This document shows, one piece after another, positions 1 to 64,000 of a DNA stretch of 64,000 nt. A program made the position numbers and the translations under genes. Within the stretch, counting starts at the first letter, position 1. Each line of letters starts with the position of its first letter. Below the pieces are notes generated by a model, which searched no databases, had not been told where the DNA came from, and was given only the letters and a program-made list of their open reading frames with translations. Source of the DNA: an uncultured Sphingomonadaceae bacterium. GTDB lineage: Bacteria; Pseudomonadota; Alphaproteobacteria; Sphingomonadales; Sphingomonadaceae. The stretch spans positions 62,001-126,000 of the forward strand of contig CALLJS010000011.1 of NCBI GenBank assembly GCA_938050045.1, read 5' to 3'.

Positions 1-621
1 TTCATCGCCCCATGCAGCAGGAGGTGTATCGATGGCATTTGATAAGTCAAATTCAACCCGAAATTTGCGGTTCACGCGCTCCATCTGATAGCTGTAAATA
101 GGTTCGTCACCCTCGGTTATACCCACGCTCCAAATATTGGTTGAGGATGTGCTAAGGCCATTTTTGCTAAACATATCTATGCTCTCTTGATCCACTGGAA
201 AACTTTGTAAATCAGCGGTTCCTATATCAGCAGTATCGCCGCCATATTGTGTAACTTTATCCTCGCTGCCATCTTCATGACGGTGATCATGTTTTAGCCT
301 AAGTCCATTTTGCGTGCGGGTGATAACCCATGTGCGCGATCGATCCCATTCATCTGGATTACGCTCGATATGAAAAGGAATGCGAACTTGCGTATCGGTG
401 CATTGGGTGAAGAATATGACCATGGCTTTGCCCTGCATCGCTTTATCCAGCCTATCGTTGGATACCAATGACCCTGCATAAGCTTTGCCGCACTGTGCGC
501 TCAATCGATCAAAGAAAATATCTTGCGGCGTTGTTTGGCTATTATCATCCTCTTGTTTTTGAGAGCAGGATGTAGCGGCGAGCAGCGCAGCATAAGCTGC
601 TATATAAAAAAATTTAGTCAT
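1..621 (-). CDS. Partial secreted lipoprotein-like protein of unknown function
   Basis: The reading frame is open from an ATG at 621 (minus strand) to the left edge, so the C-terminus is missing and at least 207 residues are present. The N-terminus has one Lys, a hydrophobic stretch and then ATSC, a weak lipobox that suggests an inner- or outer-membrane lipoprotein with lipidation near residue 19. The rest is polar, with two Cys residues after the signal region (in AQCGK and FTQCT) and no motif I recognise. It lies downstream of aceA on the same strand, but a terminator separates them. Function is unknown. Confidence 0.6.
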   Translation of the reverse strand, partial: MTKFFYIAAYAALLAATSCSQKQEDDNSQTTPQDIFFDRLSAQCGKAYAGSLVSNDRLDKAMQGKAMVIFFTQCTDTQVRIPFHIERNPDEWDRSRTWVITRTQNGLRLKHDHRHEDGSEDKVTQYGGDTADIGTADLQSFPVDQESIDMFSKNGLSTSSTNIWSVGITEGDEPIYSYQMERVNRKFRVEFDLSNAIDTPPAAWGDE

Positions 622-700
622 TTATCGAGGGTATCGTAATTTTATCGGAAGTGCTAGTCTAAAGAATAAAATATTGAAATTTAACGTTTATTTAAGTAAG

Positions 701-732
701 TATAAAAAATCCGCCAGCATTGCTGCTGACGG
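701..732 (-). terminator. Rho-independent terminator of aceA
   Basis: Read on the minus strand, a 9-bp stem CCGTCAGCA/TGCTGGCGG with one G-U pair and a GCAA loop (711-732) is followed by ATTTTTTATA. It sits 35 bp past the aceA stop codon and before the next gene on that strand. Confidence 0.8.
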
Positions 733-766
733 AACAGTTTTTCTCCCCAGAGAAACTCAAAAATGA

Positions 767-2359
767 TTAGCTAAATTGGTTCATTGTATTATGCACGCCG
801 CCAGCTTTTAGGGCAGCATCTCCCGCAAAATATTCTTTATGGTCATCACCAATATCGCTGCCTGACATATTTTGATGTTTAACACAGGCGATGCCTTGGC
901 GGATTTCTTGGCGTTGAACGCCCAAGACATAACCCAGCATCCCTGCATCACCAAAATATTCTTTGGCTAGATTATCAGTAGATAATGCCGTAGTATGATA
1001 AGTCGGCAAAGTAATAAGATGATGGAAAATACCAGCACGTTTGGCGCCATCGGCTTGGAATGTGCGGATGCGCTTATCCGCCGCTATACCCAGTTCAGTA
1101 TCATCATATTCGGCGTTCATTAAATCAGCACGATCATAGGCTGATGTATCTAACCCCTCAGCGACCATGGCATCAAATACCTGTTGACGAAAATTGAGAG
1201 TCCAGTTGAATGATGGCGAATTATTATAAACAAGTTTCGCATTTGGAACGACCTCGCGAACACGATCCATCATACTAGCAATTTGTTCAACATGCGGTTT
1301 TTCAGTTTCAATCCACAGCAAGTCGGCTCCGTTTTGCAAAGATGTAATACTATCCAAGACGCAGCGATCTTCCCCTGTACCAGGTCTAAATTGGAACAAA
1401 TTTGAGGGTAAGCGTTTTGGACGCATCATTTTGCCATCGCGGTTGATGATAACATCACCATTTTGCGCAGTAGCAGGATCAATTTCTTCGCAATCGAGGA
1501 AGCTATTATATTGATCGCCCAAATCTCCTGGTTCATTGCTCACAGCAATCTGTTTGGTAAGACCCGCACCCAGAGAGTCTGTTCGGGTCACAATAATGCC
1601 ATTTTCAACGCCCAATTCCATGAATGCATAACGGCAAGCGCGAATTTTAGCGATGAAATCTTCATGCGGTACGGTCACTTTACCATCTTGATGACCGCAC
1701 TGCTTTTCATCGGACACTTGGTTCTCAATTTGCAGCGCACAAGCTCCGGCCTCAATCATTTTCTTAGCGAGTAAATATGTTGCTTCGGCATTCCCAAACC
1801 CTGCATCAATATCAGCAATGATTGGAACAATATGGGTTTGATAATTTTCGACGCTCTCCAATAATTGCGCTTCTCTTGCTGTGTCACCTGCCTCGCGCGC
1901 CGCATCAATCTGGCGGAACAGTCCGCCCAATTCACGGGCATCAGCTTGGCGCAAGAAAGTATATAATTCTTCGATTAATGCTGGGACTGATGTTTTTTCA
2001 TGCATTGATTGATCGGGTAAAGGGCCAAATTCGCTGCGCAATGCGGCAACCATCCAACCAGAAAGATAGAGATAGCGGCGCTTGGTAGAACCAAAATGTT
2101 TCTTGATAGAGATCATTTTTTGTTGCGCAATGAAGCCATGCCAGCACCCTAAGCTTTGCGTATATTGTGATGAGTCTGCATCATAGGCGGCCATATCAGC
2201 ACGCATGATGTCAGCCGTATATTGTGCAATGTCCAGTCCGGTTTTGAAACGGTTTTGCAGGCGCATGCGCGCAACGGATTCTGCATCAATGCTGCTCCAT
2301 TTGCCATTTTTGCTATTAATAAGAGCGTTGGTTGTATCGATATGCTGCTGATAGGACAT
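767..2359 (-). CDS. aceA: Isocitrate lyase
   Basis: Cleaves isocitrate to glyoxylate and succinate, the first step of the glyoxylate shunt, in the cytoplasm. The signature around the catalytic Cys is present as DEKQCGHQDGK. This KQCGH form is typical of the long (~530-residue) proteobacterial isocitrate lyases, and the 530-residue length fits. I chose the ATG at 2359 (MSYQQH) because AAGGA stands eight bases before it; an upstream in-frame ATG at 2401 has no such site. No malate synthase gene is in the window. The AT-rich 2360-2600 region must hold its promoter. Growth on acetate or fatty acids would fit the PHA genes later in the window, which is inference. Confidence 0.95.
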   Translation of the reverse strand: MSYQQHIDTTNALINSKNGKWSSIDAESVARMRLQNRFKTGLDIAQYTADIMRADMAAYDADSSQYTQSLGCWHGFIAQQKMISIKKHFGSTKRRYLYLSGWMVAALRSEFGPLPDQSMHEKTSVPALIEELYTFLRQADARELGGLFRQIDAAREAGDTAREAQLLESVENYQTHIVPIIADIDAGFGNAEATYLLAKKMIEAGACALQIENQVSDEKQCGHQDGKVTVPHEDFIAKIRACRYAFMELGVENGIIVTRTDSLGAGLTKQIAVSNEPGDLGDQYNSFLDCEEIDPATAQNGDVIINRDGKMMRPKRLPSNLFQFRPGTGEDRCVLDSITSLQNGADLLWIETEKPHVEQIASMMDRVREVVPNAKLVYNNSPSFNWTLNFRQQVFDAMVAEGLDTSAYDRADLMNAEYDDTELGIAADKRIRTFQADGAKRAGIFHHLITLPTYHTTALSTDNLAKEYFGDAGMLGYVLGVQRQEIRQGIACVKHQNMSGSDIGDDHKEYFAGDAALKAGGVHNTMNQFS

Positions 2360-2619
2360 ATTATCATTCCTTAAAGAGATATTATTGTTAATAATTTTCA
2401 TTCATGTGATACTGTAATAACGGTATATTACGCGATTAATCGAGATTAATTTCACAAAATTCTTGTTATTAAGTGCAAATTATAAAGTTATAATTGTAAT
2501 GTTGTAAATTATTTACAAATATAACTTAATCAAATTTTTCATTAATTTTCAATCAAAATAGTAACATTATTAAATGATATAACGAACAAGATGTGATAAT
2601 ATTAAACAGGAAACCCAAT

Positions 2620-3567
2620 ATGGGCATGAACAAAGCCAAGGCAAAATCATATTCAAATGGCTTTATTATTTGGTTGCGCTTTATTGCAATATTTGGTGCG
2701 TTGTTATGCGCTGTAGAATATTTATTGTCGGTAAATTCGAATTTTCATCACAATTTAGCAGCAGCATTGGCGGATAATTTTGTTGCACCTGCGGCGACAG
2801 CGTTCATAATTTCTTTGAGCAATGCAATTTTTACATTCATAATAATCATTGTAATTTTCGGTTGCATTGAATTTCGTAAAAATAGTAATATGTTCGCGCG
2901 GTACAAAGACGGTATAATATATACGATCATTGCGATAATATTCTCTATTTTTATACAAGCAATAATTTATTATATCGTTGAATATTGGCAAATTACCCCA
3001 TTATTATCTATCGATCAATTAGGATCGTTTCAAATAATAATGCCGCTGCTATATTTATTATTCATTGGCTTGATGGAATATTGGTTGCATAGAGCTTTGC
3101 ACGAAAATGCGTTTCTATGGCGTTTTCATTCGATTCATCATCAGATAAAATATTTGAATGCCGCTAATAGCTATTCTCATTTTGGAGAGGTGTTTCTCTA
3201 TCTATTGCTGATTACAACGCCGCTTATAATGGTGGTTGATTTACCTCAGAGCAATATTGCATTTATAACAATATTTTATTTAATATCAAATTATTATATG
3301 CATTCTGATTCCAAATCATTGTCATTTCCAGCACCATTACGCCATATTTTTGCAGATAATATTTATCACCATTATCATCACTCTACCAATGTACAGCATT
3401 GGGGCAGAAACTATGCGTCCTTTTTATCATTTTATGACTATTTATTTAGGACGCAATATATACCCGATGAAGAGATATTTCCTGCGACGGGCGTCGATGG
3501 GTATAGGCCGTTAGATTCCATTAAAGATTATTTCGTACGGCCATTCAAAAAAGAAATTGAAAAATAA
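2620..3567 (+). CDS. Sterol desaturase/fatty acid hydroxylase family membrane protein
   Basis: Integral membrane di-iron oxygenase family of 315 residues. About four hydrophobic segments come first, followed by the histidine clusters that bind iron: HRALHE, HSIHH and later HHYHH. Members hydroxylate or desaturate lipids such as sterols, carotenoids, fatty acids or sphingoid bases; the substrate cannot be told here. The ATG at 2620 is preferred because AGGAA lies about seven bases upstream; a GTG at 2593 is in frame but lacks a site. It is transcribed divergently from aceA across an AT-rich spacer and is followed by an unrelated secreted protein. Confidence 0.85.
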   Translation: MGMNKAKAKSYSNGFIIWLRFIAIFGALLCAVEYLLSVNSNFHHNLAAALADNFVAPAATAFIISLSNAIFTFIIIIVIFGCIEFRKNSNMFARYKDGIIYTIIAIIFSIFIQAIIYYIVEYWQITPLLSIDQLGSFQIIMPLLYLLFIGLMEYWLHRALHENAFLWRFHSIHHQIKYLNAANSYSHFGEVFLYLLLITTPLIMVVDLPQSNIAFITIFYLISNYYMHSDSKSLSFPAPLRHIFADNIYHHYHHSTNVQHWGRNYASFLSFYDYLFRTQYIPDEEIFPATGVDGYRPLDSIKDYFVRPFKKEIEK

Positions 3568-3655
3568 GTTAGCATATAAAGCTATTGCTTATGAAATTAC
3601 CTTGTTTTACACGCAAATAAAGTTAGCTTTAAACTCATATTACTAACACTAAATT

Positions 3656-5119
3656 ATGCTTGAGAACATCATCTCATATTTGCGGATTATCGCATGTTTT
3701 TTTTTGGCGTATATGAGCCAAGTTTTTTGCGTGGCTGAAGCAAAAGCTGGTCGTTTAGAAGCTGGCAGTTTTACTGCGCATAGCACATTAGACGATGAAA
3801 ATGGCGATCCCGTATTTGTGCCTTTTCAGCAGGCATTTGATGTACCGCCAATCGTTGTCGCTATTAGCGATCAAACAGGCAGTAATTCATCATCTATTCG
3901 GATTTCGAATGTTACGACGACTGGATTTGATGAATTAATCCTGGAACCCGATGCTTTTGACGGACGTCATCTTGATCAAGAAGTGCATTACATTGCGGTT
4001 GAGCCTGGGCGTCATGTTTTGCCCGATGGGACAGTAATAGAAGCTGGATTTACAAATACATCAGCCACGCAATTTGGCAGTGGTGTTGCTGGCGTTGCAA
4101 GCTTTACCAACGTTAGTTTTTCATCACCGCTAGCTTCTGTGCCAGCAGTAATTTCGCATTTACAAACGTTTAACAGCGAATCGAATAATGTGGCAAATCA
4201 AGCCTCTCGCCCTCATATTACGGCATTAACCGTTAATCCATCAGTTACAGGTTTCCAATTAGCATTGGAACGGAGTCAAGCCAATAGTGGGCCAATACCC
4301 TCAACAGAAACGATAGGTTGGATAGCATTTCCAGCAGGACAAAGCGGGACCATACCCGCGACAAGCGGTGCTGATGTTATTTGGAGTAGCGTGAATAGCC
4401 CAACCAATATTTCCACGCGTAGGAGATGTATTACAAATGCTTTTGGACATAATAGTAGTTCAAGAATAGCAGTTGCTAAGAAAAACAGCCGTAATAACCC
4501 TGATGGTGGTTGGTTGCGATATTGTAGCTTAGATACGACAACAATCGGTGTTTTTGTTGAAGAAGATACGGATCAAGATAGTGAGAGAAACATCAGCACA
4601 GCGGAACAAGAGTCAGCATCAATCATAGCATTTTCTCGGGCATTTCACAGCGCACTAGCAGCCGATATTGATGTTACAAAGATTAGTGAAAATTTCTCAA
4701 GTTTAGAAGGCGCGAACAGTTTCGCTTTGCCCGATGGAACGTTTGAATATGTTATAGAAATTCGCAATTCTGGGAATAGTAGACCTAATTTTAATTCCAT
4801 AGTTGCGCTTGATAGCCTCCCTACAGAAGTTAAATTTGTTGTTGATGATATTGGCGGCGCTGGCAGCGGGCCTTTGGAATTTATGGATGGAAGCTTAGCA
4901 AGTGGACTTTCTTATAATTTTGCTGGATTAGGAAATAGTGCTGACTCTCTGGAGTTTTCCCAAGATGGTATTGATTTTTCATATATACCATCTGATAGCG
5001 GTGATGGAACTGACCCCAATGTAACGCATATAAAAGTTAGATTATTTGGAGCAATGGCCCCAGCAAATGGCAGCGTCCCAAGCTCTGTTTTATTGAGGTT
5101 CAAAACTAAAATTCGTTAA
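3656..5119 (+). CDS. Secreted protein with lectin-like N-terminal region and DUF11-like C-terminal domain
   Basis: 487 residues. A signal peptide is visible in the first ~30 residues, ending near AEAKA. Residues about 35-230 form a beta-rich, Cys-free region (PPIVVAI, ISNVTTTGF, VEPGRHVLPDG) of the sort found in H-type-lectin-like or MshQ-like surface proteins. A middle segment has two Cys residues that could form a disulfide. Residues about 335-487 (DIDVTKI, FEYVIEIRNSGN) look like a DUF11-type conserved-repeat domain of bacterial surface proteins. No membrane anchor follows. The domain assignments are by eye and the function is unknown; an adhesive or matrix role is only a guess. Confidence 0.6.
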   Translation: MLENIISYLRIIACFFLAYMSQVFCVAEAKAGRLEAGSFTAHSTLDDENGDPVFVPFQQAFDVPPIVVAISDQTGSNSSSIRISNVTTTGFDELILEPDAFDGRHLDQEVHYIAVEPGRHVLPDGTVIEAGFTNTSATQFGSGVAGVASFTNVSFSSPLASVPAVISHLQTFNSESNNVANQASRPHITALTVNPSVTGFQLALERSQANSGPIPSTETIGWIAFPAGQSGTIPATSGADVIWSSVNSPTNISTRRRCITNAFGHNSSSRIAVAKKNSRNNPDGGWLRYCSLDTTTIGVFVEEDTDQDSERNISTAEQESASIIAFSRAFHSALAADIDVTKISENFSSLEGANSFALPDGTFEYVIEIRNSGNSRPNFNSIVALDSLPTEVKFVVDDIGGAGSGPLEFMDGSLASGLSYNFAGLGNSADSLEFSQDGIDFSYIPSDSGDGTDPNVTHIKVRLFGAMAPANGSVPSSVLLRFKTKIR

Positions 5120-5173
5120 ACTAGCATTATAGTTATAATTGTGGTTTATGATTATCTTTTAAGAGGAGTAATT

Positions 5174-5848
5174 ATGGATCGCAGAAGCGTAGGAAAGAAA
5201 AGGCTTGATGCATTTGTCGATGGTGCTTTTGCATTTTCGGCCACTTTATTGGCGGTAGGCAATGCTCCAGCGATGAAGAGTTTTGACGATGTAATCATGC
5301 GCTTTGCTCATGTTCCTGCTTTTGGGTTGAGCCTATTGGTGATTATGAGCTTTTGGTGGGCCCATAGGCAATATGGCAATACCGTTGTTCAGGACGATTC
5401 GATTAGCAATGCTGTTTCGATTTTTATAATGTTTCTGGTGATGATCTTCGTTTTTCCTCTTGGTTTTCTGGCGGAATCTTTCCTGCATTGGTTGTCAGAT
5501 GGGATTTTGCCTGGCGTTGGATTAAATGCTGCTCAAATGGAAGATATTTACCTCTTATTTGGCGCAGGCTTTATATTGCTCAGCGCGGCGTATGCATTTT
5601 TATATTCCTATGCTTTATATGGCCGGATCAACGGACGAATAGCGGCTATTTTACTGCCATCTACCAAGGTGCGGTTTCGTAATTGGATTTTGTGCATATT
5701 AACAGGATTTATCTCTATTATAGCAGCCCAATTGGCCCCTATTGAGAGTTTGATATGGTTGCCAATGCTGCCTTATGCCATTCTGATAATCGGTCTATTT
5801 TTGATGGCAGCTCTTCGTTTTTTCAAAAATTATAACATTAGAGGTTAA
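5174..5848 (+). CDS. TMEM175/DUF1211-family membrane protein
   Basis: 224 residues with about six hydrophobic segments. The N-terminal KRLDAFVDGAFAFSATLLAVG stretch corresponds to the RxxxFSDGVFAI-type signature of the first pore helix in bacterial TMEM175 (DUF1211) potassium channels. The second-half repeat of the two-repeat family is less clear here, so ion selectivity is not established. The start at 5174 is chosen because AAGAGGAG stands just upstream; a GTG at 5141 would add eleven residues. The stop lies one base before the S1/P1 nuclease start, so the two genes are probably co-transcribed, perhaps with translational coupling. Confidence 0.75.
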   Translation: MDRRSVGKKRLDAFVDGAFAFSATLLAVGNAPAMKSFDDVIMRFAHVPAFGLSLLVIMSFWWAHRQYGNTVVQDDSISNAVSIFIMFLVMIFVFPLGFLAESFLHWLSDGILPGVGLNAAQMEDIYLLFGAGFILLSAAYAFLYSYALYGRINGRIAAILLPSTKVRFRNWILCILTGFISIIAAQLAPIESLIWLPMLPYAILIIGLFLMAALRFFKNYNIRG

Positions 5849-5849
5849 T

Positions 5850-6782
5850 ATGGCCAAAGTAGATTTTATCAGAAAATCAATTTTTACCATCATTTTTGGT
5901 CCTCTTTTGACGATTGCGCCTGCGCAGGCATGGTCCGAAGAAACGCACATGACCACAGGGGCGATTGCATTTGATACGATGGCAAAGATTAAGCCGAGTA
6001 TATTAGACGCAATAGAAGACATTATCACAGCCCATCCGCATTACGATCAATTACTGGCTAATGCAGCGAAATTAGAGGGTAGGGCACGATTGCGCATGAT
6101 GATGCAATGGATGGCGCGCTGGCCCGATGATATTAGGGGAACGCACTATAGCAGGCCCGAATGGCATACAGAATTGCGCGTCATATATGGCCGTAGCTGG
6201 TTATGGCCATTTCGTAATCAAGCTGCATTAGAGGGGCTGGATATTAATTATCGTTTATTATCTGATCCAAAATCTAGCAAAAAGCAAAAGGCTATTGCAT
6301 TATGTTGGTTGTTTCATGTGATTGGTGATATTCAGCAACCATTGCATGCTGGTCATCAATTGACATCAAATTTTCCCTCGACCGATAGAGCGGGGTTGCT
6401 CGCTTATATCCGCAAAGCCAGCGATGGTGAACGCATGAATCTGCATCAATATTGGGATAGGATGTTGGATGAAACTGGCCCTGTTATGGCGACATCGGAT
6501 AAGTGGGCGCCTGCATTGCAGAAACAATGGGCCTATGGCCCCCAAACAATGACCAGCTATGCAGGCAATATGCAGCAGCAATTTAGTCTTTGGCTCGATG
6601 AAAGTGCGATATTAGCCCGTAAAATAGCCTATTCAGGCAGTTATTTGAAAGCGACGTCCGATCCCAAAGATGCACCGAAAATAACATTGCGCGAGCAAAA
6701 AATCGCTTTCGAATTATCCAAACGCCGCGTGGTAACAGGCGGTTATCGTATTGCTGACACGGTTATAAGTGCTTTGCAGTAG
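5850..6782 (+). CDS. S1/P1-type secreted nuclease
   Basis: Zinc-dependent single-strand nuclease and 3'-nucleotidase family of 310 residues, with an N-terminal signal peptide ending PAQA. The mature protein would start at the conserved Trp of WSEETH, whose Trp1 and His6 are zinc ligands in P1 nuclease. The remaining ligands are visible: Asp in WPDD, His in EWHTE, the H-x3-D-x5-H set in FHVIGDIQQPLH, and HQYWD. The full ligand set suggests an active enzyme exported to the periplasm or outside, probably for nucleic-acid scavenging. GAGG precedes the ATG, overlapping the end of the TMEM175-like gene. Confidence 0.92.
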   Translation: MAKVDFIRKSIFTIIFGPLLTIAPAQAWSEETHMTTGAIAFDTMAKIKPSILDAIEDIITAHPHYDQLLANAAKLEGRARLRMMMQWMARWPDDIRGTHYSRPEWHTELRVIYGRSWLWPFRNQAALEGLDINYRLLSDPKSSKKQKAIALCWLFHVIGDIQQPLHAGHQLTSNFPSTDRAGLLAYIRKASDGERMNLHQYWDRMLDETGPVMATSDKWAPALQKQWAYGPQTMTSYAGNMQQQFSLWLDESAILARKIAYSGSYLKATSDPKDAPKITLREQKIAFELSKRRVVTGGYRIADTVISALQ

Positions 6783-6809
6783 ATAAAATCATAGAGTTAA
6801 ACACTTATT

Positions 6810-7478
6810 TTATTTTTTCTTACTCAATAGACCGCCCAATGATTTTAATGGGTTTTTGCGGACTTTACTCTCTTCATCAGCCATATATTTGAAAATTCCA
6901 TCCATGGTTTTTTCGGTCACATGATCGCTAAGATTATCGTTGGAGATGCCCAATTTAGCAACAGGGCCAGCACTGCTTAATTTCCCCAATTGGTCAAATG
7001 CGCCAACATCACCCATAGCTTTTACAACTAAGGGTCGGATTTTTTCACGCAGAGAGTCTCCGCTGCTTTCTCGAAGATAATTGGTTGCGCCATTTTTCTG
7101 ACCTGCGATGCCAAGGCTATCGGTCACGCTCAGGCCATCAATAGCCTCACGGAATATAGGTTTTGCCTCTTTAGCAGCCAAACTTGCTGCATCGTTCATG
7201 CTTTTGGTGAGATCTTTACTCAGTCCTGATTTGCTGGTAAATTTTAACAAGCTGCTGGCCTTTTCTAATGGCCCAGGGAGCAATATCCGAATAGCTTTGT
7301 CGGCAAAAAATGCTCCAGGTTCAGCTAATTTATCAAGCGCATTATCAGAAGCCCCTGCAAGTAAATTATTAATACCGCTGCTTTGTGCCGCCGCTGGAGC
7401 AATGACGGGCGGAGAAATAGAGAGCGAAGTAGCAAAAGCTAGACCTAATGTAATGGCAAGGGTAACGTTGTGACGCAT
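6810..7478 (-). CDS. DUF4197 domain protein
   Basis: 222 residues with a signal peptide (about residues 1-30). The body matches the DUF4197 pattern: an ALDKLAEPGAFFADKAIRILLP stretch, then AKPIFREAIDGLSVTD, TNYLRESSGDSLREKIRP and a C-terminal EKTMDGIFKYMADEESKVRKNP. The family is periplasmic, of unknown function and common in proteobacteria. The start at 7478 is chosen for the AGGAG six bases upstream; an ORF from 7517 lacks a site. It is convergent with the nuclease gene, with only 27 bases between the stops. Confidence 0.8.
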   Translation of the reverse strand: MRHNVTLAITLGLAFATSLSISPPVIAPAAAQSSGINNLLAGASDNALDKLAEPGAFFADKAIRILLPGPLEKASSLLKFTSKSGLSKDLTKSMNDAASLAAKEAKPIFREAIDGLSVTDSLGIAGQKNGATNYLRESSGDSLREKIRPLVVKAMGDVGAFDQLGKLSSAGPVAKLGISNDNLSDHVTEKTMDGIFKYMADEESKVRKNPLKSLGGLLSKKK

Positions 7479-7585
7479 AATAACTCCTGTGTTTTTTACA
7501 GCATAGCACATTATCATCTTTGCGGATGTAAATTGATGTTATCGAGCCCATTTGACCCTATGATGGGTTTCTGAGATAAGCGAGC

Positions 7586-8542
7586 ATGAAAAAATTTTTA
7601 ATCACGCTAAGTTTAAGCCTATTAATATTCTTGCTCATAACAGCAATATCCCTTTATTCTGGCGATACAGACCGCATTGAAATGATTAATAAATATGCCA
7701 ATGCGCAATCAAAATTTTTGGATGATGGCTATGGCGGAAAAATCCATTATCGTGACGAAGGCAATAAGAATGGCCCTGCGATATTATTTGTTCATGGTGC
7801 GAACAGCCATTTGCAAACATGGGAAAAGATTGTTTATCATCTAAAGAGCAAATATCGATTAATTTCCTATGATCAGCCAGGGCATGGTTTAAGCGGGCGC
7901 GCAGGGGATGATGATTATCGCGGTGATGCAATGGCAGCGGCCGGCGTTAAAATATTAGATATTTTGGATGTAAAAAAAGCGACATGGGTTGGCAATAGCA
8001 TGGGTGGTTGGGTGTCATGGCGTGCAGCACTCAAATATCCGAAACGCCTATCTTCATTGGTGTTAATGAATGCATCGGGCGCACAGGGCGGTGAAAAAAT
8101 AAAACCCTATTTGGGTGCTCAATTAATGCAAATGCGCATAGGGCAGGCTATATTACCCTATGTTACACCGCGTTTTATTGTGAAACAATCATTACAGCAA
8201 AGCGTTTATGATCCAAAAATTATGACCGCAGCAACGATAACACGCTATTGGGAATTGGTTCGTTTCCCAACCAACAGACAGGCTAATATTAACAGAAGCC
8301 AAACCGATCGCGAACCCGAAAAATGGGCTGAAATTGATTCGATAAACATACCCACTCTTATATTGTGGGGCGAAGAAGATAGGGTGATACCCGTTTCGCA
8401 CGCAAAATTATTCAATCATAAAATTAAAAATAGTAAAATGATTATATATTCTAAGATAGGTCATCTGCCTATGGAGGAAAGCCCCGATCAAATTAGTGAA
8501 GATATAGATCGATTCATTTCCTCTCAAAATATTGAAAAATAA
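7586..8542 (+). CDS. Membrane-anchored or exported alpha/beta hydrolase
   Basis: 318 residues. An N-terminal hydrophobic helix (about 5-23) acts as a signal or anchor, followed by a typical alpha/beta-hydrolase fold. The oxyanion-hole segment is FVHGANS. The nucleophile elbow is GNSMGG with Ser138, the acid is probably the Asp in WGEEDRV, and the His is in IGHLPMEE. This resembles esterase/lipase and C-C hydrolase-like members; the substrate is unknown. It is divergent from the DUF4197 gene, and no partner gene lies downstream. Confidence 0.85.
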   Translation: MKKFLITLSLSLLIFLLITAISLYSGDTDRIEMINKYANAQSKFLDDGYGGKIHYRDEGNKNGPAILFVHGANSHLQTWEKIVYHLKSKYRLISYDQPGHGLSGRAGDDDYRGDAMAAAGVKILDILDVKKATWVGNSMGGWVSWRAALKYPKRLSSLVLMNASGAQGGEKIKPYLGAQLMQMRIGQAILPYVTPRFIVKQSLQQSVYDPKIMTAATITRYWELVRFPTNRQANINRSQTDREPEKWAEIDSINIPTLILWGEEDRVIPVSHAKLFNHKIKNSKMIIYSKIGHLPMEESPDQISEDIDRFISSQNIEK

Positions 8543-9019
8543 CTATAAATTAATTGATTTTTCGATCCTTTAGAGAGCGCAAGGGCAATAATTAAAAGGT
8601 ATAATGTTACGGTTGCAAATATTGCAACTCATTATATTGTTTATTCAATTGTATCTTTTTTACGAAACATTATTTCAATCAACGAGCAGGTCATCAGGGT
8701 CAAATGAACTGAGGATCTGACTATTTAATATTTGAAACCAGAATATGAGTTCGCATTAAAAGGATAAAAAAATGAAAAAATTAATCAGCTTCGTAGCAGC
8801 TCTAACAACCAGCAGCATTCTTTTTTCTGTAACTATTATATAATTATAGCTGTCATAAATTTCATTGTTGGAAACTATGATAGCACATAGCCCGACCCTA
8901 AGATGAAAATAGAGTTGCCAGCAGATTTTCCGTCAAAAATTCAATAATTTAAGAGTGAAGTATAATTTTGTTTGATATGATCATTAATTATTCTATTATT
9001 GCTATCTTAGGAGAGTTAT
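8543..9019. other. 477-bp intergenic region with gene remnant
   Basis: AT-rich spacer between two hydrolase genes. It contains the orphan signal-peptide ORF at 8772-8843 and a short open stretch near 8900-8947 that could be the tail of the same decayed gene. I see no terminator, RNA gene or repeat here. Confidence 0.5.
8772..8843 (+). pseudogene. Orphan signal-peptide ORF, probable remnant of a secreted-protein gene
   Basis: AAAAGGATAAAAAA precedes an ATG that opens 23 codons (MKKLISFVAALTTSSILFSV followed by TII) and then a TAA. The peptide has the charged start and hydrophobic core of a Sec signal peptide but no mature part. A further in-frame piece ending MKIELPADFPSKIQ-stop near 8903-8947 lies in another frame after stops. 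A truncated gene is the simplest reading; a bona fide 23-residue membrane peptide is the alternative. Confidence 0.4.
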
Positions 9020-9931
9020 ATGGTCAGTATCAGGGCTTTAATTACACAATTTTATTTGCGTCATTCCAAATATAAGAAGATATTTTCAGGCGATGGCGGC
9101 GGCGAAGCCGCTATGGCTAGGCTTCATAAAATACCCGCAGCATTGCCGAGCAAGGGGTTTCGTAAAAAATATAAGGTAAGCGAAGAAGAATTTTTAGGGC
9201 AAGCCGTTTATACGATTGCTCCTAAATCTCCCCAAGCGACCCAAAGCAAAATAGAGACGATTTTATATCTGCACGGAGGCGGATATGTGGGTGCTATATC
9301 CCCATTTCATTGGTTATTTATTGGCAGTTTGGTGAAGCGGCTTGGCGTTACAGTGGTTGTTCCTTTTTATCCCAGAGCCCCCCAAAATGATGTCGATGCC
9401 AATTTCGCCTTTATAATGCCTTTCTATGATGCAGTCGCTGCGCGCTATGATCCGAAGGCTTTGATGGTGATGGGCGATAGCGCAGGCGCTGGATTATCAT
9501 TGGCGCTCTCGCAGCAATTGATTGCTCATAATAAAGCACCGCCCGCTAAAATAACATTGTTATCACCATGGTTGGATGCGCGCGGCAATGACCCTTTGCA
9601 AGCATCTATTGAAAAATATGATTGTATCTTGGGCGTTGCGGGCCTTCGCGCAGCGGGTAAAGCCTATGCAGGCACTAATTCACTCACAGATGCCCGCATA
9701 TCTCCTGGGCTAGCATCCCTATCTCAATTACCGCCGATAGCCATGTTTGCAGGGACTTATGATATATTAATCACCGATGCTCGTAATTTCAAAATACGCG
9801 CAGATGCCCATGAAACTTCGGTTGATTTAAGCTATTATGAATATGAAAAAATGCACCATGTCTGGATGTTGATACCCTGTCCAGAGACGTATCAATGTTT
9901 GGATCAAATAGAGGCATTTTGCAACAGTTGA
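9020..9931 (+). CDS. HSL-type alpha/beta hydrolase (esterase/lipase family)
   Basis: 303 residues, cytoplasmic, with no signal peptide. It has the HGGG oxyanion motif (residues 85-88), the nucleophile motif GDSAGAG with Ser154, an Asp in GTYDILI and a His in KMHHVWM. This is the hormone-sensitive-lipase (family IV) pattern of bacterial esterases and acetyl hydrolases acting on short acyl esters. AGGAGAG precedes the ATG by about six bases. The C-terminus appears complete. Neighbours give no clear pathway. Confidence 0.88.
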   Translation: MVSIRALITQFYLRHSKYKKIFSGDGGGEAAMARLHKIPAALPSKGFRKKYKVSEEEFLGQAVYTIAPKSPQATQSKIETILYLHGGGYVGAISPFHWLFIGSLVKRLGVTVVVPFYPRAPQNDVDANFAFIMPFYDAVAARYDPKALMVMGDSAGAGLSLALSQQLIAHNKAPPAKITLLSPWLDARGNDPLQASIEKYDCILGVAGLRAAGKAYAGTNSLTDARISPGLASLSQLPPIAMFAGTYDILITDARNFKIRADAHETSVDLSYYEYEKMHHVWMLIPCPETYQCLDQIEAFCNS

Positions 9932-9987
9932 TACGGTATATTACCAGTCTATAAGGCCATAATTACACTGCTGGAGATTAGATATAT

Positions 9988-10413
9988 TTAATCATTTTTG
10001 CTCAATTTTGTATCGAGCGACAATGTATCAAATTCCTTAAATGCGATAATAGCCAATGTTGCGGCAGCTACGATAAGCGATGGGAAAAATAATATATTGC
10101 GCGTTTCATCATTGAGCAAATATAATCCCAATGGATCAAGCAGATATTTCCATATCGCCAATGCCCCAAGACAGAATATAACCGCCTGTATCGGATAGGT
10201 ATATTTACGAAATAATCCCAATATTACCATTAAGCCGATAATGACTTGGAATATCCCCCATGGCATTTGCAAGGCTTCTGACGTCCAAAAACTGCCATAA
10301 TATTTATTGGCAATATTGACTCCAGTTTCTGCAGAGTTAATTTTTATTACACCCCACAGCATGGCCATTAAGCCCGTTGAGACACGCAAAAATAATAATG
10401 TTATTGCTTTCAT
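9988..10413 (-). CDS. DoxX-like four-helix membrane protein
   Basis: 141 residues with four hydrophobic helices (about 1-22, 47-65, 75-92 and 102-125), in the layout of the DoxX/MauE family. No catalytic motif is visible, and members have mixed or unknown roles in redox and stress physiology. The start at 10413 is chosen for AAAAGGAC upstream; the ORF extends to 10440 without another site. It lies 43 bases downstream of the acyltransferase gene on the same strand, so the two may form an operon. Confidence 0.65.
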   Translation of the reverse strand: MKAITLLFLRVSTGLMAMLWGVIKINSAETGVNIANKYYGSFWTSEALQMPWGIFQVIIGLMVILGLFRKYTYPIQAVIFCLGALAIWKYLLDPLGLYLLNDETRNILFFPSLIVAAATLAIIAFKEFDTLSLDTKLSKND

Positions 10414-10456
10414 AACTATGTCCTTTTCATCTGGTATCATCGCCGAGAGATTGTCG

Positions 10457-11050
10457 TTATTTTACATCCACTATGCTGGTCATTGCTTTATCGGGATGTT
10501 TGGGCGTTACGCTTTTATAATATTTTTCTAAAATGGCCATATCGGCTTTATAATCGTCGCTGACATCGAATGATTCCAGCAAACCGCCAGTTTTGTTGCC
10601 ATAATCCATCATCCCAACGACGATAGGAACTTTGGCGGCCTTGGCTATATGGTAAAACCCTGTTTTCCATTGCTTAACATTACTGCGCGTACCTTCGGGG
10701 GCGATGGTGAGCATAAACTCTTTGCGTTTGGAGAATAAGTCCACCATTTGGGCGACATAATCTTTTTTGGTAGAACGATCGACAGGTACACCACCCATGT
10801 CGAGTAGAAAATTTTTCCATGGCCATCGGAACAGAGATTTTTTTGCCATAAAATGCGGTTGAATCCCTAGCTCATTGCACAGTCCAATAAAATAGAGAAA
10901 GTCCCAATTACTGGTGTGCGGAGCGGCAACAAGGACAAAACGTCGATCTTTTGGAACCGTGCCAATAGCCGACCAACCGTGTCTATGATAGATCCACACG
11001 ATGATGCGTTTGCATAAACGTGATAATAGCGTTGGTAATCTCTCATCCAT
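10457..11050 (-). CDS. 1-acyl-glycerol-3-phosphate acyltransferase family protein (PlsC-like)
   Basis: 197 residues. The acyltransferase motif HX4D is HTSNWD (residues 45-50), and the phosphate-binding motif is APEGTRS. An amphipathic N-terminus suggests membrane association. The family transfers acyl groups from acyl-ACP or acyl-CoA to lysophospholipids; this short form may be a specialised lyso-lipid acyltransferase rather than the main PlsC. ATG 11050 is preferred over an in-frame TTG at 11059 because AGGAGAG lies ten bases from the ATG and only two from the TTG. It is divergent from the KAS III gene. Confidence 0.82.
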   Translation of the reverse strand: MDERLPTLLSRLCKRIIVWIYHRHGWSAIGTVPKDRRFVLVAAPHTSNWDFLYFIGLCNELGIQPHFMAKKSLFRWPWKNFLLDMGGVPVDRSTKKDYVAQMVDLFSKRKEFMLTIAPEGTRSNVKQWKTGFYHIAKAAKVPIVVGMMDYGNKTGGLLESFDVSDDYKADMAILEKYYKSVTPKHPDKAMTSIVDVK

Positions 11051-11194
11051 ATTATTCAATCTCTCCTGTTACCATGCTTGTGGACATATTTTGTAAAAAG
11101 AGCAATTAGCTTGTCAAAAAATAATTGAGAGATTAAAACTCTATTTTGTTGATAAGCGCGGTTTCTCAACATTATGCAATAAAAGGATATTTTA

Positions 11195-12334
11195 ATGTCT
11201 CATTCTCTGCCTGATACTATGCCGGTCATATCGGCAACGGGACTATTCACACCCGAGCAAAATATTAGTAACGCTGAGTTGGTTGAGAGCTTCAACCTCT
11301 ATGTGGATAAATTTAATAGCGAAAATGAGGCCGCTATCGAGGCAGGAGAAATTGAGGCATTAACGCATAGCTCGGTTGAATTTATCGAAAAAGCGAGCGG
11401 CATTAAAGCGCGCAATGTGCTGGATAAGGACAATATCTTAAACCCCGATATCATGATGCCCTTATTCCCAGAGCGTCCTAATGAGCAATTATCAATCATG
11501 GCAGAAATAGGCGTGAAAGCCTGTGAACAAGCTTTGGTATCTGCGGGCCGCGATGCCAAAGATGTGGATGCTATATTATGTGCTTGCTCAAATATGCAGC
11601 GTGCTTATCCTGCGGTTGCAGTTGAAATTCAAGATGCATTGGGTATGGATGAAGCCTTTGGTTTTGATATGAATGTTGCTTGTTCTTCGGCGACATTTGG
11701 CATTCAAACTGCCGTTGATTATATAAAATCGGGAAATGCTAAATCTGTGCTGGTGGTCAGTCCAGAAATAACATCAGCGCACTTAAATTGGCGTGATCGT
11801 GATAGCCATTTCATATTTGGCGATGTCGCGACGGCAGTCCTGGTTGAGTCTAAAGATATTGCGCCTGCCAATCATTGGGACGTATTAGGGACAAAATTGA
11901 AAACAAAATTCAGCAATAATATACGCAATAATTTTGGTTTTTTGAATCGCACAAGCCCAGAAACGCGCGATAATGCGGATAAATTATTTGTCCAAGAAGG
12001 TAGAAAAGTATTCAAAGAAGTGGTTCCGATGGTTGCAACAATGATTGGCGATCATGCCAATGCGTTGGATATTGATGCGACCAGACTGCGCCGTCTTTGG
12101 CTTCATCAAGCCAATGCTGGTATGAACCGTTTGATTGCGCAGCGCGTTTTGGGACATGAAGCGAATGAGGATGAGAGCCCAACCGTGCTAGATAGCTATG
12201 CCAATACATCAAGCGCGGGGTCTATTATTGCTTTTCACAGCTATTCACAAGACTTTTTGAGCGGCGAAATCGGGTTGATTTGTTCTTTTGGCGCTGGTTA
12301 TTCAGCGGGCAGCATATTCGTTAGAAAAGCATAA
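11195..12334 (+). CDS. Beta-ketoacyl-ACP synthase III, long (PA3286-like) form
   Basis: 379 residues, longer than housekeeping FabH (~320). The catalytic triad is visible: Cys163 in NVACSSA, His304 in LHQANA and Asn337 in SYANTSS. Its opening (ISATGLFTPEQNISNAELVESFN) matches the Pseudomonas PA3286 type. That enzyme condenses octanoyl-CoA with malonyl-ACP and shunts beta-oxidation products into fatty-acid synthesis. Whether this protein uses the same substrate is inference. AAAAGGATATTTT precedes the ATG. It is followed by a convergent PilZ gene. Confidence 0.85.
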   Translation: MSHSLPDTMPVISATGLFTPEQNISNAELVESFNLYVDKFNSENEAAIEAGEIEALTHSSVEFIEKASGIKARNVLDKDNILNPDIMMPLFPERPNEQLSIMAEIGVKACEQALVSAGRDAKDVDAILCACSNMQRAYPAVAVEIQDALGMDEAFGFDMNVACSSATFGIQTAVDYIKSGNAKSVLVVSPEITSAHLNWRDRDSHFIFGDVATAVLVESKDIAPANHWDVLGTKLKTKFSNNIRNNFGFLNRTSPETRDNADKLFVQEGRKVFKEVVPMVATMIGDHANALDIDATRLRRLWLHQANAGMNRLIAQRVLGHEANEDESPTVLDSYANTSSAGSIIAFHSYSQDFLSGEIGLICSFGAGYSAGSIFVRKA

Positions 12335-12349
12335 ATTATAAAATATCGT

Positions 12350-12700
12350 CTATGCAATATTATTCAGGCTCTCTTGTTGCGCAAATATCTTACTAACATG
12401 ATCCAATATGGCTGGGTGCAAAGGCACCAAAAAAGTACAGCCATATAAATTTTCGCGATGCCAAATAATATTGGCCTCTAACGATTGAAACCCAGGTATT
12501 GATAAGAATATATCATTATATAAGTCAAAGGTGACGGCTGTTTCCATACGGAATCCTGTTTCAGACACATCCAAAACCTTGACGAGTGACTTGCTGTCAC
12601 CCAACGGACGAACATAAGCATCTATCGCAACATTTTTTCTGGCATATTGACGATCGTTAAAATATTGATCGGCATTATCAGAAGAGGGGTATGTATTCAT
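12350..12700 (-). CDS. PilZ domain protein
   Basis: 116 residues forming a single PilZ domain. The cyclic-di-GMP-binding elements are RQYAR (RxxxR) and DVSETGF (DxSxxG), both intact, so it probably binds c-di-GMP. No fused output domain is present, and the target is unknown. The start at 12700 is chosen because AGGTG lies about seven bases upstream; a GTG at 12709 is in frame but overlaps that site. It is convergent with the KAS III gene. Confidence 0.82.
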   Translation of the reverse strand: MNTYPSSDNADQYFNDRQYARKNVAIDAYVRPLGDSKSLVKVLDVSETGFRMETAVTFDLYNDIFLSIPGFQSLEANIIWHRENLYGCTFLVPLHPAILDHVSKIFAQQESLNNIA

Positions 12701-12802
12701 CAGAAACACCTAGATATGATTTTATAGATATTGCTTAGATAAAATTTATTAATATTTTATTGCTCTGGTTCGCAGCGAATGATGATTGTTGAGATTTCAA
12801 CC

Positions 12803-12979
12803 CTAATTCATTATCAAGGCTAATAATAAATAGATTAAAATCGGTGAGCCAACGCCAATAATCGTAGTAATTACAAAGATTAACCTTACCATTGATCCAT
12901 CAATATTAGCCCATTCAGATAGTCCGCCGCATACGCCAGCAAGTTTTTTATTGGTTTTGCTTAATGTAAATTTACTCAT
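12803..12979 (-). CDS. PspC domain small membrane protein
   Basis: 58 residues. The PspC signature reads KLAGVCGGLSEWANID, then VRLIFVITTIIG and a hydrophobic C-terminus (SPILIYLLLALIM). In enterobacteria PspC senses inner-membrane stress and binds PspA; here only the PspC domain is present, with no PspA or PspF gene in the window. GAGG precedes the ATG by seven bases. It lies 66 bases downstream of small peptide A on the same strand, so it is probably the last gene of the operon driven by the sigma-54-type promoter at 13363-13378. Confidence 0.85.
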   Translation of the reverse strand: MSKFTLSKTNKKLAGVCGGLSEWANIDGSMVRLIFVITTIIGVGSPILIYLLLALIMN

Positions 12980-13022
12980 ATTATTTCCTCTGATTAATTT
13001 GGTTGATGTTAATGATTAAGAG

Positions 13023-13049
13023 TGATTCAGGGTGATTCAGGGTGATTAT
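13023..13049. repeat. Short tandem repeat, about 2.6 copies of GTGATTCAGG
   Basis: A 10-bp unit GTGATTCAGG is repeated in tandem, with a degenerate third copy that overlaps the stop codon of peptide A. It lies between peptide A and pspC and may be replication slippage without function. Confidence 0.5.
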
Positions 13050-13165
13050 GCAAATATTGCTGCATGGGGCGAGATTGCTGGGCCAACGCTCATTCCAATA
13101 GTGATGGTAGCACAAAAAAGGGCGGCTACGATGCTGGCGACATGATTTACGGTTGTGTTTGTCAT
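13046..13165 (-). CDS. Small hydrophobic membrane peptide A (recF-flanking family)
   Basis: 39 residues: a short polar N-terminus (MTNTTVNH), then one hydrophobic helix with the core FCATITIGMSVGPA and a tail ending AIFA. It is homologous to three other peptides around recF; all share an [F/S]CA-[S/T]-I-x-I-[G/A]-M core with an invariant Cys. AAAGGAAA precedes the ATG by seven bases. It lies 33 bases after peptide B and 66 bases before pspC, in one minus-strand operon. I know no named family. Single-pass inner-membrane location is inferred from the composition. Confidence 0.7.
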   Translation of the reverse strand: MTNTTVNHVASIVAALFCATITIGMSVGPAISPHAAIFA

Positions 13166-13198
13166 AATATTTCCTTTATTTATGTGATTTGAATTTGG

Positions 13199-13309
13199 TT
13201 AAGCCAAAAATGCAGATGTAGCCCCAAGAGCAATGCCCATTGCGATAATGATGCTTGCACAAAAAAAGTTTGCGAAACTGTGGGCGAAATTTGTTGCTAT
13301 ATCTGTCAT
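13199..13309 (-). CDS. Small hydrophobic membrane peptide B (recF-flanking family)
   Basis: 36 residues, the most diverged of the four paralogs. The N-terminus is MTDIATNF, the core is FCASIIIAMGIA and the tail is AFLA. It is the first gene after the sigma-54-type promoter at 13363-13378, with an expected leader of about 43 bases. Its ribosome-binding site is weak (AAAGAAAG). The invariant Cys and the I-x-I-x-M pattern are kept, and the start MTDxAT matches peptide D. Function is unknown. Confidence 0.6.
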   Translation of the reverse strand: MTDIATNFAHSFANFFCASIIIAMGIALGATSAFLA

Positions 13310-13362
13310 TTATACGCTTTCTTTTTATCTAGGATAGAATTTGGTGGTGATGCTATGTACTA

Positions 13363-13378
13363 TGCATAAGCTGTGCCA
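13363..13378 (-). promoter_or_regulatory. Sigma-54 (-24/-12) promoter of the peptide B-A-pspC operon
   Basis: On the minus strand the sequence is TGGCACAGCTTATGCA, which fits the sigma-54 consensus TGGCAC-N5-TTGCA with one mismatch in the -12 element. The diagnostic GG and GC are exactly ten bases apart. Transcription would start near 13352, about 43 bases before the peptide B start. The same element, equally spaced, precedes peptide D. Confidence 0.7.
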
Positions 13379-13451
13379 GTTTTAGAAAATTATTTTTTAT
13401 CAATAATTTAGGTGAATTTTATTCTGAAAATCCTAATATTTTCTATTAAGA

Positions 13452-13490
13452 GTTGGTGTAAAATCCCATATGTTGGAAAAAATACCAATC
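13452..13490 (-). promoter_or_regulatory. Possible enhancer (activator) site upstream of sigma-54 promoter 1
   Basis: Two similar half-sites, GTTGGTGTAAAA (13452) and GTTGGAAAAAA (13472), lie 20 bases apart and about 75-110 bases upstream of the -24 element. The second includes the inverted repeat TTGG-N8-CCAA. A related pair lies upstream of the second promoter at 15041-15076. Position and duplication suggest binding by a sigma-54 activator; this is inference. Confidence 0.35.
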
Positions 13491-13579
13491 CGCGCCATAA
13501 ATATTTTTTAGCCTTGGTGCATAATCGCTCTGCTCATAATCTTGGTTGACCATTTCTTAAGATGGTTTAGCCAGAAAAT

Positions 13580-14653
13580 ATGAGCTTATCGCGCCTTACA
13601 TTGACCCATTATCGCAACCATGCGGCCCTTGATTTGGAATTGAAAAGCAATTTCATAATATTCTCTGGTGAAAATGGGACTGGAAAAACCAATATATTAG
13701 AAGCCGTGTCTATGCTGGCGCCTGGGCGCGGACTGCGCCGAGCAGCTTTACGCGATATTGCGATGCAAGAAGAAGGCAAGGGCTTTGCTATTTCAGCAGT
13801 GAGCCAAGAAACCCAGCTTGGAACAGGATGCGATGCCGCTCACCCCGATAGACGGATTTTACGCATCAATGGTGCGACAAAAACGATTAATCAATTGGCA
13901 GACTATTTATCAATCTCTTGGTTGACGCCTGCAATGGACAGATTATTTAATGATAGTGCATCAGCGCGGCGCAGGTTTTTAGACAGGCTGACCCTCGCTC
14001 TCTATCCCGATCATGCCCATCACGCCAGTCGTTATGAAAATGCAATGCGGCACAGAAATCGTATTTTTGCTGATGAGGGTGCTTATGATGAGAATTGGGT
14101 GGCTAGCCTAGAATCAATCATGGCCGAGCATGGATATTATCTCTCAAATAATCGATGGCAATTAGTTGCGGCCCTCAATGCTATGATTAAGGCCGAGCAA
14201 AATGATTCTTTTGCAAAGCCGCACCTTAAAATTAGCGGCGAAGAGTATCAGGATATCGAAGCCTTATCGATGGCTTTAAAAAATAACCGTCATTTAGACA
14301 GAGGAGCAAAGCGAAGCTTAATTGGGCCGCACAGAGAGGATGTGTTGGTTCAGCATCGCGCTAAAAATCAACCTGCTGCGCATTGTTCTACAGGAGAGCA
14401 AAAGGCTATGCTCTTATCGCTAATTTTAGCGCATGCTGATTTGGTCAGAGAGCGCAGGGCTGGTAGACCTTTGTTGATTTTATTGGATGAAGTTGCGGCG
14501 CATTTAGATCCTGCGCGGCGTCTAATATTGTTCGAGCGATTGTCGCAAGGCCATAGTCAAATATGGCTTACGGGGACTGAAAAAGCACTTTTCACTGGGA
14601 CTGAAGCTTATGCGCAGCATTATCATTTCGATGAAGGGCTGCATTTATATTAA
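13580..14653 (+). CDS. recF: DNA replication and repair protein RecF
   Basis: 357 residues, an SMC-like ATPase that binds gapped DNA and with RecO/RecR helps load RecA. The Walker A motif is GENGTGKTN (residues 30-38), the signature region is STGEQKAMLL, and Walker B with D-loop is LLILLDEVAAHLD. The length is usual. The stop codon TAA overlaps the convergent stop of peptide C through a shared TTAA. It is not next to dnaN, which lies 43 kb away, so the classic dnaA-dnaN-recF order is broken. It is flanked on both sides by the small-peptide operons, whose regulation is probably unrelated. Confidence 0.95.
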   Translation: MSLSRLTLTHYRNHAALDLELKSNFIIFSGENGTGKTNILEAVSMLAPGRGLRRAALRDIAMQEEGKGFAISAVSQETQLGTGCDAAHPDRRILRINGATKTINQLADYLSISWLTPAMDRLFNDSASARRRFLDRLTLALYPDHAHHASRYENAMRHRNRIFADEGAYDENWVASLESIMAEHGYYLSNNRWQLVAALNAMIKAEQNDSFAKPHLKISGEEYQDIEALSMALKNNRHLDRGAKRSLIGPHREDVLVQHRAKNQPAAHCSTGEQKAMLLSLILAHADLVRERRAGRPLLILLDEVAAHLDPARRLILFERLSQGHSQIWLTGTEKALFTGTEAYAQHYHFDEGLHLY

Positions 14654-14769
14654 GACATTATAGCTAAAAATGGGAATAGCGCGGGGGCAATGCTCATGCC
14701 GATAGTGATGCTGGCGCATGAAAGAGCGGCAATGATGCTGATGATTTGAATGGGGAGGGGCTCGTTCAT
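14650..14769 (-). CDS. Small hydrophobic membrane peptide C (recF-flanking family)
   Basis: 39 residues: MNEPLPIQ, then a hydrophobic helix with the core SCASITIGMSIAPA and the tail LAIMS. The 13-residue stretch CASITIGMSIAPA is identical to peptide D. The two genes also share a 32-bp exact DNA repeat (14687-14718 and 14857-14888), so the duplication is recent or under strong constraint. AAGGA precedes the ATG. It lies 50 bases downstream of peptide D in the second peptide operon, and its stop overlaps the recF stop. Function is unknown. Confidence 0.7.
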   Translation of the reverse strand: MNEPLPIQIISIIAALSCASITIGMSIAPALFPFLAIMS

Positions 14770-14819
14770 TTGAATTATCCTTATATGCGGTAAATTATAT
14801 GCGATACATTGTTCTGGGT

Positions 14820-14936
14820 TTATGCAAAAAATGCTGAATTTGGGGCGATGGCTGGAGCAATGCTCATGCCGATAGTGATGCTGGCGCAAAATAGGGCTGC
14901 TAAGATGCTGGTGCAGGTTGTTGCTGTGTCGGTCAT
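14820..14936 (-). CDS. Small hydrophobic membrane peptide D (recF-flanking family)
   Basis: 38 residues: MTDTATTCTS, then a helix with the core FCASITIGMSIAPA and the tail SAFFA. It is the best match to the family consensus and has a second Cys at position 8. AAAGGA precedes the ATG by eight bases. It is the first gene after the sigma-54-type promoter at 14972-14987, with an expected leader of about 25 bases. It is probably a single-pass inner-membrane peptide. I recognise no named family. Confidence 0.72.
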   Translation of the reverse strand: MTDTATTCTSILAALFCASITIGMSIAPAIAPNSAFFA

Positions 14937-14971
14937 TTTATTATCCTTTATAATGTTGATGCCATTAACAC

Positions 14972-14987
14972 TGCATGGGGTGTGCCA
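14972..14987 (-). promoter_or_regulatory. Sigma-54 (-24/-12) promoter of the peptide D-C operon
   Basis: The minus strand reads TGGCACACCCCATGCA, with GG and GC ten bases apart as in sigma-54 promoters. It differs from promoter 1 only in the spacer. Directly upstream is the perfect palindrome AACTTTATAAAGTT (14987-15000); promoter 1 has a similar AT-rich quasi-palindrome there. The predicted start of transcription is near 14961. Confidence 0.7.
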
Positions 14988-15040
14988 ACTTTATAAAGTT
15001 CAATATTAACAATATTTTATAATTTTATGTTTCCATGGCT

Positions 15041-15076
15041 TTGGGTGTAAATTAAAACTAGTTGGTGAAAAACACT
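15041..15076 (-). promoter_or_regulatory. Possible enhancer (activator) site upstream of sigma-54 promoter 2
   Basis: Half-sites TTGGGTGTAAA (15041) and GTTGGTGAAAAA (15061) are spaced about 20 bases apart, 55-90 bases upstream of the -24 element. They match the pair upstream of promoter 1 in order and spacing. GTG-N5-CAC symmetry is present in the second. Activator binding is inference. Confidence 0.35.
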
Positions 15077-15193
15077 ATAAAATGGGAAAAATGCTAACTC
15101 AAAAATAAATATTTTTAATATTAATTCATAATAGACCTAATAATTTGGTGTTTTGCATCAAATCATGCGATTGTAACGCATAGATTGATATAT

Positions 15194-15210
15194 TTAACCC
15201 GTTGTTAACC
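15194..15210 (+). promoter_or_regulatory. CtrA-type binding site upstream of the CHAP hydrolase gene
   Basis: TTAA-N7-TTAACC (spacer CCCGTTG) is a full match to the alphaproteobacterial CtrA box. It lies 72 bases before the CHAP gene start, where CtrA could act on its promoter. Confidence 0.5.
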
Positions 15211-15281
15211 ATAAAAATTAGCCTTAAATTTCCCTTCATTAACTATAAGCATCGTCCACAGCGCAACAAATGTGAGTAGTT

Positions 15282-16112
15282 ATGTTTTTAGAATCTATAT
15301 TGTCACAAAAAATAGTTCGGAATGTTTTCCGTATGATCTGCCTGTTTGGACTGCTCTGCCTATCGCCCTCGCCGGCATTGGCTTTGAACGAAGGTTTGCA
15401 ATGCGTCCCTTATGCGCGGGCCATTACAGGCGTTGAAATATATGGTGATGCCCATACATGGTGGGGCAAGGCTAAGGGGCGTTATGAACGCGGAAATCAG
15501 CCGCGCGTCGGCGCTATATTGTCGTTCAAATCGCATGGAAGCAGCAGATTGGGGCATATCTCTGCGGTTCGTGCTATTATTGATGAGCGCACTATATTGG
15601 TCAGCCATGCTAATTGGTCGCGTATTAATGGCAAACGCGGTCACATAGAAGATGACGTGCAGGTGGTCGATGTTTCCAAGAAAAATGATTGGAGCCAAGT
15701 CAAAGTTTGGTATCAACCCATAGGCGCATTGGGCGACACAATTTATCCCATTAATGGATTTATCTATGCCAAAAAACAAAAAAATTATGCGGCGATAAAA
15801 GCTTCTATCGCCAAACTAACGGGTAGGCCGATTTCTCATGTAGCCCTAACAGAAAAACCAAATTTAGGGGCAATTCCAGGTGCTTCTTCAAAAAAAGAAG
15901 GGCGACGCTTGGCTCGGTTATCGCATAGTAAGAAACAAGAAGATAAAAAACGCGCTAGAAAAACCTTTGAGCTGGATCAGACTTTTCTGAGCGGTTTGGA
16001 AAAGCAGTCTGAAACAGAAAAGCAGCAAGCTAGAGCCGCATTGCGCAAGAATGAGGTCAGCGTGACACATAATGATCTCATAGGTGATTTACTGGGTCAA
16101 GTCGGCGAGTAA
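15282..16112 (+). CDS. Secreted CHAP-domain cell-wall hydrolase
   Basis: 276 residues. The signal peptide ends near residue 35 (PALA). A CHAP domain follows at about 36-150, with catalytic Cys41 in QCVPYAR, His92 in LGHISAV and a polar third residue in HANWS. CHAP enzymes are peptidoglycan amidases or endopeptidases. The C-terminal half is basic and low in complexity (many Lys, Arg and Gln) and may bind the wall or a partner. A full CtrA-type site lies upstream, which suggests cell-cycle control. It is convergent with the DUF3297 gene through a shared hairpin. Confidence 0.85.
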   Translation: MFLESILSQKIVRNVFRMICLFGLLCLSPSPALALNEGLQCVPYARAITGVEIYGDAHTWWGKAKGRYERGNQPRVGAILSFKSHGSSRLGHISAVRAIIDERTILVSHANWSRINGKRGHIEDDVQVVDVSKKNDWSQVKVWYQPIGALGDTIYPINGFIYAKKQKNYAAIKASIAKLTGRPISHVALTEKPNLGAIPGASSKKEGRRLARLSHSKKQEDKKRARKTFELDQTFLSGLEKQSETEKQQARAALRKNEVSVTHNDLIGDLLGQVGE

Positions 16113-16116
16113 AAGA

Positions 16117-16134
16117 CTAGGATGCGAATCCTAG
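16117..16134. terminator. Bidirectional hairpin between CHAP and DUF3297 genes
   Basis: A perfect 7-bp stem CTAGGAT/ATCCTAG with a GCGA loop lies between convergent stops and includes the DUF3297 stop codon. The minus-strand side is followed by TCTTTTA and the plus side by CTTTCT. Confidence 0.55.
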
Positions 16135-16379
16135 CTTTCTCCTCTGTCCTCAAACCAAGCCTCTACTGGGCCTTTTAGCGTTATCATTAAGGGGCGGCCT
16201 TTGCGATCCAAGGCTTTACCCGCTTGCACCTTTATCCAACCTTCGGAAATACAATATTCCTCAACATTGGTTTTGACCTCGCCTTTGAATTTGATGCCGA
16301 TACCGCGCTCTAATGCTTCTGGCGCGTGATGTTCGCTAAAGGGGTGGATGGATAATCTATTGGGTGGTAAATCGCTCAT
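16131..16379 (-). CDS. DUF3297 family protein
   Basis: 82 residues, full family length. The DUF3297 pattern is clear: PPNRLSIHPFSEHH, ALERGIGIKFKG, KTNVEEYCISEGWIKV and a C-terminal GRPLMITLKGPVEAWF. It is a small cytoplasmic protein widespread in Alphaproteobacteria and of unknown function. The ATG has a weak upstream site. No operon partner is evident; the next minus-strand gene upstream starts 1 kb away. Confidence 0.85.
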   Translation of the reverse strand: MSDLPPNRLSIHPFSEHHAPEALERGIGIKFKGEVKTNVEEYCISEGWIKVQAGKALDRKGRPLMITLKGPVEAWFEDRGES

Positions 16380-16449
16380 ATATATTTCCTAATATACTCT
16401 ATTCTTTCAGTGTCTTTATGCAAGCCTTGGGGCATATTCAATTAATTTA

Positions 16450-17376
16450 TTAAATAGGATAGCAGGATAAATCATCTGCTATCGCGATAGGACCACTATA
16501 ATTTTGTCTAATAGCAGCATTTATGCGCTTTTGGTCATAGAGAGCGCGCCGCATGCTATGGGTCAAAACCAACTTCTTTGCTCCTATGGCCTTTGCCGCT
16601 TCGCCGATTGAAATACCATCACGATGTAAACCGCGCGGCTGACCATCATCCATAGAGATAGCATTGTGCATAATAAGCAGGTCAGGCTTGCTGTCCCTGG
16701 TCTGCGTAATGAAATCCTCGCTCAAAAAGCTCTGATCGCCTGCAAATATGATGCGTTTGCCTTGTGTACGCACAATATATGAAAGCGCAGGCATAGAGAG
16801 ATGATGAACGCGAACAGCGTCAATCTCTATACCATCTTTGCTATGGATATTTGCGATAATATCTTTTTTAACCGATATATTGAGCGGTCTCAACATCGGA
16901 AAATCATTGCTGCCATCAAGATAGGGAGAGAGATAGGCTAACATGCCATCTTTACCGACTATATCTGCTAAAAGCTCTGATGCGGAGGGGACGCTATCGC
17001 TTCCTTCTGGACCAGCGATTAATAAGGAGGTTGTGCGTTTGCTGAAGCTGCCTGCATTTAATAAGGATGGCAGCCCGCCAATATGATCGCCATGGAAATG
17101 GGTAAGCAATATGGCTTCATGGTCTTCGAATTTTGCACCAGATTGCCCATATCGCACAAAAGAACCTGCGCCAGCATCAACCAATATCTTTGCCTTGCCA
17201 TCAACCCAGATAATATTGCTCGCACCTGCGCGCCCATCATCAGCCAAAGGGCCACCCGATCCCAATATTTGCAAGGCAAGATCGTTTTTATGACATGCTT
17301 TTGCGTCAATAGGCGAGGCGTTATTGCAAGCAGAAAGAAGTAATAGCGCGGCTGATGCGGTAAGATTTAATTTCAT
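16450..17376 (-). CDS. Metallo-beta-lactamase-fold hydrolase, lipoprotein
   Basis: 308 residues. A lipoprotein signal ends LLSAC with Cys17. The metal-binding motif HFHGDH spans residues 93-98, followed by His in VRVHHLSMP, Asp in FAGDQSF and His in LTHSMR. This is the RNase Z/arylsulfatase (AtsA)-like branch of the fold rather than a true beta-lactamase. It is probably anchored in the periplasm, with an unknown ester or phosphodiester substrate. No genes share its operon. Confidence 0.85.
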   Translation of the reverse strand: MKLNLTASAALLLLSACNNASPIDAKACHKNDLALQILGSGGPLADDGRAGASNIIWVDGKAKILVDAGAGSFVRYGQSGAKFEDHEAILLTHFHGDHIGGLPSLLNAGSFSKRTTSLLIAGPEGSDSVPSASELLADIVGKDGMLAYLSPYLDGSNDFPMLRPLNISVKKDIIANIHSKDGIEIDAVRVHHLSMPALSYIVRTQGKRIIFAGDQSFLSEDFITQTRDSKPDLLIMHNAISMDDGQPRGLHRDGISIGEAAKAIGAKKLVLTHSMRRALYDQKRINAAIRQNYSGPIAIADDLSCYPI

Positions 17377-17431
17377 ATCGACAGCATATGCTAATCCTAT
17401 CGATGTTCAACTATTCTTAGACCAAGCACTT

Positions 17432-19264
17432 TTAATCAGCAATTTTCTTGGCTTCTTTTTTGCGCACATTGGGGTCAAGGTGCCGTTTTCTAATTCGGAT
17501 TGATTTTGGTGTCACTTCAACCATTTCATCATTATCAATATAGGCAATGGCTTGCTCTAATGTCATAATCTTGGGCGGGGTGAGGCGAATAGCATCATCT
17601 TTACCCGTCGAACGGAAGTTTGTGAGTTGCTTTGATTTCAGCGGATTGACCTCCAAATCACCAGGCTTTGCATTTTCACCGATGACCATACCTTCATAGA
17701 GCGGCGTATTGGGCCCTATGAATAATATGCCGCGATCTTCAAAAGCATTAAGCGCATAAGCCGAGGCTGCGCCTGTTTCTTTTGAGATGAGCACACCATT
17801 GGCACGGCCTTCAATCTTGCCTTTATAGGGTCCATATTTTTCGAACAAGCGGTTCATAATGCCTGTACCGCGCGTATCGGAGAGAAATTCACCATGATAA
17901 CCGATAAGACCGCGCGAGGGAGCCGAGAAAGTGAGGCGGGTTTTGCCGCCGCCGCTCGGGCGCATTTCGGTTAGATCCGCTTTACGTTTTTGCATTTTTT
18001 CAACTACTGTACCACTATGTTCATCATCCACATCGATAACAACCGTCTCATAGGGTTCTGTGCGTGCGCCATTTTCATCTTGGCTAAACAATACGCGCGG
18101 GCGCGAAATACCCAATTCAAAACCTTCGCGGCGCATTGTTTCGATCAATACACCTAGCTGTAATTCGCCGCGTCCAGCCACTTCAAAACTATCTTTATCG
18201 GTTGATTCGGTGATTTGTACCGCAACATTTGTTTCGGCTTCGCGTGCCAATCGATCGCGGATCATGCGGCTGGTGACTTTATCGCCCTCGCGGCCAGCCA
18301 TCGGACTGTCATTGACCAAAAAATTCATTGCCAATGTTGGAGGATCGATGGGTTGTGCAGCAATGGCTTCTGTAACAGAAGGATCGCATATTGTGTTGGA
18401 CACGGTTGCTTTGGCAAGACCCGCAATCGCAATAATATCGCCCGCCTCTGCGCTATCGACGGGGACGCGGTCCAGACCATCAAAAGACATTAATTTTGAT
18501 GCGCGGCCAACTTCGACCACATGACCCTCACCATCAATGGCGTGGATAGGATCATTGACGTTAATTTTACCAGATTGCACGCGGCCTGTTAGAACGCGGC
18601 CTAGGAAATTATCACGATCCAGCAATGTAGCCAAGAATGAGAATGGCCCGTCTTTATCAAGCTCTGGTTCGTTAAAATGGTCTGTGATTTTTTCAAATAA
18701 GGGTTGCAATGTGCCTTCGCGTACATCGGGATTATCGCCAGCATATCCATTACGGCCAGATGCGAACAATACAGGAAAATCTAATTGCTCATCATTGGCA
18801 TCCAATGTGACAAATAGATCAAATACCTCGTCGAGCACTTCTTGAGCGCGGCCATCGGGGCGGTCAATTTTGTTGACAACCACGATAGGGCGCAGACCAA
18901 GAGCAAGTGCTTTGCCCGTCACAAATTTAGTTTGCGGCATGGCCCCCTCTGCGCTGTCGACGAGCAATATAACGCCATCGACCATAGAGAGGATACGCTC
19001 AACTTCACCTCCAAAATCTGCGTGCCCTGGCGTATCGACGATATTGATACGAAATTGCTCATCGCTGGGAGATGTCCATTCCACCGAAGTACATTTGGCC
19101 AAAATGGTGATACCACGCTCTTTTTCTAAATCATTGCTGTCCATGGCACGCTCTTCGACGCGCTGGTTTTCACGGAAAGTTCCAGATTGTTTGAACAGCT
19201 CGTCAACTAGGGTTGTTTTGCCATGGTCAACGTGCGCGATTATCGCGATATTACGTAAGGACAT
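17432..19264 (-). CDS. typA: Ribosome-associated GTPase TypA/BipA
   Basis: 610 residues, the usual length. The GTPase G1 motif is AHVDHGKTTL, and DTPGHADFGGEV (G3) and NKIDRPD (G4) follow. The EF-G-like domains and the TypA-specific C-terminal region (GPNTPLYEGMVIGE, then KSKQLTNFRSTGKDD) are intact. TypA binds the 70S ribosome and affects 50S assembly and stress or cold adaptation. The start at 19264 (MSLRNIAI) is chosen by family alignment; upstream in-frame codons to 19312 are not conserved. Confidence 0.95.
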   Translation of the reverse strand: MSLRNIAIIAHVDHGKTTLVDELFKQSGTFRENQRVEERAMDSNDLEKERGITILAKCTSVEWTSPSDEQFRINIVDTPGHADFGGEVERILSMVDGVILLVDSAEGAMPQTKFVTGKALALGLRPIVVVNKIDRPDGRAQEVLDEVFDLFVTLDANDEQLDFPVLFASGRNGYAGDNPDVREGTLQPLFEKITDHFNEPELDKDGPFSFLATLLDRDNFLGRVLTGRVQSGKINVNDPIHAIDGEGHVVEVGRASKLMSFDGLDRVPVDSAEAGDIIAIAGLAKATVSNTICDPSVTEAIAAQPIDPPTLAMNFLVNDSPMAGREGDKVTSRMIRDRLAREAETNVAVQITESTDKDSFEVAGRGELQLGVLIETMRREGFELGISRPRVLFSQDENGARTEPYETVVIDVDDEHSGTVVEKMQKRKADLTEMRPSGGGKTRLTFSAPSRGLIGYHGEFLSDTRGTGIMNRLFEKYGPYKGKIEGRANGVLISKETGAASAYALNAFEDRGILFIGPNTPLYEGMVIGENAKPGDLEVNPLKSKQLTNFRSTGKDDAIRLTPPKIMTLEQAIAYIDNDEMVEVTPKSIRIRKRHLDPNVRKKEAKKIAD

Positions 19265-19490
19265 TATCATTCTGCCATTGAAAAAAGAGGAGGGCGGACA
19301 TGAATGTCGCACCGCTATTAGTGCGCGCCTATACCTCTAGTTTTGTGGCAGTGCAACATTAGAGTATCGCCCGATTCAAAATATTAGCATATTATGGGAT
19401 AGAAAATCGCCTTTTAGCAGGATTTTGCGGTACTATATATGATTAATAGAGTCAGAGATAATATTTTGCGCCAATATTGCAGCGATAGAA

Positions 19491-20462
19491 TCACAGAGAA
19501 GCTCTCAAATTTTCAGGCGCATATAATGAGTTTTTCTCATTATGTATAAGTATAATATGAAGATTTTGAAATTGTATTTTCCATTCATTCATTCGCATTA
19601 AAGGTTGATTGTCATTGGCATGTTTATCGCGCAATATAGTGCTGATTTGAGCTAATTTCTTACTTAAATTAAGAATATAAATTTGCACTTTTTTCAATTT
19701 GGGGTGTTGATAGCGTTCGTAAATTAGCCCCATTTGATGTCTGATGGCGGCAATTAATAAAATAGCTGTATCTCGATCATCCTTACCTATACTATATTCA
19801 ATATTATCAATCGATTGTTTGATTATTTTTAAGGGATCGTGAACCGATAAATTATGGCCTTTATGGCTAGCCGAAGGTTGATGATTTTGGTCTTCATCGG
19901 CAATTTTTTGTAAATAAAGGATAAGAAAATCTAATGTTGCATCAGAGGGTTCATTACCGTTAAATTCTTCGACAATAAGCCCATGAAGAAATGTGCGCAA
20001 TTTTTGTTCATCTTGGACAGGAATTTTGCCTTTTTTGCGAAGATTAGGAATAGTTACAGGGTCAAAATTCTGATTACCGCGAAATGAGCTAAAGAAGCTA
20101 TTGCTGACATCGGCCGTACCAGCAGCACCCGATATGTTCGGAAACAGGAAATATTCATTATCGCTCCCGCTTAAATGACAGCTATTGCAAGAAATACGCG
20201 CTTTAGCAGCTTGCCCGCCCAAGATGATGGGTGTCCGAAATAGAGCCTCTCCAATTTGATAGGCTATTTCTTCTTGGCGGTTTGTGAAATGTGAAGGCGT
20301 TTTTGCATAGGGTTGTGATAATATTTCAAATTGTGCTGATTTATCATCGATGAGCCATGATTGCGCATGCAATAATAATGGGGCATCAGCCCGCAAAGCA
20401 GCAAAGCCGATGACCCATAAAGATAAGGTAAGAAAAATTTTTAAGAAGCGGCTGCTATCCAC
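19491..20462 (-). CDS. Cytochrome c peroxidase-like c-type cytochrome
   Basis: About 323 residues. A signal peptide (SRFLKIFLTLSLWVIGFAAL) is followed by a domain resembling the MauG/cytochrome c peroxidase N-terminal domain. One heme-binding motif, CNSCH (residues 92-96), is visible. A second CxxCH, normal in di-heme peroxidases, is absent, and the C-terminal third is a helical stretch with no heme site. A GTG at 20462 with GAGGAA upstream is the likely start, inside the end of the TPR gene; this would couple their translation. It is probably a periplasmic electron-transfer protein; peroxidase activity is doubtful. Confidence 0.7.
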   Translation of the reverse strand: MDSSRFLKIFLTLSLWVIGFAALRADAPLLLHAQSWLIDDKSAQFEILSQPYAKTPSHFTNRQEEIAYQIGEALFRTPIILGGQAAKARISCNSCHLSGSDNEYFLFPNISGAAGTADVSNSFFSSFRGNQNFDPVTIPNLRKKGKIPVQDEQKLRTFLHGLIVEEFNGNEPSDATLDFLILYLQKIADEDQNHQPSASHKGHNLSVHDPLKIIKQSIDNIEYSIGKDDRDTAILLIAAIRHQMGLIYERYQHPKLKKVQIYILNLSKKLAQISTILRDKHANDNQPLMRMNEWKIQFQNLHIILIHNEKNSLYAPENLRASL

Positions 20463-21364
20463 CGACGCAATTCCTCTGCCTCGTAGCAACCAAAGCTGCA
20501 AAGGCCATCTAATTTAGCCAATTGCGCCTTTGCGCCGTCCATGTCACCGCGTTCGATCATCAATTCGCCAAAATATTCATGGGCGCCCAGATGGTTGGGA
20601 TCAGCAGCTAGGGCTTGTTTATAATAAGTTTCAGCAATATCAAAATTCTTTAGCTTACGATTGGCAAAGCCCAAATAGGTTAATATATCGGGGTGCGGGC
20701 CAAGGTTTTGAGAGGCTGATTCTAATTCTGCTATCGCCGCATCATATTTTTTCTCATTGATAAGGGCTAGCGATGCGACATAAATTTTATCGCCAGCCTG
20801 TGCATTCAAATTGGCTAATTGAGCTTCACTTTCAATAGAAGCTTGCGCGCCCGATAACATGGATTTAACGGTGGTAATCGCAGCAGTAAGCTTAGCATTA
20901 TCGGCGCACGATCCAGCGCAACGCTCATCGAGCGATACCAAATCACCCAGCACAGATTGCGCCTTTTTGTCTTGATCCAATTTATGATAGCTGATGGCCA
21001 GATCACGATGGGCCTCAATCATATTCGCATTAATCCTAATTGCTTTTCTAAGCGATTTACTGGCTTTCTTATACTCTTCTTGGCCCATATAGCTAACACC
21101 CAGAAAATAATGGCTGTTTGCATTTTGAGAAGCCGCAGAAATAGAACGTCTAAAAGCAGTGACAGCCTTTTTATATTCTTTGGCTTGCAGGGCATTTAAG
21201 CCTTTTTGATATTCAGCAGCGGCATCATATCGCGGAGTAGTTTGGCTTGGCGCGCTCCCGCCGCCGCCGCCAGCAGCAGTAGCAGAGGATAGGCCAATGA
21301 GGGTTGTAGATGCCAATATTGAGCCAGCTAATATGCAGGAAATTGCTGTCTTTTTCAGTTTCAT
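20441..21364 (-). CDS. Secreted tetratricopeptide-repeat protein
   Basis: 307 residues. The signal peptide is followed by a Gly-rich linker (GGGGGS). TPR units run from about residue 50 (YQKGLNALQAKEYKKAVTAFRRS, AHRDLAISYHKLDQDKKAQ), with a second block at about 205-290 (LTYLGFANRKLKNFDIAETYYKQA). Several Cys residues occur in pairs (ERCAGSCADN and LCSFGCYEAEE). It acts as a scaffold in the periplasm. GGAG precedes the ATG at 21364. Its end overlaps the cytochrome gene start, so the two proteins probably work together. Confidence 0.8.
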   Translation of the reverse strand: MKLKKTAISCILAGSILASTTLIGLSSATAAGGGGGSAPSQTTPRYDAAAEYQKGLNALQAKEYKKAVTAFRRSISAASQNANSHYFLGVSYMGQEEYKKASKSLRKAIRINANMIEAHRDLAISYHKLDQDKKAQSVLGDLVSLDERCAGSCADNAKLTAAITTVKSMLSGAQASIESEAQLANLNAQAGDKIYVASLALINEKKYDAAIAELESASQNLGPHPDILTYLGFANRKLKNFDIAETYYKQALAADPNHLGAHEYFGELMIERGDMDGAKAQLAKLDGLCSFGCYEAEELRRWIAAAS

Positions 21365-21450
21365 TTGAAATACTCCTTTGTTCTTTAGTGCCAAGAAGAG
21401 CAAGAAAGGTTCATTTTTTATTCGTCAAAAACAATTTATTGGTTACACAA

Positions 21451-22428
21451 ATGGTCATGAATAAATATATTAAGAATATAGGGCCATTATGGCCTGACCC
21501 TTTTGCACAATTATTGATTGTTACAATATTGATTGCATCTTTTTTACCCGTTTCTGGGGATAATGCAAAAATAGCGGCAATCATCAGCCAGATCGGCATA
21601 TTTTCGCTCTTTTTTTTGAACGGGGTTAGATTGCCGAGGCGCGACGTCATAGCAGGCGTCAAAAATTGGCGATTGCAAGGCAGTATCTATATTTGGGTGT
21701 TTGGTATGATGCCTTTAATCGCTTATATATTATCCTATTTATCGGTCGATTATATACCCGAAACTCTGGCTATTGGCTTGCTCTTCTTGGGGGTGCTGCC
21801 ATCAACGGTGCAATCTGCCACGGCGTATAATTCCTTAGCCAAAGGCAATGTCACCGCGTCTGTTATTGCTTCGGCTTTGCTAAACCTAAGCGGAGTGGTT
21901 GTTACGCCATTATTATTTGCGGCCATTGCCAGCGCATCGGGGGTGGTTATATCTTTGGAGATTTTTTATCGTATTTGCGTCATATTATTGCTGCCCTTTT
22001 TTTTGGGCCAATTCATGCAAAACCATCTGGGTAAATGGTTGGCTGAGCGCAAAAAATTTGTCGCTTATATGGATCGTGGGGCTATTGCTATTGCTGTATA
22101 TGTGGCTTTTTCAGGAGCAGTGGTGGCGGGAATATGGACACGGATAGCCCCGAGTGAATTTGCTATATTATTTGTTATATTGGCTGTATTCTTGATGCTT
22201 GCATTTGGTGGCTCGTGGATAATGAGCGGTTTGATGCGCTTTAATATCAATGATCGTAAAGCAATGCTATTTGCTGGGGCGCATAAAAGTTTGGCCATTG
22301 GCGCACCATTAGCCGCTATATTATTCCCGCCTGAAACGGCTGGTGTCATAGTGCTGCCTATTCTCATCTATCATTTGGCACAATTAATCGTTTCCGCGCC
22401 CATAGCAAATAGGCTTGGGCAAAAATGA
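21451..22428 (+). CDS. BASS-superfamily (SBF-like, YfeH-type) transporter
   Basis: 325 residues with about nine or ten membrane helices. The opening LWPDPFAQLLIV and the motifs FFLNGVRLPR and LPSTVQSATAYNSLAKGN are typical of the SBF-like CPA family (bile acid:sodium symporter superfamily). It is predicted to take up an organic anion with sodium; the substrate is unknown. The start is taken at ATG 21451, with ATG 21457 as an alternative; neither has a strong ribosome-binding site. It is divergent from the TPR gene and convergent with the ybbP homolog, two bases between stops. Confidence 0.82.
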   Translation: MVMNKYIKNIGPLWPDPFAQLLIVTILIASFLPVSGDNAKIAAIISQIGIFSLFFLNGVRLPRRDVIAGVKNWRLQGSIYIWVFGMMPLIAYILSYLSVDYIPETLAIGLLFLGVLPSTVQSATAYNSLAKGNVTASVIASALLNLSGVVVTPLLFAAIASASGVVISLEIFYRICVILLLPFFLGQFMQNHLGKWLAERKKFVAYMDRGAIAIAVYVAFSGAVVAGIWTRIAPSEFAILFVILAVFLMLAFGGSWIMSGLMRFNINDRKAMLFAGAHKSLAIGAPLAAILFPPETAGVIVLPILIYHLAQLIVSAPIANRLGQK

Positions 22429-22430
22429 TA

Positions 22431-24938
22431 TTACAGGCTGCGCAGCGCGGATGCGGGCCGTGCGGCCAATATGGGCAATGAACCAATCATACCCAATAAG
22501 AATGTTACCAAAGCCCCGCCAATAACCGTAAGGCCAACATTGAACATATCGGGTAAGAATGTGAACTCAAATATATGTACGATGACATAATAAGCCGCGC
22601 CCATGCCAATGCCCAAAGCCAGCAAGCTGATGATAGAGGCTAACAAAAGATATTCTAATGCTTGCGTGGTTAAAATTTGACGGCGCGTTGATCCGAGCAA
22701 TTTCAGGATCACGCTGTCATAAGTGCGCGCCATACGCGATGCCGCTATCGCTCCGATTAGCACTGCTATACCGGCCAAAATCGATATCGATGCAGCCGCT
22801 GCGATAGCTTTTGACATTTGCGATAATAATGTGCTGATTTGGGAAACAATATCTTTAACCTTTATCAAGGTTGATGAGGGGAAAGTCGAGGGAATAGTTT
22901 TTGATATTTCTGCTTCATTTTCTGCCGCGCTCGTGATGGTAGCGGTCATAGTATGCGGCGCGCTATCCAATGAACCAGGGGAGAATATCATTGAAAAATT
23001 CAATCCAAAATTATCCCAATTCACTCTTCGAAATGAAGAAATTTTGGCCTCAAATTCTGCTCCCAAAATATTGATGGTAATGAAATCGCCCAGTTTCAGG
23101 TTCAAAACTTCTGCCATATTCATATCGACACTGACCAATGGTTTTCCGTTATAATCTTGTGGCCACCATTCGCCCTCTAAAATCTCGCTGCCATTTGGCA
23201 ATTCGGCTGAATAGGTTAGACCGCGATCCCCGCGCAAGACCCACGCACCTTCGGGTATTTCTTCTAATTCATCCACACGCTGCCCTGCATAAGATACAAT
23301 GCTGCCGCGCATGATAGGCACTAAATTAATATCAGCATCGGGATCAATATCGCTAATTAGGGTGTTAAATTTTTCAGCATCATCTTTGGGAATATCCAAA
23401 GCGAAAAAACTGGGAGCTTGCTGAGGAATATTTTTACTGATTTCTGCGTTGATACTGCTTTGAATGGCGGCCAATGTGACAAATAAGGTCAGCCCCAAAC
23501 CAAGGGCGACAACCAAAGCGCTGGTCTGCGCCCCCGGCCGATGCAGATTGGTTAATGCTAAGCGAAATAAAGGGCGTTTAGGGCGGGGCAGGCGCATTGC
23601 GATCATGCGAATAGTCCAAGCGACTAAGCTAAGAATAGCAAGTAGCACCAGAGCAGAAATGATGAATGCGAGCGAGAAAAATGGTTCTCGCGCCGTTCCT
23701 ATTGCAATAGCTACAATCGTTAATGCAGCTATCATTACCCATAATAGGCTGGCTTTATCAATTTTGGCCCAATGGCCTTGGTTATTTCGAAACAGTCCTG
23801 CTGATGTAATCGTCTTTGCTTTGGATAGCGGCGGCAATGCAAATGCAATTGCGATTAACAGACCATAGGCTGCGCTGACCAATAGGGGGAAGGGATATAG
23901 ATTAAATCCTGGGCTGATCGGTAATATATCGCCCGCAAAAAATACTATCAGCAGCGGCAAAAGACTGCCCACGATGAGACCCGCCAAAACAGCAAGTCCA
24001 CCAGCGCATAAGATTTGCAGGAAATATAGCCAAAATATCACGCTGCTATCGGCGCCTAATATTTTTAGGGTGGCAATAGATTTGCGTTTATTTTCTAGAT
24101 AGCTAGCCACGCCATTACCAACGCCAATGCCCGCTATCACCAATGAGGCAAGGCCCACTAAAGTAAGAAATTGTCCCATACGCTCTATGAAACGCCGCGT
24201 TCCCGGCGCACCATTAGAACGATCAGTAATGCGCCATCCAGCTTGCGGATATGCTGCGTTTAATTGCTCGCTTATAGTTTCAATATTATCATCTTCATTA
24301 ATTTTAATGCGATATTTTGCGCTATAAAGACTGCCAGGCTGAATGAGATTGGTACTTTCCAGTGATTGCATATTGATAAGCGCAACAGGCCCTAGCGTGA
24401 AGCCTTCGCCTAATCGATCTGGTTCATCGGCAATGATACCCGCAATTTTGAAATCAGCTTCGCCAAATGCAACGCTATCACCAATATGTAATTCCATTTG
24501 ATCGGATAATGTATCGCCGACAAATATCTCACCTATGGGGGGAGCCGAGACGCTGCGGCCGTCTTTCAAGGTTAATGCGCCATAGAGCGGATAAGCATTA
24601 TCGATGGCTTTAAGCTCTGATAGTAAGTTTTTTTCAGGCGAATTGGCCATAGCGCGTAACCGAACGGTTTGGGATAATGGCCCAATTTCTTCAAAGCTCT
24701 TTATCTCATCCTCGTTCGCCAATCTTTGCGAGACAGATATTTCAATATCTCCGCCCAAGATTGTTTGACCGCGTTTAGATAATTCATCCCCTATGCCCGC
24801 GATTAAGCTGCCGATTGCAGCCAAAGTCGCAACGCCAAGAAATAGGCACATCACGAGCAAACGTAATCCGCGAATGCGGGCGTTCATATCGCGGCGCGAA
24901 ATTGCCCAAATATTGGATAAAGATAGCGGATTGCGCAT
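22431..24938 (-). CDS. ABC transporter permease of the YbbP/FtsX type
   Basis: 835 residues. There is an N-terminal membrane helix, a MacB-like periplasmic domain, a FtsX core of three helices near residues 255-375, a second group at about 395-445, another periplasmic domain and a C-terminal FtsX core (about 715-830). This is the duplicated ten-helix layout of YbbP. It lies two bases downstream of its ATPase gene and next to an arylesterase, the same gene set as E. coli tesA-ybbA-ybbP. The exported or extracted lipid substrate is not established. Confidence 0.88.
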   Translation of the reverse strand: MRNPLSLSNIWAISRRDMNARIRGLRLLVMCLFLGVATLAAIGSLIAGIGDELSKRGQTILGGDIEISVSQRLANEDEIKSFEEIGPLSQTVRLRAMANSPEKNLLSELKAIDNAYPLYGALTLKDGRSVSAPPIGEIFVGDTLSDQMELHIGDSVAFGEADFKIAGIIADEPDRLGEGFTLGPVALINMQSLESTNLIQPGSLYSAKYRIKINEDDNIETISEQLNAAYPQAGWRITDRSNGAPGTRRFIERMGQFLTLVGLASLVIAGIGVGNGVASYLENKRKSIATLKILGADSSVIFWLYFLQILCAGGLAVLAGLIVGSLLPLLIVFFAGDILPISPGFNLYPFPLLVSAAYGLLIAIAFALPPLSKAKTITSAGLFRNNQGHWAKIDKASLLWVMIAALTIVAIAIGTAREPFFSLAFIISALVLLAILSLVAWTIRMIAMRLPRPKRPLFRLALTNLHRPGAQTSALVVALGLGLTLFVTLAAIQSSINAEISKNIPQQAPSFFALDIPKDDAEKFNTLISDIDPDADINLVPIMRGSIVSYAGQRVDELEEIPEGAWVLRGDRGLTYSAELPNGSEILEGEWWPQDYNGKPLVSVDMNMAEVLNLKLGDFITINILGAEFEAKISSFRRVNWDNFGLNFSMIFSPGSLDSAPHTMTATITSAAENEAEISKTIPSTFPSSTLIKVKDIVSQISTLLSQMSKAIAAAASISILAGIAVLIGAIAASRMARTYDSVILKLLGSTRRQILTTQALEYLLLASIISLLALGIGMGAAYYVIVHIFEFTFLPDMFNVGLTVIGGALVTFLLGMIGSLPILAARPASALRSL

Positions 24939-24940
24939 GG

Positions 24941-25648
24941 TTAAGATGCATCCTCAATCACTTTGCCATCGTGCATCGTGATGACACGATCGCAATGTTT
25001 AGCAAGCGCAGGGTCATGGGTGATGATAAGCAATGTTGCATCGCGTGCTTTTTGTCGTTCGAACAATATATTGATAATGGATTTGCCCGTAGCGGCATCC
25101 AAATTACCCGTCGGTTCATCTGCAAATATGATCGAAGGTTGCGCGGCCATAGCTCTAGCAATAGCAACACGTTGCTGCTCTCCACCCGATAATTGAACGG
25201 GATAATGGGTGATGCGATGGCCCAAGCCTACTGCTTCTAATTCTTCTTTGGCGCGATCAAAGGGATTATCGATACCAGCCAATTCCATAGGAACAGCAAC
25301 ATTTTCAATCGCGCTCATGGTGGGTAAGAGATGAAATGCTTGCAGCACTATTCCAATACGGCCGCGGCGCGCACGGGCCAATGCATCCTCGTTAAGGGCG
25401 ACAAAATCTAATCCATCGATCAATATTTGACCGCTATTGGCTTGTTCTAATCCAGATAAAACTGCCATGAGCGAGCTTTTTCCTGACCCCGATGGGCCAA
25501 GCAATGCCACGCTGCTGCCAGAATTAATTTCTAAATCGACGCCGCGCAATATATTGACGGGAGCATCTTTTGTGCCCAAACTTAATGTCACATTTTTAGC
25601 ATTAATGGCTATTGTTTCGGTTGGGTTGGCGTTATGAATGTTGGGCAT
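24941..25648 (-). CDS. ABC transporter ATP-binding protein (YbbA-like)
   Basis: 235 residues. Walker A is GPSGSGKSS (residues 51-58), the signature is LSGGEQQRVAIARA and Walker B is FADEPTGNLD, with the family's H-loop in IITHDP. It belongs to the LolD/MacB branch and pairs with the downstream permease. The start at 25648 (MPNIHN) is chosen by family length; codons up to 25726 are open but overlap the divergent arylesterase gene. Only 17 bases separate its ATG from the arylesterase GTG, so both genes' control elements must lie within each other's coding regions. Confidence 0.92.
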   Translation of the reverse strand: MPNIHNANPTETIAINAKNVTLSLGTKDAPVNILRGVDLEINSGSSVALLGPSGSGKSSLMAVLSGLEQANSGQILIDGLDFVALNEDALARARRGRIGIVLQAFHLLPTMSAIENVAVPMELAGIDNPFDRAKEELEAVGLGHRITHYPVQLSGGEQQRVAIARAMAAQPSIIFADEPTGNLDAATGKSIINILFERQKARDATLLIITHDPALAKHCDRVITMHDGKVIEDAS

Positions 25649-25665
25649 GATATAGGAGATTTCCA

Positions 25666-26415
25666 GTGATACGAATTTTTGCTCAATATGCGGTGCTATT
25701 GCTCTTTGTCCAGATGTTATGCGCATGCAGCGAAGCTGATGAAAATACGGATGGAAATAAAATCACTAATCTTGGCAGCACTCTAAGCAATACCAATACG
25801 GCCAATGACATTAAGAAACAGACGAATAACACTGAAATCAAAGAAAAATTAATCGTTGCATTTGGTGATAGTCTTTATGCAGGCTATGGTCTCGACAATG
25901 GCGATGGATTAGTTCCAGAATTAGAGCGGCAATTGAATGCTGGTGGAGCGTCTATCGCTGTTCACAGTGCTGGCGTATCGGGCGATACTACATCTGCGGG
26001 ATTAAACCGATTATCTTTCGTGCTGGATAATTTGAAGCGTAAACCTGATCTGGTGATGGTGGGGTTGGGCGGCAATGATATGCTGCGCGGTATTGACCAT
26101 GCACAAACCAAAGCCAATTTAACGGCGATATTAGAAGAATTGCAGGCGCGCAATATTCAAGCTATGCTAACAGGCATGATAGCAGCCCCCAATTTGGGAG
26201 CAGATTATGCCGATGCATTCAACCCTATATTTCCGCAATTAGCGAAAAAATATGATGCCCCGCTTGATCCCTTTATTCTGGATGGAGTGGTTACAAACCC
26301 CTCTTTAATGCTAGCAGATGGCATTCACCCTACAGCCGAGGGTATCGATATTATTGCAAGACGCCTTGCTCCAATCATTGCCAAGACTTTGAATCAACCT
26401 TTTGATAATGAATGA
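25666..26415 (+). CDS. Arylesterase/lysophospholipase of the SGNH (TesA) family, lipoprotein
   Basis: 249 residues. The lipoprotein signal ends LCAC with Cys21, followed by a polar linker rich in Asn and Thr. The SGNH blocks are FGDSLYAGYG (catalytic Ser69), GVSGDTTSAG, VGLGGNDMLR and DGIHPTAEG, holding the catalytic Asp and His. TesA-type enzymes hydrolyse acyl esters and thioesters; here the enzyme would be membrane-anchored in the periplasm. It starts at GTG 25666 with TAGGAGA upstream. The divergent YbbA/YbbP-type transporter next to it is a conserved association. Confidence 0.9.
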   Translation: MIRIFAQYAVLLLFVQMLCACSEADENTDGNKITNLGSTLSNTNTANDIKKQTNNTEIKEKLIVAFGDSLYAGYGLDNGDGLVPELERQLNAGGASIAVHSAGVSGDTTSAGLNRLSFVLDNLKRKPDLVMVGLGGNDMLRGIDHAQTKANLTAILEELQARNIQAMLTGMIAAPNLGADYADAFNPIFPQLAKKYDAPLDPFILDGVVTNPSLMLADGIHPTAEGIDIIARRLAPIIAKTLNQPFDNE

Positions 26416-26447
26416 AATTTTTTAATACTATACCATAAAACAAACGC

Positions 26448-26471
26448 ACTGTCTTATTTTTATAGGACAGT
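26448..26471 (+). terminator. Hairpin downstream of the arylesterase gene
   Basis: A 10-bp stem (ACTGTCTTAT/ATAGGACAGT, one G-U pair) has a TTTT loop and stands 32 bases after the arylesterase stop and 73 bases before telA. The T-tract is poor (TTTGTC), so it could be a terminator or a leader hairpin of telA. Confidence 0.4.
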
Positions 26472-26544
26472 TTGTCGAGATTAGCTTGAAAAATAATTAC
26501 TTTCGTCCCATCTTAATAGAATAATATTTATTTAAGGACGAAGC

Positions 26545-27747
26545 ATGGCCACGCAAACAGCAACCGATACTGAGCTTAAATTAACACCGCCCGATCCCGT
26601 GCCAGTGGTCGCAAAAGAAAAAGCGATGGGTTTGGTTCCTGTTACCGATGAACAAAAATCAAAATTAGCAATTAAGGTGGATGCTTTCGTTACTGATTTG
26701 GTGGCGCAAGATGCAAAGTCTCCCGAATTTGGCAAACGTGTCGATCAACTTACTAATATGGGGCGGCGAGAAATTGTAGCAGCGGCTGGTCAGTCAAACC
26801 GATTTTTGGATCGGCCTGTGCGCTCTATGGATGAAAGCTCAACCGTCGGTACTGATCTAGCCGAACTTCGCCGTACCGTTGAGGATTTAGATCCATCAAA
26901 GCGCGGCAACCTCTTAGCTCCTAGGAAATTATTTGGTATCATTCCATATGGGAATAAATTGCGCAATTATTTTGATGGCTATAAATCTGCGCAAAACCAT
27001 ATCAGTTCGATCTTAGAGCGACTTGCTGGTGGTAAAGATGAATTGCTGATGGATAACGCCGCGATAGATGTTGAGCGTCAAAATCTATGGACAGCCATGG
27101 GCAAGCTTGAGCAAATGATCCATATGTCAAAAGCTTTGGATGCGAAGCTCGAAGAAAAAGCCAATGAATTACATGCTAGCGACCCTGAAAAAGCACGAGC
27201 CATCCGTGATACGGCTCTATTCTATGTGCGTCAACGCACCCAAGATTTGCTCACCCAAATGGCCGTGACAGTGCAAGGCTATTTAGCTCTTGATTTGGTC
27301 AAGAAAAATAATGTGGAATTGGTCAAGGGGGTTGATCGCGCGTCAACCACCACGGTAGGCGCATTGAGAACTGCTGTGACTGTTGCTCAAGCGATGACCA
27401 ATCAGAAATTGGTGCTGGAACAAATCACCCAATTAAATATAACCACGGCCAATATTATTGATGGTACGGGCAAAATGATGCGAGAAAATACCGCATTAAT
27501 CCATGAACAAGCGGCCGCTTCGACTATACCACTCGAAACGCTCAGCCAAGCCTTTACCAATATTTATCAAACTATGGATGAGATAGATAGTTTCAAGGTG
27601 AAGGCTCTGGAAAATATGAAACAAACCGTTGGGGCGCTCGAGACTGAAGTTGAAAAATCCAAAGGCTATATTGCGCGGGCCGAGGGGCAAGCACAGGCTG
27701 GTAAAGAGGTTGAAACTGGCGGATTATTGGCGGCACTTGACGGATGA
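26545..27747 (+). CDS. TelA/toxic anion resistance family protein
   Basis: 400 residues, largely helical and coiled-coil, with no signal peptide or membrane helix. Features of the TelA (PF05816) family include RPVRSMDE, the DLDPSKR-type region, LFGIIPYGNKLRNYFDGYKSAQ and TTVGALRTAVTVAQAM. Members were linked to tellurite and other envelope stress, but the biochemical role is unsettled. AAGGACGAAGC precedes the ATG. The stop overlaps the next gene by four bases (ATGA), so the pair is translationally coupled. Confidence 0.9.
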   Translation: MATQTATDTELKLTPPDPVPVVAKEKAMGLVPVTDEQKSKLAIKVDAFVTDLVAQDAKSPEFGKRVDQLTNMGRREIVAAAGQSNRFLDRPVRSMDESSTVGTDLAELRRTVEDLDPSKRGNLLAPRKLFGIIPYGNKLRNYFDGYKSAQNHISSILERLAGGKDELLMDNAAIDVERQNLWTAMGKLEQMIHMSKALDAKLEEKANELHASDPEKARAIRDTALFYVRQRTQDLLTQMAVTVQGYLALDLVKKNNVELVKGVDRASTTTVGALRTAVTVAQAMTNQKLVLEQITQLNITTANIIDGTGKMMRENTALIHEQAAASTIPLETLSQAFTNIYQTMDEIDSFKVKALENMKQTVGALETEVEKSKGYIARAEGQAQAGKEVETGGLLAALDG

Positions 27748-28460
27748 GTGAGAATTTGGCTTCCCAATCGGATGAAATTTTGCGCAACGCTGGCAATGCG
27801 ATAGTCAATCAGAAATATGCCAAATCTATCGGTGAAAAATCGGCGCAGATGAAAAATAAACATCGTTGGCGTAATATCAAACGGGCGGCTGTGGCCGTTG
27901 GCGCGATATGGGTTGGTACATCTATATTTGGGGTTATTGTCAACGGTATCGGTTTGGGCGGATTGGCGATTGCGCTTGGACTATCGGGGGCCGCTATTTG
28001 GGCGTTATTAAGCTATCCAAAAATGCCAATACCGACGCGCGAAACCCTCAAAAACAGCGATCTACCCAGATTGGCAGGACAAACAGAAATTTGGCTGGAA
28101 CAACAGCGCGCTGCTTTGCCCGCTCCCGCCGTGACTTTGGTAGAAAATATTGGTGCGCGCCTCGATGAACTGGCACCGCAATTAGCGCGCATTGGTGAAC
28201 ATGATCCCGCTGCGCGCGAGGTGCGCACTTTGGTTGGAGAGCATTTACCAGAGCTTGTAAATGGGTATCGGGAGCTGCCCGATAGTTTGAAAAAGAAATC
28301 ACATGGCGGTACTTCGCCAGAGCATCAGCTAATAAATGGACTCAAAACAATCAATCAAGAGATTGAATCTATGACATTAAAAATTGCCAAAGGTGAGCTT
28401 GATAAGTTGGCCACGCGCGAGCGGTTTTTGGAATTAAAATATGATCGCGGCGAAGGTTAA
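27744..28460 (+). CDS. XpaC-like membrane protein, partner of TelA
   Basis: 238 residues. A basic N-terminus is followed by two close membrane helices (about 49-90), then a long cytoplasmic helical domain (KNSDLPRLAGQTEIWLEQQRAALP; LIGEH-type repeats). It resembles the XpaC (5-bromo-4-chloroindolyl phosphate hydrolysis) family that usually sits next to telA. It overlaps the telA homolog by four bases. It probably recruits TelA to the membrane; this is inference from pairing. Confidence 0.75.
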   Translation: MSENLASQSDEILRNAGNAIVNQKYAKSIGEKSAQMKNKHRWRNIKRAAVAVGAIWVGTSIFGVIVNGIGLGGLAIALGLSGAAIWALLSYPKMPIPTRETLKNSDLPRLAGQTEIWLEQQRAALPAPAVTLVENIGARLDELAPQLARIGEHDPAAREVRTLVGEHLPELVNGYRELPDSLKKKSHGGTSPEHQLINGLKTINQEIESMTLKIAKGELDKLATRERFLELKYDRGEG

Positions 28461-28502
28461 ATGATGTTATCGTTTCCAACCAATCTTTGAAATTTAACTT
28501 TG

Positions 28503-28537
28503 ATAAAAGAAAGCCGGCTGATTTTCATCAACCGGCT
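28503..28537 (-). terminator. Terminator of the autotransporter gene
   Basis: Stem AGCCGG-x-TGA/TCA-x-CCGGCT (28512-28537), ten pairs with one mismatch, is followed on the minus strand by TTTCTTTTAT. It lies 30 bases past the autotransporter stop and could also stop reading from the xpaC-like gene on the plus strand. Confidence 0.7.
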
Positions 28538-28566
28538 CTCCCGAGTAGTTATGTTTGTTTCAAGAC

Positions 28567-31500
28567 TTAGAACGCGAAACGAACCGTAACACCACCCGTA
28601 TGGGATTGATAATCAGAAGCGAAGCGACCCTGATATTCTGCTGCAATGCTGAACCCATTGTTGTTCACTAGGTTCAGACCGGCACCGACATCAAAACGCG
28701 AATCTGATGCACTGTCTGATGTTAGGCGGAAACTGTCCGCACCAGCATTGAAGCTCCCATTAATGCCAACACCGTCTCCGATGAGGTCATAAGTGTAAGC
28801 AAGGCGAAGGAAGGGAACTACTGATAAATCCTTATCTTCCTTAGCTTTTCCTGAAATTCCCAAGCCGATTGATGCTTCTAGGAAATCAGTTGTATCGGTA
28901 TCCAATGTCAAGCCAAGACCACCCGTTTCGGTGAATGCATCTTGCGAGATTGTTGCATAACGAAGTCCAGCAAATGGTGTGAAGGCAATTTTATCATTAC
29001 CTAGGTTCAAACCACCGTTAACCGAAGCAATAAAGCTATCTGCATCTGTATCGCCAGATACAGGGCCGGTTATGCTGTTACGGCTGCTCTCAATATCATT
29101 AATTGAGTAACCCAATTCGGCATTAACAAAGGCTGTTTCAGAGTTAATCCCCGCATAAGCTGAGAATTGGTAGCTGTTGATAGAGCTTTGCGCTTGTGCG
29201 GCTCCATCAGAGTCCACATCAATATCAGCATAGCTAAAGAAAGCCCCGATTTTACCCTTTGCGCCAACTTTGGCATCTGCTCCGAGTGTGAAACCCGTTG
29301 CATTTCCGTCATATCCTACGCTGCTGAGGCTCTCAGCATCACGATCAGAGGTTCGGAAGAAGACTTGACCCCAGATACCGCTGCTATCTCCAGCAAGACG
29401 ATCGGTTAGTAATGCGCTAGCAAAACGTTGCGTTTCAAATATTTCACGAGCAACACCGTCGTTGATTGCAGGTAGCAAGCTGATAGAAGCGGCTTCAAAG
29501 TCGGCTGCAGTTGTCAGATTGTTAAGGGCTGTGAATACATCGCCTTGCAATCTATTATTCGCAACTGCACCAGTAATAGCAGTACCAAAGCTTGAAATAT
29601 TTGCATCAGCAGATACTGTTGACAAATCAGCAGCGCTCGGCGTGACGATAATCGAACTCAGAGCTACGTTATAGTCGATCAAGAAATCATCATCCAATAT
29701 ATTGACCGTTACGCCATTATTTGTGAAGCTTCCTGTTTCGGTTATAACGTTGATAGCAGTTCCAATATCAGCCTGTGTGATTTGCGTGGTTGCAACATTA
29801 ACAATGCTGTTTGCACCCAATATAGTATCGCCATCTACAGCCAATGAATCGACGTTAAGGTCGAAATTCAATATACCATTTGATGTAAGGTTGCCGTCAA
29901 TTGCGCGCTCACCGTCAACAGTGACTATAGCTGCTTCATTCACTGTGACATCAACATTACCATTAACGTCGCCAGCAAGGGTAGATGTTCCGGTGAAGTT
30001 AAGCGTGTCTGTGAATGCTGAACCAATAAATGTACCATTTAATGAACCATCATTTTGCACAAAGTCTACAGCGGCAAGAGCCGTTGAAGCATCCACTGCT
30101 ATTGGGCCTGTTAATGTTCCATTGTTGATGACAGAACCTGTAAAGGCTATATTTTCAATCAATAGAGCAGGGCCAGTTTCAGAAGATATTGTTCCGTTAT
30201 TAACAATATCTTGCGTGACTGTAACAGTTGTTCCAGCACCAGCACCGTTGAATAAACGAAGACCAGCAGATTCGCCAGAAGCAAGGGCTTCACCGCGCCC
30301 TGCAATTGTCCCATCATTCACCAAGGTAAAACTGCGAACATCGCCATCATTGACACCAAGTTGAAACGATACACCCGAACCCTGGACGACTGCGTCAATA
30401 TTTCCTGTGTTGTTTAAGGTGAAATTATTGGCAGTACCATCGGCATAAACCGTGCCATTGCGTTGATCGCCTGTACCGATGATTTGACCATCAGCAAGAT
30501 TGTTGACAACAAGCCCTAAGCCATCGATGTTCAGCGCGCGGCTGCCCGATGAGATGATACCTGAATTATTTACAATAGCACCTGTGAAGTCACCGCCGCC
30601 AGCAGGGGTCGCATTACCGAAGTAAAGGCCGTTTTGAACACCAGAGATAGTGCCTATATTATCGATTGTTCCGTTAAAAGACACACCGTTCACAAAACGG
30701 ATACCCGCTGTTGTGCCGCTATTGCCTTCTGAATCGATAAGACCAGAGTTGGTGATTGTACCAGTGAACAAACCAGAGGTTGTGCCATCTAGCAGACCAT
30801 TGACACGCTCGCGCTCGAACCGCAGGCCATCGCCAGCAAGTGGTGAACCTGCACCAGCTATGCCGCGCCCTTGGATCGTGCCTGAGTTGTTGATGTCAAA
30901 ATTATTGCCATCTTCGGATAATTCTACAGAGAAGCCAGCCCCTTGGTTGTCTTCGCCTGCATCGATAAGACCTGCATTGTTTAGCGTGAAGTCTTGTGCA
31001 GTGCTATCGGCATAAACCGTGCCATTGCGTTGATCGCCTGTACCGATGATTTGACCATCAGCAAGATTGTTAACAACAAGCCCTAAGCCATCGATGTTCA
31101 GCGCGCGGCTGCCCGATGAGATGATACCTGAATTATTTACAATGCCGCCACTATTATCGGCATCATTACCAAAATATAAGCCATTTTGGACACCAGAAAT
31201 TGTGCCATCATTGGTCAAAGTACCCTGGAAACCAATACGGTTAGCAAAGCGAATACCAGCCACAGTGCCTTGCGTACTGTCGCTGTTAATAGTGCCATTG
31301 TTGGTGATGTCACCAGCATATATATATTTTGGAACAAGGCCTGGGCCAAAGAAACGAATGCCGTCACCAGCAGTTCCGCCAGTAGCTGCCGCTTGACCAC
31401 GACCATTGATTGTTCCGCTATTTACGATAGTGCCTGAAATTGGGCCGCCGCCGCCGCCTACTTCAATGGCAATAGCCGCGCCTTCATTACCAGCATCGAT

Positions 31501-31989
31501 TGAACCATTGTTATTAATGGTTAAGTTATCGGATGTTCTATTGCCATATATAGCGCCGTTACGTTGGCTGCCTGTGCCCAATAGTGAGCCATCATTGTTA
31601 ATGACAACATTATCACCATCAACATTAATGACGCGAGAGTCTGCTGTTAATGTGCCTGCAGCACCATTATTAAGGATGGCACCGCTTGTATCTGCATTCA
31701 CTTGTATGGTTTGGGTAACACCTGTGGTTGCTAAGGAACCATCATTTTGCACTGTAACATCATTATTGGCTATTTCTATTGCTGGATTATCAGCTACCAC
31801 TGCTGCATTACCAACTGGATTGCTGATAGTTTCCCCATCAGCTTGGCTAACCGTTGTAGCAGTTGTACCATTCGCTATAATTTGCTGCGCCTGTGCCTGC
31901 GCGCTTATCAACATAGCAGCAGCCGAAGTCGATGTAAGCAATAGGCGCTGTATATTAGCACTTTTACTATTTCTCTTTGGGGGATTCAT
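28567..31989 (-). CDS. Autotransporter adhesin-like outer-membrane protein
   Basis: 1140 residues. The signal peptide (1-35, ending AQAQA) is followed by a beta-helical passenger of about 800 residues, full of repeated N-x-G-x-I units (VNNSGIISSG, LNNTGNIDA). A linker follows, and then a C-terminal autotransporter barrel of about 280 residues (GIWGQVFFR, GFTLGADAKVG) ends in the terminal Phe. The passenger contains a near-exact internal duplication with a 189-residue period. It is expected on the cell surface; a role in adhesion is inference. A TGAACCTTTT-type promoter shared with the nearby ECF sigma gene lies 91 bases upstream. Confidence 0.9.
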   Translation of the reverse strand: MNPPKRNSKSANIQRLLLTSTSAAAMLISAQAQAQQIIANGTTATTVSQADGETISNPVGNAAVVADNPAIEIANNDVTVQNDGSLATTGVTQTIQVNADTSGAILNNGAAGTLTADSRVINVDGDNVVINNDGSLLGTGSQRNGAIYGNRTSDNLTINNNGSIDAGNEGAAIAIEVGGGGGPISGTIVNSGTINGRGQAAATGGTAGDGIRFFGPGLVPKYIYAGDITNNGTINSDSTQGTVAGIRFANRIGFQGTLTNDGTISGVQNGLYFGNDADNSGGIVNNSGIISSGSRALNIDGLGLVVNNLADGQIIGTGDQRNGTVYADSTAQDFTLNNAGLIDAGEDNQGAGFSVELSEDGNNFDINNSGTIQGRGIAGAGSPLAGDGLRFERERVNGLLDGTTSGLFTGTITNSGLIDSEGNSGTTAGIRFVNGVSFNGTIDNIGTISGVQNGLYFGNATPAGGGDFTGAIVNNSGIISSGSRALNIDGLGLVVNNLADGQIIGTGDQRNGTVYADGTANNFTLNNTGNIDAVVQGSGVSFQLGVNDGDVRSFTLVNDGTIAGRGEALASGESAGLRLFNGAGAGTTVTVTQDIVNNGTISSETGPALLIENIAFTGSVINNGTLTGPIAVDASTALAAVDFVQNDGSLNGTFIGSAFTDTLNFTGTSTLAGDVNGNVDVTVNEAAIVTVDGERAIDGNLTSNGILNFDLNVDSLAVDGDTILGANSIVNVATTQITQADIGTAINVITETGSFTNNGVTVNILDDDFLIDYNVALSSIIVTPSAADLSTVSADANISSFGTAITGAVANNRLQGDVFTALNNLTTAADFEAASISLLPAINDGVAREIFETQRFASALLTDRLAGDSSGIWGQVFFRTSDRDAESLSSVGYDGNATGFTLGADAKVGAKGKIGAFFSYADIDVDSDGAAQAQSSINSYQFSAYAGINSETAFVNAELGYSINDIESSRNSITGPVSGDTDADSFIASVNGGLNLGNDKIAFTPFAGLRYATISQDAFTETGGLGLTLDTDTTDFLEASIGLGISGKAKEDKDLSVVPFLRLAYTYDLIGDGVGINGSFNAGADSFRLTSDSASDSRFDVGAGLNLVNNNGFSIAAEYQGRFASDYQSHTGGVTVRFAF
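30439..30576. repeat. 138-bp direct repeat, copy 1, inside the autotransporter gene
   Basis: Nearly identical to 31006-31143: one difference seen (GTTGACAAC against GTTAACAAC). It encodes the NSGIISSGSRALNIDGLGL region and the QIIGTGDQRNGTVYAD region of the passenger. Confidence 0.9.
31006..31143. repeat. 138-bp direct repeat, copy 2, inside the autotransporter gene
   Basis: Second copy, offset by 567 bp (189 codons). Recombination between the copies would add or remove an in-frame block, so passenger length may vary between strains. Confidence 0.9.
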
Positions 31990-32056
31990 AAAAAATTCCT
32001 AATTTGTGAACAATGGGGGTTTAAAATAGTTAATGATTTTCATCGTTAACCATTTG

Positions 32057-32085
32057 TTAGTGTCTATTGTTCTCAAAAAGGTTCA
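32057..32085 (-). promoter_or_regulatory. ECF-type promoter of the autotransporter gene
   Basis: TGAACCTTTT (-35, 32080-32085 for TGAACC) is followed after 17 bases by CACTAA. The same pair of boxes, TGAACCTTTT and TACTAA with 16 bases between, precedes the ECF sigma gene at 35402-35429. The shared long box suggests both are read by that sigma factor. Confidence 0.55.
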
Positions 32086-32156
32086 AATTTTTTTGTTTTT
32101 TGTGAATTAATAAATTCTGAAAGAGATTAATTTTTTCAAAACATTATAAATTAATG

Positions 32157-32921
32157 TTAAAAACTTCTGCTTACACCCAGAATAATGGCGTCTCTTATGC
32201 GCCATGGGCCGCTGAAAAAAGTACCTCCACGATCGCCGCCATAGTTGATACTGCCATTAATATTCCACAGACCAATATCTTTTGAAACTCCAAGGCTGAG
32301 ATCGTAGCGCGAATTTCGCTCTCCCAAAGAACCTACGCCGCCAATTTGCTGTAAAAAGCCTGCGTGAGCGAGCATATTAAAGCCATCCCCTAATCTATGG
32401 GCTGCATCAACCTCCATATATATGGTTTGTGCGTCTAATTCTTGGAAATTTGGTGAATAGCGTATTCGTCCTGTCAGATTTTTATAGGTAAGACCCGTAT
32501 GAAATTCAACAAATGTTTCATTGGCCATTCTGCTCGCGCGCTCGGTATAGGTTGTTACTGTTGCGGCTATATCTGTTGATAAATTTGTATCAATATTTTT
32601 GGCATAGCCTAATGATCCAATAAAAGATAACGGGCCTTGGTTTTGTTCACCAAGCGTGAATGCAATTGCAGTGCCGCCATAGATGCCGCTGTTATCATCA
32701 TAGGATAAATTAACAGAAATAACAGGTTGCCCTTGGCTAATAGAGCGGCCTCTGAACCAACTATCTGTTTCGGCTAATACAGAGCCACTGATTTGAGCAT
32801 GGCTGGTTTGAGATGAAAAAATAAAAAGATTGACCAATAAAATGGAGGTAATGCCGCTTTTTATTTTACATAAGCGAGGCTTTTGCGTCGATGATGAAGC
32901 GGCTGTTTGATTGTGTGGCAA
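32157..32921 (-). CDS. Outer-membrane beta-barrel protein (TIGR02001-like), start uncertain
   Basis: The recognisable protein starts with a signal sequence (ITSILLVNLFIF, then SSQTSHAQISG). It continues as about 210 residues of alternating beta strands (VLAETDSWFRGRSISQGQPV, GGTAIAFTLGE) to a terminal Phe in GVSRSF, as in TIGR02001 barrels. The frame is open far upstream, but no ATG lies near the signal. The nearest usual codon is a TTG at 32921; ATGs occur only at 32987 and beyond, inside the subtilase gene, whose stop is at 32866. It is the last gene of the sigma/anti-sigma/subtilase operon. The start given is a guess. Confidence 0.7.
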   Translation of the reverse strand: MPHNQTAASSSTQKPRLCKIKSGITSILLVNLFIFSSQTSHAQISGSVLAETDSWFRGRSISQGQPVISVNLSYDDNSGIYGGTAIAFTLGEQNQGPLSFIGSLGYAKNIDTNLSTDIAATVTTYTERASRMANETFVEFHTGLTYKNLTGRIRYSPNFQELDAQTIYMEVDAAHRLGDGFNMLAHAGFLQQIGGVGSLGERNSRYDLSLGVSKDIGLWNINGSINYGGDRGGTFFSGPWRIRDAIILGVSRSF

Positions 32922-34065
32922 GCGATCTGCAATTTTTTGCAGCCGATTTACGGCACTCGCGCATAAGAGCCAGCAAGCCACTAACATGCGCCGCTGCATA
33001 GGAGCTGCCATCAGCAAGATGCCATTTTCCGCCAGGCCGTGTTGTTGGTATTCCATTTCCAGGAGCTTTAAAACCTCTATTCATGCTAGTCGATTCACCA
33101 TCGCTAGAGACGGCAATAACCTTTTTATGCGACGCTGGAAAGCCACCAGATGGCAATTTTTTATTATAAGCTGCAACAACGGCTATATTTCTGTGGGTTG
33201 CAGCATCGATTAATTGCGATAATAATCTACTAGGAGGCCCGCCCAAGCTTAGATTAATAATATCAACGCGCTTTTCTGTGGCATAGTTTAACGCTCGAGC
33301 GAGGCTGAGCGTATTACAGATTGATTTTTGATTGCTTTTACTTTGCCAACAGGCCCTTAAACCAATGAGCTGCGCATTGGGCGCAATGCCTGCGATCCCA
33401 ATGCCGTTATTTGCTTTTGCGCCGATTACACCTGCGACACCCGTTCCGTGGAGCTCTGCTCTACTATTGGCTAAAGTTGTAAAATTTTTGGACGTTTTGA
33501 CTCGCCCAACGAGATCGGGATGGTTGCGTTCTATTTGTGTATCAATGACAGCAATAGAAATATTGCGCCCCGTCCATTTGCGATGCAGATCTGCTATTTT
33601 CCATTTTTGGCCCGCAGGAGAAACCGAATAAAGCGGATCATTATAGGTGCGCTTAGCCGATAAAACGCCATAATCTCTCATGGGCTCTGCCCAAGACACA
33701 TGTTTATCATCTGATAATTTTACTATTAATGCATCAACCATGACATTGGATGGAACTTCCATGATAAAACATTCAATACCCATTAACGGCATTGGCCAAT
33801 TATCAACAAATTTCAATCCATATTTCTTGGCAATGGATTTCCCTAATCGCTGGCGAAGGGCTTTTTGACGAGCGTTACCATATCCCGCGCTATAGGTTGA
33901 TCCAGCACGAATATGGTTGGCAGGTAGCTCCATCATAACCATGATTTGATATGGTTTATCATTTTGCTCTTGCTGCGCTGTAGCGTCTGAATTAATGCCA
34001 GAGAATGCAAGCCATCCAGCAAGGGTCAAAGCAATAGCTAGGATTATATAATGTATTAATTTCAT
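32866..34065 (-). CDS. Subtilisin-like (S8) serine peptidase, exported
   Basis: 399 residues. There is a signal or anchor helix (about 5-22), a propeptide-like region (about 38-130, with CFIMEVPSNVMVDALIVK and SWAEP), and then the catalytic domain. The triad is Asp175 (AVIDTQ), His206 (ELHGTG) and Ser355 (DGSSYAAAH, where the usual Pro is replaced by Ala). The oxyanion Asn is in AAYNKK. The domain ends soon after the serine helix. It is third in the operon after sigma and anti-sigma genes, six bases from the anti-sigma stop. A role in processing envelope proteins or the anti-sigma factor is inference. Confidence 0.88.
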   Translation of the reverse strand: MKLIHYIILAIALTLAGWLAFSGINSDATAQQEQNDKPYQIMVMMELPANHIRAGSTYSAGYGNARQKALRQRLGKSIAKKYGLKFVDNWPMPLMGIECFIMEVPSNVMVDALIVKLSDDKHVSWAEPMRDYGVLSAKRTYNDPLYSVSPAGQKWKIADLHRKWTGRNISIAVIDTQIERNHPDLVGRVKTSKNFTTLANSRAELHGTGVAGVIGAKANNGIGIAGIAPNAQLIGLRACWQSKSNQKSICNTLSLARALNYATEKRVDIINLSLGGPPSRLLSQLIDAATHRNIAVVAAYNKKLPSGGFPASHKKVIAVSSDGESTSMNRGFKAPGNGIPTTRPGGKWHLADGSSYAAAHVSGLLALMRECRKSAAKNCRSLATQSNSRFIIDAKASLM

Positions 34066-34071
34066 GGCCTG

Positions 34072-34773
34072 TTACTCCGCACTAATCGGTTCAGCTAATA
34101 ATATTTGTTCCTTAGATCGCAGGGTTTCTACTGTCATATCATCTGGTATTTTGACCACATAGGCATTGGCAGAGGTTGGCCCAGAGACTATTTGAATAGT
34201 ATTGCTTGTCAGGAGCGTGTTAAATTCTTCTACCGTTAAGCTTGGGTCAAATTGCATGATGATATTTACGCCCTGCTGCGGTGCCAGTTCTGTGCTGCTC
34301 AAAGTATCATAAATTTGGTTTCCTTCATTGGCTATATTGTTAAAATTATTGCTATTAGGTACCGCAATAATCGCTGCGAGAGCCGCTGCTTGAGCAACAG
34401 CTATAAAGCCCAGCGTTTTGGGTTTAGAAATGGCTGTTTTAGCTTTGTTAAAGAGAGGAAAGCGAATGATATTAGAAGGGGGTGGGATAATATCATCGCT
34501 TTCCTCAGGCTCTGTTGAATCAGAGTGATCCAAATCAGAACTAATAAGTTGCTGTTGAAATGCTTTCCAATTGGATGGGATTTCATCGGCTTCATTTTCT
34601 AGAATAAGAGCGGCAATTTTGCGTTCTTCATCAACAATTTTGGCACAATCAAGGCAAACTTCAATATGGTGTTGCACTGTTGCCTGTTCTGCTGCGTCCA
34701 GTTGATTTGTTACAAACCAAGGAATTAATGCTTCAATATGCGTATCGCATAAATTGTTTGAACTTTGTGTCAT
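34072..34773 (-). CDS. Zinc-finger anti-sigma factor with propeptide-like periplasmic domain
   Basis: 233 residues. The N-terminal zinc-binding anti-sigma motif is H36-x3-C40-x2-C43 (HIEVCLDC). An acidic Pro-rich linker, one membrane helix (about 121-139) and a periplasmic domain (about 168-230) follow. That domain (VNIIMQFDPSLTVEEF, IVSGPTSANAYVVKIP, ILLAEP) resembles the propeptide of the subtilase encoded next (see findings). It should hold the ECF sigma factor inactive at the membrane. It lies nine bases downstream of the sigma gene. Confidence 0.85.
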   Translation of the reverse strand: MTQSSNNLCDTHIEALIPWFVTNQLDAAEQATVQHHIEVCLDCAKIVDEERKIAALILENEADEIPSNWKAFQQQLISSDLDHSDSTEPEESDDIIPPPSNIIRFPLFNKAKTAISKPKTLGFIAVAQAAALAAIIAVPNSNNFNNIANEGNQIYDTLSSTELAPQQGVNIIMQFDPSLTVEEFNTLLTSNTIQIVSGPTSANAYVVKIPDDMTVETLRSKEQILLAEPISAE

Positions 34774-34782
34774 AATTAATTC

Positions 34783-35382
34783 CTATAACCAATCTGCAAT
34801 TTCGCCGCCGAGCGTTTTTTTAAGTTGGCGTCTTGCATGAAACATCCTTGTTTTTACGGTATCCACTGGACAGTCCATTATCGCTGCAATATCGCTATAA
34901 TGAAGACCTTCAAAATAAGTTAGGCTAACGACTGTGCGATGTTCATACGATAATGACTCCATCGCATTGTTGAGTAATTGCCTTAAACGTCCTTGCTCAA
35001 ATGCATCTTCTGTATCATTTTCTTCTATATTCTGTGACGCTGCCTCATCTGATAGAGGTTCATCAATTTTAGACCTTGCTCTAATCGCTTTGCGATAAGC
35101 GATAGCAAAAATCCAAGTTGATAATTTACTCGCTCCTGCAAAACCTCCAATTTTTTGCCATACGACCATCATAGTGTCATTAAAGACCTCTTCGACAATC
35201 TGGGGCTTGTTAACCATATTGGCGATGAAATGAGATAATTTCTTTCTATAGTCTTCGTATAATCCTTCAAATGCTTGCATATCTCTATTAATTAACCGTT
35301 GAATAAGCGCAGCTTCGCTATGTTCAGCAAGTGCTGAATTTGGCGAAATTAGTCTATTCTTCATTGGCTTAATCTTGTCCAT
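34783..35382 (-). CDS. ECF-type RNA polymerase sigma factor
   Basis: 199 residues with region 2 (FEGLYEDYRKKLSHFI, VFNDTMMVVWQKI, KLSTWIFAIAYRKAI) and region 4 (ESLSYEHRTVVSLTYFEGLHYSDIAAIM, VDTVKTRMFHARRQLKK). It has no large C-terminal extension. It begins a four-gene operon with its anti-sigma factor, a subtilase and an outer-membrane protein. A TGAACCTTTT promoter 42 bases upstream, also found before the autotransporter gene, suggests self-activation. The ATG at 35382 has a weak site; ATG 35364 is an alternative start. Confidence 0.92.
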   Translation of the reverse strand: MDKIKPMKNRLISPNSALAEHSEAALIQRLINRDMQAFEGLYEDYRKKLSHFIANMVNKPQIVEEVFNDTMMVVWQKIGGFAGASKLSTWIFAIAYRKAIRARSKIDEPLSDEAASQNIEENDTEDAFEQGRLRQLLNNAMESLSYEHRTVVSLTYFEGLHYSDIAAIMDCPVDTVKTRMFHARRQLKKTLGGEIADWL

Positions 35383-35401
35383 TTTTTAACGTATCACTTA
35401 C

Positions 35402-35429
35402 TTAGTACATCATTTTGGGAAAAGGTTCA
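35402..35429 (-). promoter_or_regulatory. ECF-type promoter of the sigma operon
   Basis: TGAACC (35424-35429) is extended by TTTT and followed after 16 bases by TACTAA (35402-35407), about 20 bases before the sigma start codon. The element recurs upstream of the autotransporter. Confidence 0.6.
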
Positions 35430-35612
35430 CATAGCAGGGAATTTTTTTCAAAATTTTAGTTATTATCTCAAAATAAATTGCCAAGCTTTATCATTCTAGG
35501 CGATTTATACATCTAAATCATAGCCTTGAATTATTAACCATTATGAGCTATTCAATAATTAAGTGCTGACGGTATTTTCCGCATCGGTTGATAATATAAG
35601 AGAGTATAGGTC

Positions 35613-36869
35613 ATGGCGGATCAGTTATCCCCATTGCCGCATTATGATAGTGATGGCCTTCTTATAGAAGAAGAATGCCAATCAAATGCGGCTTCAAAGT
35701 CTTTACAGCACTCAGAGTGTGATGCTGTTGGCTATGGTAAGCCAATCAAAAAAAGCTGTGAAAAACCTTATATTCAGTGTAACTCAACAAGCGTTGCAAA
35801 GCCAAGGCCCAATAAGCCGCGCTTTAAGCGCAACAAAACAAGCTGCAACAAGAAAAATATTAAATCACAAGCATCTCTAGCGGGTTCAAAAAATGCGGCC
35901 TATGCGGCTCTTGACCTTGGAACCAATAATTGTCGGTTGCTTATTGCAAAGCCCGTTCATGACGGCTTTAAGATTATCGATGCTTTCTCGCGCGTTGTGC
36001 GACTTGGCGAAGGATTAGCAAAATCAGGACGTATTAGCGATAATGCAATGGATAGAGCCGTCGAAGCTCTTGCTATTTGTGCTCAAAAGTTAAAACGCAG
36101 AAATGTTATATTGTCGCGCTCTGTCGCAACCGAAGCGTGTCGCCAAGCCATCAATGGCGTTGAGTTTATAGAGCGTGTTCGCAAAGAAACCGGAATTGTC
36201 TTGGACATAATTCCTTCCGAAGAGGAAGCCCGCCTTGCTGTACTTGGATGCCATATATTATTACCAAAAGGCGAGGGGCCTGCATTAATTTTTGATATTG
36301 GCGGCGGCTCGACCGAGCTTGTGCTCGTATCAACGCATGATGCTATTCCTGAAATTATTGAATGGATCAGCATCCCATGGGGCGTTGTCACATTGACTGA
36401 GAGCGAGACTATAAAAGAGGATAGCGAAAAAGCGCGCATTAAAGCCTATGACAATATGCGCAAACGGGTGAGAGAGAGTTTTAGAGATTTTGGTGACAGG
36501 CTTCCCAAGTATGGAGATTTTCGGACTTTAGGGACATCTGGCACGATAACAACGCTGGCGAGTGTATATCTGGAATTGCCTTATTATAACCGAAATAAAG
36601 TCGATGGCATTCATGTTCCCGCCGATGCCATGCGCGAGATAAGCCAATCTTTGGCCGCCAAAACTCCCCAAGAAAGAAGTTTACTCCCCTGTATCGGTGA
36701 ACAGAGATCAGACCTAGTCGTTGCGGGCTGTGCGATATTAGAGAGTATATTGGATATCTGGCCTGCGGATCAATTAGGCGTGGCAGATCGCGGAATTAGA
36801 GAGGGTATTTTGCGCTCTTTGATGAATCATAATGGCCGCGTATCTTTGCGCACCCAACAGTTGGTGTAA
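35613..36869 (+). CDS. Exopolyphosphatase/guanosine pentaphosphate phosphatase family
   Basis: 418 residues. Residues 1-95 are a polar, Lys/Ser/Asn-rich extension not usual in the family. The Ppx/GppA core starts at AAYAALDLGTNNCRLLIA, with further ATPase-fold blocks FDIGGGSTELVL and TLGTSGTITTLASV. It hydrolyses polyphosphate or pppGpp; the short form without an HD domain is typical of Alphaproteobacteria. AGAGAGTATAGG precedes the ATG. It ends two bases before rlmE, forming a conserved alphaproteobacterial pair. Confidence 0.92.
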   Translation: MADQLSPLPHYDSDGLLIEEECQSNAASKSLQHSECDAVGYGKPIKKSCEKPYIQCNSTSVAKPRPNKPRFKRNKTSCNKKNIKSQASLAGSKNAAYAALDLGTNNCRLLIAKPVHDGFKIIDAFSRVVRLGEGLAKSGRISDNAMDRAVEALAICAQKLKRRNVILSRSVATEACRQAINGVEFIERVRKETGIVLDIIPSEEEARLAVLGCHILLPKGEGPALIFDIGGGSTELVLVSTHDAIPEIIEWISIPWGVVTLTESETIKEDSEKARIKAYDNMRKRVRESFRDFGDRLPKYGDFRTLGTSGTITTLASVYLELPYYNRNKVDGIHVPADAMREISQSLAAKTPQERSLLPCIGEQRSDLVVAGCAILESILDIWPADQLGVADRGIREGILRSLMNHNGRVSLRTQQLV

Positions 36870-36871
36870 TC

Positions 36872-37549
36872 ATGGTAAAACCAGCAGGCGCAGGCCGCTC
36901 AATCGGCGGAAAACAACGAGTAAAAACAGCGCGGAAACGATCAGCTCAATCCACTAGATGGCTTGAGAGACAATTAAATGATCCCTATGTTCGCATGGCA
37001 AAAGCGCAAGGCTATAGAAGCCGTGCCGCGTTTAAGTTAATCGAATTAGATGAAAAATTTAATATATTGAAAGGCAAGAAGGCCGTTATTGATTTAGGGT
37101 TAGCCCCAGGTGGCTGGGCGCAATATATTAAACGCAAAAACCCTAATATGGATATTGTCGGTATCGATTTACTTCCTGTCGATCCCATAGAAGGCGTTAC
37201 TTTGTTTGAAATGGATTTTATGGACGATGCTGCGCCCGATATTTTGATGCAAGCATTAGGGCAGATGCCTGATTTGGTCATATCTGATATGGCGGCCAAT
37301 ACGGTGGGGCATAAACAAACCGACCATCTGCGCACTATGGGGTTGGTTGAGGCAGCGGCGCATTTTGCGATTGAAAACCTATCGGAAGGAGGCGATTTTC
37401 TGTGCAAAGTATTTGCAGGTGGAACGCACCGAGAATTGCTGACAATATTAAAGCAAAATTTCACCAGCGTTAAGCATGCCAAGCCGCCATCTAGCCGTAA
37501 AGGGAGCGTTGAGGGGTTCGTTTTTGCAAAGGGATTAAAGCCGCGTTAA
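36872..37549 (+). CDS. rlmE: 23S rRNA 2'-O-ribose U2552 methyltransferase
   Basis: 225 residues, the FtsJ/RrmJ family. A basic N-terminal tail binds RNA. The catalytic K-D-K-E set is visible: Lys in SRAAFKL, Asp in ISDMAAN, Lys in FLCKVFAG and Glu near the end in VEGFVFAKG. The AdoMet site is VIDLGLAPGGWAQY. It modifies the A-loop of 23S rRNA during late 50S assembly. Its ATG lies two bases past the ppx stop. Confidence 0.95.
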   Translation: MVKPAGAGRSIGGKQRVKTARKRSAQSTRWLERQLNDPYVRMAKAQGYRSRAAFKLIELDEKFNILKGKKAVIDLGLAPGGWAQYIKRKNPNMDIVGIDLLPVDPIEGVTLFEMDFMDDAAPDILMQALGQMPDLVISDMAANTVGHKQTDHLRTMGLVEAAAHFAIENLSEGGDFLCKVFAGGTHRELLTILKQNFTSVKHAKPPSSRKGSVEGFVFAKGLKPR

Positions 37550-37610
37550 ATTATGATTAGCTTGGGTCGAGATAATATATCGGCTCTATAATCAGAATTA
37601 TAATCAGAAA

Positions 37611-38306
37611 TTAAAGAGTGTCTCTTGCACGTGCAACGGCCTCGCTGAGCGCATCATAGCCAACCGCGCCTTCTAATATTTCATCACCAATGATAAAACT
37701 AGGCGTTCCAGACAGCCCAATCTCTCGCATGATGCTTAAATTTTGTCGTATTTCAGCTTGTATTTCATCGCTTTGTAGCTGCTGTTGTGCTTCTTCGATA
37801 TTAAGCCCTGCTTTTTTGGCGGCGTTATTGATACTTGCATCATCAGTTTTGCCAATAGCGAATAGGGCGTTGTGAAATTCTCTCGACTTCCCCTGTTTTG
37901 CGGCGGCAAGCGACCATTGGGCTGCTATTAGCGAGGATTGAGCTAATACGGGGGTTTCTTTGTAAACGACACGAATATTATCATCTTCCTTTATCAATTT
38001 TTCTACATCGGCAAGGCTTTTGCGACAAAAACCGCAATTATAATCTGACATTTCAACTAAAGTGACATCGCCATTAGGATTGCCTGCATAGCCATTATAA
38101 AATGGAGTGGTGAGCGGTTTTTTGAAATTGTCCAATCGGCCAGCCATTTCTTGGCGCTGCAATACAGAAATAGCTTCGGTGATAATATCTGGATTCTCAA
38201 CGATTTGATTGCGAATAATAGCATCGCGCTTGATATAGAGAGTTCCTATAGCAGCTATGCTGATTGCCGAGAGAGTCAGAGCAATAGTTGAGGTGATATT
38301 TTTCAT
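37611..38306 (-). CDS. DsbA-family thiol oxidoreductase, exported
   Basis: 231 residues. An N-terminal helix (about 5-23) is a signal or anchor. The thioredoxin-fold active site is CGFC (Cys91-Cys94) in MSDYNCGFC, and the cis-Pro loop is LSGTPSF. The helical insert and N-terminal extension resemble BdbD/ScsC-type DsbA-like proteins. It should form or repair disulfides in the periplasm. It lies 45 bases downstream of the M48 protease gene on the same strand, probably co-transcribed. Confidence 0.88.
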   Translation of the reverse strand: MKNITSTIALTLSAISIAAIGTLYIKRDAIIRNQIVENPDIITEAISVLQRQEMAGRLDNFKKPLTTPFYNGYAGNPNGDVTLVEMSDYNCGFCRKSLADVEKLIKEDDNIRVVYKETPVLAQSSLIAAQWSLAAAKQGKSREFHNALFAIGKTDDASINNAAKKAGLNIEEAQQQLQSDEIQAEIRQNLSIMREIGLSGTPSFIIGDEILEGAVGYDALSEAVARARDTL

Positions 38307-38351
38307 GAGACTGAGGGGCTTTCTTAGATGCTTTTATATTTGTCTATAGCA

Positions 38352-39782
38352 TTAAAAATGTGGTGAGTGGGTTTGTGATTTTTGAATCGTAAAGCCACTT
38401 TTGATTTTCTTTTTCTTCTTTTTTCCATTAGATTTTTCTAATTGGGCTGTGGCAGCATATTCGACATCCTGTGCCCGCAGCCAATCGGAACTATATTTTT
38501 CTAATTCGGCTTGCGCTTCTATTGCGGGTTGGAGGGCTAAATGTGGTTGACCGATGATTAAATATCGCTCTGCGCTTGCCAAGGATGCTCGCGCATAGTC
38601 GCCTTGTTGTTGATAGACAACGCCCAATTGATACCATGCAAATGGATTATGATTATCTTTTGAGACTGAAATTCGCAACACTTCTCTTGCTTCGTCCAGA
38701 TATTTTGGATCTTCAGAAGCAATCAATGCATGTCCAAATATAGTTGAAATAAGGGGGTGATATTCCGATAATTTTGTGGCCTTGCGCAATATAGTGAGCG
38801 CTTCTTCGGGGCGACCCGATTCGAGTAATATTTGACCTTGTAGTTCAAGAAAATAAGGATCATTGGGGTGTAAAGTTACTAAGCCCTCGGCCTCTGCAAT
38901 GGCTTTTGCGGGATAAGCCGATTTATGCCAAGCATAGGCTCTCGCATAGCGTGCGGGTATTGAATCATCCGCTTCGGGATAGTTGCGCAATGTTTGTTTT
39001 GGGTCGGTTATAAACCCTGATAATTTGGCTTGAACCCGACGAAACTTCTTTTCCCATTCTTCGTTAAGAGGTTTGTCCCACGCAGGATCAGCAATATAGC
39101 CGCTTTGCAAGGTAGCAATACGCTCACCAGAAAGCGGGTGGGTGCGGTTAAAGCTGTTGTTTTGCGGGATACCGCGCCGTAATTCATAGCCTTGAAGTTT
39201 TTTGAAAAAAGAGATGGATCCTTTACCTGAAATGCCTGCTTCGGATAAATAATGAGCCCCCGATGCATCCGCCACGCTTTCTTGAACGCGGTTATAGGAT
39301 AGTATATTTCCAAGTGCTAATTGCTGACCAGCGCCGATTATACCAAGGCCAGCTTCTCCTGCACCAGCGGCAATGGCGGCGGCGGCTAATATTAAACTAC
39401 CGATAGATAATTTTCTGGATGCTGATGCACCATCGGAAAAGCGGATAACATGGCCGCCTACGATATGCCCCAATTCATGGGCTATCACGCCTTGAACTTC
39501 ATTGGCAGTATCAGCAACATCAATCAAACCGCTGTGCAAATATATAATTTGTCCGCGCGATACAAAAGCATTTATAGATGGATCATTAATAATGACGACA
39601 TTGACATTATTGGGGTCTAAATCCGCTGCCAATATGATGGGTTTGGAAATTTCTTTGAGGAATGATTCAGTCTCTGCATCGCGCAAAATAGATTGGGCCA
39701 TTGCGGGTTGAAGCGCAAATAAGCCAGCTAAGATGGGGAGCATAAAGGTTTTTAATATAGGTTTGATTAAAATATTGGGCAT
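38352..39782 (-). CDS. Periplasmic M48 metalloprotease with TPR repeats (BepA/YfgC-like)
   Basis: 476 residues. The signal peptide is cleaved near residue 30 (PAMA/Q). The zinc motif HELGH (102-106) is followed by the third ligand Glu in VQESVADASG. A TPR region runs from about 290 to 440 (LELQGQILLESGRPEEALTILRKA). The C-terminus is Lys-rich. BepA-type proteases assemble or degrade outer-membrane proteins such as LptD. It pairs with the DsbA-like gene downstream, sensible because LptD needs disulfides; that link is inference. Confidence 0.9.
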   Translation of the reverse strand: MPNILIKPILKTFMLPILAGLFALQPAMAQSILRDAETESFLKEISKPIILAADLDPNNVNVVIINDPSINAFVSRGQIIYLHSGLIDVADTANEVQGVIAHELGHIVGGHVIRFSDGASASRKLSIGSLILAAAAIAAGAGEAGLGIIGAGQQLALGNILSYNRVQESVADASGAHYLSEAGISGKGSISFFKKLQGYELRRGIPQNNSFNRTHPLSGERIATLQSGYIADPAWDKPLNEEWEKKFRRVQAKLSGFITDPKQTLRNYPEADDSIPARYARAYAWHKSAYPAKAIAEAEGLVTLHPNDPYFLELQGQILLESGRPEEALTILRKATKLSEYHPLISTIFGHALIASEDPKYLDEAREVLRISVSKDNHNPFAWYQLGVVYQQQGDYARASLASAERYLIIGQPHLALQPAIEAQAELEKYSSDWLRAQDVEYAATAQLEKSNGKKKKKKIKSGFTIQKSQTHSPHF

Positions 39783-39929
39783 TTAGTCCTCATTCTCAAT
39801 TACACTATTATTACGGTACATTATTAATGCCACATAATGTTGATTTCGTATATCTCTATATATGGTTACAACTATTATAAATTTCAAAAAATATATGACG
39901 CAATAAAGCTGAACGAATTATGAAGTAGA

Positions 39930-39966
39930 AATAATAATGCCGCCAATGAGATAATCATCAACGGCA
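39930..39966 (-). terminator. Terminator of rne
   Basis: On the minus strand a 12-bp stem TGCCGTTGATGA/TCATTGGCGGCA (three G-U pairs) with loop TTATC (39938-39966) is followed by TTATTATTTC. It begins about 24 bases past the rne stop codon. Confidence 0.7.
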
Positions 39967-39989
39967 ATATTAAATTAATTCAGACTATA

Positions 39990-42896
39990 TTATCCAAATG
40001 TGCGCTGCCACCAGCCTTTGCGTGGGTTGGGTTCGCCCTCATTTGGACTTGAGCTTTCATTTGGACTTGAGCTTTCATTTGAACCTGTGTCATCCTTTGC
40101 CTTGGCTTTGCTCTCAGCAGATTTGGCTGCACGCTTTTTAGCCGGTGCCTTAGTCGTCTTTTTTGCTTTGTCTATAGCATCCGAATCTTCGGTTTTTTTG
40201 GGGCGTCGTTTCGGCTTCTTGGCGGCCTCTTTCTCTCCATCATTGCTGTCAGAAGCATCTTTAGAAGCTGCTTTGCGTCGTCTAGTTTTCGTAGCAGCTT
40301 TTTTATCATCCGGTTCGCTATTCTCAACTTCTTGCGCTGCAGGAGTTTCTTTATTCACCGCTTTTTTGCGCGGAGCACGTTTGCGTTTCGGTTTTTCATC
40401 GGCGACGGCTTCTGTTTCAGACACTTCTGCTTGAGATAGGTGCGCATCAGCATTTTGCACAACGCTCTTTTCATCGCTAGTTTTTTTGGTACGCGAAGAA
40501 CGGCGTTTGGGTTTTTCTGTTTCAGCGGGCGATGGCTTATCGCTCTCGCCTTTACCCGTATCAGCCTTATCCGCATCGCTTTTGCCAGTTTCAGCTTGCG
40601 TTTCACTATGCTCTTTATTCTCATTTTGAGCTTGGCGATCATTATTACGCCCTCGCCCGCCGCGACGGCCTCTGCGGCGGCGGTTACGGCCACCCTCTTC
40701 TTGCACATCATCGGTGGTGTCAACGCTATCATTGCTCTCGTTATCGGTAATCGGAATGATATGAGCCGTTTTCATTGGTTTCGGGCCAGAGGAAGATACC
40801 GTCATTTTCGCACCCTCTACTTCGCCATTCGGCTTGATAGATATACGCACATTGTAGCGTGCTTCAATATCGGCCAATTCTGAACGCTTATTGTTAAGCA
40901 CATAGATAGTTGCTTCTTCGCTGGCAGCCAATTCGATATTGCTCCCTTTGCCGCGCGCGGCTTCATCTTCTATCATGCGCAATGCTGATAGAGCAGATGA
41001 GGATGATGTGCGAACGAGGCCCGTGCCTTCGCAATGCGGGCATTCGCGGGTAGACGCTTCTAATACGCCAGTGCGCAATCGTTGGCGGCTCATTTCTAAG
41101 AGGCCAAAGCTAGAGATGCGGCCTACTTGGATGCGGGCACGATCATTACGCAGAGCATCTTTCATAGCGCGTTCAACTTTGCGAATATTGCTATGATGAT
41201 CCATGTCAATGAAATCGATAACCACTAAACCCGCCATATCGCGCAATCTTAATTGACGCGCTATTTCGCGCGCAGCTTCTAAATTGGTGTTGACGGCCGT
41301 TGCTTCAATGCCATGTTCCTTGGTGGAACGACCAGAGTTAATATCAATAGAGACAAGAGCCTCTGTTGGGTTAATGACTATATATCCGCCTGATTTTAAT
41401 TGAACGATAGGGTGATACATTGCGTTTAATTGATCTTCGACGCCATAGCGTTGGAACAAAGGAACGGAGTCAGTATATTGTTTGAGCTTCTTAACATGGC
41501 TCGGCGTCAAGAGCTTCATAAAGTCTTTGGCAGCCTTAAATCCATCTTCGCCTTCAATATTCACCTCGCTAATATCACGATTATAAATATCGCGTATGGC
41601 GCGTTTAATCAGGTCGCTATCGCTATGCACCAGCATAGGGGCAGCCCCCGTCAATGTACGTTCGCGGATTTTGTCCCATAAACGGGCAAGATAATCAAAG
41701 TCGCGTCTTATTTCGACTTTGGTTTTAGACAGGCCTGCGGTGCGGATGATACAGCCCATCGAGACGGGCAGCTTCATATCTGCAACAATAGATTTCAGGC
41801 GTTTACGGTCGGTGCCGCTATTAATTTTGCGGCTAATACCACCGCCATGGCTAGTGTTGGGCATTAATACGCAATAACGGCCCGCTAAAGATAAATAGCT
41901 GGTAAGCGCAGCGCCTTTATTTCCGCGCTCCTCTTTGACCACTTGCACTAATAATACTTGGCGGCGATGGATGACGTCTTGGATTTTGTAACGGCGGCGT
42001 AAAGCAATTCTTTTGGCGCGAACCTCATCACTGGGACGACGGCCTCTTTGTTGGCGATTACCGCGCATATTCTTCTTATCGTTGCGGCCTCTATTTCCGC
42101 GCCGCCTGCGATTACGAGATTTGTCTTGATCGCTATCATCGGAAAAAGCATCATCACCATTATTGCCATCGACGTCATTATCATCAGAGCTGCTGTAATC
42201 TTGATCGTCGCTAATGATATTTTCGCTATCATCTACGATCATAGATTTGGTTTTTGGTGCGCGTCTCTTGCGCGGTTTTTTGGGTTTTTCTTCTTTGTCT
42301 TTATCATCAGTGGCCTGATCAGTTTCACTAGAGACCTGAGCAGCCTCATCAGATGAATCATTATCATCTGAAGCTTCATTCTCTTCAGGCGCTTTTTGGG
42401 GTGCTTTTTTGCGTTTTTCTCTGGTGCGTTTCGCTTTGGCGGCTTTTTCTTCTTCGGCTTCCTGTTCGACATCGTCGTCGGCCGCTTCAAAAGTTTCTAC
42501 ACTGTCATTATTATCATCGCTATCATCGACATCGGCAAGCGCGCCTTCTTGGGCAGCAAGCTCATCTTCGGCTTCTTCTTTTTCGCGCAGCTCGGCTTCT
42601 TCAGCAGCAGCAGCAGCTTCTTCTGCGAGCAATTGCTCGCGATCTTCTTTTGGTATTTGATAATAATCGGGATGGATTTCAGAAAAGGCCAGAAAACCCT
42701 GACGATTGCCGCCATAATCAACAAATGCAGCTTGCAAAGAGGGCTCAACCCGCGTTACTTTCGCTAAATATATATTGCCCTTTATCTGTTTATGTTCTGC
42801 CGATTCAAAATCTAACTCTTCTATTTTATTCCCTGATACAACTGCGACACGAGTCTCTTCCTTGTGCCGCGCGTCTATTAACATGCGCGTTGTCAT
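39990..42896 (-). CDS. rne: Ribonuclease E/G
   Basis: 968 residues, the central mRNA-decay and rRNA-processing endonuclease. An N-terminal S1 domain (about 35-80) is interrupted by a long acidic and basic low-complexity insert (about 90-300), as in other Alphaproteobacteria. The catalytic DNase I-like part has VSIDINSG and VVIDFIDMDHHSN with the metal-binding Asp residues. The Zn-link is CPHC in RECPHCEGTG. The C-terminal 250 residues are disordered and rich in Lys, Glu and Arg, the degradosome scaffold. The long 5' region upstream (to 43.5 kb) may carry autoregulatory RNA. Confidence 0.95.
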   Translation of the reverse strand: MTTRMLIDARHKEETRVAVVSGNKIEELDFESAEHKQIKGNIYLAKVTRVEPSLQAAFVDYGGNRQGFLAFSEIHPDYYQIPKEDREQLLAEEAAAAAEEAELREKEEAEDELAAQEGALADVDDSDDNNDSVETFEAADDDVEQEAEEEKAAKAKRTREKRKKAPQKAPEENEASDDNDSSDEAAQVSSETDQATDDKDKEEKPKKPRKRRAPKTKSMIVDDSENIISDDQDYSSSDDNDVDGNNGDDAFSDDSDQDKSRNRRRRGNRGRNDKKNMRGNRQQRGRRPSDEVRAKRIALRRRYKIQDVIHRRQVLLVQVVKEERGNKGAALTSYLSLAGRYCVLMPNTSHGGGISRKINSGTDRKRLKSIVADMKLPVSMGCIIRTAGLSKTKVEIRRDFDYLARLWDKIRERTLTGAAPMLVHSDSDLIKRAIRDIYNRDISEVNIEGEDGFKAAKDFMKLLTPSHVKKLKQYTDSVPLFQRYGVEDQLNAMYHPIVQLKSGGYIVINPTEALVSIDINSGRSTKEHGIEATAVNTNLEAAREIARQLRLRDMAGLVVIDFIDMDHHSNIRKVERAMKDALRNDRARIQVGRISSFGLLEMSRQRLRTGVLEASTRECPHCEGTGLVRTSSSSALSALRMIEDEAARGKGSNIELAASEEATIYVLNNKRSELADIEARYNVRISIKPNGEVEGAKMTVSSSGPKPMKTAHIIPITDNESNDSVDTTDDVQEEGGRNRRRRGRRGGRGRNNDRQAQNENKEHSETQAETGKSDADKADTGKGESDKPSPAETEKPKRRSSRTKKTSDEKSVVQNADAHLSQAEVSETEAVADEKPKRKRAPRKKAVNKETPAAQEVENSEPDDKKAATKTRRRKAASKDASDSNDGEKEAAKKPKRRPKKTEDSDAIDKAKKTTKAPAKKRAAKSAESKAKAKDDTGSNESSSPNESSSPNEGEPNPRKGWWQRTFG

Positions 42897-43182
42897 TCAT
42901 TATACTCCGTAAAGGGTGCAGAACAGTCGTTGAAAGCTCTGCATTGCGCCCACTATTGTTAAGGCTCGGTGGGTTCGAAATCATTTGTATGACCGACCAA
43001 GCGTGTTTTTGAAAATTTCGTTTTAAAAAAATGGCGTCTATATGGGCATGATTCGCATCACATATGTGCTTTTTATATATGCGATTGATAAATAATTTTG
43101 ATAAATTTACTACAGCCGTCCAAGCGGATAATATGTCTTGGAGATACACATTCTCATCAAGAATATTTCGCAAGGAAATGTT

Positions 43183-43311
43183 ATGCCACATACAGCGTCA
43201 ACCTGTTATAAAAAGGATGCATCCCATCCTATCATTGAAATAACAACTATTGCTGTCATTACGGACTGCCTAGCACTGCATGATTATATGGGCAAGGGTT
43301 GTAAAAAATAA
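43183..43311 (+). CDS. Possible 42-residue small protein
   Basis: An ATG preceded by CAAGGAAATGTT (good Shine-Dalgarno spacing) opens 42 codons. They encode a peptide with three Cys residues (STCYKK, TDCLAL, KGCKK), a hydrophobic centre (IIEITTIAVI) and a basic C-terminus. No family is recognised. Only the ribosome-binding site and the Cys pattern support it; chance remains possible. Confidence 0.3.
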   Translation: MPHTASTCYKKDASHPIIEITTIAVITDCLALHDYMGKGCKK

Positions 43312-43427
43312 TTGTTAGAAAAGCATTTCACTGTATCCAAAAGCTTAAAAACTTAGGATTTTAAGTAGAAATAGTTTGCCCAAAATTATTTTTTATTATT
43401 TCTAAGCTTATCAATAGATTTTTATAA

Positions 43428-43444
43428 CTAATTCTCTGTTAACC
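43428..43444 (+). promoter_or_regulatory. CtrA-like site upstream of the amidase gene
   Basis: CTAA-N7-TTAACC differs from the full CtrA box by one base in the first half. It lies 71 bases before the amidase start, the same distance as the perfect site before the CHAP hydrolase gene. Confidence 0.35.
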
Positions 43445-43514
43445 TTGTCCTGACACATAATTTTACGAATTTATCCTTAATCAGAATTTCATCATAATAA
43501 AAAGTGAGTATTTG

Positions 43515-44771
43515 ATGTTAATTTTTTTCTGGACTAATCTGCGGCTTTATGGACATAAGATGGGCATGTTTGCTCTTTTATTATCGGCTACATTATCAAT
43601 GTCTGCCCCGGCGCAAGCTGCGTCAGTGAAGCATGTCACAGCAAGCAATGGCATAGTGACTATTACATTTGATGATGTGGTGCATAAAGCCTCTGTATTT
43701 TCTTTGGCAGGGCCCAATCGCATCGCACTAGATGTAGAGGGCATAGACAGGCTTGGTTCTGCAAATAGAAATACTGTACCAGATGATGTGGCAATTCGCA
43801 GTGTTCGATTGGGTCAATATAATAATTCAACCGCGCGCTTGGTGTTTGATCTGGATCGACCTGCTATCGTCACGGGGGGTAAATTTAGCAGCGATGGTAA
43901 GCAATTGCGTCTTAATGTGCGCACGGCTGCTGATGGGGAATTTACATCCACATTGGGGACTGGCCGTACAATATTTTTACCGCCTGCCAATTTTCGCTCT
44001 GCTCCGCCGAAAAAAGATTATGCGGCGCGCGCAAGAATCAAGAAAAATAGTAGCTCAGCTCTCAAAATCTATGGCCCTAAAGACAGCAGCCTTCCCTTGG
44101 TTGTGGTCGATGCAGGGCATGGCGGGCATGATCCTGGTGCAATCTCTCCGCATGGTGGTATCAGGGAAAAAAATATCACCTTAGCCATTGCAAAAAAGAT
44201 CAGAGATAGGCTGGCGTCTACTGGCCGTATCAGAGTTGCTTTAACCCGCGAAAACGATAAATTTTTGGTGCTCCAAGATAGATTTGGTATTGCCCGTAAA
44301 ATGAAAGCTGACTTATTTATCTCTATTCATGCGGACGCCGCTGGCAGCCATGCTGCAAATGGAGCAACTGTCTATACATTATCCGAGGTTGCATCCGATA
44401 GAGAGGCTCAGAAATTAGCATCGCGTGAGAATAAGGCCGACATAATTAATGGGATTAATCTTGGTGGGGCCGATGATAATGTATCCTCTATATTGATCGA
44501 TTTAACCCAACGCGAAACCATGAATGTGTCTGCTGATTTTGCGAAAATATTATTACGCGAGGCTAAGCCCAATATGCGTTTACGTTCAAATTCGCATCGT
44601 TTTGCCTCATTTGTCGTCTTGAAAGCCCCAGATACGCCATCCATTTTGTTTGAAACGGGCTATTTGACCAATAAACAAGATGTCGCATTTCTCTCGACGG
44701 CCAATGGGCAAAGCAAAATTGCCGATAGCGTTACCAAAGCAATACAAGCGCATTTTTCAAGGAAGCGATGA
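43515..44771 (+). CDS. N-acetylmuramoyl-L-alanine amidase with AMIN domain (AmiC-like)
   Basis: 418 residues. The signal peptide ends near SAPAQA (about residue 35). An AMIN domain (about 36-140) targets the enzyme to the wall or septum. The zinc amidase_3 domain (about 193-415) has VVVDAGHGGHDPGA, the Glu in REKNITL, SIHADA and the catalytic Glu in LFETGYLTN. It cleaves the lactyl-amide bond in septal peptidoglycan. ATG 43515 is chosen over the TTG directly before it. PBP1A follows, a common alphaproteobacterial order. Confidence 0.92.
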   Translation: MLIFFWTNLRLYGHKMGMFALLLSATLSMSAPAQAASVKHVTASNGIVTITFDDVVHKASVFSLAGPNRIALDVEGIDRLGSANRNTVPDDVAIRSVRLGQYNNSTARLVFDLDRPAIVTGGKFSSDGKQLRLNVRTAADGEFTSTLGTGRTIFLPPANFRSAPPKKDYAARARIKKNSSSALKIYGPKDSSLPLVVVDAGHGGHDPGAISPHGGIREKNITLAIAKKIRDRLASTGRIRVALTRENDKFLVLQDRFGIARKMKADLFISIHADAAGSHAANGATVYTLSEVASDREAQKLASRENKADIINGINLGGADDNVSSILIDLTQRETMNVSADFAKILLREAKPNMRLRSNSHRFASFVVLKAPDTPSILFETGYLTNKQDVAFLSTANGQSKIADSVTKAIQAHFSRKR

Positions 44772-44823
44772 ATTTCAACATTCTGTAGTAAGAATAGCTT
44801 CTTGCAATCATCAATATTTAGAA

Positions 44824-44863
44824 CCCTATTGTTGCAAATGTGGTGCAATAGGGCTAAATTTTT
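44824..44863 (+). terminator. Terminator of the amidase gene
   Basis: Stem CCCTATTG/CAATAGGG (44824-44853, 14-base loop) is followed by CTAAATTTTT. It lies between the amidase stop and the PBP1A start, so PBP1A has its own promoter or depends on read-through. Confidence 0.6.
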
Positions 44864-44931
44864 CATTATTATACGATTATTGCTCAACAAGAGCTAGACC
44901 TGCTTTCTAAAAATGTTAGAGAAGCAGATAT

Positions 44932-47448
44932 ATGGAAGAAGAAGCATCAGAAAACCTTAGCTATCGCCTCAATCGTAACGCAGGGGGAGCCTGGGTAAAG
45001 ATACAGAAATTATGGAATAAACGTCTCTTTCGCTGGCTCTGCTATGCCGTGGGTTTGTTTTTGCTTGCTTTGCTGATTTTGTGGTTGACGGTCGTGCGCA
45101 ACCTTCCCGATGCAAAGGCATTATTGCAATATGAATCGCCATTACCAACCGTTGTGCGCAATATTGATGGCGAACCTTTTCATAGCTATGCGCGTCAGCG
45201 CCGAGTAACCCTAGAATATGGCGATTTGCCTGACATGCTTGTAAAGGCTTATCTCTCCGCTGAAGATAAAACATTTTTTAAGCATGGGGGCATTGATTAT
45301 CCAGGAATTGCGGCGGCATTGCTGCGCAATATTCAAAGCGATGGTAGACCCGTAGGTGCTTCTACCATTACGCAGCAAGTGGCGAAAAACCTTCTTTTGA
45401 CAAATGAAGTTACCTATACGCGCAAGCTGAAAGAAGCCTTGCTAGCTTATCGTATAGAATCATCTTTAAGTAAACAGCAGATATTAACGCTGTATCTCAA
45501 CGAGATATTTTTAGGACGTAATAGCTATGGTGTAGAAGCCGCCGCGCAATCTTATTTTGGTAAAAGTGTCGATCAATTAGAATTGCACGAGGTCGCTTAT
45601 TTAGCAATTTTACCCAAAGGCCCAGCAAATTATAGGCCTGAAAGCCGAGCAAAGAGGGCTATTGAGCGGCGAAACTGGGTGCTGGCTGAAATGCAAGAAA
45701 ATGGCTGGGTATCCGATATTCAGCGCCGAAATGCACAGGCTAAAGCCCTTGATACGATCGAGCGTCGTACTGCTGTATATGATCCGATTGGCGATTATTT
45801 TGTCGAAGAAATTAGACGGCAGCTCATTGAAAATTTTGGTGAAACTAGCGAAGCTGGCCCTTATAGCGTTTATAATGGTGGTTTATGGGTGCGTTCTTCG
45901 CTTCATCCGAGATTTCAAAAGCTCACCACTAAAGCGTTGCGTGATGGTTTGATCCGATTCGACAGAGGGAAAGGATGGTCTGGCCCTATCGCTACTATTG
46001 CGGTGGGTGATGGGAAATGGCAATCGCGGATGGCGAATTCTGGTTTGGATATTGATTATAGAAATTGGCAAATTGCTGTGGTGCTTAAGCGGGTAAGAAA
46101 TCGTGCAGAAGTTGGTCTCAGAAATGGCGATACTGGAATCATTTGGGCGGTGCCAAATCGGATGAAAGTGGGCGATATAATCACTGTGGCAGCAGCAGGT
46201 AAAGACACTTATGTCACTCGCTCTATTCCCGCAGTTGGTGGTGGTATGGTCGTTCAAGATCCACGTTCTGGTCGCGTTTTGGCCATGCAAGGCGGTTTTG
46301 ATGCTCGAATAAGCAGCTTTAACCGCGCAACGCAGGCCCAACGTCAACCTGGCTCTACAATTAAACCCTTTGTTTATGCATCTGCTCTCGATCAAGGTAT
46401 GACGCCAACATCAATCATAGTGGACGGCCCATTTTGCGTTTGGCAGTCAACGGCGCTTGGCCGGAAATGCTTCCGTAACTTTGGGGGCTCTCGCGGTGCA
46501 GGCCCCAAAACTATGCGCTGGGGATTAGAACAATCTCGCAACCTTATGACGGTACGGGCTGCTAATGATGCTGGTATGGGCAATGTTGCCGATGTATTTA
46601 GAGCGATGGATATTGGTGATTATCCTCCCTATCTCGCTTTTGCTCTGGGTGCTGGCGATACAACGGTTATGAAAATGACCAATGCTTATTCTATGCTGGT
46701 TAATCATGGCCGTAAATTGCAACCAACTTTAATTGATTTTGTCCAAGATCGCCGTGGCAAAGTTATTTGGCCCTCCAAATGGAAGCCTTGTCGCACTTGC
46801 AATATGGCTGAGTGGGATGGCAAGCCAATGCCGCGTTTCCGTCCCGATGGAAAACAAGTGATGGATCCAGTGACATCTTATCAAGTTGTGCATATGCTCG
46901 AAGGCGTTGTGCAGCGCGGTACAGCAACATTGTTAAAAGATTTAGGACGTCCACTATTTGGTAAGACTGGAACCACATCTGGCCCCACTAATGTTTGGTT
47001 TGTTGGCGGAGCTCCTAATTTGGTTGCGGGTGTCTATTTAGGCTATGATAAGCCCAAAAATATGGGCAGCTATGCTCAAGGCGGCTCCGTTGCTGCACCT
47101 GTGTTCAAGCAATTTGCCAGAGAGGCTTTTGCCGGTATGCCAGCCTTGCCATTTGTTGCGCCCAAAGAAGCAAGATTGGTGCGCGTTGACCGCCAATCGG
47201 GTAAGCGCGTTTTTGGCCGATGGCCTGGGAATGATTTGACGGGCAATGTTATATGGGAAGCTTTTAAGCCGCAAACTGAACCAAAGCGCACAATAAGGCG
47301 CGAAGAGATAGCAGCGCGCAAACCGCAAACAACCCAAAAAGCATCTACCGCGAGTGCGAATCCAAGAGCGAGCCAGAGGAACGAGCGCGGTGCAGCGGGT
47401 ACCAAACGCGATGATGATTTTTTGCAAGATGAGGGCGGTATTTACTAG
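44932..47448 (+). CDS. mrcA: Penicillin-binding protein 1A (bifunctional peptidoglycan synthase)
   Basis: 838 residues. After a cytoplasmic tail and a membrane helix (about 37-60), the GT51 transglycosylase domain has the catalytic Glu in SAEDKTFFKHGG and the motif GASTITQQVAKNL. The transpeptidase has SxxK in PGSTIKPF, SxN as EQSRN and KTGT in FGKTGTTSG. An OB-like insert lies between them. The C-terminal tail is basic and low in complexity. It builds the cell wall at the inner membrane. It follows the amidase gene, and prfB lies downstream. Confidence 0.95.
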   Translation: MEEEASENLSYRLNRNAGGAWVKIQKLWNKRLFRWLCYAVGLFLLALLILWLTVVRNLPDAKALLQYESPLPTVVRNIDGEPFHSYARQRRVTLEYGDLPDMLVKAYLSAEDKTFFKHGGIDYPGIAAALLRNIQSDGRPVGASTITQQVAKNLLLTNEVTYTRKLKEALLAYRIESSLSKQQILTLYLNEIFLGRNSYGVEAAAQSYFGKSVDQLELHEVAYLAILPKGPANYRPESRAKRAIERRNWVLAEMQENGWVSDIQRRNAQAKALDTIERRTAVYDPIGDYFVEEIRRQLIENFGETSEAGPYSVYNGGLWVRSSLHPRFQKLTTKALRDGLIRFDRGKGWSGPIATIAVGDGKWQSRMANSGLDIDYRNWQIAVVLKRVRNRAEVGLRNGDTGIIWAVPNRMKVGDIITVAAAGKDTYVTRSIPAVGGGMVVQDPRSGRVLAMQGGFDARISSFNRATQAQRQPGSTIKPFVYASALDQGMTPTSIIVDGPFCVWQSTALGRKCFRNFGGSRGAGPKTMRWGLEQSRNLMTVRAANDAGMGNVADVFRAMDIGDYPPYLAFALGAGDTTVMKMTNAYSMLVNHGRKLQPTLIDFVQDRRGKVIWPSKWKPCRTCNMAEWDGKPMPRFRPDGKQVMDPVTSYQVVHMLEGVVQRGTATLLKDLGRPLFGKTGTTSGPTNVWFVGGAPNLVAGVYLGYDKPKNMGSYAQGGSVAAPVFKQFAREAFAGMPALPFVAPKEARLVRVDRQSGKRVFGRWPGNDLTGNVIWEAFKPQTEPKRTIRREEIAARKPQTTQKASTASANPRASQRNERGAAGTKRDDDFLQDEGGIY

Positions 47449-47556
47449 CCTTGGAATTGGTTGCATAGCTAAATCATTTTCATCTGTACTTTTTGCTTAT
47501 CTAAGCTATTTCACCTAATAATGCGTTTGTAACGAACATCATGCGGGAGTTTTATT

Positions 47557-48684
47557 ATGCGCGCCGATGCGCAATCATTTGTTGATAGGATCGAAGCTGC
47601 GCTTGATCTGGTTAAATTATCGCTCAATTGGGATTTTGCTTTGCGGCGTCTTGATGAATTAAACGCGCGCGTGGAGGACCCAGATTTATGGAATGATCCA
47701 AAGGCCGCCGAAGATGTGATGCGCGAGCGTCGCCGTTTGGAAGGCTCGGTAAATGCGGCCAAAGAAATTCAATCCGAAAAAGAAGGCACGGTCGAACTCA
47801 TAGAGCTTGCTGAAATGGAAGGCGATGATGAGCTTGCGTTAGAAGGGGTTAGAGATTTAGAATCTTTGGCCAATCGCGCCGATACGGACAAGGTGCAAGC
47901 ATTATTGTCTGGTGAGGCCGATGGTAATGATTGTTATATCGAAATTCACGCTGGCGCAGGCGGAACAGAAAGCCAAGATTGGGCTGAAATGTTGCAACGC
48001 ATGTATCAACGATGGGCTGAAAAACGCGGTTATAAAGTGTCTATTGTTGATTATCATGCAGGCGATCAAGCGGGCATAAAATCGGCCACTTTGGAAATTA
48101 AAGGTGAGAATAGCTATGGCTATTCTAAGACGGAGAGCGGTGTTCACAGGCTTGTGCGTATTTCTCCTTATGATAGTGCCGCCAAACGGCATACTAGCTT
48201 TTCAAGCGTTTGGGTTTATCCGATTATTGATGATAGTATCGAGATAGAAGTCAATGAAGGTGACTTAAAGATTGATACGTACCGTGCGTCTGGTTCGGGC
48301 GGACAACATGTGAATACAACCGATAGTGCGGTGCGGATTACCCATATTCCCAGCGGTATTGTGGCCGCGAGCCAGAATGATCGTTCGCAACATAAAAACC
48401 GAGCGACCGCTATGGGGATGCTTAAATCGCGCCTCTATGAAGCGGAATTACAACGCCGAGAGGCTGAGGCATTGGGCGAATATGAAGCCAAAACGGATAT
48501 TGGTTGGGGGCATCAAATTAGGTCTTATGTGCTGCAACCCTATCAACAGGTAAAAGATTTGCGCACGGGGGTCGTATCCACTGCGCCTAGCGATGTGTTG
48601 GATGGCGATATTGATAATTTTATCGCTGCCGCTCTGGCCCAGCGCGTAACAGGTGAGGCTGTTGATGTTGAGGATGATGCATAA
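47557..48684 (+). CDS. prfB: Peptide chain release factor 2
   Basis: 375 residues. The GGQ motif (248-250) lies in ASGSGGQHVN. The stop-codon recognition tripeptide is SPY (203-205) in RISPYDS instead of the E. coli SPF. The frame is continuous from the ATG, so there is no programmed +1 frameshift and no UGA autoregulation. HCGAG-like switch residues and the N-terminal helical domain are intact. The stop overlaps the next start (TAATG), coupling it with the methyltransferase gene. It lies just after PBP1A. Confidence 0.95.
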   Translation: MRADAQSFVDRIEAALDLVKLSLNWDFALRRLDELNARVEDPDLWNDPKAAEDVMRERRRLEGSVNAAKEIQSEKEGTVELIELAEMEGDDELALEGVRDLESLANRADTDKVQALLSGEADGNDCYIEIHAGAGGTESQDWAEMLQRMYQRWAEKRGYKVSIVDYHAGDQAGIKSATLEIKGENSYGYSKTESGVHRLVRISPYDSAAKRHTSFSSVWVYPIIDDSIEIEVNEGDLKIDTYRASGSGGQHVNTTDSAVRITHIPSGIVAASQNDRSQHKNRATAMGMLKSRLYEAELQRREAEALGEYEAKTDIGWGHQIRSYVLQPYQQVKDLRTGVVSTAPSDVLDGDIDNFIAAALAQRVTGEAVDVEDDA

Positions 48685-49421
48685 TGAAAATTGCGCAAAC
48701 TTGTTTCATCATCCCTTTCATTGCTTCATTTTTCGCGCTCACGGGCTGCGATATATTTACCCAAAGCGAGCAAGCGGATCGCCCTGAGTCTGCGCGAGAA
48801 TTTCCGAGGCCTTATCGTCCCGTTTCCGAGGTGATTGGCAATAGATTTTGGACAGAAGCAAAACGCGATGAAGCTGGTGAAGCTGAATTGTTAATGGATT
48901 GGGCGGCTATAGAACAAGGGATGACAGTTGCTGATTTGGGAGCTGGCGAGGGATATTATACCGTCAGATTATCCAAAAAAGTGGGTGATAAGGGCCGCGT
49001 TCTTGCGCAAGATATTGATGCGGATGCTCTGAAAAAATTAGCAACACGGGTGGGCCGCGAAGAATTTAGCAATGTGGCTATACAAAAAGGCGATGTTGAT
49101 AACCCTAAATTACCAAAAGGGAGCTTTGACCGCGTTTTCATGGTGCATATGTACCATGAAGTTTCAGAACCCTATGCATTTTTGTGGCAACTCTATCCAG
49201 CGTTGGCCGAGGGTGGGGAGGTCATAGTTGTAGATCGCGATTCCCCGACCGATCAGCATGGTATTGCGCCGCGCTTGCTCTTTTGCGAGTTCGAAGCTTT
49301 GGGCTATACACTAACTGGCTTTAGTGAGCAGCTTAACGTGGGTGGTTATTTTGCAAAATTTCAGGCCAATGGGGAACGGCCAGATCCCGATAAAATAGAA
49401 ATTTGTAGAGACACGCAATAA
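48684..49421 (+). CDS. Exported class I SAM-dependent methyltransferase-like lipoprotein
   Basis: 245 residues. The lipoprotein signal ends LTGC (Cys near residue 22). A Rossmann methyltransferase fold follows: motif I is VADLGAGEGYYTVRLSK, with DIDADAL and the VFMVHMYHEV strand. Export of a methyltransferase is odd because AdoMet is cytoplasmic, yet such proteins are common in proteobacteria and their function is unknown. The start overlaps the prfB stop by one base. Confidence 0.8.
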   Translation: MKIAQTCFIIPFIASFFALTGCDIFTQSEQADRPESAREFPRPYRPVSEVIGNRFWTEAKRDEAGEAELLMDWAAIEQGMTVADLGAGEGYYTVRLSKKVGDKGRVLAQDIDADALKKLATRVGREEFSNVAIQKGDVDNPKLPKGSFDRVFMVHMYHEVSEPYAFLWQLYPALAEGGEVIVVDRDSPTDQHGIAPRLLFCEFEALGYTLTGFSEQLNVGGYFAKFQANGERPDPDKIEICRDTQ

Positions 49422-49465
49422 ATTATGAGGGGCTGTCCCAATTATAATTATCTGAAAGCTATTGT

Positions 49466-49493
49466 TTGACAGTCTCTATTTGTGGTGTAACTT
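49466..49493 (+). promoter_or_regulatory. Possible sigma-70-type promoter of phaC
   Basis: TTGACA (49466-49471) is followed after 16 bases by TAACTT, 19 bases before the phaC start codon. The -35 is perfect and the -10 is poor. A ribosome-binding site AAGGAGAG follows. Confidence 0.3.
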
Positions 49494-49512
49494 TGCTATA
49501 AGGAGAGTGTGA

Positions 49513-51210
49513 ATGGCAGCGGGTAAAAACGGATTTGAAGGCGGGTTTGGATCAATAAAAGATGCGACCACTTCGCTTGGGCCATTAACAGGCTTAGCCC
49601 GTGAAGATTTTGTTGGAGCTATCGCTTTATTATTACGTCAGAGTGCTACCAACCCAGATAAAAATTTCAAAGCGATGCAGAGTTTTTCAGAGGATTTGGT
49701 CAAGATAATGACGGGTAAGTCTGATCTTGCACCCCATGCTAAAGACAAGAGATTTATGGACCCTGCTTGGATGTTTAATCCATTTTATAAAGCAGGTGCG
49801 CAATATTATTTGGCGGTTCAAAAAGGTATTAAAAATTGGGTCAATGATCTGGATTTGGATGATTTAGAGCGCGATAGAGCAAATTTTATTTCTACAATCA
49901 TCATTGATGCACTAGCCCCGACCAATAGTATTGCGGGTAACCCTATTGTACAAAAACGCCTTATTGATAGCGGTGGCTTGTCTTTAATCAAAGGGCTGAA
50001 AAATGCTTATGATGATATTGTCAATAATGATATGATGGTATCGCAAGTCGATAAGAGGCCATTCAAAGTTGGCGAAAACCTGGCAGCGACAGAAGGCCGC
50101 GTCGTTTACCGTGATGAAATGATGGAAGTCATTCAATATCAAAATATAACAGATGAGGTGCATGCTATTGCGCAGCTCACAATACCGCCGCAAATCAACA
50201 AAATGTATATTAATGATTTAACGCCTGAAAAAAGTATCATTCAATTACAATTACGCAGCGGGATTCAACCCTTTGTCATCAGTTGGCGTAACCCAAAAGA
50301 AGAGCATGGTATTTGGGGGATGGCTGATTATGTAAATGCTTGTATAAAAGCATTGGATATTGTTTCTGAAATAACAGGGTCAAAAACAGTCAATATCTCT
50401 GGTGCTTGTTCGGGCGGGCAGACAATGTCGATCATGCTGTCCAAATTAGCGGCTGAAAAGTCCAAGCGGATTGGATGCATCACTATGATGGTATGCGTGC
50501 TTGAACCGCGCGATGGTGATATAGAAGCTGCATCGATGATGTCTGATAATGGCATGGCTTTGGCAAAGCAGCGGGCTGCTAAAAAAGGCATAGTGAAGGG
50601 GAGCGATTTGGCGCGCGGATTTGCATGGCTGCGGCCCAATGATTTAATCTGGAATTATGTGATTAACAATTATTTGCTTGGTAATGACCCGCCAGCTTTT
50701 GATATTTTGTTCTGGAATAGCGATGCAACCAATTTATCGGGCAGTTTGCTGGGCGATTTCCTCGATATTTTTGAGGCCAATGCTTTTGCTGACCCAGGTA
50801 AATATGATATTTTGGATCATCAAGTTGATCTTACCAAAGTGAAAAATGACATGTTTATTTTGGGGGGGACAACCGATCATATCACGCCCTGGAAAGCTTG
50901 TTACCGCTCCACACAATTATTCGGGGGAGGCGATATCCAATTTGTGCTAAGTCAAGCAGGGCATATGCAAGCAATTTTGAATCCGCCAGGAAACCCAAAG
51001 GCGAAATATTTTCGTAACACTGCAAAAAAGCCTCCCAAAGAGGTTGAAAAATGGATGGACGAGGCAGAGGAAGTGAAGGGCAGTTGGTGGCCTTATTGGA
51101 TCGCATGGTTGAGCGAACGTGCAGGCAAAAAAATAAAACCACCAAAGCATTTGGGATGCAAAACTTACCCTGCGTTAGAGGCTGCACCAGGTCTATATGT
51201 GCATGAATGA
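49513..51210 (+). CDS. phaC: Polyhydroxyalkanoate synthase, class II-like
   Basis: 565 residues. The lipase-like box GACSGG carries the catalytic Cys299; Asp455 is in GGTTDHITPW and His484 in QAGHMQ. The stretches RPNDLIWNY, NNYLLGNDPPAFDILFWN and ILNPPGNPKA closely follow pseudomonad class II synthases, which polymerise medium-chain hydroxyacyl-CoA. Chain-length preference is inference. The enzyme sits on PHA granules. The next gene is a matching depolymerase, giving the phaC-phaZ order of class II clusters. AAGGAGAG precedes the ATG. Confidence 0.9.
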   Translation: MAAGKNGFEGGFGSIKDATTSLGPLTGLAREDFVGAIALLLRQSATNPDKNFKAMQSFSEDLVKIMTGKSDLAPHAKDKRFMDPAWMFNPFYKAGAQYYLAVQKGIKNWVNDLDLDDLERDRANFISTIIIDALAPTNSIAGNPIVQKRLIDSGGLSLIKGLKNAYDDIVNNDMMVSQVDKRPFKVGENLAATEGRVVYRDEMMEVIQYQNITDEVHAIAQLTIPPQINKMYINDLTPEKSIIQLQLRSGIQPFVISWRNPKEEHGIWGMADYVNACIKALDIVSEITGSKTVNISGACSGGQTMSIMLSKLAAEKSKRIGCITMMVCVLEPRDGDIEAASMMSDNGMALAKQRAAKKGIVKGSDLARGFAWLRPNDLIWNYVINNYLLGNDPPAFDILFWNSDATNLSGSLLGDFLDIFEANAFADPGKYDILDHQVDLTKVKNDMFILGGTTDHITPWKACYRSTQLFGGGDIQFVLSQAGHMQAILNPPGNPKAKYFRNTAKKPPKEVEKWMDEAEEVKGSWWPYWIAWLSERAGKKIKPPKHLGCKTYPALEAAPGLYVHE

Positions 51211-51282
51211 TTGGCCTAAACTGTAATCTTTTGCCTAAAAAGACGTATTATGCTTATATGGCCCACGTGATTGAGAGAAATA

Positions 51283-52161
51283 ATGACCAAAAGAATGAAA
51301 GCCTCTAAAAACGCAAAGGGCAAAGCTTCCAAGGCAGATAAAACTGCTGCGCCAATTTACACGATGGAAACTATCGATGGCCGCCCATTGCGCGTGGCCC
51401 GATGGTTAAATGGTAAGAGCGATAAGACACCGATCTTATTTTTCAATGGAATTGGTGCAAATATTGAGGCGATAGCCCCTTTTGCAGAATTGTTATCCGA
51501 TCGTGATTTTATAACATTTGATATGCCAGGCGTTGGCGAATCTCCTGACCCTATCATTCCCTATAATGCAATATTGATGGCGCGGATTGCCAATTTGATT
51601 TTGGACAAATTTGATTTTGCGACTGTCGATGTTTTGGGTGTTAGTTGGGGCGGTGCAATGGCTCAGCAATTTGCCTTACAATATGCTAAGCGGGTCAATC
51701 ATCTCATATTAATCGCGACCAGTGCGGGTATGATTATGATGCCAGGCAATCCCAGAGCATTGATGAAAATGGCCGATCCAAGGCGCTATATTGATCCAGA
51801 ATTTATGAACAAACATTTTATCACGCTTTATGGTGGCAGCGATGATGGCAAAGGTGATCATATATCGCGGGTAAAGCCTCCTTCTAAAATGGGGTATTTT
51901 TATCAATTAGGCGCGATGATGGGTTGGACAAGTGCACCATTTTTGCCCTTCATGAAAATTCCGACCCTTATCATGATGGGTGATGATGACCAGATTGTTC
52001 CTGTTTCCAATGGTCAATTTTTAGAATTTCTTATCCCCAATAGCGAATTATTTATTATCAAGGATGGCGGACATTTATTCATGCTCAGCCATGCTCAAGA
52101 GAGCATTAAAAAGATTAAATCATTTTTATCCCAAGAAATTATACGCAAAAAAGCAGCATGA
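51283..52161 (+). CDS. phaZ: Intracellular medium-chain PHA depolymerase
   Basis: 292 residues, an alpha/beta hydrolase with the nucleophile box GVSWGG, Asp in MGDDDQIVP and His in KDGGHLF. The segments following the elbow (AQQFALQYAKRV, ATSAGMIMMPGNPRAL, DPRRYI) match pseudomonad PhaZ, which degrades medium-chain PHA granules. A Lys-rich N-terminus precedes the fold. ATG 51283 is preferred to a TTG at 51271. It lies 72 bases after phaC on the same strand and is probably co-transcribed. Confidence 0.85.
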   Translation: MTKRMKASKNAKGKASKADKTAAPIYTMETIDGRPLRVARWLNGKSDKTPILFFNGIGANIEAIAPFAELLSDRDFITFDMPGVGESPDPIIPYNAILMARIANLILDKFDFATVDVLGVSWGGAMAQQFALQYAKRVNHLILIATSAGMIMMPGNPRALMKMADPRRYIDPEFMNKHFITLYGGSDDGKGDHISRVKPPSKMGYFYQLGAMMGWTSAPFLPFMKIPTLIMMGDDDQIVPVSNGQFLEFLIPNSELFIIKDGGHLFMLSHAQESIKKIKSFLSQEIIRKKAA

Positions 52162-52327
52162 TTTTATCTATGAATGCGCTATATTTATTATCTGCAACCG
52201 CTTGCTGATCAGCGTTTAGGCAATCGGCCCTATTTAGGTTTAAGATGGAACAATATCTGTACCCCGCATTTTGTTGATGGGCAATCATTCGACAATATAT
52301 AAGGCCTGACCCGAGATCAAAACTCTG

Positions 52328-52353
52328 AATTAAAATTAAACCCCGAGGTTTAA
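52328..52353 (-). terminator. Terminator of the lrp-type regulator gene
   Basis: A perfect 7-bp stem TTAAACC/GGTTTAA with loop CCGA in plus orientation (52336-52353) is followed on the minus strand by TTTTAATT. It starts two bases past the regulator stop; with phaZ convergent it may serve both. Confidence 0.65.
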
Positions 52354-52354
52354 G

Positions 52355-52801
52355 TTAAAATCTTTGGGACTTTTTTATCTCACCGAAAGCAAAGCTTGTA
52401 TTAATTGCTGCAATTCCTTTTATATTGTGCAGCTTTTGACGCATAAATCTGTCATAATCATCCAAATCGCGCAGCATGATGCGCAGCAAATAATCCGCGC
52501 TACCAGTGAGCAAATAACATTCCATTACTTCGTCCAGCAACTGAATAGCGGATTCAAAATTTGCGATGATTTCTTTGTTATGCTGTTGCAATGTTATGCG
52601 CGCAAAAATAGTAACATTTAGCCCATATTTTTTAGGGTCGATTACTGCGCGATACCCAGCAATGACACCATCTTCTTCTAAATTTCGAACGCGGCGCAAG
52701 CATGGAGATGGCGATAGATTAACCCGTTCCGCCAATTCTTGATTGGTCAAACGTCCATTGGATTGTAATTCACCCATTATGGCATAATCTATCTTATCCA
52801 T
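52355..52801 (-). CDS. Lrp/AsnC-family transcriptional regulator (MdeR-like)
   Basis: 148 residues. The N-terminal helix-turn-helix is LTNQELAERVNLSPSPCLRRVRNLE, followed by an AsnC ligand-binding domain (GYRAVIDPKKYGLNV, CYLLTGSADYLLRI). It is divergent from a methionine gamma-lyase gene, the arrangement of mdeR-mdeA in Pseudomonas putida, so it probably senses methionine or a related amino acid and activates megL. ATG 52801 is preferred; an in-frame ATG at 52816 lies inside the palindromic operator. Confidence 0.9.
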   Translation of the reverse strand: MDKIDYAIMGELQSNGRLTNQELAERVNLSPSPCLRRVRNLEEDGVIAGYRAVIDPKKYGLNVTIFARITLQQHNKEIIANFESAIQLLDEVMECYLLTGSADYLLRIMLRDLDDYDRFMRQKLHNIKGIAAINTSFAFGEIKKSQRF

Positions 52802-52810
52802 ATATTTTAT

Positions 52811-52825
52811 TAGCATATAATGCTA
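52811..52825. promoter_or_regulatory. Probable Lrp-type operator between the regulator and megL
   Basis: The perfect inverted repeat TAGCAT-ATA-ATGCTA (15 bp) lies just upstream of the regulator start and 79 bases before megL. Position and symmetry fit an Lrp/AsnC autoregulatory site. Confidence 0.5.
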
Positions 52826-52903
52826 AAAAATCAAGAAAAATAAGCAATAAAGATAATTAATTTCAATCTATTTGGTTTATAGTCTCTAAGATTAGGAGAC
52901 AGA

Positions 52904-54142
52904 ATGAAAATTGATACAATAGCAAAAGCCAGCGATAAAAAAACGTCGCAACACTATGACTTTGCAACGCGCGCTATCCATAGCAGCTATGACCCTGCGG
53001 ATGAACAAGGCTCTCTAAACCCGCCAATCTATATGACATCGACTTTTGTCGGTCAGAGTGCCGAGCATGTTGGAGATATGTTTGCAGGAGAGAGTGACGG
53101 GCATTTCTATTCACGCATTTCAAACCCTACGCTTGATTTACTGGAACGGCGCGTTGCTGATTTGGAGGGAGCAGAAGCATCATTAGCAACGGCATCGGGT
53201 ATGGGGGCTATATCCGCGACCCTGTGGTCATTAGTGTCGCCTGGCGATGAAATCATTGTCGATATGACGCTCTATGGATGTACTTTTGCATTTATGCGGC
53301 ATGGTCTGGCAAAATTTGGTGTGAAAATTAAACATGTTGATATGACGCAACCGCATTTGCTGCGCGCGGCATTTAGCCAAGACACCAAAATTGTCTATTT
53401 TGAAACACCCGCTAACCCCAATATGCGGGTGATTGATATTGCTGCAATCACCCAGATAGCCGCCGAATTTGATGCGATAAGCATCGTTGATAATACTTAT
53501 GGTTCGCCTTATTTATGCCGCCCAATAGAGCATGGCGCTGATTTGGTTATCCATAGTGCTACCAAATATATGAGCGGCCATGGAGATGTCGTTGGCGGTC
53601 TTGTATCTGGAACGGCAGATACTATCCAAAATATTAGATTATTTGGTTTAAAGGATATGACAGGTGCGGCTATGAGTCCCATGACGGCGATGCTTCTTAT
53701 GCGCGGCATAAAAACTTTGCCGCTGCGCATGGACCGGCATTGCGAGAGCGCCATGCAAGTCGCGCATTGGCTTGATAATCAAGATCAAACCAGTGCCATA
53801 TATTATCCAGGCTTAACGACTTCTGCTTTTCATCATGTCGCCGCTCGGCAAATGTCAGGCTTTGGCGGCATGATTGCTTTTGAACTTAATGGAGGAAAAC
53901 CGGCCGCGCTTAAATTTATCAATGCTCTTAATCTTATCCATTGCGCGGTAAGCTTGGGCGATGCCGAAACCTTAATTCAGCATCCAGCAACAATGACACA
54001 CGCGGCGTATAGCGCAGAAGAGCGGGTTCAATTTGGAATATCGGACGATCTGATACGTATTTCTGTTGGACTCGAATCGGTATCGGATATTATCGCCGAT
54101 TTATCACAAGCATTTGACAATATAAATATAGCCCATAAATAA
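52904..54142 (+). CDS. megL: Methionine gamma-lyase (PLP-dependent)
   Basis: 412 residues, the Cys/Met-metabolism PLP family. The PLP lysine is Lys221 in HSATKYMSGHGD. The motif LYGCTFAF carries Cys126, equivalent to the conserved active-site Cys of methionine gamma-lyases, which favours this activity over cystathionine lyases. It splits methionine to methanethiol, 2-oxobutyrate and ammonia. TTAGGAGACAG precedes the ATG. The divergent Lrp-type regulator and palindromic operator suggest induction by methionine. Confidence 0.88.
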   Translation: MKIDTIAKASDKKTSQHYDFATRAIHSSYDPADEQGSLNPPIYMTSTFVGQSAEHVGDMFAGESDGHFYSRISNPTLDLLERRVADLEGAEASLATASGMGAISATLWSLVSPGDEIIVDMTLYGCTFAFMRHGLAKFGVKIKHVDMTQPHLLRAAFSQDTKIVYFETPANPNMRVIDIAAITQIAAEFDAISIVDNTYGSPYLCRPIEHGADLVIHSATKYMSGHGDVVGGLVSGTADTIQNIRLFGLKDMTGAAMSPMTAMLLMRGIKTLPLRMDRHCESAMQVAHWLDNQDQTSAIYYPGLTTSAFHHVAARQMSGFGGMIAFELNGGKPAALKFINALNLIHCAVSLGDAETLIQHPATMTHAAYSAEERVQFGISDDLIRISVGLESVSDIIADLSQAFDNINIAHK

Positions 54143-54205
54143 AAAGTCTCTTTTCTTTTATTTCCTATGCGTTAGCATCCTCTAATATAATGATGGGGAG
54201 GGTGT

Positions 54206-55516
54206 ATGCGGCATATTGCGATTATTGGCTCGGGGCCAGCAGGATATTATACAGCGGAAGCTGCGCAAAAGAAATTTGGAGATGATGTTGCAATAGACAT
54301 AATCGATCGTTTGCCCGTTCCATTTGGTCTCATTCGTTTTGGTGTTGCCCCAGACCATCAATCGATAAAAGCAGTTTCACGCCGCTATGAAAAGGTAGCA
54401 TTGACGGATAATGTGCGCTTTGTTGGCAATGTGAGCGTCGGAAAAGATGTGTCAATCACAGAATTGCAAGAGCTTTATGATGCGGTAGTGCTGGCTACGG
54501 GTGCGCCCAATGATCGCGAACTTACTATCGATGGTGCAGATTTAGCAGGCGTATATGGCAGCGCAGCCTTTGTCGGTTGGTATAATGGCCACCCCGATTG
54601 CAAAGATCTAAACCCGCCGCTTGATGGCCGTGATGTCGTGGTGATTGGCAATGGCAACGTGGCACTGGATGTCGCGCGTATATTGTCAAAAACACCCAGC
54701 GAATTTGGAGGCAGCGATATTGTTGCGCACGCGCTGGATAATATTGCATCATCCAATATAGAGAATATCACAATTTTGGGGCGTCGCAGTCCGCATCAAA
54801 TAGCGATGACTCCCAAGGAATTAGGAGAGTTAGGGCGGTTAGAAAATGCGTGTCCAAGCGTTGATATGAGCGACTTTCCCGACGAGGACGATGATGCCTT
54901 ATTGGAACCAGGTATGCGCAAAGCGGTTATGGTGCTGCGTGAATTTGGTGCTATTTCTGGATCCTATCGAGCCGATAAAAAAGTGAATATCGACTTTGAT
55001 TTTTTTGCTTCGCCTCTCTGTATCAACGGCAATGGCAAAGTAGAGAGTGTGACGGTCGAAAGAACGACGCTTGATACAGATTTGCGCAGCCAAGGCACAG
55101 GCGAAACCTATGACATTAAAGCCTCGCTTGTGATTAGCTGTATTGGCTATCAAACGCCCCCGATTGAGAATGTGCCCTATGAGCATGGGCGAGGGCGTTT
55201 CGCCAGCGATCAAGGGCGTATTTTACCAGGCCTATATTGCGTGGGATGGGCGCGGCGCGGGCCAAGCGGGACGATAGGGACTAACCGTCCTGATGGTTAT
55301 GCGATTGTTGATTTACTGGCCGAGGATATTGGCAATGGCACTGGAAAGTCGGGCCGTGAAGGATTGGATATTGTGCTGGGAAGGCGCACAGTAGATGTGG
55401 TGACTTTCCGCGATTGGAAAAAGATAGAAGAAGCTGAAAATGCCAATGCGCGCCATGGTTCTCCGCGTGAAAAATTTGTCGATATAGAGGCGATGATTGC
55501 CGCTAGTAACCAGTAA
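54206..55516 (+). CDS. Ferredoxin-NADP reductase, adrenodoxin-reductase (FprA) type
   Basis: 436 residues. FAD-binding GSGPAGYYTAEAA is at the N-terminus, and NADP-binding GNGNVALDVARIL is at about residues 150-162. Family blocks FGLIRFGVAPDHQSIKAV and YCVGWARRGPSGTIGTNRPD are intact. It passes electrons between NADPH and ferredoxin, here perhaps for P450 or Fe-S partners that are not in the window. It stands alone, 63 bases after megL, with its own GGGGAGG ribosome-binding site. Confidence 0.92.
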   Translation: MRHIAIIGSGPAGYYTAEAAQKKFGDDVAIDIIDRLPVPFGLIRFGVAPDHQSIKAVSRRYEKVALTDNVRFVGNVSVGKDVSITELQELYDAVVLATGAPNDRELTIDGADLAGVYGSAAFVGWYNGHPDCKDLNPPLDGRDVVVIGNGNVALDVARILSKTPSEFGGSDIVAHALDNIASSNIENITILGRRSPHQIAMTPKELGELGRLENACPSVDMSDFPDEDDDALLEPGMRKAVMVLREFGAISGSYRADKKVNIDFDFFASPLCINGNGKVESVTVERTTLDTDLRSQGTGETYDIKASLVISCIGYQTPPIENVPYEHGRGRFASDQGRILPGLYCVGWARRGPSGTIGTNRPDGYAIVDLLAEDIGNGTGKSGREGLDIVLGRRTVDVVTFRDWKKIEEAENANARHGSPREKFVDIEAMIAASNQ

Positions 55517-55608
55517 TTTATCGCTATATTACAATATTTTATTGTTAATAATAAATATACTTTAATCAAGCCATTAAATCTGATAATATCACCATTAGGA
55601 GAGAGTAT

Positions 55609-57351
55609 ATGCATGATATGGTGATACGCGGCGGTACAATAATCGATGGCAGCGGTGAGCGCGCCTTTGTTGGGGACATTGCTATTGATGGTGGGATAAT
55701 TTCAGCCATAGGCAATGTTAGCGGCGATGCGCGTGAAGAAATTGACGCGAGCGGCAAATTTGTAACCCCAGGATTTGTTGATATTCACACCCATTATGAT
55801 GGCCAAGCCACATGGGATCAGGAAATGGCGCCTTCAAGCTGGCACGGTGTAACCACCGTAATTATGGGTAATTGCGGCGTTGGTTTTGCTCCAGCGAAAA
55901 AGGATAAGCATGACTGGCTCATCGGCCTGATGGAAGGGGTTGAGGATATTCCTGGCACGGCGTTGGCCGAGGGCATGCAATGGAATTGGGAGACATTTCC
56001 CGAATATATGGATGCTCTGGAGGAATTACCGCGCACCGTAGACGTTGCAACGCATGTTCCGCATGGCGCAGTGCGCGCTTATGTGCTGGGCGATCGGGAA
56101 AAACCAGGGGCCGTGCCAACGCGACAAGATGTCGAAGAAATGTCGAACATTGTCGAAGAAGGACTGCGCTCTGGTGCGCTGGGCTTTTCCACATCGCGCA
56201 CCACTTTGCACCGCAGCATTGATGGCGAATTGGTGCCAGGGACTACCGCGACCAAAGATGAATTGATGGGCATTGGCAGAGCGATGGGCCGCGTTGGATA
56301 TGGCGTGTTTGAAATGGCATCCGATTTGAATCGCGAATGGAATGAATTTGAGTGGATGGGCGATCTCAGCCGAGAAACGGGTATGCCCGTCACCTTTGCT
56401 GCGCTGCAATCCATCGCCAAAGATATTTCGCTTGATGAACAAATTTCCCAAATGCGCGCCCAAAATGATAATGGCGCCAATATCGTTGCGCAGATTGCTT
56501 TGCGCGGTAATGGCATCATCATGACGTGGCAGGGCACGGTGCATCCTTTCATTCGTAAACCGAGCTGGATTGCTATGGAGGGTTTAACGTGGGATGAAAA
56601 ATATGCCAAATTATCCGATCGCGCGTTCAAAGCGCGATTAATTGCCGAGGAGAGCTTGCCCGCTGAACAAGTTGATATGGCACCGATCCAATTCATTATT
56701 ACCAATGGTTGGGCGATGCAATATCAGATGGATGATGGGTTTAATTATGAACCCACAACAGAAGAATCCATCAATTCACGGGCCAATGAGGCGAACATGT
56801 TGCCGCCTGAATATGCTTATGATTTAATGATGAGCGATGAAGGCAAGGGTTTGATTTACCTGCCTATCCTTAATTATATCGATGGTAATTTAGATTTCTT
56901 GCACCCGCTGCAACATGCCGATGATTGCGTTAATTCGCTCTCTGATGGCGGGGCGCATTGCGGCACGATATGCGATGCAGCTAGCCCAACCTTCATGTTA
57001 GAGCATTGGGTGAAAGGCCGCGCGCGCGGCACAATTAGCATTGAAAATGCGATTAAACGGCAATGTTATGATACAGCGCGGCTCTATGGCTTGAATGATC
57101 GCGGCTTGCTGAAAACGGGCTATTTGGCCGATGTGAATATTATCGATATGGACCGGATTAAGCTGCAAAAACCATGGCTCGCCTTTGACTTGCCAGCGGG
57201 CGGCAAACGCTTGCTGCAAAAGGCCGATGGCTATGACATGACGATTAAATCAGGGCAGGTGACGTTCAAAAATGGCGTGATGCAAGGCCCAACGCCAGGC
57301 GGCCTTATCCGTGGTCCGCAGCATGTGGAAATGCTGGAAGCGGCGGAGTAA
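55609..57351 (+). CDS. N-acyl-D-amino-acid deacylase-type amidohydrolase
   Basis: 580 residues. The amidohydrolase metal motif DIHTHYDGQATWD is near residue 58, and the opening VIRGGTIIDGSG is that of the D-aminoacylase/dihydroorotase-like group. Further features are NCGVGFAP and a C-terminal DGGAHCGTICDAASPTF with the catalytic Asp. Members remove acyl groups from N-acyl-D-amino acids, but this long subgroup is poorly characterised, so the substrate is uncertain. TTAGGAGAG precedes the ATG. It is followed by a palindromic intergenic repeat. Confidence 0.85.
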   Translation: MHDMVIRGGTIIDGSGERAFVGDIAIDGGIISAIGNVSGDAREEIDASGKFVTPGFVDIHTHYDGQATWDQEMAPSSWHGVTTVIMGNCGVGFAPAKKDKHDWLIGLMEGVEDIPGTALAEGMQWNWETFPEYMDALEELPRTVDVATHVPHGAVRAYVLGDREKPGAVPTRQDVEEMSNIVEEGLRSGALGFSTSRTTLHRSIDGELVPGTTATKDELMGIGRAMGRVGYGVFEMASDLNREWNEFEWMGDLSRETGMPVTFAALQSIAKDISLDEQISQMRAQNDNGANIVAQIALRGNGIIMTWQGTVHPFIRKPSWIAMEGLTWDEKYAKLSDRAFKARLIAEESLPAEQVDMAPIQFIITNGWAMQYQMDDGFNYEPTTEESINSRANEANMLPPEYAYDLMMSDEGKGLIYLPILNYIDGNLDFLHPLQHADDCVNSLSDGGAHCGTICDAASPTFMLEHWVKGRARGTISIENAIKRQCYDTARLYGLNDRGLLKTGYLADVNIIDMDRIKLQKPWLAFDLPAGGKRLLQKADGYDMTIKSGQVTFKNGVMQGPTPGGLIRGPQHVEMLEAAE

Positions 57352-57689
57352 ATTTTGCATTTAATACGGAATGCACACCTCCTTTGCCCTTTTAGCTAGG
57401 TTGATTGCATGAGCACCCTCAACACCTTCCCCCTTTAGGGAGAAGGATAGAGCGGCTTATCGGTAGATTAGCCGAAATCGATAGTGGGTGCATATAGGCT
57501 AGGAAGTGTTTCTATCGATTATTGAGACCCATAACCAGCTATCGCTAGGCTACGCCAAGCTATCGCATCCCACTCCTTAAAAGGACAAGGGTGTTCAGAG
57601 TTGTTCGCCAATTAATAAGGAATTTTCCGCCTAAAAGTAGGAAGGTTTATTGAATTTGGAGCTAACCAATAGCTTGTGTTAGCGCATGA
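57352..57689. other. 338-bp intergenic region with a large palindromic element
   Basis: Convergent spacer between the amidohydrolase and dnaN. Most of it is the imperfect inverted repeat described at 57414-57602. The remainder is plain AT-rich sequence with no gene visible. Confidence 0.6.
57414..57602. repeat. About 190-bp imperfect palindrome (MITE/REP-like element)
   Basis: The left arm starts CTCAACACC-TTCC and the reverse complement of the right arm starts CTGAACACCC-TTGTCC. Both continue through GGAG-x-x-GGAT to a GATAG region, so the arms pair imperfectly across a centre near 57508. The left arm itself folds into a hairpin (CCTTCCCCCT/AGGGAGAAGG). No transposase is present. It may form a long cruciform or a strong transcript hairpin between convergent genes. 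Confidence 0.5.
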
Positions 57690-58805
57690 CTAAACTCGCA
57701 TAGGCATTAATACATAGAGAGCAGTTGATTTGCTATCTTCGCGTATAAGGGTAGGCGCGCTAGTATCGGCCAGGTGCAATTCGACTTCGTCGCTCTCGAT
57801 TTCGGCCAATATTTCCATCAAATATCGCGCGTTAAAGCCAATCTCGAACGTGTCATCTTTATAGGCAGCGATAACTTCTTCTTGCGCGGTGCCATTTTCG
57901 GGCGATGTCACCGATAATGTGATTTTATCTTCGCCCAAGGCCATTTTAACCGCGCGCGTGCGTTCGGTGGCAATGGTCGCCACACGGTCTACGCCTTGTG
58001 AAAATGCTTTGGGATCAATTTTGAGCAATTTATCATTACCCGTTGGAATTACGCGATTATAATCGGGGAAGGTGCCGTCGATTAATTTCGATGTAAGAAT
58101 TGCACTTTCCATTGTGAAGCGTATTTTGCTCGCGGAGAGATCAATCTGCACGGGATTATCGCCATTTTCATCGAGCAATTTACGAATTTCAGCAACGCAC
58201 TTACGCGGAATGATAATGTCGGGCATGCCATTGGCACCTTCGGGTTGCGGCAATGTAACGCGCGCTAGGCGGTGTCCATCGGTAGCAGCGGCTTTTAAGA
58301 CAGGCGTATCTTCATCGGTGACGTGCAGAAATATACCGTTGAGATAGTAGCGTGTTTCCTCTGTGGAAATCGCAAATTTGGTTTTATCAATGATTTGAAT
58401 CAATGAAGACGCAGGTAATTCAAAGCTTGTGGGTAATTCACCAGCGGCAATGATTGGGAAATCATCGCGCGGTAATGTCGCCAATGAAAAGCGTGCACGG
58501 CCCGCATTCACGGCCATGCGTCCATCTTCGACGTTTAATTGTACTTCGCTACCATCGGGTAATTTACGGGCTATTTCGAACAATGTATGGGCGGATACTG
58601 TGATTGATCCTGCGGTCTCTACTTTGGCGCTGACCGTATCGACTATCTGTAGATCAAGATCGGTTGCGGTGAGTTTGAGCGACCCTGTATCGCTAGCTTC
58701 GATCAATACATTTGATAAAATTGGAATAGTATTGCGGCGTTCCACCACGGACTGAACATGGCTCAAACTTTTTAATAGTGTTGCGCGTTCGATCGTAACT
58801 TTCAT
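57690..58805 (-). CDS. dnaN: DNA polymerase III beta sliding clamp
   Basis: 371 residues, the usual length. The three clamp domains can be followed (MKVTIERATLLKSLSHVQ, VVERRNTIPILSNVL; NGIFLHVTDEDTP; ending LMPMRV with the conserved C-terminal M-P-M-R). It forms the ring that holds the polymerase on DNA. GGAAAG precedes the ATG at 58805. It is far from recF and not next to dnaA in this window, so replication genes are scattered. Confidence 0.97.
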   Translation of the reverse strand: MKVTIERATLLKSLSHVQSVVERRNTIPILSNVLIEASDTGSLKLTATDLDLQIVDTVSAKVETAGSITVSAHTLFEIARKLPDGSEVQLNVEDGRMAVNAGRARFSLATLPRDDFPIIAAGELPTSFELPASSLIQIIDKTKFAISTEETRYYLNGIFLHVTDEDTPVLKAAATDGHRLARVTLPQPEGANGMPDIIIPRKCVAEIRKLLDENGDNPVQIDLSASKIRFTMESAILTSKLIDGTFPDYNRVIPTGNDKLLKIDPKAFSQGVDRVATIATERTRAVKMALGEDKITLSVTSPENGTAQEEVIAAYKDDTFEIGFNARYLMEILAEIESDEVELHLADTSAPTLIREDSKSTALYVLMPMRV

Positions 58806-58964
58806 AGTCGAAATTCTTTCCCATCCATTTGCGCCATTGCCAAGACGCACAAAATTCATGCCTGAATAACTTGCAAAATACCAATTCTTCCTTACCAACT
58901 CTGTGATTAAGGGCAAGTCGATAGCCCATAATATTGATTAAAATCTGTGGAAGAAATGAATAAA

Positions 58965-59609
58965 ATGACTATTTCAACAAATAATAGACGTCTTTTTATC
59001 GCTCGGCATGGAGAAACAATGTTTAATAGAGCGGGCCGTATGCAAGGAATGACAGCCCATACACCGCTTACTTGGGATGGTTGCGTTCAAGCGACCAAGA
59101 TGGGCCGCGCGCTTGCGCCATATGTAGAAAATGACTGCCCTCTATCGTTATGCGCTTCGCCATCGGGCCGCACATTGCAAACTTTGGCGTTGATAACCGA
59201 GCAAATAGGGCATAATTGGCACGCGCACAATGTCGATAACAGGCTGCGTGAGATTGATATTGGCGATTGGGAAGGAAGATTTTACACCGATGTACTAGCA
59301 GAATTTGGTGATTTTGTTGATAGAGAAAATCATTTGTTCAATCGCGTTGCTCCTAAGGGTGAAAATTATGCACAAATTGCGGCGCGCATGCGCGAATGGA
59401 TAGGCGAACAGACATTTGAGAATGATATGTTGATTATCACCCACGGTATGAGTGCCCGCGTTTTGCGCGGAGTTTTATGCGCTTTAGACCAGCTTGAGGG
59501 TTATGATGCGCCCATTGCGCCAAGCCTATCGCAAGGGTCGATGGTGATGATTTGTGAGGGTGAGGAAGAGCTGATAATAAGCGGCGATGGCAGCGATGAA
59601 AAGGCCTAA
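58965..59609 (+). CDS. Histidine phosphatase family protein (phosphoglycerate mutase-like)
   Basis: 214 residues. The catalytic motif ARHGETMFN is at the start of the fold, with the acid in the DIGDWEGR region and the second His in IITHGMSARV. This is the small GpmB/CobC-like branch of broad phosphatases rather than glycolytic mutase. ATG 58965 is preferred because GGAAG lies eleven bases upstream; ATG 58956 is possible. It is divergent from dnaN and is followed after nine bases by the IalB-like gene. Confidence 0.88.
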   Translation: MTISTNNRRLFIARHGETMFNRAGRMQGMTAHTPLTWDGCVQATKMGRALAPYVENDCPLSLCASPSGRTLQTLALITEQIGHNWHAHNVDNRLREIDIGDWEGRFYTDVLAEFGDFVDRENHLFNRVAPKGENYAQIAARMREWIGEQTFENDMLIITHGMSARVLRGVLCALDQLEGYDAPIAPSLSQGSMVMICEGEEELIISGDGSDEKA

Positions 59610-59618
59610 GGTTAGATT

Positions 59619-60128
59619 ATGAAGCGCAGAAAACTCTTGATTTTGACGAGCGTGTTGATGGCGGCGCTCTTGCCCGCCATGGCGCAGGCCAAGGTTCTGA
59701 TTAATATTTTTTCGGGATGGGCGGTTTTTGCAGAAAATGATAGCGCAGCAAAACATTGCTATGCAATTGCCCAGCCTACGGAACTGGCGGGCCGCGATAG
59801 TCTGAAGGGTAATTCTTCATTCATCATTGGGTTTTGGCCGCAACGTTCGCAAAATTATCAAATCTATGTGCGCTTTTCTCGCGAACGTTCTAGCAATAGC
59901 ATAGTCACATTATCGGCTGGTGGTCGGCGTTTCAGGCTGGATGGCAATCGGGTAGAGGCTTGGGCGAGGGACAAACCTATGGATATGGCGATTATCGCCG
60001 CTTTGCGCAGCAGCGCATCGATGAGCATTGAATCGATTGGCCGCGATGGACGGGCTATTGTGGATGCTTATAAATTACGCGGGGCAGCGACGGCTATTGA
60101 TGCTGCGGCCCTCGCTTGTAAAATATGA
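59619..60128 (+). CDS. IalB-like exported protein
   Basis: 169 residues. The signal peptide ends AMAQA (about residue 23). The mature part follows the invasion-associated-locus-B pattern: FSGWAVFAEND, HCYAIAQPTE, a beta-rich middle and a C-terminal VDAYKLRGAATAIDAAALAC with the second conserved Cys. The family is periplasmic and of unclear biochemical role. It follows the phosphatase gene by nine bases and is probably in one operon with it. Confidence 0.7.
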   Translation: MKRRKLLILTSVLMAALLPAMAQAKVLINIFSGWAVFAENDSAAKHCYAIAQPTELAGRDSLKGNSSFIIGFWPQRSQNYQIYVRFSRERSSNSIVTLSAGGRRFRLDGNRVEAWARDKPMDMAIIAALRSSASMSIESIGRDGRAIVDAYKLRGAATAIDAAALACKI

Positions 60129-60282
60129 CAATAAAAGGTGGAGATAAAGACGAAAAGTAAAATCTCCTGATTAAATTAGATGTTATTTTTTCCTCGAGAA
60201 GCAGAGAATCTATTTTTAATTAAGGATTAAATATCCTCGCTAATCTCTGGTATTTTTAATATACTGCCGCTATGGCGCAATA

Positions 60283-61530
60283 ATGCAGATACCAGGCCCA
60301 ATAGACCCCGTTCCTATCCCGAGAGATATAACGCCGCGCAAAGATGGGCGGATTGACCTATTGGGCCTTAGCCAGATGCAAATTAGAGATATTCTGCTCG
60401 AGGCAGAGCTGCCAGAAAAACAAGCAAAACTGCGCTCTAAACAATTATTTCATTGGATATATCATCGCGGTGCAATCGATTTTGATGCGATGACCGATAT
60501 ATCCAAAACCATGCGTCCTTGGATGGAAGAACGCTTCGTCATTGGCCGCCCGCAGATTATTGATGCGCCAATTTCATCGGATGGCACGCGCAAATGGTTG
60601 CTGCGCAGTGATGATGGCCAAGATTATGAAATGGTGTTCATTCCCGATGCAGATCGCGGGACATTATGCGTATCGAGCCAAGTGGGATGCACGCTGAATT
60701 GCCGTTTTTGCCATACGGGTACAATGCGATTGGTGCGCAATTTAACGCCTGGTGAAATTGTTGGGCAAGTGATGCTGGCCCGCGATGCACTGGGTGAGTG
60801 GCCCAAAGGCAATATGGATATAGAAGATGATGACTATGAAGATGATGATTCGGGTTATCAACGCAGCGATGGCCGCATGCTCACCAATATTGTGATGATG
60901 GGGATGGGAGAGCCGCTCTATAATTTCGATAATGTGCGCGATGCGCTTAGCGTGGTTATGGATAGCGCTGGGCTGGCTTTATCCAAGCGTCGTATCACCC
61001 TATCAACCAGCGGTGTTGTGCCTAAAATGGAACAAGCAGGAGCGCAAATTGGAGTTAATTTGGCAGTATCTTTGCATGCCACCACCAAAGAAGTGCGCGA
61101 TGAGATAGTCCCGATAAACCGTAAATATGGTATCGAAGAATTGCTTGAGGCTTGTGCCAATTATCCAGGTGCTAATAATGCGCGGCGTATTACCTTTGAA
61201 TATGTGATGCTTAAAGATAAAAATGACAGCGATGCAGATGCGCATGAATTGGTGCGCTTGCTTAAATATTATAATTTACCCGCGAAAGTGAATCTGATTC
61301 CATTTAATCCATGGCCTGGCTCTCATTATGAATGTAGCGATCCTCAGCGCATCAGAGCCTTTAGCAATATCATTTTCGAAGCTGGCATTAGCGCACCTAT
61401 TCGCACACCGCGCGGACGCGACATTATGGCGGCTTGTGGTCAATTAAAATCAGCCAGTGAAAAGAAGAGCAGGGCCGAATTGGATCGGCTGGCAGAGGCG
61501 AAACAATCTGCACTAGAAACAGAAGTTTGA
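60283..61530 (+). CDS. rlmN: Dual-specificity rRNA/tRNA adenine-C2 methyltransferase
   Basis: 415 residues, a radical-SAM enzyme methylating A2503 of 23S rRNA and A37 of tRNA. The Fe-S motif [11 protein letters not shown] (CxxxCxxC) is intact, as is the methyl-accepting Cys region near IMAACGQL. An acidic insert of about 20 residues ([16 protein letters not shown]) lies after the Fe-S domain, as seen in sphingomonad RlmN. The ATG at 60283 has no clear ribosome-binding site. Confidence 0.95.
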
Positions 61531-61611
61531 TTGTTAAATTAATATCGCGTAATTAAATTTGATTTTTTCGCGAATAGACAATTTATTAAAGACTATAAAA
61601 GGGACGTTATC

Positions 61612-62895
61612 TTGGCATTGTTGGATAGAATTTTAACCGGACGCATTCATAAAGGTTCGATCACGATTAACCGATCGGATGGTAGCTCGGTCTCTTATGG
61701 AAAACCGACCGATGGCTGGCCTGAAGTGGTCTTGCATATCCACAAAAATAATGCTGAACGCCGCATATTGACCAATCCGCGCCTTGGTATGGCGGAAACT
61801 TTTATGGACGGCAGCGTGAGCGTTGAAAATGAAGATATTATGGGTTTGGTTGATCTCATCCGCCGCAATAATATTTGGGAATTGGGGGGTGAAATTGGTG
61901 ATCCGCAACCCATTAAAAAATTCTTTGCAATGTTGATGAAGCCATTTCAGCAGCTAAATTCGCTGGCAAATTCGCGTTCAAATGTTGCGCATCATTATGA
62001 TGTATCAAATGATTTTTATAAAAGCTGGCTCGATGAGGATATGCAATATAGCTGTGCTTATTGGCCCGATGCGGATGTTAGCACTGCTGGCCCTGCAATT
62101 TCAAAAATGACGCTCGAAGAAGCGCAAATGGCGAAAAAAGCGCATATTGCAGCCAAATTAAACCTGAAGCCTGGCCATAAAGTTTTGGATATTGGGTGCG
62201 GTTGGGGCGGTATGGCACTCTATATTGCCCGCGTTGCCGATGTGAGCGTGCACGGCATTACATTGAGCGTTGAGCAACATGCTCTGGCGGTTGAACGGGC
62301 AGAAAAATTGGGTTTATCGGATCGCGTGACGTTTGAGCTTGTCGATTATCGCGATCATGCAAAGCGCGAGGTGCAAACCTATGACCGTATCGTATCGGTT
62401 GGTATGTTTGAGCATGTTGGTGTTCCGCAGTTTGAAACATTTTTTCGCTGCGTTTCCAATTTGATGAAAGATGATGGCGTGATGCTGTTGCATACCATAG
62501 GCCGCCTTGGTGTTCCTGGTTCAACCGACGCCTTCACGCGCAAATATATCTTTCCTGGCGGTTATATTCCTGCGCTTTCCGAAACTATTGACAAGAGCGA
62601 GAAGGTCAAATTAATCGCGAGCGATATTGAAAATTGGCGCGTTCATTATGCTCTCACATTGCGCGAATGGGACAAACGGGTGAGAGAGAAACGTGAAGAG
62701 ATTATCGCCCAATATGATGATAAATTTTACCGCATGTGGATATTCTATTTGGCAGGAGCTACCGCAGCATTTGAATCGGGCGGCATGAATAATTATCAGA
62801 TTCAATATATTCGTAATCGCCGCGCATTGCCGCTGCACCGCAACTATATTACCGATAATGAACAAGCCTATATGAAAATGCATACAGGCCAATAA
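61612..62895 (+). CDS. cfa: Cyclopropane-fatty-acyl-phospholipid synthase family methyltransferase
   Basis: 427 residues. The AdoMet motif VLDIGCGWGG lies near residue 195. The lipid-binding and catalytic blocks YDVSNDFYKSWLDEDMQYSCAYW and GMFEHVGVPQFETFF, and HTIGR, are typical of Cfa/CMAS. It adds a methylene group to unsaturated phospholipid acyl chains. It starts at TTG 61612 with AGGGAC upstream, and no ATG is nearby. It is convergent with the thioesterase gene. Confidence 0.92.
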   Translation: MALLDRILTGRIHKGSITINRSDGSSVSYGKPTDGWPEVVLHIHKNNAERRILTNPRLGMAETFMDGSVSVENEDIMGLVDLIRRNNIWELGGEIGDPQPIKKFFAMLMKPFQQLNSLANSRSNVAHHYDVSNDFYKSWLDEDMQYSCAYWPDADVSTAGPAISKMTLEEAQMAKKAHIAAKLNLKPGHKVLDIGCGWGGMALYIARVADVSVHGITLSVEQHALAVERAEKLGLSDRVTFELVDYRDHAKREVQTYDRIVSVGMFEHVGVPQFETFFRCVSNLMKDDGVMLLHTIGRLGVPGSTDAFTRKYIFPGGYIPALSETIDKSEKVKLIASDIENWRVHYALTLREWDKRVREKREEIIAQYDDKFYRMWIFYLAGATAAFESGGMNNYQIQYIRNRRALPLHRNYITDNEQAYMKMHTGQ

Positions 62896-62918
62896 GCGCG
62901 TATAGGCAAATATGCGGC

Positions 62919-63692
62919 TTAAATAAAGAGGGCTACCGATTGCATAGCTTTCATGACGGCGTGACCATTGCTATTCCAAACGGTCATATTTTGGCTGCTC
63001 GCTCCGTGGCTTGCGTGGTGCGTTTCTGATTCTAAAAACCACCAACCATTGTCGGTTCGGGGGGTATCGGTCAGCATATTGATATGCCAATTCATCGAAG
63101 AGACCATAGCCTGCTCTTCGAACAACCCCATGACAGAGGGGGGGAGGGCATCGCCAATGCACATAAGTTCGGCAAAGGGGTTGAGATTATCGCTCTCTCT
63201 CAGGCGGTGCCAATTCGCAAGGCGCGGCTGGCCAGACCCTAATGTCAGACGCTTTTCGGGATAATCCAGATGATAGGTGAAAAATTCAGGCGGGCCATTG
63301 CGCGTTTCGCCATACTTTGGAATTGGTGGAAAATCAGGTTTGGGTATATCGATATAATCAATTTTACTAGCGCGTCTTTGTACGAACAAAAAAGTACAGC
63401 TTAGCGAAACCGTGTCGCTCGACATAATTTCGCTCTTGATAAACGCAGCGTTGCGCCCCCGGCGCAATAGCTGGGTTTGTATCTGCACATCACCTGCAAT
63501 AGGGCCAGCAAATGCGATTTGCGCCGATTGCAGCGGCGGTAAATCTTTTTCGCTTACCACAGCGGCTTGATAAGCTAATGCGGTGCTTAATCCGCCGAAC
63601 GCTGTGCGGCCTTGATGCCAAGTGGGATCAATGGTGACAGTATGAGCTGCGCCATTGGGGCTGATTTGACTGAGCATATTTTGTAAGTTCAT
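62919..63692 (-). CDS. Acyl-CoA thioesterase family protein (TesB/hot-dog type)
   Basis: 257 residues forming a double hot-dog fold. The N-terminal half has WHQGRTAFGGLSTALAYQA and the second half begins around PRLANWHRLRE and continues to a TesB-like end (SHGASSQNMTVWNSNGHAVMKAMQSV). It hydrolyses acyl-CoA, with unknown chain length. Located after cfa in convergent orientation, it may serve lipid turnover; the link is inference. Confidence 0.8.
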   Translation of the reverse strand: MNLQNMLSQISPNGAAHTVTIDPTWHQGRTAFGGLSTALAYQAAVVSEKDLPPLQSAQIAFAGPIAGDVQIQTQLLRRGRNAAFIKSEIMSSDTVSLSCTFLFVQRRASKIDYIDIPKPDFPPIPKYGETRNGPPEFFTYHLDYPEKRLTLGSGQPRLANWHRLRESDNLNPFAELMCIGDALPPSVMGLFEEQAMVSSMNWHINMLTDTPRTDNGWWFLESETHHASHGASSQNMTVWNSNGHAVMKAMQSVALFI

Positions 63693-63908
63693 GGGCGTAT
63701 GTTAGCCGCCAAATGCGATATTTCAAACGGTAAGATAATATTTTTAACAAAGCTTGGTAATCCGTAACGGAAAAAGAATTTGCTTTGCCTTTATATTGTT
63801 AATTTTTCGGGCATGCGGGCCTGTTCGCATTTATACGCGGCGCAAAATAGATATGATTACCATTAGCAAAAAAACCTATTATTTTGACAAATTTTCAGAA
63901 ATAATGAA

Positions 63909-63941
63909 CCCAATGCGCAAGCAAAAATAATATACGCCCCT
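63909..63941. repeat. 33-bp direct repeat, copy 1
   Basis: Identical to 63968-64000; unit CCCAATGCGCAAGCAAAA continuing to ACGCCCCT. The spacing between copies is 26 bp, so the period is 59 bp. Confidence 0.85.
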
Positions 63942-63967
63942 CATGCGAACGGCGTGAGAATGGTGGG

Positions 63968-64000
63968 CCCAATGCGCAAGCAAAAATAATATACGCCCCT
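63968..64000. repeat. 33-bp direct repeat, copy 2
   Basis: Second exact copy, ending at the window edge; further copies beyond the edge cannot be judged. Confidence 0.85.

Follow-up and report, generated by a model that had tools for sequence, protein, structure and literature searches.

Single-helix micropeptide genes beside recF in Sphingorhabdus as probable members of the Psp regulon

Four very short genes around recF probably encode PspF/sigma-54-induced inner-membrane micropeptides of the Psp regulon, which would act with PspC and PspA in this textbook envelope-stress system. Coding constraint marks them as genuine genes, and membership in the regulon is suggested by sigma-54 sites, by an upstream element and spacing common with pspA, and by operon linkage to pspC and, in another genus, to pspA. 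If a conserved micropeptide branch shares Psp control, the regulon beyond enterobacteria would be larger than its long genes suggest.

The peptide genes and their neighbourhood

The genes lie in two operons, A and B, of the window, i.e., the whole stretch of 64,000 nucleotides that was analysed:

14820..14936, minus strand: peptide gene A1, 38 aa, first in operon A; open reading frame, AAAGGA ribosome-binding site, profile match
14650..14769, minus strand: peptide gene A2, 39 aa, second in operon A; open reading frame, profile match
13580..14653, plus strand: recF, between operons A and B; a neighbour, outside the system
13199..13309, minus strand: peptide gene B1, 36 aa, first in operon B; the lowest-scoring copy
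13046..13165, minus strand: peptide gene B2, 39 aa, second in operon B; open reading frame, profile match
12803..12979, minus strand: mini-PspC gene with one PspC domain (58 aa), third in operon B; PF04024 at 61.6 bits

The first-pass annotation had placed four minus-strand reading frames of 36-39 codons around recF, and all four are present, with A2 overlapping the final 4 bases of recF from the opposite strand. AAGGA-type ribosome-binding sites were found, as it had described, at three of the four genes, and the one starting at 13309 (B1) has a weaker site. The peptides align end to end with 9 invariant columns, A1 being 55, 53 and 63% identical to the other three, which bears out their description as paralogues. 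Absence from related genomes or a dN/dS near 1 had been named as grounds for rejection; neither was found, as the peptide profile matches 36 of 37 genomes of Sphingorhabdus, the own one among them (34 of the matches are strong), and dN/dS exceeded 1 in 0 of 259 gene pairs, with a median of 0.21, the pairs not being independent. Alignment, profile matches and dN/dS together uphold the proposed duplication with retained function, and the four reading frames are confirmed, at the level of sequence comparison, as genuine, conserved coding genes. Tandem arrays hold one to three gene copies, and a DNA similarity search found no plasmid-borne copies of operon A.

The view that the shared core belongs to no named family stood up to a scan of 36 members, in which no Pfam or NCBIfam match passed its curated cut-off; the best Pfam E-value was 0.0038 for DUF5325 (first member, 17.5 bits against a cut-off of 25), and the best in NCBIfam was 0.013, also below the curated cut-off. 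Among the open-licence PMC papers that were listed as matches, none seems, going by the listings, to deal with these peptides. Hydropathy and helix prediction agree with the earlier description of one-helix membrane peptides, and for A1 AlphaFold2 predicts a single helix at residues 2-37 with a mean pLDDT of 75.5. The 36 recF-type sequences carry 23 Lys/Arg residues before the helix core and 0 after it (13 sequences have none), and they end in Ala in 33/36 cases, the preceding residue being L, V, I, F or M in 36/36.

Two features of the original description hold only in part. The Cys called invariant occurs in 35 of 36 aligned Sphingorhabdus peptides but is absent from most other-genus peptides inspected, which rules it out as a hallmark of the wider family. 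The placement on both sides of recF is real in the window, but 31 of 33 recF-holding relative loci have peptides on one side only, the two-sided arrangement being found in the window, G035 and G011. recF was present in 33/40 fetched loci, and a relative of the mini-PspC gene likewise in 33/40. This PspC-domain gene, third of operon B at 12803-12979, lies within the stretch that the first-pass annotation covered and was not mentioned there; it passes the PF04024 domain cut-off and reaches 42.7 bits against TIGR02978, below the curated cut-off of 104. No psp gene follows the peptide genes of operon A.

Profile matches outside the genus in 7/24 genomes, with E-values of 0.006-0.06, were treated as chance. 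A wider search assessed 11 other-genus genomes of the family with a match (G099, from another family, was left out), and credible peptides were seen in genera g64 (5 genomes), g33 (2) and g69 (1). In G353 a plausible peptide had no sigma-54 site that we could find, and G324 and G199 showed no peptide gene preceded by a usable ribosome-binding site.

Sigma-54 promoters and a shared upstream element

The first-pass annotation proposed no function, and the control region with its sigma-54 sites, PspF-type upstream element and PspC partner is an addition to it. The predicted sites are as follows:

14972..14987, minus strand: operon A, sigma-54 site (-24/-12), TGGCACACCCCATGCA
13363..13378, minus strand: operon B, sigma-54 site (-24/-12), TGGCACAGCTTATGCA
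15062..15078, minus strand: operon A, predicted upstream activating element ATAGTGTTTTTCACCAA, located 91 bp ahead of the -24 site
15081..15097, minus strand: second element-like copy of operon A, TTAGCATTTTTCCCATT, further upstream, recognised by eye
13453..13469, minus strand: operon B, predicted upstream activating element ATGGGATTTTACACCAA, located 91 bp ahead of the -24 site
13472..13488, minus strand: second element-like copy of operon B, TTGGTATTTTTTCCAAC, further upstream, recognised by eye

A sigma-54 site precedes the first gene in 41 of 43 arrays, compared with 0/18 inner genes and 280 of 40,000 random 130-nt windows; the two arrays without a site are L082 (in G003) and L093, a doubtful match. 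The peptide operons and pspA have the element and the sigma-54 site in common at equal spacing: 39/41 peptide promoters and 23/29 pspA promoters keep 9 or more of the 14 consensus bases at 89-94 bp. Both window operons score 9-10/14, the operon A element ATAGTGTTTTTCACCAA occupying the position of TTGGYATTWTTTCCCAA in relatives, and the pspA promoters of the window's own clade score only 8/14; the own pspA promoter has TTGAT at -12. The own genome encodes rpoN and a PspF (482 bits to TIGR02974, cut-off 443.55) divergent to pspA, and holds 20 candidate sigma-54 sites versus 1 in the control. The sequence contains three marks of a PspF/sigma-54 regulon, namely the -24/-12 promoter, the shared upstream element with its spacing, and pspF together with rpoN. 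Such regulation of the peptide operons has good sequence support, though the window's own clade offers less of it.

A composite pattern of element, spacing and sigma-54 site gave 55 matches in 34 of 45 Sphingorhabdus genomes (28 at pspA, 26 at peptide operons and 1 elsewhere), and the reversed pattern, used as control, gave 0, which makes the composite a specific signature of PspF-type sites. The 11 genomes without a match include G000, G011 and G035, which represent the window's own clade. Among the genomes of 84,980 species the composite marked 70 stretches, 38 of them upstream of pspA, 28 upstream of genes for 35-42 aa peptides and 4 others. A composite pattern run over 397 Sphingomonadaceae genomes occurred in only 15, 9 of them outside the genus (new loci L291-L299), and is therefore to be read as a specific signature and not as a census. 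A relaxed single-element pattern matched the own genome at 11 places, and for 9 of these the fetched locus contained no sigma-54 site. An inverted repeat like CCGGAATGGTCCGG in the 5' UTR, present in 26/40 distinct leaders, was set aside because it is absent from the leaders of the window and one folded example was no more stable than its shuffles.

In G359, of genus g33, one sigma-54 site is followed by a peptide gene, pspA and a PspC-domain gene, so that the peptide comes first in the psp operon; the profile containing this peptide matches the window-type profile (hhalign 94.1%, E 1.2e-7). The peptides that lead pspA in Sphingorhabdus were considered as homologues of the recF type, and no homology was detected. 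Nearly all the pspA-leader peptides came from this genus; 32 of 40 unique ones end in YLA behind variable linkers, and their Lys/Arg distribution (100 before the helix core versus 58 after) is less clean than in the recF type. Some of them seemingly carry a signal-peptidase site when judged by eye. G003 has lost pspA entirely and pspF for the most part by deletion, and the -24 TGG of the peptide promoter is now TGT with the peptide reading frame and upstream element intact, which is one event only.

Proposed mechanism and alternative readings

We propose that membrane stress would release PspF from PspA, and that PspF, if it is the protein that binds the predicted element some 91 bp ahead of the sigma-54 site, would activate sigma-54 RNA polymerase and hence the transcription of operons A and B. 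The products would accumulate as single-helix peptides in the inner membrane, most likely N-in/C-out, and in operon B and its relatives they would be made along with a minimal PspC, the operon structure pointing to PspC as their likely partner. In the bilayer they may serve the PspC/PspA response as effectors or modulators, a role like that of PspG in E. coli. This yields a short list of candidate membrane effectors, together with a natural deletion genome.

Very short reading frames often arise by chance, but the profile matches in 36/37 genomes and the low dN/dS rule out chance here, and with the four-copy alignment and the pattern of sigma-54 sites they make chance or decayed duplicates a practically negligible explanation. 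Being the first reading frames after a sigma-54 site, often with pspC or pspA behind, the genes might be leader peptides, short upstream frames whose translation tunes the gene that follows; this is improbable given purifying selection on the amino acids, tandem arrays of up to three genes, conserved C-terminal residues and an operon A without any psp gene behind. Their size, hydrophobicity and tandem copies, as we read them, also resemble those of small hydrophobic toxins or antimicrobials that depolarise membranes, of the type I toxin or bacteriocin-like kind, but a fixed chromosomal place by recF in 33/40 loci, purifying selection, a promoter type common with pspA and the lack of any Pfam or NCBIfam family over cut-off render such a function highly improbable. 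The activator could be an enhancer-binding protein of the genome other than PspF, for seven strong sigma-54 activator domains are encoded there, some of the 20 candidate sites precede exopolysaccharide, flagellar-sigma, ammonium-transport and TPR genes (read from translations), and the own clade shows a weak element; with 54 of 55 composite matches in the 45 genomes and 66 of the 70 species-wide stretches at pspA or peptides, and with the operon linkage to pspA in G359, we regard this as very unlikely.

It is rather unlikely, with more in its favour, that the peptides are exported signals or ligands, with the helix as signal anchor or signal peptide and a periplasmic C-terminal tail that carries the function. 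The terminal Ala and hydrophobic penultimate residue of the recF type, the YLA end kept by leaders despite their variable linkers, the Lys/Arg bias before the helix core in both types and the apparent signal-peptidase site of some leaders speak for it, but recF-type peptides have few residues beyond the helix, and the tail could be membrane-buried. Tentatively, we hypothesize that sphingomonad Psp units generally start with a one-helix micropeptide, of recF type beside mini-PspC and of leader type beside pspA, whose periplasmic C-terminal tail serves as a ligand or degron. A PDZ or tail-specific protease, or PspC, might read the hydrophobic-Ala tail, and the window's clade would apparently have gained a duplicated recF-side operon in exchange for the pspA-leader peptide. 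If true, the Psp response would have a sensing or feedback arm that had not been seen before.

Comparison with known Psp systems

The preferred reading, as PspF/sigma-54-induced micropeptides of the Psp regulon, has its closest parallel in E. coli, where PMC2763126 gives pspABCDE and pspG as the known targets of the Psp response and describes PspG as a separate PspF/sigma-54 unit, a small integral inner-membrane protein and a Psp effector. The peptides would likewise form a separate unit of PspF/sigma-54 type for a small membrane protein, but they are set apart from the PspG family by description: PspG (a 243-bp gene) has 80 aa, its family about 80, and PspG has two predicted membrane helices (PMC2763126), whereas the peptides have 36-39 aa and one predicted helix, and unlike PspG they come in tandem and are accompanied by a mini-PspC. 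A broad survey of PSP (PMC11237479) has 0 occurrences of the terms 'small protein', 'PspG' and 'sphingo' in its main text.

PspF is reported (PMC3709507) to bind two UASs at pspA and one at pspG. In E. coli, 81 bp ahead of the -24 site of pspA, lies the palindrome TTAGTGTAATTCGCTAA, which differs from our strict consensus at 5 of 14 positions, yet is the best match in that intergenic stretch; at pspG only a 4-mismatch likeness was found to the degenerate element, which was composed after the E. coli pspA site was known. The mini-PspC is like PspC (TIGR02978 / PF04024) in matching the PspC domain and unlike the full protein in its length of only 58 aa, covering positions 7-58 of the 121 in the TIGR02978 model. 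With the pspF-pspABC locus the recF operons share the regulator type, the sigma-54 promoter, the upstream element and the PspC domain, and they differ from it in being a second, distant unit.

Peptide genes and their conservation

Four minus-strand ORFs lie where the first-pass annotation had placed them, and its layout of two operons flanking recF is likewise borne out in the window, each operon opening behind a sigma-54 site and an upstream element:

14936 to 14650, minus strand: operon A, two peptide genes
14987-14972, minus strand: sigma-54 site of operon A, TGGCACACCCCATGCA
13309 to 12803, minus strand: operon B, two peptide genes and the gene of a 58-aa PspC-domain protein
13378-13363, minus strand: sigma-54 site of operon B, TGGCACAGCTTATGCA
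91 bp before the -24 site in both operons, minus strand: window copies of the upstream element, ATAGTGTTTTTCACCAA and ATGGGATTTTACACCAA

The proposed paralogy holds, the first ORF sharing 55, 53 and 63% identity with the other three and the alignment having 9 invariant columns, and AlphaFold2, run on the 4-sequence alignment, agrees with the one-helix description by predicting, with moderate confidence (mean pLDDT 75.5), a single helix that spans residues 2-37. The 58-aa protein (mini-PspC) scores 61.6 bits against PF04024.

The conservation and coding constraint by which the family was to be judged are both present. A profile built from the four peptides matched 36 of 37 same-genus (Sphingorhabdus) genomes at E<=0.1, own genome included, the match in G025 being cut by a contig end and that in G022 doubtful; 34 were matched at E<=3e-7, and G002 (72% complete) gave no match to this profile. 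Weak matches in 7 of 24 other-genus genomes were taken as chance. Comparison of 45 distinct 39-aa genes gave a median dN/dS (Nei-Gojobori) of 0.21, well below 1, and none of the 259 pairs with usable divergence, which are not independent, exceeded 1. The four ORFs are coding, conserved genes. The peptide unit also occupies a conserved chromosomal place: recF and a mini-PspC relative were each present in 33 of the 40 fetched loci, of which some come two to a genome and two (L093, L094) rest on doubtful matches. Second-site arrays with sigma-54 sites stand directly before an aldehyde dehydrogenase-like gene, read by eye, at L058 (G028:C28) and L071 (G012:C196).

Promoters and the case for PspF control

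In the 2.42-Mb own genome the sigma-54 pattern had 20 matches versus 1 for the reversed control. A site lay within 130 nt of the first gene in 41 of 43 arrays (fetched loci plus window), at 0 of 18 inner genes and in 280 of 40,000 random windows. A regular expression for a second promoter element, TTGGYATTWTTTCCCAA, matched 27 of the 41 promoters at 91-92 bp from the -24 site on its upstream side; at least 9 of its 14 consensus bases, a raw count without shuffle control, occurred at 89-94 bp in 39 of them. Each window element has an element-like copy 19 bp further upstream. A CCGGAATGGTCCGG-like inverted repeat occurs in 26 of 40 distinct 5' leaders of peptide operons (e.g., L068, ~5152-5201) and is absent from both 5' leaders of the window.

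The element recurs at pspA. The own genome carries rpoN and, divergent from a pspA-led cluster, pspF (482 bits against TIGR02974, cut-off 443.55). Among Sphingorhabdus pspA promoters that contain a sigma-54 site, 23 of 29 have the element at 89-94 bp with a score of at least 9/14, typically as TTGGCATATTTCACCAT at 91 bp. The composite pattern of element, spacing and sigma-54 site gave 55 matches in 34 of 45 Sphingorhabdus genomes (control 0), 28 at pspA, 26 at peptide operons and 1 elsewhere. A stricter form run over genomes of 84,980 species returned 70 stretches. Of these, 38 precede pspA, two spirochaete records and one Rhodospirillales record among them; 28 precede peptides 35-42 aa long, and 4 are of other kinds. 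Three of the last group represent the same motif and come from Mollicutes or Anaeroplasma records; the fourth lies at a Spirochaeta contig end, where the opposite strand runs into ATGGGAGTATTCAGTCG, by eye similar to the start of pspA. PspF binding is reported, in a passage of PMC3709507, at E. coli pspA (two UASs) and pspG (one). In the E. coli pspA promoter TTAGTGTAATTCGCTAA stands 81 bp upstream of the -24 site; it differs from the strict consensus at 5 of 14 positions and has 1 mismatch to a degenerate form that was written after TTAGTGTAATTCGCTAA was known. E. coli pspG shows only a 4-mismatch likeness to the element.

A natural deletion bears on the same question. Among 41 genomes of the genus, G003 alone has no PspA match; it has no PspF above the cut-off and retains a C-terminal PspF piece. 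Compared with G033, ~4.0 kb is missing inside a contig; the loss takes most of pspF, pspA itself and the psp genes behind it (deletion point at 2939-2942 of locus L318, G003:C33). In the G003 peptide operon both the ORF and the upstream element survive, and the promoter reads TGTTATAGGCTATGCA where relatives have, for example, TGGCATAGGCCGTGCA or TGGCATAAGCTATGCA; the -24 GG is thus gone. This loss, a single event, agrees with the direction predicted under PspF control.

The window's own clade fits less well. G000 (the own genome), G011 and G035 have no composite-pattern match, their pspA promoters score 8/14 for the element, and the own pspA promoter has TTGAT at -12. A relaxed single-element pattern hits 11 places in the own genome: the two peptide operons, and nine others whose fetched loci contain no sigma-54 site. 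In the window's own case the link to PspF thus rests on position, on similarity and on homology to relatives, and the weaker element in own-clade pspA promoters slightly lowers confidence in the overall reading. RNGGGAYAATTTACCAACT-type stretches at G000:C2:154, C11:6210, C13:203751 and C10:172173, whose fetched loci likewise lack a sigma-54 site, are maybe another regulator's target or a repeat. The own pspA cluster (L107, G000:C10:261240-263162) has, behind pspA, a row of small membrane-like proteins of 81-126 aa whose C-termini resemble one another. Taken together, these results make it probable that the recF-side peptides are PspF/sigma-54-induced micropeptides of the phage-shock regulon; they would act as membrane effectors or modulators with PspC/PspA.

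Leader ORFs and relatives outside Sphingorhabdus

Among pspA loci that have a sigma-54 site (29 from Sphingorhabdus and 38 from the species-wide set, some genomes in both; L137-L166, L220-L289), 57 of 67 carry a helix-like ORF of 39-72 aa ahead of pspA and behind the promoter, compared with 8 of 3,840 shuffled leaders. The ten loci without it comprise four of the window's clade (G000, G011, G022, G035), the sphingomonads L233, L235 and L273 and the non-sphingomonads L247, L266 and L276; all 25 remaining Sphingorhabdus loci with a site retain it. The psp operons of sphingomonads mostly open with such a one-helix ORF. Purifying selection acts on the 62-aa leader of Sphingorhabdus, with a median dN/dS of 0.29 and none of 199 pairs exceeding 1, and no relatedness between this leader and the recF type was detected. 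In the PspA tree the four leader-less genomes form one clade (support 0.998), and a second recF-side peptide operon was found in all three of its genomes in which the locus was seen (it was not seen in G022). It looks as if this single clade swapped its pspA leader for the second operon.

A wider profile matched 20 of 396 genomes of the order. Five genomes of genus g64 carry related arrays with 3-8 matches each; the Cys called invariant by the first-pass annotation is kept in the window copies and in g64 usually replaced by Ser or Ala. All g64 arrays inspected have a sigma-54 site and, by eye, an element-like stretch that is degenerate in some. In two g64 loci (L199, L214) a by-eye reading places a peptide array, mini-PspC and a cation-diffusion facilitator-like gene in one orientation. 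In G359 of genus g33 the order behind a sigma-54 site is a 44-aa peptide, then pspA, then a PspC-domain gene; G343, from the same genus, is arranged similarly. Peptides also stand behind the composite promoter in Sphingopyxis, Sphingomonas, Erythrobacter and further sphingomonad records, several of these peptides being at most putative homologues of the window type; in Sphingomonas records a 47-48 aa peptide is the first gene of the psp operon. A joint profile of Sphingomonas and two g33 peptides, the latter originally found with the recF-type profile, matched that profile at 94.1% (E 1.2e-7 for the pair).

Proposed working and comparison with the known Psp response

In unstressed E. coli, PspA holds PspF, as a passage of PMC3709507 describes. 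Membrane stress would lead sigma-54 polymerase to transcribe pspA and the peptide operons; the one-helix peptides would then enter the inner membrane, those of operon B together with mini-PspC. The 36 recF-type sequences have 23 K/R before the helix core and 0 after it (13 sequences have none), and the leaders 100 before and 58 after; because K/R precede the core, an N-in/C-out orientation is likelier. A C-terminal Ala preceded by L, V, I, F or M ends 33 of the 36 recF-type peptides, and YLA ends 32 of 40 unique leaders (almost all of them Sphingorhabdus sequences), with variable linkers; speculatively, the conserved tail may be a ligand or degron.

None of the peptides scanned against Pfam and NCBIfam scores above a family cut-off, consistent with the earlier view that the family is unnamed. 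Nothing on these peptides was apparent in the open-licence papers listed by literature searches, and the main text of a broad PSP survey (PMC11237479) has 0 occurrences of 'small protein', 'PspG' and 'sphingo'. We rate the peptides as a new class of member in a known regulon, and by their likeness to PspG, as PMC2763126 presents it, their general role may be that of a membrane effector or a modulator of PspC/PspA.
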